Assembly: GCA_016201905.1 (NCBI GenBank) | Contig: JACQBQ010000015.1 | Span: 1-43,191, forward strand | Length of the DNA: 43,191 nt | Origin: Candidatus Melainabacteria bacterium | GTDB lineage: Bacteria > Cyanobacteriota > Vampirovibrionia > 2-02-FULL-35-15 | Direction: 5' to 3' | Shown: positions 1 through 43,191 of the stretch, in pieces | Layout of the letters: each line of letters begins with the position of its first letter | Position numbering within the stretch: position 1 is the first letter of the stretch | The notes under the pieces: generated by a model | Database searches by the model: none | Told to the model about the DNA's origin: nothing | Seen by the model: only the letters and a program-made list of their open reading frames with translations | Translations under genes and position numbers: made by a program

Positions 1-15
1 TGTATCTATATTTCG

Positions 16-24
16 TTATCCACA
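16..24 (+). promoter_or_regulatory. Isolated perfect DnaA-box sequence
   Basis: TTATCCACA matches the E. coli DnaA-box consensus exactly. It is a single copy at the window edge. I see no cluster of boxes and no dnaA or dnaN nearby, so it may be chance or part of an upstream feature outside the window. Confidence 0.25.
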
Positions 25-120
25 CAAGATGATACTTGTTGTCAAATATTACATGTGATGTTCTTCTATATCTTTTTTCTCCCATTACTCCATTTTACTA
101 AACCGCCAATTTGACCTGAA

Positions 121-155
121 GGGGTCGCCTAAAGGCGAGGGATCTTACCCCACAG
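121..155. other. Compact inverted repeats in the leader of the 888-aa gene
   Basis: The region holds an outer GGGGT...ACCCC pair and an inner CGCC-TAAA-GGCG hairpin. It could be the terminator of an upstream gene or a leader structure. There is no T-tract after it, so terminator function is doubtful. The rest of 1-210 shows nothing else except the DnaA-like box. Confidence 0.3.
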
Positions 156-210
156 GAAGAATTAGAGTTTAATTTGTTAATTTTGTATTTCATGGTATTT
201 TTATAGAATC

Positions 211-2877
211 ATGAGACCAACCAGGATTATAAGCTCACTTCTATTAGGCACTACAGCTTTTATAGGTTCACAAAATATTTCAGCTCACAATAAAGCTGAA
301 AACAAGATTGAAAATAAATCCAATTCACCTGCTCAAATCAAATCTTCTACTGTAGCTCTTTATCAAACAAAGCTAAAAGCCCTCTGTGAACTACCAGAAG
401 AGAGACTAGGCGAAATGGAAGAAGTACTTAACGAACTACAAAAACGTCAGTGGGTTGGATTAGGTTCAATTACAAAAGATGTAATAAATATATCAGTGCC
501 TTATTGTAAAAAGATTTTAGAAAAAAACTTAGAGTTACTAAAAAGCAACGATCTCAAAAAACAAATCATTGGAAGTAAAAACTTAACTATTTTAAGTAAG
601 CAGTTTAACTGCTGCTTCGGTGATTATTTTTATACACAAATGAATGTAAAAGAAGATTGTTTAGGTTTTATTAAATGGACCATAGAAAAAACAAATAATT
701 CAAAAATTGCTCCTAGGCAACTTGAAGTATTAATAAAATCCAATCAAGCTTTGCTAAGCCTTTGCCCAGGATATGGCTGGCTTCCTGAACCTATACCTTA
801 TCCAGCTGTATTAGAATCTAACAAACTCTATGTAAGCTGGCTAACAAAACAAGTTGATAATTCAATTAAAAATAAATCCAAACAAAATCAAAAGCTTTTA
901 GAAACTATAATCAGAGAGGAGACAGACTATGTTGTTAGAATACACCCAACAGTTAGGATGGAATTATTTCAATCATTAACAAGCAAATATATTGAATTAC
1001 TTAATCATAATATTTCAGATCCAGATTTTTTATACAATTCAATAAGCAATTTTATTTATCTCTATACTGTTATATATAACTACGGTTATAAACTTGAACC
1101 TGAGGTAATCGACAAACAGACAAAACCACTTAAAGAAAGCTCATTTTCATTATTTTATACGCTTTGTAATGGAATAGAAAAATTCCCTGACTCAAAAGAG
1201 AAAAAAGCTATCAAAGCAAAACTACTAGAAATACCTACTTCTATTGATCTTGAAGACAAAAACAACTTGGACAAATGCATGAAATATTTATCTAATATTC
1301 TTTGCAAAAATAATAGCAATGACACAGAAGAGTATATGAAAGTCGTTAGATCATTACTCAATATAAACTTTCCACTTGAAGGAGAACCAGCAACAAATTG
1401 GAGTCCTTATTTATTACATAATTTTATGGCAAACAATGTTGAATATTTTGAAAAAAATACTTTAAAAATTATTGAAGCTTATAAAACTACAAATAAAGCA
1501 GATTTAAAAGCTAAGTTAACAGATGAAATTATAGAATTGTATACATTTTTCAATCAAATATTTACAATAAAAAGAGCATGGATTGTTCAAAACAGATCCC
1601 GAACTATAGGAGGTGAAATAAATGATATTACCCCACCAGAGTTAAAGCCCCTATTTACTAAAACAAATACTCATATTGCTGAAAAATTAGAAAGACCACT
1701 GTTTAAAATTGTTTTATCTAATGTAGAAAACTGGAAAGAGTTTACTCAAAAACTACAAAAAATAGAGAATCTTAATCCTAAAATAACCAGTGAAATTAGA
1801 GGAGATATTATAGCCAACGAATTAAAAGGTATTGAAGACCCACAATTAAGAAAAATATATTATGAAATTTTAGCATTAGTAGTGTTGCCTAATTCAGATA
1901 ACGCAACTATAGTTAGCACTTTAAAAAATGGAATCATAAAAGATGAACCTCGTGAAACACTTCAAAGTATCGGCAAAATATTATCTCTTGGAACATTAAG
2001 AGCACTAGAGAGCATAGACACAATTAAAGAATATAATTTTTTCAGTGAACTACAAGGTAATAATAAGCACAGAGAGCTAGCTTCAGATGATATAACCCAA
2101 TTTCATAGACTTACGTTAGACCTTGTTCGCATATTGGATGGTGATTTTGAACTCTCTAAAACATACCTCCCCGATCGTACATTTAAAACTAAAGATGGAA
2201 AAGTTAATACAGGCGATCTTAGTGCCTACTTGAAACTTAGAAGAAATGCATTCCTTATTCTTGCTTCTTCAGCAAGCAATTATTCTGAATACTCATCTAG
2301 ACACAGAATATTGGCTTATCAAAACCTTATGACTGACTTACTTGAAAGCAAATTTGAAAGGTATGGTACCTCTGAAACAATCGTACAAACTTGGGGAGAA
2401 GAAGTAGCCATGCTAATTGAAGCTTATTCAGCTACAAAGGAAACACTTGTTGAAAGTAAAAAGCATATCAACACAAAGTTAGATTTTCTAAGAAAAAGAT
2501 TTTTCGATGGCATTGAACAAAGCTATGAAATAGATGGAGAAAAGAAAACGTATACAACTCTGCCTCTTTTTAATAGAATTTTAGAAAGTGAATTTATAAG
2601 CCTAAATCCAAAGGAAAATAGAAAGATTTTAGATGAGCTGCATAGACCTAAATATGGTAATCCTGCATCTGGTGAAAAAATAAGAGAAGTGATTTTTCAA
2701 GCAGCTCCGAAACTACAAGCAAAGTATACTGAGATGAGAGAACAATTTGCTTTAGCATTTTTAAGAGCATTATCAAATCAAAAAAATACATATATCGACG
2801 AATATTTAGGTTATTTAAGTCAGTTAGGATACAGTGATTCTGAAAGAGAAAATATTGCTAAAGCTTTTTTAAATTAA
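211..2877 (+). CDS. Large secreted alpha-helical protein of unknown function (888 aa)
   Basis: I do not recognise a family. The N-terminus looks like a Sec signal peptide: basic MRPTR, a hydrophobic stretch at about residues 6-20, and a plausible cleavage after ISA near residue 25. The remainder is a charged, Lys/Glu/Asn-rich sequence that reads as almost entirely helical, with no repeated motif or catalytic signature I can identify, so an extracytoplasmic structural or binding role is possible. No clear Shine-Dalgarno precedes the ATG; an extended -10-like TGGTATTTT lies 9-10 nt upstream, compatible with a near-leaderless mRNA. Its 3' end overlaps the convergent queC gene by 20 bp. Codon and base use match the neighbours. 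Confidence 0.8.
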   Translation: MRPTRIISSLLLGTTAFIGSQNISAHNKAENKIENKSNSPAQIKSSTVALYQTKLKALCELPEERLGEMEEVLNELQKRQWVGLGSITKDVINISVPYCKKILEKNLELLKSNDLKKQIIGSKNLTILSKQFNCCFGDYFYTQMNVKEDCLGFIKWTIEKTNNSKIAPRQLEVLIKSNQALLSLCPGYGWLPEPIPYPAVLESNKLYVSWLTKQVDNSIKNKSKQNQKLLETIIREETDYVVRIHPTVRMELFQSLTSKYIELLNHNISDPDFLYNSISNFIYLYTVIYNYGYKLEPEVIDKQTKPLKESSFSLFYTLCNGIEKFPDSKEKKAIKAKLLEIPTSIDLEDKNNLDKCMKYLSNILCKNNSNDTEEYMKVVRSLLNINFPLEGEPATNWSPYLLHNFMANNVEYFEKNTLKIIEAYKTTNKADLKAKLTDEIIELYTFFNQIFTIKRAWIVQNRSRTIGGEINDITPPELKPLFTKTNTHIAEKLERPLFKIVLSNVENWKEFTQKLQKIENLNPKITSEIRGDIIANELKGIEDPQLRKIYYEILALVVLPNSDNATIVSTLKNGIIKDEPRETLQSIGKILSLGTLRALESIDTIKEYNFFSELQGNNKHRELASDDITQFHRLTLDLVRILDGDFELSKTYLPDRTFKTKDGKVNTGDLSAYLKLRRNAFLILASSASNYSEYSSRHRILAYQNLMTDLLESKFERYGTSETIVQTWGEEVAMLIEAYSATKETLVESKKHINTKLDFLRKRFFDGIEQSYEIDGEKKTYTTLPLFNRILESEFISLNPKENRKILDELHRPKYGNPASGEKIREVIFQAAPKLQAKYTEMREQFALAFLRALSNQKNTYIDEYLGYLSQLGYSDSERENIAKAFLN

Positions 2878-3595
2878 TCTTATAGAATGGTGGGAATTCT
2901 TTATATTTTAATGGGTCTTTTATCCCGGCCAAGGCAAAGCCTTTTAAACGCAATTGGCAGCTATCACATAAGCCACAAGCTTTTTTCCCGCCTAAATAAC
3001 AGCTCCAGGTAAGGCTCCAGTTAACCCCAAGCTTCTTACCCAGTTTAACTATTCCGGCTTTTGACAGGTTCATTAACGGAGTTTTAATTTTTATTACCCT
3101 GCCTTTTACCCCAGCTACCGTTGCTAGTTTTATTAACTCCTGAAACTTATTTATAAAAGGTCTACGGCAATCTACATAGCCTGAGTAATCAACAGAGTTA
3201 ACCCCAATATAAATTTCCTCTGCATTTATAGCTTCCGCATACGCTAAAGCAAAAGAAAGAAAGATGGTATTCCTGGCTGGAACATAAGTGTTTGGAATTG
3301 ATTTATCTGTCAGCTTTCTTTTTTGTGGAACTTTTTTATCCTTTTCAGTAAGTGAAGAACCTCCCCACAAAGTTAAGTCAAATTTAACAACTTGATGCTC
3401 AACTGCTCCTACTTCCCTGGATATTTTTTTTGCACATTCAAGTTCTTTCTTATGTCTTTGTCCATAATCAAAAGTTAATATGAAAACCCTATTCTGTAGG
3501 TAAGACTTCGATTCTTTTGCTGCAAGATATGCAAGGGTAGAAGAGTCAAGTCCACCTGAAAGCAGAACAACAACATTTTTAAAAGTTTGTTTCAT
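2858..3595 (-). CDS. queC: 7-cyano-7-deazaguanine synthase QueC
   Basis: QueC converts 7-carboxy-7-deazaguanine to preQ0 using ATP and ammonia, in queuosine biosynthesis in the cytoplasm. The PP-loop SGGLDS is at residues 13-18. Four C-terminal cysteines (about C199, C207, C210 and C213, in the WSCYLGG...CGLCDSC segment) match the zinc site of the family. Length 245 aa is typical. The ATG at 3595 is preceded by a good AGGAAA Shine-Dalgarno. No other queuosine gene (queD, queE, queF, tgt) is in the window, so the pathway must be dispersed. I looked for a preQ1-I aptamer upstream and did not find one. The 3' end overlaps the convergent secreted-protein gene by 20 bp. Confidence 0.95.
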   Translation of the reverse strand: MKQTFKNVVVLLSGGLDSSTLAYLAAKESKSYLQNRVFILTFDYGQRHKKELECAKKISREVGAVEHQVVKFDLTLWGGSSLTEKDKKVPQKRKLTDKSIPNTYVPARNTIFLSFALAYAEAINAEEIYIGVNSVDYSGYVDCRRPFINKFQELIKLATVAGVKGRVIKIKTPLMNLSKAGIVKLGKKLGVNWSLTWSCYLGGKKACGLCDSCQLRLKGFALAGIKDPLKYKEFPPFYKINLKKL

Positions 3596-3848
3596 TTTTG
3601 GTTTCCTGCCCAGTGTTATAGCAATCCATTTTAGGGTATGTAGATAATAAGAGCAACTTTTAATTTCAATGCCTAAAGAAAGGAGCGTAAGTCAAAAATA
3701 ACAAGGCTATTAAAGTTACTGGCTAAAGATAAGAATATCTATAAAAAGTGATTTTAATTTGGGAAAAATCTAGAAAATCTGAATTCAGGGTTTTGTGTTT
3801 TTTAAATTCAGACCAAAGTACAACCAATATAAAAAGACTAGGGTGTCT

Positions 3849-4664
3849 ATGAAGAGGAAATCTCTCTACTTTTTTTTAAGTTTTCTAATAATAACAAATA
3901 GTATTTTATTGCCTGCAAAATCAAATGAAAATTTAACAACGAACGAGGATTACTTTCTTTCAGATGGAGTTCTTTTAAAAGGAAAGGCAAGTACAACTGA
4001 TGTACTTAAAAAAAATGCTAAGCTAAAAGTATCTGTAAACCAAGATATTAATTCCCTAGAAAATCACATTGGTGATGAATTTAGTGCCACAATTTTAAAT
4101 GACCTGAATGTAAATGATATAAACCTTGTTCCGGTAGGCAGTATTGTAGTTGGTCACGTATCAGACATTATGAATGCTGGAAAAGCAAGCATGCAAGGAA
4201 CAATTGAAATCTCACTTGATAAAATTGTTTTACCTTCAGGCAAATATATACCCTTAACAGGTGCAAGATTTGCTGCTAATAGAACTTATACAAATAAAAA
4301 CCATCAGCTAAAAGGTGACGGTAATGGCTTAGCAAGAGGGATTGGTATTGGAGCGTTAAAAGGAGCTACATTAACTTTCATTCCAGGAAATAAAGCAGTT
4401 AAAACAGCTACCATAGGCATTGCTGCAACAGGTGCAGTGTTTAGCGGAGGCTGGAGTCTAACATCAACTGCTGTAATTGGAGGAGTAACAGGACTAGTTT
4501 ATGGAATTAAAAAGCATGGCAAGGAAGTTATGATTGCCTCCGGACAAGAATTAGAAATTGAACTGGATGGAAATCAGGATTTAACTCCTATGGAAGTAGC
4601 TATTGATGATCTTATGAACCAAGGGGTTCAAACATCTGCTACAGCTGATACAGTAATAAAGTAA
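3849..4664 (+). CDS. Secreted protein with glycine-rich hydrophobic segment, unknown function
   Basis: A longer reading from a GTG at 3795 is possible, but the ATG at 3849 puts a clear signal peptide first: basic MKRK, hydrophobic YFFLSFLIITNSILLP, then AKS. That gives 271 aa. The mature part has a beta-rich segment (VPVGSIVVGHVSDI...GTIEISLDKIVLPSGKYIPL) and then a Gly/Ala-rich hydrophobic stretch that resembles glycine-zipper segments. The first segment recalls the LPxGTxVxGxV...L.G..I pattern of several envelope proteins, but I cannot assign a family. The protein is likely periplasmic or outer-envelope. A TATAAA sequence lies about 15 nt before the start. It stands alone, followed by a palindromic repeat. 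Confidence 0.75.
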   Translation: MKRKSLYFFLSFLIITNSILLPAKSNENLTTNEDYFLSDGVLLKGKASTTDVLKKNAKLKVSVNQDINSLENHIGDEFSATILNDLNVNDINLVPVGSIVVGHVSDIMNAGKASMQGTIEISLDKIVLPSGKYIPLTGARFAANRTYTNKNHQLKGDGNGLARGIGIGALKGATLTFIPGNKAVKTATIGIAATGAVFSGGWSLTSTAVIGGVTGLVYGIKKHGKEVMIASGQELEIELDGNQDLTPMEVAIDDLMNQGVQTSATADTVIK

Positions 4665-4692
4665 CCTCTGTTTTAATTTTTTCCGGGTAACT

Positions 4693-4773
4693 GTCATTGC
4701 GAGGCGAGCGTGGCAATCTCAATAACGTTTTGGAGATTGCTTCGTCAGGGCTAAAGCCCTTCCTCGCAATGAC
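4693..4773. repeat. Palindromic intergenic repeat (REP/MITE-like), copy 1
   Basis: An 81-bp element is bounded by 12-bp perfect inverted termini, GTCATTGCGAGG and CCTCGCAATGAC. Inside are a second inverted pair (GCAATCTC / GAGATTGC) and a short AGGGCT-AA-AGCCCT hairpin. The whole could fold into a long cruciform or RNA hairpin. Elements with these termini are widespread intergenic repeats in bacteria. It lies between the convergent ends of the secreted protein and the protease and may act as a bidirectional terminator. A related degenerate copy is at 36977-37066. Confidence 0.85.
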
Positions 4774-4818
4774 GTGAATTCACTTTACCTCGAATCGTTT
4801 AACACACCTCATGCCAAA

Positions 4819-4839
4819 CGCTATAATATTTTTATGCAG
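4819..4839 (+). promoter_or_regulatory. Duplicated promoter/start module, copy 1
   Basis: These 21 bases are identical to 6480-6500, which covers the -10 box and start codon of the SAM hydrolase gene. TATAAT lies at 4822-4827 and an ATG at 4834, with the same 6-nt gap. The ATG opens only a 10-codon reading frame (see 4834-4866). Confidence 0.6.
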
Positions 4840-4866
4840 CTACTCCCAAAAACTCACTCACTGTAA
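4834..4866 (+). other. 10-codon leaderless mini-ORF or gene remnant
   Basis: The ATG exactly 6 nt after a TATAAT box opens a frame of ten codons (MQLLPKTHSL) ending in TAA. It could be a tiny leaderless peptide, a small-RNA promoter, or the relic of a duplicated 5' end. The first bases (ATGC..CTA) resemble those of the SAM hydrolase gene. There is no evidence of expression. Confidence 0.3.
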
Positions 4867-4918
4867 TATGATCTATCAAGCATGCACAAGTTCTAAATGT
4901 GTCCAGGAGCAGGAGTTT

Positions 4919-6151
4919 TTATAGTAATGATGCAACTTTTACATTACATAAAGAAGCCAAATATTCACTAGTGGCAATTGGCGTAGCAAATGAACAACCA
5001 GATATAAAATTGATGGCTTTTCTTCCTGACCTATCTGGATCATAAATGATTTTACCCTTGTCATCAACATCAAAAAATCGTAACCAATTACGCTTAATTT
5101 CGGAAAGTATTATTTCTGGATCTAAGTTTAAAAGTGCAACAAATTTACCTCCAAAACTATTTTCTAAAGCATCTTTGATTTCAAGTAAAACTTTTTTTTC
5201 TAACCAAATAGTGTAACCATTGAAACTATATTTGTTAACTGAATTTAAAAGTTTATCAATTTCTTTTAATCGTCTGTTTATTTCTTTTAATAGCCTCTTT
5301 GCAGGATACAATACTCCTTCACTTAAAGGAAAGCATTCTTGATTTTCTTTAAAGTTAACAGCTTCGGGCTGTACTCGGCGGATTAGAGCAGTACCACCGG
5401 ATACCTTTTCTAACGGTATTTCTACAGTCCCATCATTGATAATTGAATATCCAGTCAGCTCATTGCCTTCAAAAACTTCGGTTACACTATGAATACCTTG
5501 TCTATAAATGTTAATCAAGCTATGTTGAGATGAATAAGGCGCAATCTCACCTTGTGCATTGGTAGCTCCAACATTAGTTACTCCTTCAGCTAGACCAAAT
5601 AAATTAACCGTTTCATGTCCGGCATTACCACCACACATAAAAAATGTAGAGCCTGATGCTATAACTTCTTCTATGGCTTTAATTATATTATAAAGTTCGT
5701 TAAAACCCCTATCACTTGAAGTTTTAAAAAAGTCTATAATTTTTTTTCTATTTTCAAACAGATTTTCTGAGTTTAATTCCAGCCCTGTTAGTTCTTGTAA
5801 TACTTTTATAGTAATTGCAGAGAAATAATTTATGGTGGAACCAAGTGACATATTAACTGCATGGATAGTTGAACCTTGAATGTTATTTTTTTTTATCTCT
5901 TTTAATATTCTAGGAAGCTCTGGATAACATCTTTCTGATGCATCAAAATCTGTAATTTCTGCATAATCCTTAGCTCTGGCTCTTAAAATTAGTGACACGA
6001 TTGCTCCGTGGGATACTTTGTCAGTGACTCCATCACCATCAATGTCGAAAACATTTTTTTTTGCCAAACCAAAATAATCAATTACTGCTGCTCTTCTTAT
6101 GGGTTGGCTTGCAATGGGTTGAGTGAGATTTTTTGTGGTTGTAATATTCAT
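4919..6151 (-). CDS. Atypical subtilisin-like serine protease (S8 family), no signal peptide
   Basis: The subtilase catalytic elements appear in order: Asp25 (AVIDYFG), His48 (VSHGAIV), oxyanion Asn176 (CGGNAGHE) and Ser387 (GCSFATPIA, compare the usual GTSMATP). Supporting blocks such as VNMSLGS (about 99-105) and VTNVGATN (191-198) also fit. The Asp-to-His interval is very short and holds DIDGDGVTD, an EF-hand-like possible calcium loop. There is no signal peptide or propeptide, since the catalytic domain starts about 20 residues in. A charged helical insertion (about 280-380) separates Asn from Ser. It may act inside the cell or leave by a non-Sec route. Similarity to known subtilases is low, so activity is inferred from the triad only. 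The gene is monocistronic. Confidence 0.75.
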   Translation of the reverse strand: MNITTTKNLTQPIASQPIRRAAVIDYFGLAKKNVFDIDGDGVTDKVSHGAIVSLILRARAKDYAEITDFDASERCYPELPRILKEIKKNNIQGSTIHAVNMSLGSTINYFSAITIKVLQELTGLELNSENLFENRKKIIDFFKTSSDRGFNELYNIIKAIEEVIASGSTFFMCGGNAGHETVNLFGLAEGVTNVGATNAQGEIAPYSSQHSLINIYRQGIHSVTEVFEGNELTGYSIINDGTVEIPLEKVSGGTALIRRVQPEAVNFKENQECFPLSEGVLYPAKRLLKEINRRLKEIDKLLNSVNKYSFNGYTIWLEKKVLLEIKDALENSFGGKFVALLNLDPEIILSEIKRNWLRFFDVDDKGKIIYDPDRSGRKAINFISGCSFATPIATSEYLASLCNVKVASLL

Positions 6152-6479
6152 CTTTCCAAGAACTAATACTAAAGAGTTTGGTTTTAGTGTAAAAAACTTT
6201 TTAATAGTTTATCAGATTTGCAGATTAAATTTCTTTAGTTTTTTCTTAATCTTGCTTAACCTACTTTGACAAAAATCTCAGGCTTCTCACTGTAAATGCA
6301 AGTTTGTCTATCACTGCTTACTTTGTCAGTGAGCCAACGCCAGCTCAGGAATTGAAATAAAGCCTTTGTACTATATTACTTGAATTCTGACATTGTCAAT
6401 TGTTCTAGATAGTACCATAATAAACTTTCACTTTCTGAATCCTATTTATTTGCGTTTATGTCTCGGTAAACATCGTTAA
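6152..6479. other. Divergent intergenic region, protease / SAM hydrolase
   Basis: About 330 bp lies between two divergent genes. It holds an inverted repeat CTCACTG (6286-6292) / CAGTGAG (6327-6333) around a further CACTG. I see no open reading frame, terminator or known riboswitch. The protease start has only a weak GGAAAG ahead of it. Confidence 0.4.
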
Positions 6480-6500
6480 CGCTATAATATTTTTATGCGA
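6480..6500 (+). promoter_or_regulatory. -10 box of the SAM hydrolase gene, leaderless start; module copy 2
   Basis: TATAAT at 6483-6488 is followed by 6 nt and then the ATG at 6495. Transcription would begin at or within a base or two of the start codon, and there is no Shine-Dalgarno. The 21 bases are repeated exactly at 4819-4839. I see no convincing -35 hexamer. Confidence 0.65.
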
Positions 6501-7274
6501 CTAATTACTCTTACAACAGATTTTGGAAACAGTGATCCGTTTGTTGGCATAATGAAAGGAGTAATTTTAGATATTTATCCAAATGCAAAAATTGTAGACT
6601 TAACACATAATATTTCCCCACAAAATATAAGACAAGCCAGCTTTATACTTAGATCTTCTTATTACTATTTTCCTAAAGGCACTATTCATCTTTGTGTTGT
6701 CGATCCTGGCGTTGGAAGCTCAAGAAAGCCAGTACTAATTAAGACAAAGGATTATTTCTTTATTGGACCAAACAATGGCTTATTTTCTTTTGTAATTGAA
6801 AATGAAAAACTAATTAACATTATTGAATTAACAGAAAAAAAATATTGGTTAAAAAACATAAGTCAGACATTTCACGGCAGGGATATTTTCGCACCTGTTG
6901 CTGCACACCTTGCACAAGGAAAAGACATTAAAGACTTTGGACAGGAGATTACAAAAAACAAGCTTATCTTACTAAAACAGGATAGTCCAATAAAAACTAA
7001 AAATAAAATTAGAGGAACTGTTCAATACACAGATCACTTTGGAAACATAATCACAAACATTCCAAATTATTTTATTAAAACCAAGATGATCGGAAAGGTT
7101 AAAACTAAAAAAATCCATGGAATTATTGCTTGCTATTCAGGTGCAGAAGCAAAGAAGCTTTATGCAATTAAAGGCAGTAGTAATTTTATAGAGCTTTTTG
7201 TTAATAAAGATAACGCTGCAAAAAGCGTAAAGGCAAAAGTTGGGGATCCTGTTGAGTTCTGGGAACCAACTTAA
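6495..7274 (+). CDS. S-adenosyl-L-methionine hydrolase (adenosine-forming), DUF62 family
   Basis: The family (formerly DUF62, related to fluorinase and chlorinase) splits SAM into adenosine and methionine with hydroxide as nucleophile. The N-terminal LITLTTDFGNSDPFVGIMKG block carries the family's conserved Asp. ISPQNIRQASF, VVDPGVGSSRKP, FIGPNNGLFS and FHGRDIFAPVAAHLA (about residues 125-140) are characteristic. Length 259 aa is typical, and I see none of the extra loop of the true halogenating enzymes, so hydrolase is the safe call. The start is set by the leaderless -10 box. The next gene (ycf23) follows after 75 bp with its own Shine-Dalgarno. A role in SAM homeostasis is plausible given speD nearby. 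Confidence 0.9.
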   Translation: MRLITLTTDFGNSDPFVGIMKGVILDIYPNAKIVDLTHNISPQNIRQASFILRSSYYYFPKGTIHLCVVDPGVGSSRKPVLIKTKDYFFIGPNNGLFSFVIENEKLINIIELTEKKYWLKNISQTFHGRDIFAPVAAHLAQGKDIKDFGQEITKNKLILLKQDSPIKTKNKIRGTVQYTDHFGNIITNIPNYFIKTKMIGKVKTKKIHGIIACYSGAEAKKLYAIKGSSNFIELFVNKDNAAKSVKAKVGDPVEFWEPT

Positions 7275-7349
7275 CGTTGTTTTTTCTTTTTAATGTAAAA
7301 TGATACTGTTAAAGGTAAGGCACAAAAAATCTTAAGGAGTTAAACAAAA

Positions 7350-8138
7350 ATGTCAAACAAGCAAAAAATTTTAAATGGACTTAAAAACAAAAGTTTTGTA
7401 AAAATTATTTCAGGTATTCAAAACTACGATAAACAAAAATCTTTAAATGTAGCTATGGCAGCAGAAATGGGCGGAGCATCAGCTCTAGATATTTGTGATG
7501 ATCCAGAAATCATTAAACCACTCAGAGCATTAGTTCAATTACCTCTTTTTGTTTCAAGTATCGATCCTTTAAAATTAATTGCAGCACAATCTTATGGTGT
7601 CGATGTTCTTGAAATCGGAAACTATGAATCTTTTTACAGCCAAGGAAAAATGTTTACACCTAAAGAGATTCTAGAAATTGCACAGTTTGTTAAAAAATCA
7701 GTTACCTTAGATCTCCTTTTATGCTGTACAGTGCCAGCCACCCTTGAGATTGAAAATCAAATTAAGCTAGCTAAAGAGTTAATTAATTTAGGCATTGATA
7801 TTATTCAAACTGAAGGTTTTACACCTGACACTGCAGTCTCTGACAGAAAAGATACTAGCTACAATGAAATACTGAAAGCAGCTTCAACCCTTGCAAACAC
7901 ACTAGAGCTAAGAAAAGCACTACCAAATGCAAATATAATCACTGCAAGTGGAATTACTTTAACTACTGCACCGCTTGCATTAGCTATGGGTACAAATGGA
8001 GTTGGAATTGGCTCCTACATTAATACTCTAACGACTCAAGAAGAAATGACAGAAAAAGTAAAAGAGATAATGGAAAGTGTAACCAAGCTTTCAACCCAAT
8101 CACTTCAAGAGACAAAAACTCTTGCTTTAAAACACTAA
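7350..8138 (+). CDS. ycf23: Ycf23/DUF561 family TIM-barrel-like protein
   Basis: The sequence follows the Ycf23 family closely: VKIISGIQNYD, VAMAAEMGGASALDICDDP, LPLFVSSIDPLKL, YGVDVLEIGNYESFY, LIQTEGFTPD, and the C-terminal ITASGITLTTAPLALAMGTNGVGIGSYIN. Ycf23 is found in Cyanobacteria and plastid genomes of red and related algae. Its biochemical function is not known to me, and the repeated beta-strand/Gly pattern suggests a phosphate-binding TIM barrel. Length 262 aa is usual. A strong AAGGAG Shine-Dalgarno precedes the ATG, in contrast to the leaderless genes on either side. A hairpin terminator follows at 8156-8193. This gene is the best taxonomic marker in the window. Confidence 0.88.
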   Translation: MSNKQKILNGLKNKSFVKIISGIQNYDKQKSLNVAMAAEMGGASALDICDDPEIIKPLRALVQLPLFVSSIDPLKLIAAQSYGVDVLEIGNYESFYSQGKMFTPKEILEIAQFVKKSVTLDLLLCCTVPATLEIENQIKLAKELINLGIDIIQTEGFTPDTAVSDRKDTSYNEILKAASTLANTLELRKALPNANIITASGITLTTAPLALAMGTNGVGIGSYINTLTTQEEMTEKVKEIMESVTKLSTQSLQETKTLALKH

Positions 8139-8155
8139 CTAGCATAAACCACACG

Positions 8156-8193
8156 TAGAGGCAGGGTGGCTCCGCCTCTATTGTTTTTGTTTT
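8156..8193 (+). terminator. Intrinsic terminator after ycf23
   Basis: The 7-bp stem TAGAGGC (8156-8162) / GCCTCTA (8174-8180) is followed by the T-rich TTGTTTTTGTTTT. It sits between the ycf23 stop and the lysS promoter. The lysS -10 box begins at the last T of the tract. Confidence 0.8.
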
Positions 8194-8198
8194 ATAAT
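8193..8198 (+). promoter_or_regulatory. -10 box of lysS, leaderless GTG start
   Basis: TATAAT is followed by 6 nt and then GTG at 8205, the same geometry as at 6483 and 31256. It lies inside the longer possible reading frame that opens at 8166, which argues that the upstream start is wrong. Confidence 0.65.
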
Positions 8199-8204
8199 AA
8201 AACA

Positions 8205-9653
8205 GTGACCCTTAAAGAATCACAAACTGACACAGAACACGAGTCATCAAGACTTAGGGAGCAAAGGCTTCAAAAGCTTGAAAAAATAAAAAGCCTTGGA
8301 ATTGAACCTTACCCTTATAAATTTATTCGAACTTATAAAGCTCAAGGACTTCACGATAAATATAAAGACTTACCAAACGGACAAGAAACAAGCGATTCAG
8401 TAACTGTATGCGGAAGAATTCACAATGAAAGAAATGACTGGATGTTTATTGATCTATATGATGATTCAGGGAAAATCCAGCTCTACTGTGATAAAGAAAA
8501 CTTAGATAAAAAAATTGTCGAGTTTTTGCCACTCTTAGACAAAGGCGATCATATAGGTGCATCGGGTACCGTACGAAGAACCCCACGCGGTGAACTATCT
8601 GTAAAAGTTAGTGGAATTACCTTACTTGGCAAATCACTTCTTCCACTTCCTGAAATAATCGAAGGAAAAAAAAGACATTTAGGAATTCATGACATTGAGA
8701 CTAGATATCGTCAAAGATACTTAGATTTAATTGTCAACCCGCTACCTAAAGAGACATTAAAAAAAAGAGCACAAATAATTTCAGAAATTAGAAATTATTT
8801 AAACACTAAAGATTACATTGAAATAGATACTCCTGTTTTACAAATAGAAGCCGGTGGTGCTGAAGCAAGGCCATTTGTTACTCATCACAATGCACTTGGC
8901 ATAGATTTGTTTTTAAGAATTGCTACAGAGTTACACTTAAAAAGACTTGTGGTTGGAGGATTTGAAAGGGTATATGAACTTGGAAGAGTTTTTAGAAATG
9001 AAGGGATATCTACTAAGCATAATCCTGAGTTTACTTCGCTTGAACTCTATGAAGCATATGCTGATTACAATGACATGATGGACTTAACAGAAGATTTAGT
9101 TAAAAAAGTCTGCTTAAAAACATGCGGAAAATTACAGATAGAATATCAGGGTAAAATAATTGATTTTGAAAAGTCCTGGGAAAGAGTTTCAATGCTTGAT
9201 CTTATTAAAGAACATACTAAGGTCGATTTATCTAATTCACCTGCTGAAAAAATTATTGAGGTCTTTGAAGAAAAAGTAGAATCTAAATTAATCCAGCCAA
9301 CATTTGTAAAAGACTATCCACTTGAAGTATCACCACTTGCAAAAAAACACAGAACTATAAAAGGACTCGTAGAGAGATTTGAACTTTATATAAATGGCTG
9401 GGAGCTTGCAAATAGTTTTTCAGAATTAACTGATCCACTTGATCAAAGAAGAAGGTTAGAAGAGCAAGCCAAGAAAAAAGCAGCTGGAGATCATGAGGCT
9501 CATCCACTAGACATAGATTTTATAACCGCACTTGAGTATGGACTTCCACCAACAGGTGGGCTAGGCATTGGTATAGACCGCTTAATTATGCTTTTAACAA
9601 ATTCAGCAAGCATAAGAGATGTAATCGCTTTTCCTACAATGAAGCCAATATAA
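8205..9653 (+). CDS. lysS: Lysyl-tRNA synthetase, class II
   Basis: LysS charges tRNA-Lys. An N-terminal OB-fold anticodon domain (about residues 50-140) is followed by the class II catalytic core. Motif 2 reads [32 protein letters not shown] and motif 3 reads [26 protein letters not shown] near the end. I place the start at GTG 8205 (482 aa), 6 nt after a TATAAT box. An in-frame GTG at 8166 would add 13 residues, but it lies within the preceding terminator hairpin and the promoter, so it cannot be on the same transcript. The family is usually about 490-505 aa and the shorter form retains all domains. The unknown gene at 9732 follows after 78 bp. Confidence 0.95.
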
Positions 9654-9731
9654 CTAATGTCTTAAAATCTTAGTATAAACATTCCTGAAAATACTTTTCA
9701 TTGTTAAAATTAGAGAACTTTTATACATATT

Positions 9732-10169
9732 ATGATAATTGCTGCATTTACACCTTTCCAAAAAGGCTCACAGGATTATATTGAGCTAAAAAAGTTTTTA
9801 CAATTCTCATCTTCCAAAGAAAACAAAGATGTTATCAAACTCTCAAAAGGTGTATTAGAAATTAATTCTATTGACACTAAAGGCAGCAAAGGGGGAAAAC
9901 AAATATTAGATGTAATAAATTATGATCCAAGAAGAATAATTATTATTGATGCTACTCAGCCAAATCAGGTTTCCCAAACTTTAAAAGTCTTAATAAGCTT
10001 AATAGGATATCCGGCTTTTAATGCAGAAATTTTATCTAAAAGATTCTTCCTAATAACAAAAGATTTTTTTGAGACAACCTATGAACTGAATCAGTTACTT
10101 AGCAACAACGACAGAACCTTAAGCTCTCTCTTAGAAAAACCTTTTCATGGACAATCAGTTCTTTATTAA
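9732..10169 (+). CDS. Unknown protein (145 aa), possible SepF-like fold
   Basis: I do not recognise this protein with confidence. The core (about residues 60-115) reads strand-helix-strand: RRIIIIDATQPNQV, SQTLKVLISLIGYPAFNAEIL, KRFFLIT. That order resembles the SepF cell-division domain (VVVNL...RIVDFLSG...FLFTP), but the sequence match is weak. A Lys/Gly-rich linker (SIDTKGSKGGKQ) precedes it. There is no signal peptide or membrane segment. There is no Shine-Dalgarno; an AT-rich TATACATATT abuts the ATG. It lies downstream of lysS and convergent with speD. Confidence 0.65.
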   Translation: MIIAAFTPFQKGSQDYIELKKFLQFSSSKENKDVIKLSKGVLEINSIDTKGSKGGKQILDVINYDPRRIIIIDATQPNQVSQTLKVLISLIGYPAFNAEILSKRFFLITKDFFETTYELNQLLSNNDRTLSSLLEKPFHGQSVLY

Positions 10170-10184
10170 GACTACTCGCTTTTT

Positions 10185-10279
10185 AACTACTTTACACTAG
10201 CAATTCTTTTTTTATAATGCTTCAGACAAGTCCACCTAGGCGGATCAAATCCTTCAATTACTTGACACTAGCAATTCTT
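10185..10279. repeat. 24-bp imperfect direct repeat overlapping the speD 3' end
   Basis: 10185-10208 and 10256-10279 match over 24 bp with 2 mismatches; the shared core is ACACTAGCAATTCTT. The second copy encodes the last residues of SpeD and its stop region. The first is non-coding. The offset is 71 bp. Confidence 0.7.
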
Positions 10280-10686
10280 CTTCGCTCTTGATGGACTACT
10301 TTAGCAGCCCGTCCAATTGATCTGGGGAATTCTCTGCCTCTAGTTAAGACTGTTTCATCAAAGTGAACAGGTTCAAGAATATCTAAAGCAATATCCACTG
10401 CACTTCTAACATCAAAATCCTTACAGGAAAATATATCCAAAGTAAAAAACTCTTTTTCAGGGAAAGTATGTAAAGCAATATGTGACTCAGCAATTAAAAC
10501 AACACCACTTATGCCCCAGTCTTCTTTTATATTTCCACCATCATATTTAAAAACATATGGGGGCATAATTTTATGCATTTCAAGCTTTTCAGGGTAACCA
10601 TCCAATAATTCACTAATCATTCCAATATTAGCAAGTTTCTCTTTGGGAGATCCATACGCTTCTAACAGTAAGTGTGGTCCAAACAT
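10258..10686 (-). CDS. speD: S-adenosylmethionine decarboxylase proenzyme
   Basis: SpeD decarboxylates SAM to supply the aminopropyl group for spermidine. It self-cleaves before a serine that becomes the pyruvoyl cofactor. The cleavage motif AESHIALHTFPE is clear, with Ser68 as the predicted pyruvoyl residue, and LDIFSCKDFD carries the conserved cysteine. The 142 aa length is that of the short bacterial/archaeal-type enzyme. The ATG has a strong GGAGG Shine-Dalgarno. A long upstream region (10760-10850) has several complementary segments that could form a multi-branched leader RNA. No spermidine synthase gene is in the window. The SAM hydrolase 3 kb away also consumes SAM. Confidence 0.95.
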   Translation of the reverse strand: MFGPHLLLEAYGSPKEKLANIGMISELLDGYPEKLEMHKIMPPYVFKYDGGNIKEDWGISGVVLIAESHIALHTFPEKEFFTLDIFSCKDFDVRSAVDIALDILEPVHFDETVLTRGREFPRSIGRAAKVVHQERRRIASVK

Positions 10687-10760
10687 TCCTTTTTCCTCCA
10701 GCCTTTTTATTTAAGTACATAACAGATTCCTAAAATTTTTTCCTGATTTGTTTTGTACTT

Positions 10761-10844
10761 TTACTAACTACGACATTGCCCAGTTTAATTTCCAAATTTC
10801 TTTCTTTGGCCGGAATTGGGCAGTCACCGTTTAGGTGCTAGTAA
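10761..10844 (-). ncRNA. Candidate structured leader RNA upstream of speD
   Basis: Seen in the sequence: an outer pair TTACTA (10761-10766) / TAGTAA (10839-10844); an arm TGCCCA (10777-10782) / TGGGCA (10817-10822) with an inner CCAAA (10792-10796) / TTTGG (10805-10809); and a small arm CACC (10825-10828) / GGTG (10834-10837). Together these make a three-way junction about 75 nt before the speD start codon, on the sense strand of speD. It matches no riboswitch class I know. I infer a regulatory leader, perhaps responding to SAM or polyamine. Confidence 0.4.
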
Positions 10845-11209
10845 CTATGCTTTTTATATCTTCTCCTTTCTTGTTTTTTATTTATTATTTTTTTTATTTT
10901 TTTCAAGAATATAATTTTCACTAACTATTTATATTCCCTTTTTTATCTTTTTTTTTTGCTCCAAACAAAAAAAATCTCTCTAACAAGTTTTTGATTATAC
11001 AAGAGATTATCTTTCATCAGTAGCAACCTTCCAAAATTTTTTATACTTGAGTTTAGTGAAAATTTATTTCTCACAGTTAGAAAATTATCAAAAGAAAAAA
11101 TTGCTGAAATATTGAAATTTGACAGAATTAAGTCAGATCTCGACATTCTGGGTTCATAAAATTTTTTATATTGAAAAAACTGTGTCATAATTTTCCTTGG
11201 ACTAGTCTC
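10845..11209. other. Divergent intergenic region, speD / pheT
   Basis: This stretch holds a very T-rich (A-rich on the minus strand) tract at about 10870-10960 and no convincing gene. A possible 81-codon minus-strand frame (10943-11188) has no family resemblance and no Shine-Dalgarno, so I do not call it. A CATAAT box at 11188-11193 is the likely pheT -10. Confidence 0.45.
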
Positions 11210-13666
11210 ATGAAACTTTCAATTAACTGGCTAAATAATTTCCTAAGCTTAGACGAACTAACAGCTGAAGAAGTTGCCCACAAACTTACCATGGGCTCCT
11301 TTGAAGTTGAAGAAATCCAAAAAGTTGGTCCGAAACTTAAAGGACCCATACTTGTTGGCAAAATTCTCAACATCCAGAAGCATCCAAACGCTGACCGCTT
11401 AGCTGTTACTCGGGTTACTACTGACGGAAAAAATGAATTTGTTATTGTCTGCGGTGCAAAAAATATAAAAGAAGGTCAGAAGGTTCCAGTTTCTTTAGAA
11501 GGGGCAGTTGTAGTAAATCGTCAGGATGGTTCAAAATTAGCCATAAAAACCACTAAAATCAGGGAAATAGAGTCTTGTGGAATGCTATGTTCACCAGGAG
11601 AACTCGGTATAAATATAGACGATCCTAATGGAATCTTAATTCTTCCTGAAGATGCAAAACTTGGGGAAAGTGTAATCGACTACCTCTCACTAAACGAAGA
11701 TATAGTTCTTGAGGTAGCTTCTCGTTCAAATAGGGGAGATGCTCTGTCAGTATATGGTTTAAGTAAAGAAATCAGCGCCCTGACCAAAAAAAATCTAAAG
11801 CAAATAGCATTTAAAACCCCAAAAATTGATACCTCAGTTCAAAATACCACCACACAGATTGAAAATTTAAAAGACACTTACCTTTTTTATACAGTAACAA
11901 TTGAAGAAATAGAAGTTTTTGAAAGCCCACCTTGGCTAAAGAGGTTATTGGAATCGGTAGGGATTAGAACTATAAATAATATTGTTGATATTACAAACTA
12001 TATAAATTTCACTTTTGGTCAGCCTCTACACGCTTATGACAAGGCTAAATTAAAAGGTTCTTCTCTTATTGCAAGATCCAGCAAAGCAAAGGAAAAAATC
12101 CTTACAATTGACGGAAAAGTTAGAGATCTGAAAGAAGGGGTTCTAGTTATTGCAGATAGAGAAAAACCAGTAGCAATAGCTGGAATAATGGGTAGCAAAG
12201 ACTCTGAAGTAACTGAGAGTACAAAAACCATAGTCCTAGAGGCAGCCATTTTTAACCCACAGAAGGTTCGCAGGGGGTCACGAACTGTTGGTTTATCCAG
12301 TGAAGCTTCAAAACGCTTTGAAAGAGGAGTTGACAGTAACTTTACCTATAATGCCCTCTTATGTACTATTGAACTTATAGAAAAGCTAGCTACAAAAGAT
12401 AATACTAAAAGAAAACCTAAAATTGGAAAAATAGAACAAGCAGGTAAGCCACTCGAAAAAGAAATTAAAATTCAATTATCTAAACAAGAGGCCACAAGAG
12501 TACTAGGAATAGATTTAAAAATTAAAGAGATCTCAGAACTATTAGAATTGCTCCAATTTAAAACAAAAAAACTTTCAGAAGAAGAAATTGAAGTACAGGT
12601 ACCTCAAAGCAGAACTGGTGACATTACAAGGCCAATAGATCTAATTGAAGAAGTTGCCAGACTTTATGGCTATGACAAAATACCTTCACTGCCACCAAAA
12701 GCTACTTTATCTTCAAACAGGTCAAATATTAGTCTCGAGAAAATAAAAAATTATTTTCTTGTATGTGGTTTTTCAGAAAGCTACTTAAGCAGTCTAATAG
12801 GAGAACAAGTCTTAAATAATAATGAGTTTCCTTTTGATATATCAACTTCAATCACTATGTTAAACCCATTATCAAAAGAACACTGCATATTAAGGCAAAG
12901 CTTAATTCCTGGGCTTTTAGAAGCACTAAAATTAAACCAAAACCACCAAATTACTCCTGTAAAGCTTTTTGAAATTGGAAAAGTTTATTTTTACGATAAG
13001 AAAACTGTACCTAATGAAAAGGAGACTTGCGTTACAGAAAAGCTTAGGATAGGCGGCATAATATATGGACAAAAAGAAAATTGGATTTTAAATAAAAACA
13101 GTACTCAAAAGTCAATTGAGCATTTGTTTTTCAATGTAAAGGGTATCTTAGAGGGTTTATTTAATAAAAATAATTGTAATGCTACCTTTTTACCCCATAA
13201 GGAAAGGTTTCTGCATCCAAGTTTCTCATTAAAAATGTCCTTAAACAAAAATGATATTGGTGTATTTGGCTGCTTACATCCCCTGCTAGAAAAAAGAATG
13301 GAGTTGCTTGGTCCAGTAATTGTTTTTGAAATTAATCTTGAGCCAATTCTAAACGAACTGGAAAAAACCAGAACATATAAAAAGATCTCTTCACAACCTA
13401 TGGTTATAAGAGATATAACAATTGATTTATCTAAAAAGTATGAAGCAGGAACTATTACAAATGAGATTAATAAAGTAATATCTGGTTTTGTTATCAGTGC
13501 CACTTTAATCAATGTTTATGAACTGGATAAAGAAAATAGAAGTTTGACATACAGGCTTAAAATGCAAGATTTTGAGCAAACTCTTACAAGCCAGCAAATT
13601 GAAGATGAAGTAAATTTGATAAAAAAACACTTAAGTGCTTGCTTTCAAGCAAAATTCAGGGTTTAA
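11210..13666 (+). CDS. pheT: Phenylalanyl-tRNA synthetase beta subunit
   Basis: PheT is the structural and editing subunit of the alpha2-beta2 enzyme. Domains in order: an N-terminal region starting MKLSINWLNNFLSL; the EMAP-like tRNA-binding domain (about 40-150, GPILVGKILNIQKHPNADRLAVTRV, CGAKNIKEGQKVPV); the B3/B4 editing domain (RTINNIVDITNYINFTFGQPLHAYD, then SSEASKRFERGVD); B5 (EEVARLYGYDKIP); and the C-terminal FDX-ACB anticodon domain (QPMVIRDITIDLSKK). The ATG at 11210 (818 aa) fits the family; an upstream in-frame TTG at 11171 would only add 13 unlikely residues. pheS is not adjacent, unlike in most bacteria but as in Cyanobacteria, where the two genes are separate. Confidence 0.95.
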   Translation: MKLSINWLNNFLSLDELTAEEVAHKLTMGSFEVEEIQKVGPKLKGPILVGKILNIQKHPNADRLAVTRVTTDGKNEFVIVCGAKNIKEGQKVPVSLEGAVVVNRQDGSKLAIKTTKIREIESCGMLCSPGELGINIDDPNGILILPEDAKLGESVIDYLSLNEDIVLEVASRSNRGDALSVYGLSKEISALTKKNLKQIAFKTPKIDTSVQNTTTQIENLKDTYLFYTVTIEEIEVFESPPWLKRLLESVGIRTINNIVDITNYINFTFGQPLHAYDKAKLKGSSLIARSSKAKEKILTIDGKVRDLKEGVLVIADREKPVAIAGIMGSKDSEVTESTKTIVLEAAIFNPQKVRRGSRTVGLSSEASKRFERGVDSNFTYNALLCTIELIEKLATKDNTKRKPKIGKIEQAGKPLEKEIKIQLSKQEATRVLGIDLKIKEISELLELLQFKTKKLSEEEIEVQVPQSRTGDITRPIDLIEEVARLYGYDKIPSLPPKATLSSNRSNISLEKIKNYFLVCGFSESYLSSLIGEQVLNNNEFPFDISTSITMLNPLSKEHCILRQSLIPGLLEALKLNQNHQITPVKLFEIGKVYFYDKKTVPNEKETCVTEKLRIGGIIYGQKENWILNKNSTQKSIEHLFFNVKGILEGLFNKNNCNATFLPHKERFLHPSFSLKMSLNKNDIGVFGCLHPLLEKRMELLGPVIVFEINLEPILNELEKTRTYKKISSQPMVIRDITIDLSKKYEAGTITNEINKVISGFVISATLINVYELDKENRSLTYRLKMQDFEQTLTSQQIEDEVNLIKKHLSACFQAKFRV

Positions 13667-13726
13667 TAGAACATTGATAGTGAATCATAAGTCTTACTTT
13701 ACTATCCATATCATCATCTTCCTACT

Positions 13727-15277
13727 ATGTATCGCCTAAGTGGACCTAAAATATATATTTTTGCACCTATTCTAATAATAGGAGTATTTGTAGTAGCGTT
13801 TATCCCTGCACATTTTGGCGTGGAAAGAAGTTTATCTTTCTCTGCACTAGTTCTAGGAGAGGCTGGATTAAGTTTTATCCCAGTACTTGCTTTATATCCA
13901 AAAGCAACTCCATTTCAGGCAGCTTTATTAGCAGTAATTTATTTTTTCACAACATTTATTATTTGTTTTATAGCATGTGGAATCAATAACCTTGGTTGGC
14001 CTGGTACATATGCATTCTTACTTAGAGATGGGGAGTTCACTATAAACACTCATGCTCTATTTACTGCAAATATATTTTCACTTGCTGCACTATTCTTAGA
14101 TTTTAAGCTCATATATGATGAAGAGCTCACGAAAAGTTTTCATAACAAACAAAAAGCTGGTTATAAAAAAGCCTTTGGGTTTATGTCTTTTCAAAAGCCA
14201 TTATTAAGGCAGCCTACTTTTGAACAGCCAAGGAAAACCTCTTCTTCAACTTCAACAAAAAAAGAAACATCTAAGAAAAAATCTAAAATAGAGGATCCTT
14301 TTGAAGACGATTTCCTGAAACCATTTGAATTTGAGCCAGAAACAACACAAGAAGAAGTAAGTCTTCCTGAAGAAAGTTCTGGGAAATTATATTCACCTGA
14401 AGTAGAATCTGCACCAAAAATATCAGATTTCTTTGATGATGCAGGAATCAGCGGAACAAGTAGTAAAGTAAATATTCCTAAAGAAAATCCCCAAGAACCA
14501 CATTCACGATTTTTTGAAGATGAAAAAACAGAGGAAGTACAAAGTAAGGATTTTATAAACCCATTTCCTTCCGAAACACCTACTGTAACAGAATTTGAAA
14601 AGCCAAAGCAAATACAAACAACTGCAAGTCCATTTCCACCATCGAATATAAAAGATGATCTGCAAGCAATATTTGAACAATACTCATCATTAAATGCTGT
14701 CAAAAAACTAACTGCAAATAAACCAGAAAAAACATACTCAAAGAAAAAGCTTCATGAAACAGTGCACGAAAAGTTAACAAGGAAACCATATGAATCACAA
14801 AAAGAAACCTCTCAAATATCAGCCAGCATAAATACTGATGATATTCATGAAGCCACTTACAGGCAAGTCAGTGAAGAAGAGAAACTACAGGACATTAAGG
14901 AAGAGCTTAAGAAAGAGCTTGAGGAAAAATTCCAGGCTAAGCTTGTTAAAGAAACACAAAATAAAGAAGAAGTTATTCAAAAGGCATCTGATAGTAAAGA
15001 AGAGATTATCCAAAGTATTCAAAGCGTTAAAGATACACTTAAAAAAGAGTTTGAAGATAAATTACAAAACAGGCTTGACGAAGAAGCTAAAAGACGTGAA
15101 GAATCCATCCAAAAAACTTCAGAGACTAAAGAAGAAATTATCCAAAGCATTGAAAGTATAAAAGGTGCTCTCAAAAAAGAGTTCGAAGATAAATTACAAA
15201 GTAGACTTGACGAAGAAGCTAAAAGACGTGAGGAGTCAATCCAGAAGGCATCTGATAGTAAAGAAGAAATTATATAA
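13727..15277 (+). CDS. Membrane protein with long coiled-coil repeat domain, N-terminal part (interrupted)
   Basis: I do not recognise the family as a whole. Four hydrophobic segments lie at about residues 9-28, 38-57, 64-85 and 106-127. A Pro/Ser/Glu-rich, probably disordered region (about 150-380) follows, then a charged coiled coil of 44-residue repeats from about residue 395 on (EEIIQSIQSVKDTLKKEFEDKL type). The frame stops at TAA 15275-15277, exactly where a repeat unit has lost 16 bp. The repeats continue in another frame to about 15612, and the original frame resumes at about 15602 and runs to 16276. The original gene was most likely one frame to 16276, directly before pilT. A link to pilus or polarity function is inferred from that position and the roadblock-like C-terminus. 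Confidence 0.75.
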   Translation: MYRLSGPKIYIFAPILIIGVFVVAFIPAHFGVERSLSFSALVLGEAGLSFIPVLALYPKATPFQAALLAVIYFFTTFIICFIACGINNLGWPGTYAFLLRDGEFTINTHALFTANIFSLAALFLDFKLIYDEELTKSFHNKQKAGYKKAFGFMSFQKPLLRQPTFEQPRKTSSSTSTKKETSKKKSKIEDPFEDDFLKPFEFEPETTQEEVSLPEESSGKLYSPEVESAPKISDFFDDAGISGTSSKVNIPKENPQEPHSRFFEDEKTEEVQSKDFINPFPSETPTVTEFEKPKQIQTTASPFPPSNIKDDLQAIFEQYSSLNAVKKLTANKPEKTYSKKKLHETVHEKLTRKPYESQKETSQISASINTDDIHEATYRQVSEEEKLQDIKEELKKELEEKFQAKLVKETQNKEEVIQKASDSKEEIIQSIQSVKDTLKKEFEDKLQNRLDEEAKRREESIQKTSETKEEIIQSIESIKGALKKEFEDKLQSRLDEEAKRREESIQKASDSKEEII

Positions 15278-15900
15278 AAGGTGCTCTTAAAAAAGAGTTC
15301 GAAGATAAATTACAAAGCAGGCTTGATGAAGAAGCTAAAAGACGCGAGGAGTCAATCCAAAAGGCATCTGATAGTAAAGAAGAGATTATCCAAAGTATTC
15401 AAAGCGTTAAAGATACACTTAAAAAAGAGTTTGAAGATAAGTTACAAACCAGGCTTGATGAAGAAGCCAAAAAACGTGAAGAATCCATTCAAAAAACTTC
15501 AGAGACTAAAGAAGAGATTATTCAAAGTATTCAAAGTATAAAAGGTGCTCTTAAAAAAGAGTTTGAGGATAATTTGCAAACCAGACTTGACGAAGAAGCT
15601 AAAAGAAGAGTTTGAGGATAAATTACAAACCAGGCTTGATGAAGAAGCCAAAAAACGTGAAGAATTCATTCAAAAAACTTCAGAGACTAAAGAAGAGATT
15701 ATTCAAAGTATTCAAAGTATAAAAGGTGCTCTTAAAAAAGAGTTTGAGGATAATTTGCAAACCAGACTTGACGAAGAAGCCAAAAAACGTGAAGAGTCTA
15801 TTCAAAAAACCTCAGAGACTAAAGAAGAAATTATTCAAAGTATTCAAAGCGTTAAAGTAGAGCTTAAAAAAGAACTCATCCAAAGCCTAAAAGAAGAACT
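14909..15900 (+). repeat. 132-bp tandem coding repeats with two compensating deletions
   Basis: The aligned 'AAAAAAGAG' anchor recurs at 14909, 15041, 15173, 15289, 15421, 15553, 15602, 15734 and 15866. The step is 132 bp (44 codons, or four 11-residue hendecads) except 15173-15289 (116, so -16) and 15553-15602 (49, so -83). The two losses total 99 bp, or 33 codons, so the reading frame is lost at the first and regained at the second. Confidence 0.9.
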
Positions 15901-16276
15901 TAAAAAAGAATTAACAGAAGAAATCACAGAGGAAGAGGAAGAAATTTTAGATGAGGCATTAATTAATATAAATAATGATCTAAAATGCAAAGGGTCAATG
16001 TTCTTAAATTTAAAGGGAGATGTTTTAGTAGAAAATTGGGATAGACAAATCTCACACGAAGAAATTGATAGTACAATAATTCAGGTATTTAACACAGTAA
16101 ACCAAGAAACAAACGAAACAAATCAGGGCAGTTTGTTACATATATTGTTAGAATCAGAAGATGGTACATTAGCACTGGCTAATATAGAAAATAAAATATT
16201 AACTGTTTATACTAATGGAACCGGAGAACTTTTTTCCGGTCAAATTCTTAGAACACTATCGGAAATTGAAGAATAA
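15545..16276 (+). CDS. C-terminal part of the coiled-coil protein with roadblock/LC7-like domain
   Basis: This is the downstream half of the interrupted gene. A formal GTG at 15545 starts out of the repeat frame; true repeat coding in this frame resumes at about 15602. After the coiled coil comes an acidic stretch (TEEITEEEEEILDEAL), then about 100 residues resembling a roadblock/LC7 domain: KGSMFLNLKGDVLVENW, a helix, GSLLHILLESEDGTLALANIENKILTVYT, GELFSGQILRTLSEIEE. Roadblock domains act in bacteria with small GTPases such as MglA/MglB in motility polarity. pilT begins 5 bp after the stop, so the two are probably co-transcribed. The domain call is from pattern only. If the interruption is real, this part may be translated alone or not at all. 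Confidence 0.6.
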   Translation: MLLKKSLRIICKPDLTKKLKEEFEDKLQTRLDEEAKKREEFIQKTSETKEEIIQSIQSIKGALKKEFEDNLQTRLDEEAKKREESIQKTSETKEEIIQSIQSVKVELKKELIQSLKEELKKELTEEITEEEEEILDEALININNDLKCKGSMFLNLKGDVLVENWDRQISHEEIDSTIIQVFNTVNQETNETNQGSLLHILLESEDGTLALANIENKILTVYTNGTGELFSGQILRTLSEIEE

Positions 16277-16281
16277 TCATA

Positions 16282-17370
16282 ATGAAAGAATTAATTGAAT
16301 TAGTTATACAAAAAAAAGCAAGTGATTTGCATATTTCTGTTGGAATGCCACCTGTTTTAAGAATCGATGGCAAATTAATACCAACTGAATATGAGCCACT
16401 TACAGCTGAAGACACTAAAGCTTTAGTCTTTAGTATTCTTACTTTAGAGCAAAGAAAAATTTTAGAACAAAAACTAGAATTAGATTGCAGCTATGGAATT
16501 GAAGGACTAGGAAGGTTCAGGGTAAATGCATACAAAGATAGAAATGGTTTTGCTGCTGCACTTAGAACAATAACCTCCAAAATACCGACATTCGAGCAAT
16601 TAAATCTCCCAAAAATATGTCAGCAAGTTTGCACAAAACCCAGAGGACTTGTACTTGTAACAGGACCGACAGGCTCAGGTAAAAGTACAACACTTGCAGC
16701 AATGGTAGGCTGGATAAATGAAAATAGAGCAGATCATATTCTTACCATTGAAGATCCCATTGAATATATTCACACAAGTAAAAGATCTGTAGTCAATCAA
16801 AGAGAACTTGGGGCTGACACACATAGTTTTGACAATGCACTTCGAGCTGCACTAAGAGAAGATCCTGATGTAATTTTAATTGGTGAGATGAGAGATCTTG
16901 AAACGATATCTCTTGCCTTAAAAGCAGCTGAAACAGGACATTTGGTTTTTGGTACATTGCATACAAGCTCAGCTGCTCAGACCATTGATCGTGTAGTAGA
17001 CGTGTTTCCTCCTGATCAACAACAACAAATAAGAATACAGCTTAGTAATGGTTTAGTTGCTGTTTTTAGTCAGACTCTGATTTCAAAATTAAACCCTCAA
17101 GGACAAATAGATGGAAGAGTTATGGCAATGGAAATCTTGGTTAATACTCCTGCCATAGCAAACCTTATTCGAGAAGGAAAAACAGCTCAAATGTACTCTG
17201 CAATCCAAACCGGTGGAAGGTTGGGAATGGTAACACTTGAAAATAGTCTTGCTGAGCTTGTTAAGAAAAAACTTATACGACCTGAAAGTGCATTAGCAAA
17301 AAGCTCACGACCGGAAGACCTAGAAAAATTAATTTCACCTGAACTTGCTGCAAGTGGTTTTAAGCAGTAA
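16282..17370 (+). CDS. pilT: Type IV pilus retraction ATPase PilT
   Basis: PilT is the hexameric ATPase that depolymerises type IV pili for twitching motility. An N-terminal PAS-like domain (SDLHISVGMPPVLRIDGKL) is followed by Walker A GPTGSGKST at residues 128-136, the Asp box (LTIEDPIEYIH), Walker B (DVILIGEMRDLETI), the His box (GHLVFGTLHTSSA) and the PilT-type AIRNLIRE-like segment (PAIANLIREGKTAQM). Length 362 aa is typical of PilT and shorter than the PilB or GspE extension ATPases. The start lies 5 bp after the roadblock-like gene. No pilin, pilB or pilC is in the window. Confidence 0.95.
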   Translation: MKELIELVIQKKASDLHISVGMPPVLRIDGKLIPTEYEPLTAEDTKALVFSILTLEQRKILEQKLELDCSYGIEGLGRFRVNAYKDRNGFAAALRTITSKIPTFEQLNLPKICQQVCTKPRGLVLVTGPTGSGKSTTLAAMVGWINENRADHILTIEDPIEYIHTSKRSVVNQRELGADTHSFDNALRAALREDPDVILIGEMRDLETISLALKAAETGHLVFGTLHTSSAAQTIDRVVDVFPPDQQQQIRIQLSNGLVAVFSQTLISKLNPQGQIDGRVMAMEILVNTPAIANLIREGKTAQMYSAIQTGGRLGMVTLENSLAELVKKKLIRPESALAKSSRPEDLEKLISPELAASGFKQ

Positions 17371-17384
17371 AAAAATTATGTGTG

Positions 17385-17416
17385 TAAAACCTTACGATTT
17401 CTTTCTAAAACCTTAC
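17385..17416. promoter_or_regulatory. Two 11-bp direct repeats, possible operator
   Basis: TAAAACCTTAC occurs at 17385-17395 and 17406-17416, 21 bp apart (two helical turns), ending 7 bp before a good -35 box. The spacing suits a dimeric activator such as an OmpR/PhoB-type regulator. The factor is unknown. Confidence 0.4.
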
Positions 17417-17423
17417 TTTTAAA

Positions 17424-17452
17424 TTGACTATTAGTCATTAAGATGATTCAAT
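17424..17452 (+). promoter_or_regulatory. Sigma-70 type promoter of the M20 peptidase gene
   Basis: TTGACT (17424-17429), a 17-bp spacer, then TTCAAT (17447-17452). The predicted leader of about 25 nt contains the AAAGGA Shine-Dalgarno, unlike the leaderless genes of this window. Confidence 0.55.
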
Positions 17453-17484
17453 AATTGTAATTAAGTTCTAAAAGGATTAAATTA

Positions 17485-18831
17485 ATGCCTACTATAACTC
17501 CAGTTAACGTTGGTCATACAGCAGTTTTACTTTCTCAAAACAGAAGAAGGATCGATAACCAACTTCCTCCTGAAAGATTAATTCAAATTGCCAAAGAAAA
17601 TCCTGTCGTTGACACATTTTTAAAGCTTGCTGTTATTCCAACACCCACTATAAGACCTGGACACCCAAAAGAATTAGAGATGAGACAAAACATGTCTCTA
17701 GTTCGAGATATAACTGATCAATTATTTAAAGGGTTGCATCCTGAAGTTACCAGTTACGTAGATGACTACGGCTCACTAATTATAAAAGTACCTGGCTCAG
17801 AAGAGCACAAAAACAAGCAGCCACTCATGTTCATGGGTCACTTAGACGTAGTACCAGCAGATCTTGATGAACCAACCAAGCAGGTCTACCCCACATTAAT
17901 TAATCACTCTACAAAAGAAGGTATAAAAGAATACATTGCAAGCGATGGCACTACCACTTTAGGAGCAGATGATAAATCACTGGTAGCTATTATTTGGGAT
18001 GTTGTGAGGCGTACTATAAATGAACCTCATGTTCCTTATGAAATTGTGCTTGCAATAGATGAAGAAGAAGATGGTGCATCACTTGTTAATTTAAAAACAA
18101 GTGACTTTAAGTCAAAGCACATTATAGTAGCTGACTATGACAGAGCATTTCAAATAACATTTGGCTGTGCCAGTTTTGTAATTATAAAAATAGATGTTGA
18201 CGGGCTAAAGGGAGGACATTCTGGAGATGATAATCAAGAAATGATGGTTAGTGCTACAGACATTTTAAAAGAACTGCATGATGGAATAGGTAATAGAGTT
18301 ATTAAATATTTCTCTGACTTTGCAGCACCCTTATTATCTAAAAATATTTATGAGTATGAAATTGCCAGATCTGCTAGTAATAAAATTCCAACGGAAGGAC
18401 ATCTATATTTATCTTTAAGAAGTAACAGGCAAGATCTTGAAGATGAAGAAATTAAACGAATTGAGAATGAAGTTAAACAAATTGAGCAAAAACATAGAAG
18501 TAGAGAACAAGCTCTTAGTATTCAAATTAAAATCGATAAGCAATGCCCTCCCTGGAATGGAGATCCAAAGTCTTTATTAGTTAAGTTACTTACACAGGCA
18601 GCAAATGAAATTGGACACAAAGAAGTAAAAATAGCCCCTGAACATGGAGCAACACAAGTTAACAACTTAGTAGGAAAAAAGAATCAAAATGGAGAAGACT
18701 TCATACCAGTTATAGTTGGTGTAGATTCAGAACACTGGCATAGCACAAAAGAAAATGTAAGTCCTAGATCAATGAGGGAGGTTAGTAATTGGCTTTGTAA
18801 GTTTGTGCAAATTTACAGTTCTACAAATTAA
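17485..18831 (+). CDS. M20 family metallopeptidase (peptidase T / PepD-like)
   Basis: This is probably a zinc di- or tripeptidase of the cytoplasm. The M20 metal and catalytic residues are present: MGHLDVVPAD (His ligand and Asp), LGADDKSLVAI (bridging Asp), AIDEEEDGA (catalytic Glu and Glu ligand), VADYD (Asp ligand) and EHWHS near the C-terminus (His ligand). GLKGGHSGDD marks the lid/dimerisation domain as in PepD and PepT. Length 448 aa is in range. An N-terminal extension of about 45 residues precedes the conserved core. The Shine-Dalgarno AAAGGA supports the start. It is followed after 19 bp by a second zinc hydrolase gene, suggesting a peptide-use operon. The substrate cannot be told from sequence. 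Confidence 0.85.
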   Translation: MPTITPVNVGHTAVLLSQNRRRIDNQLPPERLIQIAKENPVVDTFLKLAVIPTPTIRPGHPKELEMRQNMSLVRDITDQLFKGLHPEVTSYVDDYGSLIIKVPGSEEHKNKQPLMFMGHLDVVPADLDEPTKQVYPTLINHSTKEGIKEYIASDGTTTLGADDKSLVAIIWDVVRRTINEPHVPYEIVLAIDEEEDGASLVNLKTSDFKSKHIIVADYDRAFQITFGCASFVIIKIDVDGLKGGHSGDDNQEMMVSATDILKELHDGIGNRVIKYFSDFAAPLLSKNIYEYEIARSASNKIPTEGHLYLSLRSNRQDLEDEEIKRIENEVKQIEQKHRSREQALSIQIKIDKQCPPWNGDPKSLLVKLLTQAANEIGHKEVKIAPEHGATQVNNLVGKKNQNGEDFIPVIVGVDSEHWHSTKENVSPRSMREVSNWLCKFVQIYSSTN

Positions 18832-18850
18832 TTTTAAAAGAATAAATAGC

Positions 18851-19837
18851 ATGAAAATATCCACAGCAACAAAACCTATTGATTTTACAGAAAAACTCTT
18901 TCAGCTTTTTCAGAAAAGAAAAGATGTTTCAATACAAGAATACCCTTTAGAATATAAGAAAGGAAAATATGGTTTTTTAAAAATTTCCTCAAAAGATATT
19001 ACTCCTACAGACCCAGTGCTTTTAATTCGAGCCGGCATTCATGGAGATGAAACCGCAGGTCCTATTACCATTGAGCATTATGGTAATGAAATTCTTGACT
19101 CTGCACACGAGAAAGGAATAAAGGTAATCTTGTATCCACTTGGAAACCCATCAGGGTTTGCTCTTAGACTCCGCTATAACATTGATAATGATAAGGGGTT
19201 TGACAATGACAAGGGAAAGGAAGGAGTAGGAAATAACGATTTCCTTCGCTATGAATTAGAAGACGGTAGCATAACAGATGATATCAAAGATGGCAAAATA
19301 CCATTTAAGCGTTTTTTGTGGGCTTCTGATCCTAGTCTTAAAAGCCGCTTCTGTCTGCCGCTTGAAACTGAACTTATGCATAAACTTCTTAAAGAAGATC
19401 CTCTTCCTCAAGTAAAAGGCTCAATTGATCTTCACCAAGATTACCTTACCCCAAATGCTTCTCCAGCTGCATATCAATATGCTCTTGGAAACATAGAAGA
19501 ATATAAACCAATAATTGAAGAGGTTTCAAAGATATGTCCAGTGTATAAAAATCAACTTATGGCTGCTGGCTTTAAAACAAAAATTGATGAAATTGGTAAT
19601 GTGGTAGAAGTTCCACTTGAATCCGAAATGGAAGCAATAGATGAGAACGGTTCTATTGTACGTTACGACGGTTCCATTACTGATCTTTTCTATCGCCTAG
19701 GCACACCATATAACGTAGCCGTAGAAACAACTGGAGTTACTCCTCTTGATATTGCTTGTAAAGTAAATCTTTTATGGATCCGTGGTTTTATTGATCTAAT
19801 AAAAAAACATTTTATTAGTGATAAAAATGTATCTTAA
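18851..19837 (+). CDS. M14-like zinc carboxypeptidase / succinylglutamate desuccinylase-aspartoacylase family
   Basis: The zinc motif AGIHGDET (HxxE), a following DLHQD (third ligand region) and the catalytic glutamate in VAVETTG fit the AstE/AspA branch of the M14 family, which removes acyl groups or C-terminal residues. The conserved GNPSGFALRLRYN resembles the substrate-binding NP.....R.N segment. The ATG at 18851 gives 328 aa. A TTG start at 18803 would lie inside the upstream peptidase gene and add a poor sequence. It is probably co-transcribed with the M20 peptidase. A short Asp/Lys/Gly-rich insertion (DNDKGFDNDKGKEG) is present. The substrate is unknown. Confidence 0.8.
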   Translation: MKISTATKPIDFTEKLFQLFQKRKDVSIQEYPLEYKKGKYGFLKISSKDITPTDPVLLIRAGIHGDETAGPITIEHYGNEILDSAHEKGIKVILYPLGNPSGFALRLRYNIDNDKGFDNDKGKEGVGNNDFLRYELEDGSITDDIKDGKIPFKRFLWASDPSLKSRFCLPLETELMHKLLKEDPLPQVKGSIDLHQDYLTPNASPAAYQYALGNIEEYKPIIEEVSKICPVYKNQLMAAGFKTKIDEIGNVVEVPLESEMEAIDENGSIVRYDGSITDLFYRLGTPYNVAVETTGVTPLDIACKVNLLWIRGFIDLIKKHFISDKNVS

Positions 19838-19955
19838 TTAAGGTATGACTTATTTAAAGCCTAAGATTAATTTAGTCTTTCTACTTTACAAGGCTATATT
19901 AACCTTTGTATTATAAAAGTTAGATTAATTTAGAAAAATATAAGGAGGAAATAAC

Positions 19956-20300
19956 ATGGTTAGTCCAATAGTTTTAAATCAAGGTAGAGTAGATTCATTA
20001 ATAACAGAAGTACAAAATGCAACTGAAAGAAAAAAATTAATAGTTACAGCAAATGACATTTTAAAAAGACATGAGCTAGTAAATTTAAATGCTCAGGATG
20101 TTGTAGGTTACGGACTCTTGTCGAAAAAAGTGTTAAGGCTATATGGAAGCTTTGCTCAAAACCAAATTGAAAACTATGTAAGTGCGATAAAAGAAATAGA
20201 AAGAACTACAGGAATTACCAGCATACGTAAACATTCAAAGGAATGGCTTGATGGAGACAAAGTACGTATTTCCTCTAAGATTCGATTAGGTGGTCGATAG
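19956..20300 (+). CDS. Unknown small basic protein (114 aa)
   Basis: I recognise no family. The protein is soluble, helical and basic at the C-terminus (KVRISSKIRLGGR), with no signal peptide, membrane segment or cysteine. The strongest Shine-Dalgarno in the window (AAGGAGG) precedes the ATG, so it is likely well translated. It is monocistronic and ends 4 bp from the convergent SbcD-like gene. Confidence 0.75.
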   Translation: MVSPIVLNQGRVDSLITEVQNATERKKLIVTANDILKRHELVNLNAQDVVGYGLLSKKVLRLYGSFAQNQIENYVSAIKEIERTTGITSIRKHSKEWLDGDKVRISSKIRLGGR

Positions 20301-20304
20301 TCCT

Positions 20305-21516
20305 TTATAAGTTTTCAATCAACCCTTTTGCTTTTTCAAGTAAGATTTTTTTATCTTCTTCAGTATAATCAAATAAATATTTTTCCAAAGTCGACATTGG
20401 ATTAGTAATAAGGTTTAGATTTAGATCAGATACACGATAAGTCCTTTCTTTGTGCAAAATTTCAGGCTGAATTACAAGTGCAAAGCTGTCTTTTAGAAGT
20501 TCTTTTATTTTCTCCTGATTAACTAAACCAAAATTTTCTTCAGAAATTATATACCTTACCCTTATTACTGAACCTGTATGTCTTTTACTTAAAACTTCTT
20601 TTTCTAAATCAGCTTGAGGATTCTGACTACAAGTCAAATCACAACTAATAGTAATAAATTTTCTTGGCTCAGTTGATTTAAACTCATATTTAACTTTTCC
20701 TTTTTCTAATTCAAGGCAAATAAAACCTTTATCTTCATTTTCTTCACCGAAGTCTACTCGCTCAAGAGATCCTGCATATAAAATTACAGGTTTGTCAGCC
20801 TGTAAAACCTGATGTCTGTGAATATGACCAAATCCGACATAGTCAAGACTACCTGACTGGAAAAAACTTAATGGATAACTTAAAACTTTGCCTATAGATA
20901 AATCTTGCTCTGATCCAAACTGAGCTTTTTCAATTGTTCCATGCCCTATCAAAATACTTGGAAGAACAGGATCAAGTTTTTGAATACAGCTATTTAGTGC
21001 TTGTTTAACTTTTTCAATCATTAAATTATCTTGTTCCTTTGTACTTAGGTTTCTATACTCTTCTTTTGTTAAAAGTCTGCTTTTTGTAATATGTGGAAGA
21101 GCTATAACCTGCACAACTCCACTTTTAGTTTTTATATTCTTGAGCTCAATCCTATTAAAAACTGTCACATGATCAATCTCCAGCGTATTATAAATATCAA
21201 GTGCATCTGATCCATCGATCCTATACAAAACATCATGATTGCCTACAAGCAAAATCGTCGGTATTTTATTTAAAGAAAGTTTTTTAATTCTCTTTGCAAA
21301 TTCTCTCTGGTAAAGAGGTTCAGGCGTAGCATGTTTATATGTATCTCCAGTAAAAATAGCTAAGTCAACTTGGTTATCTACAGCAAAATTAATCGGCTTA
21401 TCAAGCGCAGAAATAAAATCTTCAAATCTTTTGTTTAAACCTGTTTCGGGGTTTAATGAGCCATATCGTTCTCCCGAGCCGAAGTGTAAGTCCGAAAAAT
21501 GTACAACTTTTATCAT
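20305..21516 (-). CDS. SbcD/Mre11-like exonuclease (calcineurin-like phosphoesterase)
   Basis: The five phosphoesterase motifs are present: FSDLHFG (Asp9, His11), IFTGDTY, LLVGNHDV (Asn-His-Asp), IGHGTIE and GHIHRHQ. The order and 403-aa length fit the SbcD/Mre11 nuclease family, which with the ATPase SbcC processes DNA ends and hairpins. The C-terminal part (about 270-400) is divergent, with a short acidic end. No SbcC-like gene is adjacent in the window, so the partner is unlinked or absent. The gene diverges from pgeF over a 68-bp intergenic region that must contain both promoters. Confidence 0.85.
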   Translation of the reverse strand: MIKVVHFSDLHFGSGERYGSLNPETGLNKRFEDFISALDKPINFAVDNQVDLAIFTGDTYKHATPEPLYQREFAKRIKKLSLNKIPTILLVGNHDVLYRIDGSDALDIYNTLEIDHVTVFNRIELKNIKTKSGVVQVIALPHITKSRLLTKEEYRNLSTKEQDNLMIEKVKQALNSCIQKLDPVLPSILIGHGTIEKAQFGSEQDLSIGKVLSYPLSFFQSGSLDYVGFGHIHRHQVLQADKPVILYAGSLERVDFGEENEDKGFICLELEKGKVKYEFKSTEPRKFITISCDLTCSQNPQADLEKEVLSKRHTGSVIRVRYIISEENFGLVNQEKIKELLKDSFALVIQPEILHKERTYRVSDLNLNLITNPMSTLEKYLFDYTEEDKKILLEKAKGLIENL

Positions 21517-21571
21517 TGGTTATTATTTTGTAATTCTGGATTTTATATTCCGCAACTTCTTTATAGTATGT

Positions 21572-21577
21572 TATATT
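21572..21577 (+). promoter_or_regulatory. -10 box of pgeF, leaderless start
   Basis: TATATT is followed by 7 nt and then ATG at 21585, with no Shine-Dalgarno between. A second TATAGT lies just upstream. Confidence 0.5.
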
Positions 21578-21584
21578 TTACCCT

Positions 21585-22379
21585 ATGCTGTTTTTAGGCA
21601 AATTACGGAAAGAAACTTGGATGGAAGCAAACTACGGGCAGGTAAAAGGCTGGCAATGCCAACCACTTTTAAAGTTTTTAAATCTGAAACATCTATTTAC
21701 AGGTAAAGCAAGTGATTTAAATTTAGCAAAACATCAGCCCACTATTTTTCCAGAAAAAAGTGTAGATAAAAATCGTGAAATATTATGCAAAAATTTTGAC
21801 TTGAATTATGAAAACCTAGTTGTACTTCCTATAGCTCACACAGATAATGTTTTAGTTTTGGAAAATGAGAAAAACGAAAATCAAAAACCTGGTCACTGGG
21901 ATGCAGTGATTACTCAACTCACAAATGTACCAATATTAATTACAGCAGCAGATTGTGTACCAATCTTACTTTATTCACCTGAAAAGAAAGTTCTTGGTTT
22001 AGTTCATGCAGGCTGGAAGGGAACAGCAGCACAAATTGTAGAAAAAGCTGTAATTGCAATGCAGGAAAATTACATGGTCAGACCTTCTCAAATCATAGCT
22101 GCAATTGGTCCTGCAATTGGTCAAAAGCACTATGAGGTTAGCCAGGATGTCGCGGATCTCTTAGTACAAGCAACAGAGTCTGAAAAGATCCTCAATACAT
22201 CAGGGACAAAACCAAAAGCAGATTTAAAGCTTGCTAACTATCTGCAGCTAGACAAAGCAGGTGTAATGAAAATCTATGTTTCAGACATGGACACAGCTCT
22301 TCACACCAGCGTACTTTACTCACACAGGATCCAGGGTAAACGCGCTGGCAGGCAGGGTTTAATTGCATGTATGCTTTAA
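21585..22379 (+). CDS. pgeF: PgeF/YfiH family purine nucleoside phosphorylase / peptidoglycan editing factor
   Basis: This family was once called multicopper polyphenol oxidoreductase (laccase). It is now known for peptidoglycan editing (PgeF) and for purine nucleoside phosphorylase/deaminase activity. The signature residues are clear: ITAADCVPILLY (Cys), GLVHAGWKGT (His) and AAIGPAIGQKHYEV. The C-terminal HTSVLYSHRIQGKRAGRQGLIACML is also typical. Length 264 aa. The start at 21585 fits a leaderless -10 box; a second in-frame ATG at 21621 is possible. It ends in a 4-bp overlap with the convergent STAS-like gene. Confidence 0.9.
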   Translation: MLFLGKLRKETWMEANYGQVKGWQCQPLLKFLNLKHLFTGKASDLNLAKHQPTIFPEKSVDKNREILCKNFDLNYENLVVLPIAHTDNVLVLENEKNENQKPGHWDAVITQLTNVPILITAADCVPILLYSPEKKVLGLVHAGWKGTAAQIVEKAVIAMQENYMVRPSQIIAAIGPAIGQKHYEVSQDVADLLVQATESEKILNTSGTKPKADLKLANYLQLDKAGVMKIYVSDMDTALHTSVLYSHRIQGKRAGRQGLIACML

Positions 22380-22654
22380 AAACAAAGCTTTAGGATTTCA
22401 TTTACTCTTGCTACCCTAAACACTTTATAAATTGACGGTGGCACATTTTTAATTTGAACTTTTACATTTAACTTTTTGGCTTTTTCTATAAAGCTTTCAA
22501 GCTTTTCCAGAAAGTAAACTGAAACAAAAACAAGGTTTTGAAAATTAATTAAAATTTCATTTCTATCCAAAGCTTGATTTTCTAGCAAACTAAAAGCACT
22601 ATCTATAACTTCATTTGAAGTCATTTCGCCATTAAACAAATTTTTAATAGGCAT
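22376..22654 (-). CDS. STAS-like small protein (DUF4325-type)
   Basis: This 92-aa protein fits the STAS / DUF4325 pattern: ILINFQNLVFVSVYFLEKLESFIEKAKKLNVKVQIKNVPPSIYKVFRVARV, with beta strand, helix, strand, then a helix starting after VPP. STAS proteins act as anti-anti-sigma factors or as regulatory domains. The serine in the loop (FVSVYF) may or may not be a phosphorylation site. The start lies within the last codons of adhE (11-bp overlap), so translation is probably coupled to adhE. No anti-sigma kinase is present. Function is inferred only. Confidence 0.6.
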   Translation of the reverse strand: MPIKNLFNGEMTSNEVIDSAFSLLENQALDRNEILINFQNLVFVSVYFLEKLESFIEKAKKLNVKVQIKNVPPSIYKVFRVARVNEILKLCF

Positions 22655-25292
22655 TTCTAAACAATCCTTCCAACTCTTCTACCAACGGCATTCTTGGATT
22701 TGTTCTTAGGCTTAAGTCATTAAAGGCTTTACTTACTAAATCCGGAATAGCTGCCAAATAGTCATCAAGCTTAATATCAAGCTCACTAATCCTACATGGT
22801 AGACCAGACTTACTTAACAGTTCTTTAATTTTTTCTTTCAAGTCAACTATTAGTTTTTCAATCTCATTATTTTGGCTGCCAAGAGATTTAGCAATTTCAG
22901 CATATTTTTCTTTTGCAATGTATTTTTTATTATTCGGGAATGGCATAAACTTCGTGGGTATACCCGAATTAAAATCAATGGTGCTTAAAAGGAAAACTGC
23001 ATTTGCCCTCCCATGCGGCACACCAAACTTTGCTCCAAGCGCATGAGCCATAGCATGGTTTATTCCTACAGAAGCATTACTAAATGCCATTCCTGCAAGT
23101 GTTGCAGCATTGTGCATTTTTTGTCTAATTTCTACATCATGAGGTCTTTGAATTACTTTTGGTAAAGTTTCATAGATAATTTTTATTGCCTGCAAACAAA
23201 GCGCATCAGTAAAGTCGTTGGCATAAATCGAAACAAAAGCTTCAAGTGCATGCGTAAATGCATCTATTCCTGTATCAGCACTTGGTTTAACTGGAAGCTC
23301 ACAAACAAGCTCAGAATCTATTATTGCAATGTCTGGAGTTAAATTATAATCAAAAAGTGAGACTTTTAAATTATTTTTTTTATCGGCAATTACACATGCC
23401 GGGCTAACTTCACTACCTGTACCAGAAGTAGTAGGAATAGCAACAAGCTTTGTCTTTCCAAGAGTAGGAAAACTTATCACTCGTTTTCTAAAATCTACAA
23501 AATCAACAGACAGGTCTTCAAACTTTATATCAGGGCACTCATAAAACAATCTGATTCCTTTTGTAGCATCAATTACTGAACCACCACCAACAGCAATAAA
23601 ATAATCAGGGCTAAAATTACTTACCTCAGTAAGCCCTCTATCAATAACATCTTTACTTGGCTCAGATTCTACATCACTAAATACTTTAAAGTTACAGCCA
23701 TTTGGAAGATTATCTATTACTTTTTTTAAAACTCCGAGCTTTTCCATTGTTTTGTCAGTAACAATAAAAGCATTCTTGGCAGGAAATATTTTCAAAACAT
23801 TTAGAGAACCAGGATTAAAATATACTTGATTTGGAATACGAAACCACATAGGCATTATTTGTCTTCTCGGAACTCGCTTAATATTTAAGAGATTGTAAAT
23901 GTTTACATTTTCTGTGGTACTGTTTGCACCGCCCGTCCCACAGCCAAAACTTAACGTAGTAGGCAGATTATTGTACATTCCACCCAGCCCACCAAGCGAT
24001 GTTGGCTGATTAACAATAATTCTTCCGGCATTAATCAGGTTTTGAAACTTTGCAATTACATTTTCATCTTTTGCAAATATTCCTGCAGTATGTCCTGTAC
24101 CTCCAGAATGATTTACAAGCAAGCATTTGCTCAATGCATCACCTTCTGATTCAGCTCTTAAGACTGCAAGAACTGGCATTAATTTTTCTTTCAAAAGTGG
24201 GTGATTTTTATCATCAGAATTAATTTCACAAAGTAATATCTTTGTATTTGTTGGGACATCAATCCCTGCTGCTTGAGCAATTTTATATGCTTCTTTACCA
24301 ACATATTTATAATTCATGACACCAGTTTCAGGATCAATCACAACCGGGGTCAACTTTTTGGTCTCTTCTTCCTTGCAAATATAACAATTTATTTTTTTAA
24401 ACTCTTGGAGCAACTGCTCATAAATATCATCATCTACAACTAAAGTTTGCTCTGATGGACATTCATTTCCATTGTCAAATGTTTTAGAAATACAAATATC
24501 CATTGCAGCACTTGAAACATCATAAGACTTATGCACATAGACTGGTGTATTGCCAGAACCCACACCAATAGCTGGTTTACCAGAGCTATATGCAACCTTC
24601 ACCATTGTAGTTCCACCTGTTGCAAAAACGAGATCGACTTCTTTATGGTGAATTAAATAATTTGTCTGCTTACGCAATTTTGAATTTCTCTTTAGCCAGC
24701 CAATACAACCTTCAGGTGCTCCTGCTTTCAATGCAGCTTTATATAACACCTCTGCAGTGTAAGCAACACACTTACTAGACATTAAATGAGGGCTAAAAAC
24801 TATAGCATTTCTGGTTTTTAAAGAAATTATTGATTTGTAAATTACAGTACTTGTTGGATTGGTAACCGGTGTTAATGCTGCTATTACACCTACTGGTTCT
24901 GCAATTTCAACCATTTGTTCATCTTTAATTTCTCTAATCACATTAACGGTTTTTTTATCTTTTATCTGGTGGTATAAAAACTCACTGGCAACAATGTTTT
25001 TTAAAATCTTATCTTCAAAAAGTCCCATCCTGGTTTCTTCCACTGCAAGCTTTGCAAATTCTCTTGAATGCTCAAGAGCAGCACGAACAACTGCATAAAC
25101 AATCTTGTCAACCTGCCCTTGAGTGTACTGAGTAAAAACTGCGCTGGCTTTTCTTGCTTTTAAAAGCAATTGGTCTACGTGCGGAAAAGAATCTTCTTGA
25201 AGTTCTGATATAAAATCAAAATTTAATCTCGTTGCTTCTGTATCTAACACAAAATTTTCATGTTTGTCTTGTGGTGAAAAAACCATGGTCAT
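22644..25292 (-). CDS. adhE: Bifunctional acetaldehyde-CoA/alcohol dehydrogenase AdhE
   Basis: AdhE reduces acetyl-CoA to acetaldehyde and then ethanol with two NADH, regenerating NAD in fermentation. The N-terminal CoA-acylating aldehyde dehydrogenase (about 30-440) carries the catalytic Cys278 in GNECPSEQ and the NAD-site GSGNTPVYV. The C-terminal iron alcohol dehydrogenase (about 470-880) carries VGGGSVIDATKG and the metal site MAHALGAKFGVPHGRANAV. Length 882 aa is normal, and the linker (RVPRRQIMPMWFRIPNQVYFNPGSL) is typical. A weak AAAGGT precedes the ATG, and a small hairpin with an ACAAG loop lies at 25315-25329 upstream. The STAS-like gene overlaps its 3' end. This indicates a fermentative, facultatively or strictly anaerobic host. 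Confidence 0.97.
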   Translation of the reverse strand: MTMVFSPQDKHENFVLDTEATRLNFDFISELQEDSFPHVDQLLLKARKASAVFTQYTQGQVDKIVYAVVRAALEHSREFAKLAVEETRMGLFEDKILKNIVASEFLYHQIKDKKTVNVIREIKDEQMVEIAEPVGVIAALTPVTNPTSTVIYKSIISLKTRNAIVFSPHLMSSKCVAYTAEVLYKAALKAGAPEGCIGWLKRNSKLRKQTNYLIHHKEVDLVFATGGTTMVKVAYSSGKPAIGVGSGNTPVYVHKSYDVSSAAMDICISKTFDNGNECPSEQTLVVDDDIYEQLLQEFKKINCYICKEEETKKLTPVVIDPETGVMNYKYVGKEAYKIAQAAGIDVPTNTKILLCEINSDDKNHPLLKEKLMPVLAVLRAESEGDALSKCLLVNHSGGTGHTAGIFAKDENVIAKFQNLINAGRIIVNQPTSLGGLGGMYNNLPTTLSFGCGTGGANSTTENVNIYNLLNIKRVPRRQIMPMWFRIPNQVYFNPGSLNVLKIFPAKNAFIVTDKTMEKLGVLKKVIDNLPNGCNFKVFSDVESEPSKDVIDRGLTEVSNFSPDYFIAVGGGSVIDATKGIRLFYECPDIKFEDLSVDFVDFRKRVISFPTLGKTKLVAIPTTSGTGSEVSPACVIADKKNNLKVSLFDYNLTPDIAIIDSELVCELPVKPSADTGIDAFTHALEAFVSIYANDFTDALCLQAIKIIYETLPKVIQRPHDVEIRQKMHNAATLAGMAFSNASVGINHAMAHALGAKFGVPHGRANAVFLLSTIDFNSGIPTKFMPFPNNKKYIAKEKYAEIAKSLGSQNNEIEKLIVDLKEKIKELLSKSGLPCRISELDIKLDDYLAAIPDLVSKAFNDLSLRTNPRMPLVEELEGLFRNAY

Positions 25293-25314
25293 AATAGTTT
25301 ACCTTTTTTTATGC

Positions 25315-25329
25315 CTAAGACAAGCTTAG
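25315..25329. repeat. Small hairpin CTAAG-ACAAG-CTTAG upstream of adhE
   Basis: A 5-bp stem surrounds the pentamer ACAAG, the same loop as in the hairpin upstream of flhA (28916-28936). On the sense strand of adhE the core reads AAGCTTGTCTT. Confidence 0.5.
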
Positions 25330-25443
25330 ACTTCTTTGTAGTCAGTTTCTTCCAAAGCTAAAACGAACAAAGGTTATTAATACAATTTTTAGATGCAGCT
25401 TTAAAGCTTCACCTACTGATAATTGAAATAGTTTTTGTCAGTT

Positions 25444-26787
25444 TTACTTGCCTTGCTGACAGATATCAATTAATAACTTACAAGTTTCTTCAAAACTTGT
25501 AGTTTCATAAATACCCTGTTGTAAAAAAGAATCTATTACTGGTTTCAATAAAACTGCTTTATCAATTCTTGGATCTGAACCTTTTTCATATGCTCCAATG
25601 GCAATTAAGTCTTCTGCATTATTATAAGTTGCCATCATATTTCGCATAAAACCTGCTGCTTCCTGATGATCTTTATCAGCAAGGTCCGGGAAAAGTCTAC
25701 TCACACTATTTAAAACATCTACAGATGGATAGTGATTCCTTGCAGCAATTGTTCTAGAAAGAATTATATGCCCATCTAAAATACCACGTACAGCGTCTGC
25801 TATAGGCTCATTAAAATCATCACCTTCAACAAGCACAGTATAAATAGCTGTAATTGAACCTGATTTAGCTCTTCCTGCTCTTTCCAGTATTTTTGGCAAC
25901 ATTGCAAAGACTGATGGTGTATAACCTTTCATTGTAGGTGGCTCACCTACAGAAAGTCCTACATCCCTAGCTGACATTGCAAGTCTTGTAACAGAATCTG
26001 CCATAAGTAAAACATTTTTCCCTTGCTCTCGGAAATATTCAGCAATTGTCGTTGCAGTTAAAAGACACTTGACGCGCAGCATTGCTGGCTGGTCTGATGT
26101 AGCCACAATTACAACAGATTTTTTTAAGCCTTCTTCTCCTAAGCTAACTTCAATAAAATCTTGAACTTCTCTTCCTCTTTCTCCAACAAGAGCAATTACG
26201 TTTACATCAGCATCACCATATCTTGCAATCATGCCTAACGTGGTACTCTTTCCAACTCCAGAACCACTAAATATACCAATTCTTTGCCCTACACCTAAAG
26301 TTAAAAGCCCATCTATGACCCTAATACCAGTTGCAAAAACAGTATCTATTCTTGGACGTCCATAAGCTTCTGGCGGAGCAGCATCTACAGCTCTTGGGAC
26401 TAACGTACCTTCCAAATCTCTTCCATCAATTGGTTTTCCCAGTGCATCAACTACTCTTCCAAGTAAACCTTCCCCTGCAAAAATTTCAACATGCCTTCCA
26501 GACTGAACAATTTTACTTCCCTGGTGAACACCTCTTCCGTCTACCAGTAAAAGTAAAAGTGAAATTTCTCCTTTAAAGCCAACAACTTCAGCTGGTTTTA
26601 CATCGCCTTGATCAGTGATTACACTACATAACTCTCCAACCATTGCACCAGGAAGTCTGGCTTCTAAAAGCAACCCCACAACTTTATTTACATAGCCAGT
26701 CCACTTACGGGTTTCATTTTTAGCAAGCACATCTTGAACTGCTCTATTCAGGTCCTTTATATATTCATCATCAATTAGTTTTTCCAC
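25444..26787 (-). CDS. fliI: Flagellar / type III secretion ATPase (FliI/SctN)
   Basis: This is the hexameric ATPase that unfolds and hands export substrates to the flagellar or type III gate. Walker A SGSGVGKST lies at about 173-181, followed by ALVGERGREVQDFIE, Walker B VLLMADSVTRLAMSARD and the stretch VGEPPTMKGYTPSVFAMLPKILERAG, closest in my reading to flagellar FliI (as in Firmicutes). Length 447 aa. It starts with GTG preceded by GAGGAAT and lies 24 bp after flhA, so the two form an operon. No rod, ring, hook or FliH/FliJ gene is present. The sctV-sctN order is also seen in injectisomes, so that alternative stays open. Confidence 0.88.
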   Translation of the reverse strand: MEKLIDDEYIKDLNRAVQDVLAKNETRKWTGYVNKVVGLLLEARLPGAMVGELCSVITDQGDVKPAEVVGFKGEISLLLLLVDGRGVHQGSKIVQSGRHVEIFAGEGLLGRVVDALGKPIDGRDLEGTLVPRAVDAAPPEAYGRPRIDTVFATGIRVIDGLLTLGVGQRIGIFSGSGVGKSTTLGMIARYGDADVNVIALVGERGREVQDFIEVSLGEEGLKKSVVIVATSDQPAMLRVKCLLTATTIAEYFREQGKNVLLMADSVTRLAMSARDVGLSVGEPPTMKGYTPSVFAMLPKILERAGRAKSGSITAIYTVLVEGDDFNEPIADAVRGILDGHIILSRTIAARNHYPSVDVLNSVSRLFPDLADKDHQEAAGFMRNMMATYNNAEDLIAIGAYEKGSDPRIDKAVLLKPVIDSFLQQGIYETTSFEETCKLLIDICQQGK

Positions 26788-26811
26788 AAGAATTCCTCAA
26801 TCTTCAATTAC

Positions 26812-28908
26812 TTACGCTGCTGGTGCAGTAACCCCAGGCTGAGCACTTTCTGTCCCAATCGTTTCCAATACTTGAACATTAAAGTCTGGAGATAGCTCTG
26901 CATAAGAAAGAACATGTATATGTGGATCAAATTGTTCAAGTAATCTATACAACGGTAATCTTAATCCAGGACCACAAATTAAAACTGGTCTTCGCCCATA
27001 CCTTTCATTAATCTTTTTCGAGGAACGCGAAATCATTGTAACCAGTTGTTGTATTTGTTTTGGATCTAATATTAAAACTAAATTATTTTCGACACGCTGC
27101 AAAGATTCTTCCAGCTTACGTTCCCAGGTTGGGTGAAATGCTACTGAATATATTTGTTTTTCCGGCGTAGCAAATTCAAGGCAAATTTGCCTACCTAAAG
27201 TAATTCTAAGCTTTTCAGACAACAAGTCTGGATCTTTTATGCCAGTGCATAAATCTTCAAGTCTTTCTAAAAGATATTGAACATCACGAATAGAAACTCT
27301 TTCCTTTAAAAGATTTACAAAAACACGTCTTAAATCACCAATGTTAATCAGAGCCGGAACTAAACTTTCAACAACTTGAGAATCTTTTTGTTTTGCCTGT
27401 TCAAGTACTCTCTTTACATCAGCTTTAGTAAGAAGCTCATCAATATTCTTTCTTACAACTTCAGCTAGGTGAGCTGTGATTACTCTAACTGCAGGTGTTG
27501 CAGGATATTGCCAGTCAATTTGCTCCAGGTAATCAGGATCAATCCAATATGCAGGCTCCTGAAGGGCCGAATCCCATCCAGGCAAAGCACCAGGCGGTGG
27601 TTCAGAATATATCCTGTCCCAGTACTCCCTTAAAACAAGCATTCTATCTGGATATGCTTCACTTGAGGAAACAGTTGTATCTCTTATAACAATTCTATAT
27701 TCATTTGCATTTAAACTTGGAGCATCCATAATCCTCACTGATGGAAGAACATATCCAAGATTCAATGTAAGTTGATGTCTCAGTGAAGCAATTTCAGGAA
27801 CTAAGGTACCTTGTCTTCCTGGATCTGCAATATCAAGCAAATTTCTACCAACCCAGATCGCAAGATTATCTACTTCAAGCAATGAGTACATCATATCCGG
27901 ACTGCTTGGATTAACTTTTGGTTCAGATAAAGCCTGGTCTTCAGTAGATTTTTTATCTCTAGCCCGTTGTGCAAACACAAATGCAGCCATGCCACCTATA
28001 ATTACAGAAAGCGCCAGAAATGCAAAAGTTGGTAAGCCAGGAAAAAATGCAATACAAAATAAAAGCCCAGAAGCCAGTGCCAATGCATTTGGCCTGTTCA
28101 TTATCTGTGTACCAATATCCTGTCCTAAACTTTCTGCGCTAGATGTTGATCTGGTAACAATGATACCTGCAGCAATTGAAAGTATAAGTGCTGGAACCTG
28201 TGCAGACAGAGCATCTCCAACTGTTAGTATTGTGTACTTACCAGCAGCTTGTGCAAGATCTAAACCTTTCTGTGTAACCCCAATCGTAAGACCAGCAGTA
28301 ATATTTACAAGAGTTATAATAATACCCGCAATAGCGTCACCTTTTATAAATTTACTTGCACCATCCATTGCACCATAAAATGAAGACTCTCTTTCCAGAT
28401 CAGCTCTACGCTGCTTTGCCTGCTCACTGCTAGTTAAACCTGCATTAAAATCTGCATCGATAGACATCTGTTTCCCTGGCATTGCATCTAATGCAAACCT
28501 TGCAGATACTTCAGCAATTCTTTCGGCACCCTTAGTAACAACAATAAATTGAACTACTGTAATAATTATAAAAATAATAACACCAACAACTATATTTCCG
28601 CCTGCTACAAAATTTCCAAAAGCAGTAACAACTTCACCTGCATAACCATTTTCAAGTATGAGTCTTGAAACAGCGATGTTTAAAGACAAACGCAACAATG
28701 TAGTGATTAACAAAACAGAAGGCAAAACAGCATAGTCAAGAGGTCTTCCAATATATAGCGCAATGCCCAAGGTTACAATTGCAAAAGAGATATTAATAGC
28801 AAGCGCAATATCCATAAGCCATGTAGGCAATGGAACCAAAATTAAGATGAGTAGTCCGAATACTACTGATCCAACTATTATTTCACTTACTAAATGAGTT
28901 CTGTTCAT
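26812..28908 (-). CDS. flhA: Flagellar / type III export gate protein FlhA (FlhA/SctV)
   Basis: FlhA forms the nonameric inner-membrane export gate. The N-terminal half has about eight hydrophobic segments (residues 10 to about 315). The FHIPEP-family signature is clear: LLRLSLNIAVSRLIL, then VTKGAERIAEVSARFALDAMPGKQMSIDADFNAG. The C-terminal half (about 340-698) is the cytoplasmic ring domain, with DPGRQGTLVPEIASLRHQ and ISIRDVQYLLERLED-like segments. 698 aa is the normal length. It is followed directly by fliI. A hairpin lies 7 nt upstream of the start (28916-28936), and no clear Shine-Dalgarno is seen, only ATAAGAA. Confidence 0.92.
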   Translation of the reverse strand: MNRTHLVSEIIVGSVVFGLLILILVPLPTWLMDIALAINISFAIVTLGIALYIGRPLDYAVLPSVLLITTLLRLSLNIAVSRLILENGYAGEVVTAFGNFVAGGNIVVGVIIFIIITVVQFIVVTKGAERIAEVSARFALDAMPGKQMSIDADFNAGLTSSEQAKQRRADLERESSFYGAMDGASKFIKGDAIAGIIITLVNITAGLTIGVTQKGLDLAQAAGKYTILTVGDALSAQVPALILSIAAGIIVTRSTSSAESLGQDIGTQIMNRPNALALASGLLFCIAFFPGLPTFAFLALSVIIGGMAAFVFAQRARDKKSTEDQALSEPKVNPSSPDMMYSLLEVDNLAIWVGRNLLDIADPGRQGTLVPEIASLRHQLTLNLGYVLPSVRIMDAPSLNANEYRIVIRDTTVSSSEAYPDRMLVLREYWDRIYSEPPPGALPGWDSALQEPAYWIDPDYLEQIDWQYPATPAVRVITAHLAEVVRKNIDELLTKADVKRVLEQAKQKDSQVVESLVPALINIGDLRRVFVNLLKERVSIRDVQYLLERLEDLCTGIKDPDLLSEKLRITLGRQICLEFATPEKQIYSVAFHPTWERKLEESLQRVENNLVLILDPKQIQQLVTMISRSSKKINERYGRRPVLICGPGLRLPLYRLLEQFDPHIHVLSYAELSPDFNVQVLETIGTESAQPGVTAPAA

Positions 28909-29285
28909 TTCTTATAGCTCAAGACAAGCTTGAGCTTCCTTCTACTGATCCTTTCCGTCTGATCGGATTTGGTGAATGAATCACACAAATCCTATAATTA
29001 TTATTTTTTATATTCATTAATTTTTATAGCTCAAGACAAGTAGGGCCCATTAATTATTTCTAGACTTAACACTGTCTTATACTTTTATATACCTTTTTAC
29101 TCTATAGCTACACACTATATTGTTATTGAATTAGGTAATCAAAAGCTTAAAAGATAATTGAATTATCGACAAAAATTTATCAAACTTTGGGTTTTAAGTA
29201 TAAATTTACACACTTTGCTAAGTTTATCTAACATTTAGGGTTATTACTAAGAACAATATCCTTTTAAACAGCTAGCATTTATCAG
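28909..29285. other. Intergenic region, flhA / glycosyltransferase
   Basis: These 377 bp carry no gene that I can see. They hold the flhA-proximal hairpin AGCTCAAG-ACAAG-CTTGAGCT (28916-28936), with a perfect 8-bp stem. A 17-bp exact direct repeat, TTATAGCTCAAGACAAG, occurs at 28912-28928 and 29024-29040; the second copy lacks the pairing half. The rest is AT-rich. Confidence 0.6.
28912..29040. repeat. 17-bp direct repeat pair, one copy forming a perfect hairpin
   Basis: TTATAGCTCAAGACAAG at 28912-28928 and again at 29024-29040. In the first copy it continues as CTTGAGCT and folds into an 8-bp stem with loop ACAAG. Compare the adhE-proximal hairpin at 25315. Confidence 0.75.
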
Positions 29286-30275
29286 CTAATTACGGGACAC
29301 AACGTATGGGGACATCTCTACATTTACTGAATCTCTTATCTGATAAGTTTTTTTATCTTGAGATTCAAAGTATGTTCTCATAACCAAATCTGCAAGTATT
29401 CCCATAAGCAATAACTGAACACTAACAATTATAAACACCGCTGCAAAAATCAAAAGTGGTGTTCTGTCTAAATCTATGTGCTTAAAAAGTTTTAAGTAAA
29501 AAGACCACATCATAAGCAAAAACGAAAAAACAAAACTTACAGATGCAAACCCACCAAAAAAATAAATTGGTTTCGTTGAATAATCAGATAAGAACTTCAG
29601 TACTATAAGATCCAGAATGACTTTATATGTTCTACTTAATCCATATTTTGATTTGCCAAATAATCGGGGTTTATGATTCACTTCAATTTCAGTAACTCTT
29701 GCTCCATTCCAGGAAGCACAAATAGGTAAAAATCTATGCAGCTCACCGTACAGCCTTATACCTTGTAAAACATCCTTCCTATATGCTTTTAACGAACAGC
29801 CATAATCATGCAGCTTTACTCCAGAGACCCAGGAGATTAATTTATTTGCAATCATTGAAGGAATTTTTCTATCAAGGGCTCTGTCCTGTCTATGTTTTCG
29901 CCAGCCACTTACAAGATCGTACCCTTCACTAATTAGGTTTAATAGCTTTGGTATATCGTTGGGATCATTTTGCAAATCTGCATCAAGCGGGACAATAACA
30001 TCACCGCTTGCATAATCTATAGCAGCTAGAAGTGCTGCACTTTGACCATAATTTCTTCTTAGCCTGATTACTTTTATATTCAGGTTATTTAAAGAAGCTT
30101 CTTTTAAAAGACTGAATGAACTATCGGTACTACCATCATCAACAAAAATCACTTCATATCTATACTGAAAATCTTTTAAAAAATAACTTAATTCATCCAA
30201 GAGAACTTTAAGGCTGGTTCCTTCATTATATGAAGGTATAATTATTGAGACTTTTTTAATTGAAGAAGTAGACAT
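29286..30275 (-). CDS. GT2 family membrane glycosyltransferase (polyprenyl-phosphate sugar transferase-like)
   Basis: The N-terminal GT-A domain reads VSIIIPSYNEG, VIFVDDGSTDSSF, VIPLDADLQNDPNDIPKL (DxD), VSGWRKHRQD and LHDYGCSLKAYRK. That is the pattern of the DPM1/ArnC/GtrB group, which loads a sugar from a nucleotide donor onto undecaprenyl or dolichyl phosphate. Two C-terminal membrane helices (about 232-256 and 272-296) fit the GtrB/ArnC topology. Length 329 aa. The ATG has an AAGGA about 12 nt upstream. No glycan biosynthesis cluster surrounds it, so the acceptor and sugar are unknown. It diverges from the HEAT-like gene. Confidence 0.87.
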   Translation of the reverse strand: MSTSSIKKVSIIIPSYNEGTSLKVLLDELSYFLKDFQYRYEVIFVDDGSTDSSFSLLKEASLNNLNIKVIRLRRNYGQSAALLAAIDYASGDVIVPLDADLQNDPNDIPKLLNLISEGYDLVSGWRKHRQDRALDRKIPSMIANKLISWVSGVKLHDYGCSLKAYRKDVLQGIRLYGELHRFLPICASWNGARVTEIEVNHKPRLFGKSKYGLSRTYKVILDLIVLKFLSDYSTKPIYFFGGFASVSFVFSFLLMMWSFYLKLFKHIDLDRTPLLIFAAVFIIVSVQLLLMGILADLVMRTYFESQDKKTYQIRDSVNVEMSPYVVSRN

Positions 30276-30452
30276 TTTTCTAATTCCTTACTCAAATAGT
30301 TTATCAAGAATGAATCTTGAATATCAAACCCTTAACCCTTATTAAGGTTTATTTTAATCTGGATTCTCGGCAAAAAATAAATATTTATAATTTATTAACG
30401 AATACAACAAAAGCACTTATATATTTGACTTCCTGTACAATATTAAATAATT

Positions 30453-30800
30453 ATGAAAACTATTACACAAAAAGAAAAAAACATTGATATAAGGGAAAAA
30501 CTTTCAATTGATCTTTGTGACAATTTCATTAAGAGACTTAATCCAGCTCAAAGTAAAGAAACTAAAATTGGTGCTTTAATTGCAATCAGGAACTTTATTA
30601 AAGAGTCAAAAATTGATGATCCGTTCTTATTCAGCTATCTGGTTGACACCATCGCTGATCCAAGCAAAGAAATCAGAAATATTGTTATAAAAGTAATTAA
30701 GGAAATTTCAAATCCAGAAATCATTGAACTTCTAGAAATTAAAAAGCAAGAGGTCAGTCAAGAAATTAAAACCGAAATAAATAACTTACTACAGTTTTAA
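30453..30800 (+). CDS. Small helical HEAT-like protein (115 aa)
   Basis: There is no firm family. The central part (KIGALIAIRNFIKES, FLFSYLVDTIADPSKEIRNIVIKVIKEISNPEIIELLEI) has the helix-turn-helix spacing and Asp/Pro/Arg positions of HEAT repeats, so a protein-binding scaffold is likely. There is no signal peptide. A TACAAT box ends 11 nt before the ATG, giving a leader of only a few bases and no Shine-Dalgarno. The 3' end converges on the next gene with 18 bp between. Confidence 0.65.
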   Translation: MKTITQKEKNIDIREKLSIDLCDNFIKRLNPAQSKETKIGALIAIRNFIKESKIDDPFLFSYLVDTIADPSKEIRNIVIKVIKEISNPEIIELLEIKKQEVSQEIKTEINNLLQF

Positions 30801-30818
30801 AAGCAAGGTTCTTAATTC

Positions 30819-31244
30819 TTAATTAATCGACTCTACTACTTCCGGGTGCGGGTTTATATTGTGTAACTTGCAATAGTCTAAGTATTCTTTTGAACAATAA
30901 GAAAATATTTTTTCAAAACGAAAATCATTTTCCATGTCAGATAAATAACCCTTTAAAACAGGTGGCAATGACTTAATCGGCACATTCTCAATTCCTATTT
31001 CCTTCTCATAGCAAATCTTTTTTAACTGGTCCAGGCTTTGTTTAATATCATTCTGCTTCCCTTCCAAAACAAGCGTAACTGAGTCAGGCCCATAGCTCAC
31101 AGCAGGGGTTACATTAATCAGTGAGACCTTATACTTTATAAAGTGTGGAGATAAATCTTTTCCCATTAGATCAATTACTTTTTGTGAAGTAATTACCATT
31201 GCATGAATGGTACGATCAGAATCTTGTTTATCAAAGGTTGGCAT
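30819..31244 (-). CDS. Unknown protein downstream of the cobalamin adenosyltransferase gene (141 aa)
   Basis: I recognise no family. The protein is soluble with mixed alpha/beta predicted character; the segment SVTLVLEGKQNDIKQSLDQLKKICYEKEIGIENVPIKSLPP suggests a small ferredoxin-like domain. A longer frame opens at TTG 31268, but a TATAAT box (31251-31256, minus strand) lies inside that extension exactly 6 nt before the ATG at 31244, so I choose 31244 and a leaderless mRNA. It lies just after the adenosyltransferase gene on the same strand, so both read-through and its own promoter are possible. A cobalamin role is only suggested by position. Confidence 0.7.
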   Translation of the reverse strand: MPTFDKQDSDRTIHAMVITSQKVIDLMGKDLSPHFIKYKVSLINVTPAVSYGPDSVTLVLEGKQNDIKQSLDQLKKICYEKEIGIENVPIKSLPPVLKGYLSDMENDFRFEKIFSYCSKEYLDYCKLHNINPHPEVVESIN

Positions 31245-31250
31245 ATAAAC

Positions 31251-31256
31251 ATTATA
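31251..31256 (-). promoter_or_regulatory. -10 box of the 141-aa gene, leaderless start
   Basis: On the minus strand TATAAT, then GTTTAT, then ATG at 31244. The 6-nt gap equals that at 6495 and 8205. Confidence 0.6.
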
Positions 31257-31283
31257 AAGCAGAAACAAAATTTAATTTTTCAG

Positions 31284-31931
31284 CTACCACTCAATACCTC
31301 TTGTATATCCAAGGTAATGCTTATGTACTTTACCTTCTATAATAGTTGTAGCCATTTCCTTTAGCCAGTCCGGGCACAAGTGTCCAGTTATAAGAATCAT
31401 CGTGTTTGGGTTAATAGTTTCAAAGACCAACTTGGCATTTTTTTCAGGCACCCTTTGTTCTTTATGATATAAAAGGTCTGTAAGTTCATCTACACAAAGC
31501 AAATCATACTCCCCAGAGACTACATCATTTGCAAGCTGCCTTAAGCCCTGATCAAGTTTTAACTGATCCTGTAAAGTCCAGCCATCTGCATCCCCAAAGA
31601 ACCTAAAGCTTCCATCTTTTCTTATCCTTGATGTACCTGCAAAGAAGTAATCAAAATAATTTGGGAATTGTGCTTTTAAAATCTCATAGATTTTTGATTC
31701 ACTTGTAGTTTCCTGGCACTTTGAAAACAGAATTAGTTTAACTTTTAAGCCAGCACCAATGGCTCTTAAAGCAACTCCATTTAGTGCAGTTGTCTTGCCT
31801 GGTGCATAACCAAGATAAAGTCTCATCTTTTCTTTTTTTGTAGGGCTGTCGTGTATTGGATTTTTATTGCTTTGTTTATCGTTTTCGTTAATTGACAAAA
31901 CATTTTGTTCGACTAAATTGTGCATGGTCAT
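31284..31931 (-). CDS. cobO: Cob(I)alamin adenosyltransferase-like protein (BtuR/CobO/CobA family)
   Basis: This family transfers the adenosyl group of ATP to cob(I)alamin or cobinamide. Family features: the P-loop region (residues 38-50) followed by ALNGVALRAIGAGLKVKLILFSK; YDLLCVDELTDLLYH (Walker B-like); MILITGHLCPDWLKEMAT; and the C-terminal KHYLGYTRGIEW, matching the usual KH....G..A..GIE ending. The P-loop reads GYAPGKTT where the family has G[NK]GKGKTT, so nucleotide binding may differ. An N-terminal extension of about 35 polar residues precedes the domain. Length 215 aa. No other cobalamin gene or cobalamin riboswitch is in the window. It may be a diverged paralogue. Confidence 0.75.
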   Translation of the reverse strand: MTMHNLVEQNVLSINENDKQSNKNPIHDSPTKKEKMRLYLGYAPGKTTALNGVALRAIGAGLKVKLILFSKCQETTSESKIYEILKAQFPNYFDYFFAGTSRIRKDGSFRFFGDADGWTLQDQLKLDQGLRQLANDVVSGEYDLLCVDELTDLLYHKEQRVPEKNAKLVFETINPNTMILITGHLCPDWLKEMATTIIEGKVHKHYLGYTRGIEW

Positions 31932-32119
31932 AATTTTTTCTTTTCTACTTAAATAAGGTTCTCTGATTTCTAATCCCTTAGTTTTTAATTTTCCTAGTTA
32001 ACTATACAAGACATGATGCCTGTCGAAAAGTTGCAAAGTTCACACTACTAATATATTTTATATTCCTTTACACACTATATACAGTATATAAGATTAAGGA
32101 TAAGTTTAATCTTTAACCT

Positions 32120-32557
32120 TTAGGTTTCCTTGATTTTCTGAATGAATTCTTCCAATAGCAACCTTGCAGCTTCTTGGTCAATAAATCCTTTTGAGTCTCT
32201 TAAAGAAATACCTCTCTCTTTTAATTTCTCTTCAGCAGCAAATGAGCTTAACCTCTCATCAACTATTTCAACAGATACTTTTATCACTTCTTTCAATTTT
32301 TTTACAAATACTTCTACCGTTTTAGCCATCTCTCCTTTTAATTCTCTCAAGCCATTATCAGAGTTCATATTATATGGCATACCAACGATTACTAAATCAA
32401 TTTCTCTATCAGTAACAAGCTTACTTATATAAGATAAAACATTATTTAAATCCTTATTTTGAATTACTCCACATGGAAAAGCAAAAATTCTAGAGGGATC
32501 TGATATTGCAAGCCCAATCCGTTTCGTACCATAATCTATAGATAAAATACTTCCCAC
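32120..32557 (-). CDS. yqgF: Pre-16S rRNA nuclease / Holliday junction resolvase-like YqgF
   Basis: This RNase H-fold nuclease matures the 16S rRNA 5' end. Motifs: LSIDYGTKRIG (Asp8), LVIVGMPYNMN, VDERLSS (Glu101) and IDQEAARLLLEEF (Asp127), the three acidic residues of the active site. Length 145 aa is typical. The start is GTG with a weak AAAGGT upstream. It lies 14 bp after the spoU-type methyltransferase gene and ends the operon response regulator-spoU-yqgF. Confidence 0.93.
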   Translation of the reverse strand: MGSILSIDYGTKRIGLAISDPSRIFAFPCGVIQNKDLNNVLSYISKLVTDREIDLVIVGMPYNMNSDNGLRELKGEMAKTVEVFVKKLKEVIKVSVEIVDERLSSFAAEEKLKERGISLRDSKGFIDQEAARLLLEEFIQKIKET

Positions 32558-32571
32558 TATTTAATTACCTT

Positions 32572-33366
32572 TTAGTTTTTTCTCTTATATAATTCCCATA
32601 AAACCAAGCTGGCTGCTACTCCTAAATTCAAGGATTCAATCTTATCGGATTGAGGAATTGTAACAATTTCATCTACCATATTTAAAAATTCTTTTGATAG
32701 TCCACTTCCTTCATTGCCAAACAAAAATATACATGGTAAATCAAAAATAATCTTACTTAAATTTTTACTTGCCTTGCTTGGCTTAACTAAAAGAGCTACA
32801 AGTTTGTATTTTGCGCTCTTTAAAGAAGGAACAAAGCTCTCAATTTCATCAATACTGATAACCGGCAGGTTAAACACTGCTCCAGCACTTGCTCTAATCA
32901 CTTTAGTATTAAAAGGATCCACTGAACCTTTTGACAATATGATACCGCCAGCATTAAATGCAACCGCCGATCTGATAATCATTCCTAGATTTCCTGGATC
33001 TTGAATTCGTTCAAGAAATATTAATTGTTTTTGTGTCTCTAAGAGATCCTGCAATCTATGCAAAGGCTTTTTTGCAAGGGCAATAATTAAGTCTTCACCA
33101 TCAGGTTTGCTGTCTGTTGTAAAAATAGACGACAAGAGAGCATTATTTATAAAAATAGGTTCAATGTTCTGTTTTCCAGATAGAAACTTAGATAAATACT
33201 GTTGGTTTTTTTTATCAAAGTAAACTTTTTGAATTTTTAATGGACTATTGATTGCTTCTAAAAAAAGTTTTTTTCCCTCAATAATCACATAATCGCTTTT
33301 CTCTTTAGTTACTTTTTTTAACTCTTTATAATGAGAATTTTCTTTGCTTGATATTTCTAGAAACAT
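32572..33366 (-). CDS. SpoU/TrmH family RNA 2'-O-methyltransferase
   Basis: The protein methylates a ribose 2'-OH in tRNA or rRNA using SAM. An N-terminal substrate-binding domain (to about residue 95) is followed by the SPOUT knot: LERIQDPGNLGMIIRSAVAFNAGGIIL (motif 1), FLFGNEGSGLSKEFL (motif 2) and IPQSDKIESLNLGVAASLVLWEL (motif 3). Length 264 aa matches the RlmB/TrmH-type group; the exact target cannot be told. A TATAAA sequence lies just upstream of the ATG, 22 bp after the response regulator stop, so it has either its own weak promoter or read-through. Confidence 0.9.
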   Translation of the reverse strand: MFLEISSKENSHYKELKKVTKEKSDYVIIEGKKLFLEAINSPLKIQKVYFDKKNQQYLSKFLSGKQNIEPIFINNALLSSIFTTDSKPDGEDLIIALAKKPLHRLQDLLETQKQLIFLERIQDPGNLGMIIRSAVAFNAGGIILSKGSVDPFNTKVIRASAGAVFNLPVISIDEIESFVPSLKSAKYKLVALLVKPSKASKNLSKIIFDLPCIFLFGNEGSGLSKEFLNMVDEIVTIPQSDKIESLNLGVAASLVLWELYKRKN

Positions 33367-33388
33367 TTATTTTATAAATTTTCAAAAC

Positions 33389-33790
33389 CTAATCACTTTT
33401 TGTTGTTTTAGCTTCTTTGTTATTTGCAGATAGAATTTTTTCAATTAGATTAAACAGTTCTATTGGGCTAAATGGTTTAGTAAGGAAGTAATCTGTACCA
33501 ACTGAAATTGCCCAGTCGCGATCTGATTGCTGCCCTTTTGCAGTAAGCATAATAATTACAATTTTTTTTGTTTTTGGATCATTTTTTAGTCTTTCACAGA
33601 CCTCAAAACCACTTAACCCTGGCATCATTACATCCAGAAGTAAAAGATCGGGTAATTCGCTTTGTGACTTACTTAAAGCTTCGTGACCATCTACTGCTTC
33701 AATAATGTCAAAAGATTTATTTGCACTTAAGGTTGCTTTTACTAGCAGCCTTAAAGAAGGCTCGTCATCTGCAATTAGAATTTTTGGCAT
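33389..33790 (-). CDS. Single-domain response regulator (CheY-like)
   Basis: A complete receiver domain without an output domain: acidic pair Asp8/Asp9 (LIADDEPS), phospho-acceptor Asp53 (LLLDVMMPG), Thr83 (IIMLTAKG) and Lys105 (FLTKPFSP). Length 133 aa. Stand-alone receivers often act in motility (CheY, PilG/PilH) or as phosphorelay intermediates. No histidine kinase is nearby, so the partner is unknown. It is first in an operon with spoU and yqgF. An AAGGTT lies before the ATG. Confidence 0.93.
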   Translation of the reverse strand: MPKILIADDEPSLRLLVKATLSANKSFDIIEAVDGHEALSKSQSELPDLLLLDVMMPGLSGFEVCERLKNDPKTKKIVIIMLTAKGQQSDRDWAISVGTDYFLTKPFSPIELFNLIEKILSANNKEAKTTKSD

Positions 33791-33913
33791 TTTATTTAAC
33801 CTTAATCTATTCTATTACTACCACAAAGAGACCACTAATTATCAATATAAACTATCAAAACAAATTACAATGTGTATTCATAAGCAGCTACTTTAGTATA
33901 AACACAGATTTGA

Positions 33914-33919
33914 GATAAT
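33914..33919 (+). promoter_or_regulatory. -10 box of the GH57-like gene, leaderless start
   Basis: GATAAT preceded by TGA, then 5 nt to ATG 33925; no Shine-Dalgarno. Confidence 0.45.
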
Positions 33920-33924
33920 CATAT

Positions 33925-35973
33925 ATGTCAAAATTGTTTTGTATGACAAGAAGCTCACAGAAATTAAATCTTTTATTAGGATTTCATAGCCATTTACCTC
34001 ATGCTCACAGTAACAATAATGAAAATGAATCAATAAAAAGTCAAGTAAATTTTCAAATTGGCTTGATTGATTTATTAAACGATTTTCAAACAATAAGAAC
34101 TTCTTTTCATATCAGCGGAAATTTAATATCCTACCTGGACAGAAATCATACTAATTTTTCAAGTAGCATTAGAAATTTACTGGATCGAAATCAGCTAGAA
34201 CTCTTTAGTGGTGGAATATACGAGCCTATATTTTCATTCACACCAAAAGATGACAGGCAAACACAGCTTTTACTGATGAATAGACTCTTAAACCACATTT
34301 ATGGATATACACCATTTGGAGCATGGATTACTGAACTTTCATGGGAGCCTTCACTTGCATTGGATTTAGCAAAATCCAGGATTCAGTATACCTGTCTACC
34401 TAAAGAATATTTTACTCATTCAGGTTTACAAGAAAATGAAATTTCAGGTTATTACCTAACTGAAGAAGAAGGACGTAAAATTGCTGTGTTTCCCATATCA
34501 CATGATCTGGATAGTTTAATGGAACAGTACTCAGCAGAAGAAACAATAAACAATTTACTTAAAAACAATGAGAAAACAACTACAGAGAATTCTTCAATTG
34601 TTTTATTTCATAAAAACGAAGGATCAGATATAAATAAATTAACTTGGTTAAGAGACTTTTTTGAAATCTTATATAAAAAAAATGATCTTGTAGAAACAAG
34701 GCTGTTTAACGACTATTTCCTTAGCAATAAACCAAAAGGCAGAATATACCTCCCTGCTATTCAAGATCTGCAATCACAAAGTAATTCCAGGCATTGGAAA
34801 CATTTATTACTGAAGTATCATGAAGTTAATTTACTCCATAAAAAAATGCTTCGTGTCAGCAAAAAAATCAATTCAGCAAAAGAAGGGAAATCCAGATTTA
34901 AAGTAATAAAAGAAATGATAAGTCAAGCTCAAGATTTATTATTAAAAGGGCAGACTAATAATGCTTACTGGGACAATGTTTCTGGGGGGATTTATACACC
35001 ACAGGAGCGACATAATACTTACGCTAATTTGATTAAAGCTGAGAATTTGATAGACGCTGCATCAAGACATGGTACAAAATGGATTCAGGTATATGAAATT
35101 GATTATGACTGTGATGGACACGATGAAATTATTGTTGAAACTGAGACACAAAACGTATATATTTCACCTGGTCTGGGTGGAACCATACTTGAACACGATT
35201 TTAGGCCAAAAAATATAAACTTGACCAACACTATTTCAAGGAAAAAAGAGCTTTATCACAATTCCGAAAATCAAAAATCTGAACTTTTACAGAATGGAAA
35301 TCTGATATATGATAATTATTCAAAATTAAATTCAATCGATCACTTTCTTGAAAAAGGTTTTGATTTAAAAAGATGTAAATCAAATCAGCTGCACCACTTA
35401 ACGAAAGAAATTATTCACCCGTATCAAGTGGAAAAAATTAAAGCAAAAGAAGAAACCTGTAAAATCACCCTTACTTCGAATATTGATCTAAAGCTTGAAG
35501 CCAATCCGCAAATAGAATTAAAAAAACAAATCAGTTTAAGATCTGGTGATTCTTCTTTAACTTTTGACTATACATTAATAAATAAAAGTGCAAATAAAAT
35601 AGACTTTATTTTTGCAGTTGAATTTAACATAAACATTACTCCTCTTGACATTCATGATTGTTACTTTTACCTAGAAGGTAACAAAAACCACAAAACTCAA
35701 AGCCCAGCCCTGACATCAGATGAAGAAATTAAAGGAATCAATGAAATATCAATTTATAACAGAACACAAGGAATGGATTTAACTTTTTTGTGGAGCAAAC
35801 AATGTGATTTGTTTAGATATCCAATTCAAACAATCTCATACAACCACAAAAATCTTAAAAACATTTACCAGGGAACCACATTATTTCCTTCTTGGCATAT
35901 AGTTTTAGAACCAAATGTTCCATATGAGCTATCAATAAAAGAAGAAATAAATACTGCACAAGAAGAACTATAA
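33925..35973 (+). CDS. GH57-like alpha-glucanotransferase family protein with altered catalytic site
   Basis: The protein follows the 4-alpha-glucanotransferase/amylase of family GH57 along its length (682 aa against about 660). The N-terminal barrel has GFHSHLPHAH, ELFSGGIYEPIFSFTPKDDR and GAWITELSWEPSLA with the nucleophile Glu137. The DUF1925-type segment reads NNAYWDNVSGGIYTPQERHNTYANLIKAENLI. A DUF1926-type beta-sandwich fills the C-terminal half. Where the family has HDDGEKFG with the acid/base Asp, this protein has FHKNEGSD (228-235), and about 14 following residues are missing. The enzyme may be inactive, use another acid, or bind glucan without cutting. The start is set by a leaderless -10 box. 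rsmD follows after 5 bp. Confidence 0.82.
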   Translation: MSKLFCMTRSSQKLNLLLGFHSHLPHAHSNNNENESIKSQVNFQIGLIDLLNDFQTIRTSFHISGNLISYLDRNHTNFSSSIRNLLDRNQLELFSGGIYEPIFSFTPKDDRQTQLLLMNRLLNHIYGYTPFGAWITELSWEPSLALDLAKSRIQYTCLPKEYFTHSGLQENEISGYYLTEEEGRKIAVFPISHDLDSLMEQYSAEETINNLLKNNEKTTTENSSIVLFHKNEGSDINKLTWLRDFFEILYKKNDLVETRLFNDYFLSNKPKGRIYLPAIQDLQSQSNSRHWKHLLLKYHEVNLLHKKMLRVSKKINSAKEGKSRFKVIKEMISQAQDLLLKGQTNNAYWDNVSGGIYTPQERHNTYANLIKAENLIDAASRHGTKWIQVYEIDYDCDGHDEIIVETETQNVYISPGLGGTILEHDFRPKNINLTNTISRKKELYHNSENQKSELLQNGNLIYDNYSKLNSIDHFLEKGFDLKRCKSNQLHHLTKEIIHPYQVEKIKAKEETCKITLTSNIDLKLEANPQIELKKQISLRSGDSSLTFDYTLINKSANKIDFIFAVEFNINITPLDIHDCYFYLEGNKNHKTQSPALTSDEEIKGINEISIYNRTQGMDLTFLWSKQCDLFRYPIQTISYNHKNLKNIYQGTTLFPSWHIVLEPNVPYELSIKEEINTAQEEL

Positions 35974-35978
35974 ACAGA

Positions 35979-36530
35979 ATGTATATAATCGGCGGCAAAT
36001 TAAAAGGCAGGAAACTTGCAAATTGTAAAATAGGTTCTATAAGGCCAGCCATGGCACTGGTTAGAAAATCAATTTTTGACACACTTAAAGATTTTGTTGT
36101 CAATGCAAGTATTTTAGATCTTTGTGCAGGCTCTGGAGCACTTGGAATTGAGGCATTAAGCCGTGGAGCAGGAGATTTAACCTTGGTTGATTCAAACAAA
36201 GATGCAATTAAATTGATTTATAAAAACCTTGAACTCTGTAAATTAAAAGCAAAGGTTGTCTTTGGAAAACTTCCAAAGGTATTAAACAAAATTGACGTGA
36301 AAAATAAAAGCTTTAATTTAATATTTCTGGATCCGCCTTATGGACGAAGTGATTTTATAGAAAATGTTCTCAAAGTTCTTATATTAAATAAATTAATTGC
36401 AAAAGATGGATTAATTTCAATTGAGTCGGAAGAAAAATGTAACTTTCTACTTCCAGGCGAGTTACAGCTTTATAAAGAAAAAAAGTATGGAAATACTAGG
36501 GTTACATTCCTAAAACAAGTTATAATATAA
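35979..36530 (+). CDS. rsmD: 16S rRNA (guanine-N2)-methyltransferase RsmD
   Basis: RsmD methylates G966 of 16S rRNA. The sequence shows YIIGGKLKGRKL and IRPAMALVRKSIFDTL (family RPT.DRVREALF.IL), then SAM motif I ILDLCAGSGALGIEALSRGA, VDSNKDAI and the catalytic LIFLDPPYG. Length 183 aa is typical. It starts 5 bp after the GH57-like stop and is probably co-transcribed. Its last codons contain the TATAAT box of the next gene. Confidence 0.92.
   Translation: MYIIGGKLKGRKLANCKIGSIRPAMALVRKSIFDTLKDFVVNASILDLCAGSGALGIEALSRGAGDLTLVDSNKDAIKLIYKNLELCKLKAKVVFGKLPKVLNKIDVKNKSFNLIFLDPPYGRSDFIENVLKVLILNKLIAKDGLISIESEEKCNFLLPGELQLYKEKKYGNTRVTFLKQVII
36521..36526 (+). promoter_or_regulatory. -10 box of the HadA-like gene inside the rsmD 3' end
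   Basis: TATAAT overlaps the last codons of rsmD (stop 36528-36530), then 8 nt to ATG 36535. The next gene therefore has its own probable leaderless transcript although it appears to be in an operon. Confidence 0.5.
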
Positions 36531-36534
36531 CCTA

Positions 36535-36975
36535 ATGCCAGTAGACACAAAATTTATAGGACGAGAATATAAGCCAATTACATATGTAGTTGGTCAGGAA
36601 AAAATAAAAGAATATGCTTTGGCAATCGGAGATTTAAATCCTCTATATATTGATCCGGGATTTGCAAAGAAGTCAAAGTATGGCACTGTAATTGCTCCCC
36701 CTATGTTTGTAGTAGTTTTCACAAGAGATGCAATGTTCAGCCTTTTTGAGGACAATGAAATAAAAATTGATTTTGCAAGACTTGTGCATGGAGAACAAGA
36801 ATTTAACTTCCACAAAATAGTCAAAGCAAACGATTCAATTAAAACCACAAGCAAAATAAAAAACATTTACCAGAAAAACAATAATGACTTCATTAAATTT
36901 GAAACCAAATCTTATAATCAGGATAGTGAGCTTGTAGTCGAAGGATTTTGGACATTTATTGTCCGCGGTAAATAA
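36535..36975 (+). CDS. MaoC-like (R)-hydroxyacyl dehydratase half, HadA type, catalytic His replaced
   Basis: This hot-dog fold protein resembles the N-terminal/HadA-type MaoC domain: IGREYKPITYVVGQEKIKEYALAIGDLNPLYIDPGFAKKSKYGTVIAPPMFVVVFT. The dehydratase dyad is Asp-x4-His; here it is Asp33 and Tyr38 (GDLNPLYID), so it is probably the non-catalytic, substrate-binding partner, as in mycobacterial HadA or HadC. The catalytic partner is likely the product of 41032-41418, which keeps the His. Together they would dehydrate 3-hydroxyacyl-ACP or -CoA. Length 146 aa. The gene ends just before the palindromic repeat. Confidence 0.8.
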   Translation: MPVDTKFIGREYKPITYVVGQEKIKEYALAIGDLNPLYIDPGFAKKSKYGTVIAPPMFVVVFTRDAMFSLFEDNEIKIDFARLVHGEQEFNFHKIVKANDSIKTTSKIKNIYQKNNNDFIKFETKSYNQDSELVVEGFWTFIVRGK

Positions 36976-36976
36976 T

Positions 36977-37066
36977 GTCATTGCGAGCACCATAAGTACA
37001 AAGCAATCCCAAGCTTTTTCCAAAAACCGATCTGGATTGCTTCGTCGCTATGCTCCTCGCAATAAT
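36977..37066. repeat. Palindromic intergenic repeat (REP/MITE-like), copy 2, degenerate
   Basis: It begins GTCATTGCGAG and ends CTCGCAATAAT, with an inner pair AAGCAATCC (37001-37009) / GGATTGCTT (37034-37042). It is the same family as 4693-4773, with the right terminus mutated. It fills the gap between two convergent genes and may serve as a terminator for both. Confidence 0.8.
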
Positions 37067-37077
37067 ATCTGAAGATA

Positions 37078-38427
37078 TCATTTTCTCTTATTTCTAAAGA
37101 CAAGTTTAAGAGGACTCCCTATAAAATCAAATTTTCCACGGATTTCTCTCTCCAGGAATTTCTGAAATTGTTCTGTAGCCAGCTCTGAATCATTTACAAA
37201 AAATACAATTTCCGGTGGTTTTATATTTGCTTGAGTTACGTAATAGATTTTTAGTATCTTTCCTTTTTTACTTGGAGGAGAAATTAAAAGTGAAATATCC
37301 TCAATTGTTTTATTTAAACTACCGGTAGAAACTCTTTTTTTATAATTTGCGTAGACTTCATTAATTAAAGCCCACACTTTGTTTATATTCTTTTTTTCCG
37401 TTGCAACCGTAAACAACATTTTCGAATAGTTTATAAAATGCAAGCGGGATAAAATATTCTCCTCGAATCTGTTTATTGTAGTTGAATTTTTGTTTTCAAC
37501 CAAATCCCACTTATTAACTATTATTATTGAGGCTTTGCATCTTTTCTTCACCAGTGCTGCGATTTTTTGATCCTGATCTGAGATTTCACTTGCTGCATCA
37601 ACAACAAATAAAACTACATCGGCTTTTTCAATTGCACTTATTGCCCTTGTAGTTGCATATCTTTCAATGACTGATGAAACTTTTGATTTCTTTCTTAAGC
37701 CTGCCGTGTCAATTAAAACAAAATCTTGTCCGTCAATATTTATAGAAGTATCTACACTGTCCCTTGTGGTACCTGCTATTGATGTAACTATTGATCGTTC
37801 TTTACCAACTAAACCGTTTAATAAGCTTGACTTTCCAACATTTGGTTTGCCAACTATTGCAACATTTATTATTTCACCTTGCACATTATTTTCAGTTCCT
37901 TCAGTTTGTTTTATAGAAGTTGTAATTTCATCCAAAATATCAGCCAGCCCGCTTGATCCTAAAAGCGCAGAGATTGGATAAGGTTCACCAAGCCCCAAAG
38001 AATAAAACTCATGAATAAAACTCATTTGCTTTTCAGTGTCAACTTTATTTACTGCAAGAAATATTTTTTTCTTATCCTTTATTTTTCTTAAACCAGAAGC
38101 AATTTTTTCATCCTGAGCAGTTATTCCAGACTTGCCATCTACTAAAAAAATAATAAAACCTGCTTCTTCAATTGCCGAATATGCTTGTTTTCTTATTTCA
38201 CCTATAAAGTCATCTTTAGAGCTTTCAGCACCTTCAATCAATCCACCAGTATCAATTAAAGTTATAGGCTTATTATTCCAGTCAATCTCAGCATATAGCC
38301 TGTCTCTGGTTACGCCAGGAAAATCATCTACGATTGATTTTCTTTCCTTAACCAGCCGGTTAAACAAAGTAGACTTGCCAACGTTTGGTCTACCTATAAC
38401 TGCTACTTTTATATATCTATGTTCCAT
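37078..38427 (-). CDS. der: Ribosome assembly GTPase Der (EngA)
   Basis: Der is a tandem GTPase needed for 50S ribosome assembly. Two G domains are present: G1 GRPNVGKSTL (about 11-20) and GKPNVGKSSL (about 192-201), each with DTGG or DTAGL and NKVD or NKWD motifs. A KH-like C-terminal domain (about 350-449) ends the protein. Length 449 aa is usual. The predicted promoter has TATAAT about 20 nt before the ATG, giving a short leader without a clear Shine-Dalgarno. Confidence 0.96.
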   Translation of the reverse strand: MEHRYIKVAVIGRPNVGKSTLFNRLVKERKSIVDDFPGVTRDRLYAEIDWNNKPITLIDTGGLIEGAESSKDDFIGEIRKQAYSAIEEAGFIIFLVDGKSGITAQDEKIASGLRKIKDKKKIFLAVNKVDTEKQMSFIHEFYSLGLGEPYPISALLGSSGLADILDEITTSIKQTEGTENNVQGEIINVAIVGKPNVGKSSLLNGLVGKERSIVTSIAGTTRDSVDTSINIDGQDFVLIDTAGLRKKSKVSSVIERYATTRAISAIEKADVVLFVVDAASEISDQDQKIAALVKKRCKASIIIVNKWDLVENKNSTTINRFEENILSRLHFINYSKMLFTVATEKKNINKVWALINEVYANYKKRVSTGSLNKTIEDISLLISPPSKKGKILKIYYVTQANIKPPEIVFFVNDSELATEQFQKFLEREIRGKFDFIGSPLKLVFRNKRK

Positions 38428-38673
38428 AAATCACTTAGGGTATTTAATTATATCTTCATAGAGGGGAACTCAGCTGTATACAGCTTTCCTTGAGCTCAGT
38501 TCAAGAAATTGAAAGATAAAATTTTTTTAATCTTTCTTTATCTTATATAAAACCAAAATTTTGACTTTCTGTGGTTTAATTAAGTTAATCTGGTTTTAAC
38601 CTAGGCTTTATATGGTATAACCCTAGAAGAACTCATTCAAGATATCAAATTATACAAGGAGAAATAAATAGCT

Positions 38674-39867
38674 ATGAATAAGATTTGTCTTCCAAAGGTA
38701 GTCAGTGTACTTATAAGTTTATTATTATTTTTAGTTTTAGCCAATTATACAAACCAGTATTTTCAAAAAGCTTATTCACAAGACGATCAATCACAAGATG
38801 ATCAACCTGCTTTAGATACTGAATGGAGAGATTCAACGATAATAGATGGTGATGGTTCTAGCACATCACCCACACCACTACCAACAGTAGATACTACTAT
38901 TACTTCAGATACTACTACTTCTTCTTCTGACTGTTCTATTTGTGACTGTAGTGCTACTAGTTCTCTAAGTGCAAGGTTATACAACAACAGCACTCCAGAG
39001 CTTGATAAGCTTAGGGCAGATAAAGGAATTAAAAAACTAAAATTAGGAAAAAAGGATGATTATGTCAAATCTTTTAAAGAATTAGCAGGCGGAAATTTTG
39101 AACTTGAGGTATATAGAAAGAATGAAAAAGTTATTAGATACCTCATTCTATGCGGGCAGCCTTGTCAGGTTGGACAAGCAAATAATGGTGGCTGCGGTGT
39201 ATGCAAAACTTGTGTAGCCAATGCAGGCACAACTGTTGGTACATGTATGGTATCGACAGGATCATCGTGTGCCCCTGGTCAAACAGATGGTGCAGGTGCT
39301 TGTATAGCTGGATTTGATTGCACCGTAAACAGCGCAGTAAACCCACCAACCTGTACATGTACACAGACCTGCAGAGTTGGCCCTAATGCTGTGCCGTGTA
39401 ATGGCTGTCAAAAGTGTAATCCTACTACTAGTGCGTGCGAAGCAATTGATGCAAACAATTGTGACGTGAATACGGTCCCAAATCCACCTGCAGGCCATGT
39501 AGGGTGTACTGCACCTGCAATCTGCAATCTTACATCAACAAATCCTAACATGCGATGTATGTGTGTAACTATAGTTGCCTGTATGGATACACCTGTAACA
39601 TATACGAGACAATACGATTCCAGCGATGGTACTTGCTGGCAAAATCGTGGTACACCTGCAGTACCTACCAATATAGCGAGAAAGTGTGATGCTACTACTG
39701 GTGCGCAACCTTGCAATGCCAATAATACTAGTCAAACTTGCAAAGATACCCCCAACCCCAGAGCAAGTGCCAACTGTTGGGTTGAAGATGTCCCCGTCCC
39801 CCCAAGCACAAACAAAAATGGCCGCTATATTCGTAAGTCATTTACAACTGGATGTGGCTGTAGTTAG
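38674..39867 (+). CDS. Secreted cysteine-rich protein of unknown function (397 aa)
   Basis: An N-terminal signal or anchor (VVSVLISLLLFLVLANYT, about 9-26) precedes an acidic, Gln/Asp-rich stretch, a Thr/Ser-rich stretch, and a short charged segment (about 105-160) that reads as a small alpha/beta domain. From about residue 155 to the end the sequence is rich in Cys, Gly, Pro and Asn, with CxxC-type clusters such as GGCGVCKTC, CNGCQKC and TCTQTC, suggesting many disulfides or metal sites. It may be a surface or matrix protein or a pilus-tip adhesin; I know no family. An AAGGAG Shine-Dalgarno lies about 11 nt upstream. The single gene is flanked by der (divergent) and the RNase H fusion. Confidence 0.78.
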   Translation: MNKICLPKVVSVLISLLLFLVLANYTNQYFQKAYSQDDQSQDDQPALDTEWRDSTIIDGDGSSTSPTPLPTVDTTITSDTTTSSSDCSICDCSATSSLSARLYNNSTPELDKLRADKGIKKLKLGKKDDYVKSFKELAGGNFELEVYRKNEKVIRYLILCGQPCQVGQANNGGCGVCKTCVANAGTTVGTCMVSTGSSCAPGQTDGAGACIAGFDCTVNSAVNPPTCTCTQTCRVGPNAVPCNGCQKCNPTTSACEAIDANNCDVNTVPNPPAGHVGCTAPAICNLTSTNPNMRCMCVTIVACMDTPVTYTRQYDSSDGTCWQNRGTPAVPTNIARKCDATTGAQPCNANNTSQTCKDTPNPRASANCWVEDVPVPPSTNKNGRYIRKSFTTGCGCS

Positions 39868-39931
39868 CAACCACTTTCAATTCTTTAAATTAAAAGATTG
39901 TCTATGTCATTTTTGAAATTCAGACCTAATG

Positions 39932-39937
39932 TACAAT
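39932..39937 (+). promoter_or_regulatory. -10 box of the RNase H fusion gene, leaderless start
   Basis: TACAAT followed by 7 nt and ATG 39945; no Shine-Dalgarno. Confidence 0.5.
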
Positions 39938-39944
39938 TAGCCTT

Positions 39945-41045
39945 ATGTTTGTCATTCTTAAGTACAAGGATAAAGAGTACAAAGCTAATATCATTTTTTG
40001 GGATCGTGATTCATTTTTTATTGATTTTAATTACTGGTCACGCTTTGTAGGTTCAATGGCTCAAAAGATTGCAGAACACACCACAGACAATTGGAATAAA
40101 TTTAACCTTGTCAGAACAGAAGTAATTAAAGCTCTTGGGACCAATCTGGACACAGGAAAACTTCATTTATCCAGTTCAATTAATTTCTTACCTTTAAACA
40201 TACTACCATCACTACTTACTAGCAGTTTAAAAAACCTATTACAAGACAAAAATCCTGATGATATAAACAATTTATTTCAAGAATTGTTGATGAAAGTTTC
40301 TCATGAAAGTCAACAATACTTAAAAGATTCAATAACAGTCAACAATCTGGAAACAATTAAACAAATAAACAAAAAAGCAAAGCAAGTTCTTATTACCAAT
40401 GACTCAAAAGAAAACAATGATCTTTTTATAAAAGAAGCAGGATTAGAGAATTGCTTTCATGAGGTTCATGCACAAACAAATAAAGAACAGCTGGTTGATT
40501 TTTTAAAAAAAGATGACTCTATCTTTTTAACAGGAAACCCCTTTTTAGTAAACTCCTATCTAAAAAGAGGAATTAAAAACATTCTAACCATAGAAGAAAT
40601 AAAACTGATTTCTTTCAATAAGGCAACAGATAATGAATTAATCACGATTAACATAGATGGTGCATCAAAAGGAAACCCTGGACCTGCATCCATTGGAATG
40701 GTTTTTTATAAAGACAAACAAATAATTAATGAAGCTTCAGAATTTATTGGAATTAAAACAAACAACTTTGCAGAGTATACTGCACTTATAAGAGCTCTGG
40801 AAATAAGCCTGGATAAAGGTTTTAATAATATTATGATTAAATCTGACAGCGAGCTTGTCGTAAATCAAATAAACAAAACCTATAAAGTAAAAGATTCTGA
40901 CATAAAAGATCTTTTTGATAAAGCATATTCATTGATTGAAAAACTTAATTCTTTTAAAATTATCCATGTACCAAGAGAAGAAAATTTAAAAGCAGATAAA
41001 TTGGCTAATAATGCTTTAAAAAACAATTTACCTATATCTCAATAG
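39945..41045 (+). CDS. HAD-like domain fused to ribonuclease HI
   Basis: The C-terminal half (about 230-360) is a complete RNase HI: INIDGASKGNPGPA (Asp238), NFAEYTALIRAL (Glu277), IKSDSELVVNQI (Asp301) and LKADKLANNAL (Asp351). It would cleave RNA in RNA-DNA hybrids. The N-terminal half (about 1-215) looks like a haloacid-dehalogenase fold: motif I FWDRDSFFIDF (Asp20, Asp22), motif II VLITND (Thr151) and a Lys180 candidate, with a helical cap between. The final acidic motif is absent (FLTGNPF), so phosphatase activity is doubtful. Mycobacterial RNase HI is fused to a different phosphatase (CobC type). The start is set by a leaderless -10 box. The 3' end overlaps the convergent dehydratase gene by 14 bp. 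Confidence 0.8.
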   Translation: MFVILKYKDKEYKANIIFWDRDSFFIDFNYWSRFVGSMAQKIAEHTTDNWNKFNLVRTEVIKALGTNLDTGKLHLSSSINFLPLNILPSLLTSSLKNLLQDKNPDDINNLFQELLMKVSHESQQYLKDSITVNNLETIKQINKKAKQVLITNDSKENNDLFIKEAGLENCFHEVHAQTNKEQLVDFLKKDDSIFLTGNPFLVNSYLKRGIKNILTIEEIKLISFNKATDNELITINIDGASKGNPGPASIGMVFYKDKQIINEASEFIGIKTNNFAEYTALIRALEISLDKGFNNIMIKSDSELVVNQINKTYKVKDSDIKDLFDKAYSLIEKLNSFKIIHVPREENLKADKLANNALKNNLPISQ

Positions 41046-41418
41046 CCGCGCAAGCATTTGTAATAATATGCTCGTTTTTTTGATTAGTGGCTAAAAGATC
41101 AATTGTTGCTAAATTATTTTCAATAGCTGTAACTTTTCCGCTAACCGTTAGCTTGTCATTTGGCCTAACCATTCCTTTAAACCTAGCTTTTATTTTTTTT
41201 AATTTTTCTGGATCTTTATTATTCATAACTGCACGATAGACATAAGCCATGGTACAAAGTCCATGTAAAATGACCCCACCAAGGCCTACAGCCTTTGCAA
41301 AATCATTGTCAATGTGAATCGGATTAAAATCTCCTGATGCGCCTGCATAATAGCAAGGTCTATATTTATCAACCTCTATTTGAAAAGGAGTAATCTCTTG
41401 ATTGATTTTATAAGCCAT
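41032..41418 (-). CDS. MaoC-like (R)-hydroxyacyl dehydratase, catalytic HadB type
   Basis: This single hot-dog domain has the full dehydratase dyad Asp30 and His35 in GASGDFNPIHIDNDFAKAVGLGGVILHGLCTMAYVYRAV, as in HadB and R-specific enoyl hydratases (PhaJ). It would dehydrate (3R)-hydroxyacyl-ACP or -CoA, probably with the non-catalytic half at 36535-36975. Length 128 aa. The ATG directly follows the stop codon of the sigma-region-4/PstS fusion gene, and its AAGGAG Shine-Dalgarno lies inside that gene, so the two are translationally coupled. Why a lipid enzyme is coupled to a phosphate-sensor-like protein is unclear. Confidence 0.85.
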   Translation of the reverse strand: MAYKINQEITPFQIEVDKYRPCYYAGASGDFNPIHIDNDFAKAVGLGGVILHGLCTMAYVYRAVMNNKDPEKLKKIKARFKGMVRPNDKLTVSGKVTAIENNLATIDLLATNQKNEHIITNACAAIEI

Positions 41419-42834
41419 CTAGTCTCCTTCACTAACAACAGGAATTAATCCTGAATACCGAACGATTTCCTGTCCTTTACGTGTCAGTACCCAGCCAATA
41501 AAATCCTGAACTTTTTTTGGAGCATCTGCCAAGGTAATAAAGTATAAATAATGCGCCAATGGATAGTCACCATACCGTATAGCTTGTTCATTTAATTTTT
41601 GCTCTATAAAGGGAGAAACACTATTATTAGAAGAAGTATAATTTTTAATTTTAACATATTTTACTTCCTGATTATCCCATGGATAGTTTGTAGAGTTTAT
41701 ATAACCTATTGCACCTTCATTTTCAGAAATAAATTTTAATATTTCCTGATTTGAATTTTTTCTTGTAACAGTGCCAGGAAAATCATTGCCTTCTAATATT
41801 CTATTTATTACAAAGTCATTAGTTCCGCTGCCCTTTTCCCTGACTACAGGGATAACAGGCTTGGTAAAGCTGTTAATTGTCTGCCAGCTTTTAACTCCAC
41901 CATTAAAAATATCTTCTAAATCATCCAGACTAATCTCTTCAGTTGGGTTTTTCTTATTCACAACAATAATAAGTGCATCAAGCGCTACTCTGTTCTCAGC
42001 AAGTTCTTTGCCTGCTTCAGTTGCTTTTTTCTGATCCAAAAAGCTAAGCGGCCTGCTGGAATTAGCAATATCAACATTTCCTTTAATCAAAGCACTTATT
42101 CCAAGCTCAGAATCAGAAGAAACTAAGCCTAAATGATATTTGGGATATTCTATACTAAACGTGTTTTCCCATCTTCTAGATAAAGCTAATAAGCTTGTTG
42201 AACCTGAGATTTTTATGTTTCTTGGATCGCTTACTGAGAGATTTTTTCTACTGCCAGGTATAACCTTACTTACAACTTCATTAGTTAAAACTTGCTCCTG
42301 AACAAAATCATTTGCTTCTCTCATAAGCTGGTTAAAGAGTGGCATCTGACTTGAAAACAATTTTTGTAGGAAATAGTAAGTCGTAACTAAAATCAGGATA
42401 AAAACTATTATGCCAACTAAACCAGGTATTACTGATGCTTTACTTGTACTGTTTTTGGGCACATCATAAACTCGTTTCTGATTAGGTGTCTTAGCTTCTG
42501 TAAGCTTTATTACATTATCAATCTTTGTAGACTTTAATGCACCTGTTTTAATATTTTTTTTAATATTTTCTATTCCACGTAAAAGAATTTGAATCACTTC
42601 TTCTTTTGGCTTAGAGAGCTTTTGTGCTATTTTGTCACTTGTAAGGTTTTGGAAATATCTAAGATCTAAGATTTCTTGTTCTTGCTTTGGAAGTAACGTT
42701 ATTGCTTTTTTAATATCACCTTTTAATTTCTGGATTTCATTTATTACATCCTTGCTAAATTTTTCCTGTGGTTTAAAGTTTAAGATTATTTCAAGTGATT
42801 TTTCATTTAAATCTTCATAAGACCTAATCTGCAT
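41419..42834 (-). CDS. Sigma region 4-like HTH, membrane helix and PstS-like phosphate-binding domain in one protein
   Basis: Residues about 45-95 match sigma-70 region 4: LLPKQEQEILDLRYFQNLTSDKIAQKLSKPKEEVIQILLRGIENIKKN, which binds DNA in sigma factors. A polar linker follows, then a single membrane helix at about 136-158 (IPGLVGIIVFILILVTTYYFL). Residues about 205-470 form a PstS-type periplasmic binding protein: ISGSTSLLAL, DIANSSRPLS and VREKGSGTNDFV are the phosphate-contacting loops, with GAIGYINSTN and a C-terminal DAPKKVQDFIGWVLTRKGQEIV. The topology implied is DNA-binding domain inside, ligand domain outside. I infer a ToxR-like one-component regulator that senses phosphate or a similar anion. 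No pst transporter or phoBR is present in the window. The dehydratase gene is coupled downstream. Confidence 0.82.
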   Translation of the reverse strand: MQIRSYEDLNEKSLEIILNFKPQEKFSKDVINEIQKLKGDIKKAITLLPKQEQEILDLRYFQNLTSDKIAQKLSKPKEEVIQILLRGIENIKKNIKTGALKSTKIDNVIKLTEAKTPNQKRVYDVPKNSTSKASVIPGLVGIIVFILILVTTYYFLQKLFSSQMPLFNQLMREANDFVQEQVLTNEVVSKVIPGSRKNLSVSDPRNIKISGSTSLLALSRRWENTFSIEYPKYHLGLVSSDSELGISALIKGNVDIANSSRPLSFLDQKKATEAGKELAENRVALDALIIVVNKKNPTEEISLDDLEDIFNGGVKSWQTINSFTKPVIPVVREKGSGTNDFVINRILEGNDFPGTVTRKNSNQEILKFISENEGAIGYINSTNYPWDNQEVKYVKIKNYTSSNNSVSPFIEQKLNEQAIRYGDYPLAHYLYFITLADAPKKVQDFIGWVLTRKGQEIVRYSGLIPVVSEGD

Positions 42835-42883
42835 AATAACTTATATTCTAAAGCATGCAATACCAGGCTACAGACAAAGGAGC

Positions 42884-42935
42884 TTGGAATGTTAGGAGAT
42901 TTTCCAATTACACTCAGAATGACATGATATAGATT
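42884..42935. repeat. Possible half of a palindromic repeat related to the GTCATT family
   Basis: On the minus strand it reads TGTCATTCTGAGTGTAAT followed by GGAAAATCTCC, resembling one arm of the common intergenic GTCATT-type repeat. The second arm is not visible. Confidence 0.3.
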
Positions 42936-42947
42936 GTTATATTGTTA

Positions 42948-43142
42948 TTAAATCTGTCCAAGATTTTGTAGTTTTGGTATTTCTTTCTGTCTTATAAAAG
43001 CAAGTTTATGTGTTTGGTTCAGTTGATAGCATGACTGACATGTAAGTTCTACTAATAAGTCAATTGTTTTTTCCGAAGCAATTTGTGACCATTCTTCTTC
43101 ATAATAATTTTCTATTTGTTTTCTATTTATTACGGTAGCCAT
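42948..43142 (-). CDS. Possible small protein (64 aa), unknown
   Basis: A short frame with an AGGAAA about 11 nt before the ATG. It is polar and helical with two cysteines (TCQSCYQL) and matches no family I know. It lies upstream of the sensor-regulator gene on the same strand, 113 bp away, with a repeat fragment between. It may be real or a chance frame. Confidence 0.4.
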   Translation of the reverse strand: MATVINRKQIENYYEEEWSQIASEKTIDLLVELTCQSCYQLNQTHKLAFIRQKEIPKLQNLGQI

Positions 43143-43191
43143 TATTAAGCATTTCCTAAATCTTTATTATCATCCTGAGTTCCACCAACTA

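Follow-up and report, generated by a model that had tools for sequence, protein, structure and literature searches.

A conserved transmembrane fusion of a sigma-4-like domain to a PstS-type domain in Melainabacteria, possibly a membrane-anchored sigma mimic

The window analysed in this study, by which we mean the full 43,191-nt stretch of DNA, carries on its minus strand a single open reading frame that joins a sigma-4-like domain to a PstS-type domain through one membrane helix. Throughout, family 1 (f1) is the family of the window genome, and family 2 (f4) is a second family of the same class. The material consists of sequences and predicted structures from metagenome-assembled genomes. The locus is laid out as follows:

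41419..42834, minus strand: fusion gene of 471 aa with an ATG start, encoding a sigma linker helix and sigma-4-like domain, one membrane helix and a PstS-type domain
42538..42822, minus strand: cytoplasmic domain (residues 5-99), made of the linker helix (8-22) and the sigma-4-like helices
42565..42609, minus strand: recognition-helix segment (residues 76-90), degenerate compared with that of the putative parental sigma (pairwise identity 0.30 versus 0.93)
42361..42432, minus strand: single membrane helix (residues about 135-158), from hydropathy and the predicted model
41440..42225, minus strand: PstS-type (PBP_like_2) outer domain (residues 204-465), with anion-binding loops at 211-214, 240-245, 259-262 and 332-338
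42948..43142, minus strand: small ORF of about 62-64 aa, directly upstream of the fusion and co-oriented with it in 11/11 family-1 genomes
41032..41418, minus strand: presumably a MaoC/hotdog-like dehydratase gene, abutting the fusion stop and conserved as a family-1 neighbour

Both halves of the protein are recognised by profiles. The Pfam model Sigma70_r4 (PF04545) matches residues 47-93 above its cut-off (E=7e-8, and E=7e-9 with the N-terminal part alone), and PBP_like_2 (PF12849) matches residues 204-452 (E=6e-34). In NCBIfam, ptsS_2 (TIGR02136) reaches E=1.6e-46, yet remains under its curated cut-off. The outer domain also matches phosphate-binding proteins of the PDB, with E down to 6e-16 (e.g. 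PDB 4gd5 and 9l8j), and the loops GSTS, SSRPLS and REKGSGT that had been read in it are all present. Only one hydrophobic stretch was found (135-155, mean hydropathy 2.4, versus 0.7 for the runner-up), and the N-terminus is predicted to lie inside because the net charge is +4 before the helix versus +1 after it. Neither a sigma-2 domain nor a receiver domain was matched in Pfam or NCBIfam, and only about 130 residues precede the membrane helix. Structure prediction, one of the checks that the preliminary description had proposed, was applied to residues 1-110 and to the full-length protein, and led from the inner half to sigma factors and from the outer half to PstS-type structures. AlphaFold predicted five helices for residues 1-110 (mean pLDDT 84), and nearly all the top Foldseek matches listed for this segment were sigma factors, many of them in sigma/anti-sigma complexes, at E about 0.01 and probability 1.00 for a query that is a small helical domain. 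The full-length model reached moderate quality (mean pLDDT 68), and its outer domain clearly matched PstS-type proteins of solved structure, with E from 1e-17 to 1e-19. With profile matches in both halves, the architecture first proposed, a region-4 helix-turn-helix (HTH), one membrane helix and a PstS-type domain, is borne out; the predicted N-in single-pass topology and the likely use as a one-protein transmembrane sensor are likewise supported.

A search of 97 relatives recovered the fusion in 11/11 family-1 genomes, at 43-58% identity, with one copy (G008) cut by a contig end. The named matches are 'Candidatus Melainabacteria' and 'Candidatus Caenarcanales' metagenome-assembled genomes, several of them from groundwater, and we infer that family 1 belongs to Caenarcaniphilales, Melainabacteria. 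In all relatives the protein is a single ORF with the cytoplasmic domain and the membrane helix, not a separate secreted protein, and none is split into two genes at the fusion point, the outcome that the preliminary description had named as pointing to a chimeric assembly. Since every family-1 genome carries the same fusion and no relative is split, a chimeric assembly or a frame artefact is ruled out, and we conclude that the sigma-4/membrane/PstS-type fusion is confirmed as real. The same architecture was sought more widely, again as proposed, and homologues were present in eight family-2 genomes (473-492 aa, same layout, two of them cut by contig ends). Profile-profile comparison of the family-1 and family-2 fusions gave E=5e-50 for the whole proteins and E=4e-6 when the N-terminal domains were compared by themselves. 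In a tree of the binding domain, the fusions of both families grouped together to the exclusion of every PstS protein sampled (support 100/98). Of 289 genomes searched in the class, only those of family 1 yielded the family-1 N-domain in fused form, and among 386 genomes of the phylum, the family-2-type N-domain was convincing only in family 2. The simplest reading would be a single fusion that predates the split of the two families, with transfer as the alternative.

Gene order around the fusion is conserved in family 1, where the 62-aa ORF and the fusion are followed by a presumably MaoC-like gene, an RNase H-domain gene and a GTPase gene that is presumably Der-like. The neighbourhood differs in family 2, in which most fusions adjoin a presumably dnaN-like gene. 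In the neighbourhoods of the relatives, the fusion never adjoins pst genes. The 62-aa ORF, a candidate partner or operon member of the fusion, matched nothing in Pfam and nothing convincingly in NCBIfam, and was not found in 49 other relatives; by eye it bears a loose likeness to NepR, to which we give no weight. Upstream of it, past the end of the window, the family-1 loci (L033, L034, L036 and others) hold a conserved cluster of small proteins of 88 aa, 153 aa (with a glycine-rich stretch) and about 103-140 aa, encoded on the fusion's strand throughout and with no convincing family matches. A search upstream of the locus and its neighbours for a sigma-28-like promoter gave nothing above shuffles. 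A role in anti-phage defence was considered and set aside, as PADLOC returned no match. Elsewhere in the window, positions 38674-39867 hold a secreted-looking, cysteine-rich ORF of 397 aa that matches no Pfam model and lacks a counterpart in relatives at this position.

In a profile search of nine sigma factors of the window genome, the closest to the N-domain of the fusion was a 258-aa FliA/WhiG-like protein (45 bits), with a match that spans N-domain positions 7-97, thus the linker helix and sigma-4; the remaining sigmas scored at most 28 bits, over sigma-4 only. In family 1, the gene for this FliA/WhiG-like sigma lies immediately downstream of flhB. Because the match covers the linker helix as well as sigma-4, the best explanation for the inner half is an origin from the C-terminal end of the flhB-linked sigma, without sigma-2. 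The recognition core at positions 76-83 (TPSRVSHM in the sigma, and nearly the same in family 2) has a pairwise identity of 0.98 among family-1 orthologues of the sigma versus 0.33 among the fusions of the same genomes. For the linker helix (8-22), the corresponding identities are 0.74 (sigma) and 0.71 (fusion), and no other inner segment of the fusion is as well kept. When circular shifts along the domain served as the control, 3/91 matched the recognition-helix contrast and 0/91 the linker contrast, counts that are not strict probabilities since the shifts overlap. The sigma-4 core residues L48, R59, F61, L64 and I69 are invariant in the family-1 fusions, and the net charge of the family-1 N-domain ranges from -1 to +6. 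In family 2, the HTH no longer scores in Pfam, and the linker and membrane layout is retained. Reading a conserved site should preserve the reading helix; the fusion instead keeps the would-be protein-contact parts, and its reading helix is scrambled where that of the putative parental sigma is almost invariant, so that direct DNA readout by the inner domain appears disfavoured. The preliminary description had phosphate status carried straight to DNA, a proposal against which both the unconserved recognition helix of the fusion orthologues and the failure of Pfam to recognise the family-2 HTH argue. Its other suggestion, an anti-sigma-like or decoy protein, fits better than the direct DNA route on sequence grounds.

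On the outer side, residues G211, S212, S214, S240, S242, S259, S260, R261, P262, R332, G335, S336, G337 and T338 are invariant in the 11 family-1 sequences, whose phosphate-loop residues align with those of solved PstS proteins. Phosphate binding by this domain appears plausible. All family-2 copies have lost the Arg of REKGSGT, and the phosphate-loop residues are partly lost there; in that family the ligand may differ or be gone. PhoU is present in 11/11 family-1 genomes, PstB in 10/11 and PstC in 10/11. In the family-2 genomes, none of PstC, PstB and PhoU was found and the fusion is kept. Whether the fusion tracks pst/pho genes, a check that the preliminary description had proposed, thus has a mixed answer: family 1 has PhoU and mostly PstB and PstCA, and family 2 has the fusion without PstC, PstB or PhoU. 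In the window genome, PstB is present and PstC was not found; at the syntenic spot, next to atpG and a CBS gene, the contig ends about 360 bases away, and no pstA remnant is seen.

Several known systems resemble the fusion in part. PstS shares with the outer domain its fold and three anion-binding loops, but the fusion is membrane-anchored, carries a cytoplasmic sigma-like domain, scores under the TIGR02136 cut-off and lies away from pst genes. The flhB-linked sigma is homologous to it over positions 7-97, through the linker helix and sigma-4, whereas the fusion is membrane-bound and has neither sigma-2 nor the promoter-reading TPSRVSHM residues. Membrane anti-sigma factors of the RseA type, a comparison drawn in part from PMC4598750, are likewise single-pass and could relay a periplasmic signal to a sigma factor, but the inner domain of the fusion resembles a sigma, not an anti-sigma. 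Alongside these stands PhyR, the sigma mimic of the alphaproteobacterial general stress response. This soluble protein sets EcfG free by binding NepR (PMC4598750). In PhyR as in the fusion, a sensory input domain is coupled to a sigma-like part that does not itself serve as a sigma factor, and the fusion shows one trait of such mimics, a sigma-like domain without conserved DNA-reading residues. By contrast, PhyR is soluble, combines sigma-2-like and sigma-4-like parts with a receiver domain, and has a known partner in NepR. The analogy is one of working principle only, since the fusion, with no receiver domain and no sigma-2-like part, is no member of the PhyR family.

Our preferred reading, which we hold tentatively as a good possibility that falls short of probable, is that of a single-pass inner-membrane sensor whose sigma-like inner part answers through protein contacts. 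When the PstS-type outer domain takes up or releases an anion in the periplasm, with phosphate as the simplest candidate, the shape or the oligomeric state of the fusion would change, and the inner part would respond by protein contact, not by reading DNA, mimicking the flhB-linked sigma toward one of that sigma's partners. The partner could be an anti-sigma factor that the fusion titrates in the way PhyR titrates NepR, or the flap of core polymerase, which would be competed for or held at the membrane. In either case, the target would be the regulon of the flhB-linked, probably flagellar, sigma. A protein-contact output is favoured because the linker helix is best kept, the reading helix is degenerate and the HTH likeness is lost in family 2; the N-domain net charge, no higher than +6, was counted for it and against DNA binding, and the sigma/anti-sigma complexes among the Foldseek neighbours were counted for a sigma mimic. 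HTH proteins with diverged binding sites also vary in the recognition helix, and this, together with the 3/91 shifts, counts against the sigma-mimic reading. So do the absence of a clear FlgM (a search of family 1 for classical FlgM gave weak matches only), of a family match for the 62-aa neighbour and of a sigma-28-type promoter, and the missing sigma-2-like part counts against a mimic of the PhyR type. The more specific proposal, that a sigma mimic with a periplasmic phosphate sensor switches the flhB-linked FliA/WhiG-like sigma on or off by titrating its regulator, seems to us somewhat unlikely.

Alternatively, gain or loss of phosphate at the outer domain might cause the inner domain itself to bind DNA, in the manner of regulators of the ToxR/CadC type, which share with the fusion an N-in single-pass layout, a cytoplasmic HTH and a periplasmic sensory domain. 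The predicted topology and the intact predicted HTH fold in family 1 agree with this, and transmembrane regulators with HTH domains are common (PMC10269533). The same census defines a transmembrane transcription regulator by a membrane helix plus a DNA-binding domain; the fusion has both as predictions and would count as one, under a definition that does not test DNA binding. Its HTH, however, is apparently sigma-4-derived with a degenerate reading helix, and its outer domain has a PstS fold, unlike those regulators. Moreover, few inner segments vary more between fusion orthologues than the recognition helix, in contrast to the sigma, the inner domain is not strongly basic, and family 2 has lost a recognisable HTH yet keeps the rest of the protein, all of which leaves direct DNA binding unlikely. 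The inner domain could also, in line with the decoy idea of the preliminary description, bind the beta flap of core RNA polymerase with no anti-sigma partner involved, retaining the enzyme at the membrane or blocking sigma-4. The sigma-4/flap interface is large (PMC4598750) and the sigma-4 core residues are kept, but the best-kept segment is the linker helix and not the region 4.1/4.2 surface, and we regard this explanation, hard to tell from a sigma mimic by sequence alone, as very improbable.

A different possibility is that the fusion is a membrane-tethered substrate-binding protein for Pst, with an inner domain that either anchors it or signals to PhoU/Pst. At 7/9 readable family-1 pstCA loci (L117-L124), pstC has no PstS gene next to it. 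The genomes concerned do have PstB and PhoU, and their only PBP_like_2 proteins are the fusion and one secreted protein. In the window genome, the secreted PBP_like_2 gene is followed by two Peripla_BP_6 genes (L052:10246-13475), which suggests a system different from Pst. Because of these loci and this arrangement, the fusion might also serve Pst, and the universal PhoU and invariant phosphate loops of family 1 point the same way. On the other hand, G002 and G004 retain the fusion despite having PstS beside pstCA, family-2 fusions exist without PstC, PstB or PhoU, and pst genes are never neighbours; we find a tethered Pst component decidedly unlikely. Family 2 (L091-L094) has a large binding protein, over 600 aa, encoded directly downstream of another gene. 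In L092, this protein joins PBP_like_2 to Peripla_BP_6, and the preceding gene has a FliM/FliN C-terminal domain. Since the two domains are fused in L092 and are separate neighbours in the window genome, they may form an old functional unit.

In the open-access literature searched, we found no paper that describes a sigma-4/PstS-type fusion architecture, and the comparisons made here suggest that the fusion is a conserved transmembrane regulator of new architecture. To sense external phosphate, most bacteria rely on a set of proteins: PstSCAB, PhoU, PhoR and PhoB. If the membrane-anchored sigma mimic holds true, a one-protein route built with a retired piece of sigma factor would be a new connection from the outside to transcription. 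Sigma mimicry, known from the soluble PhyR, would then have arisen independently in a membrane protein, and its transmembrane form would be a signalling route of which we found no description in the open-access literature. The architecture is conserved, common to two families of the class and small enough for chimera tests in E. coli.

Two further observations concern the window genome. A 1026-aa sigma-70-like protein (L090:437-3514) carries roughly 700 residues ahead of its sigma regions. Within the window, positions 25444-28908 hold FliI-like and FlhA-like export genes, for which flagellar models score best, yet under their curated cut-offs.
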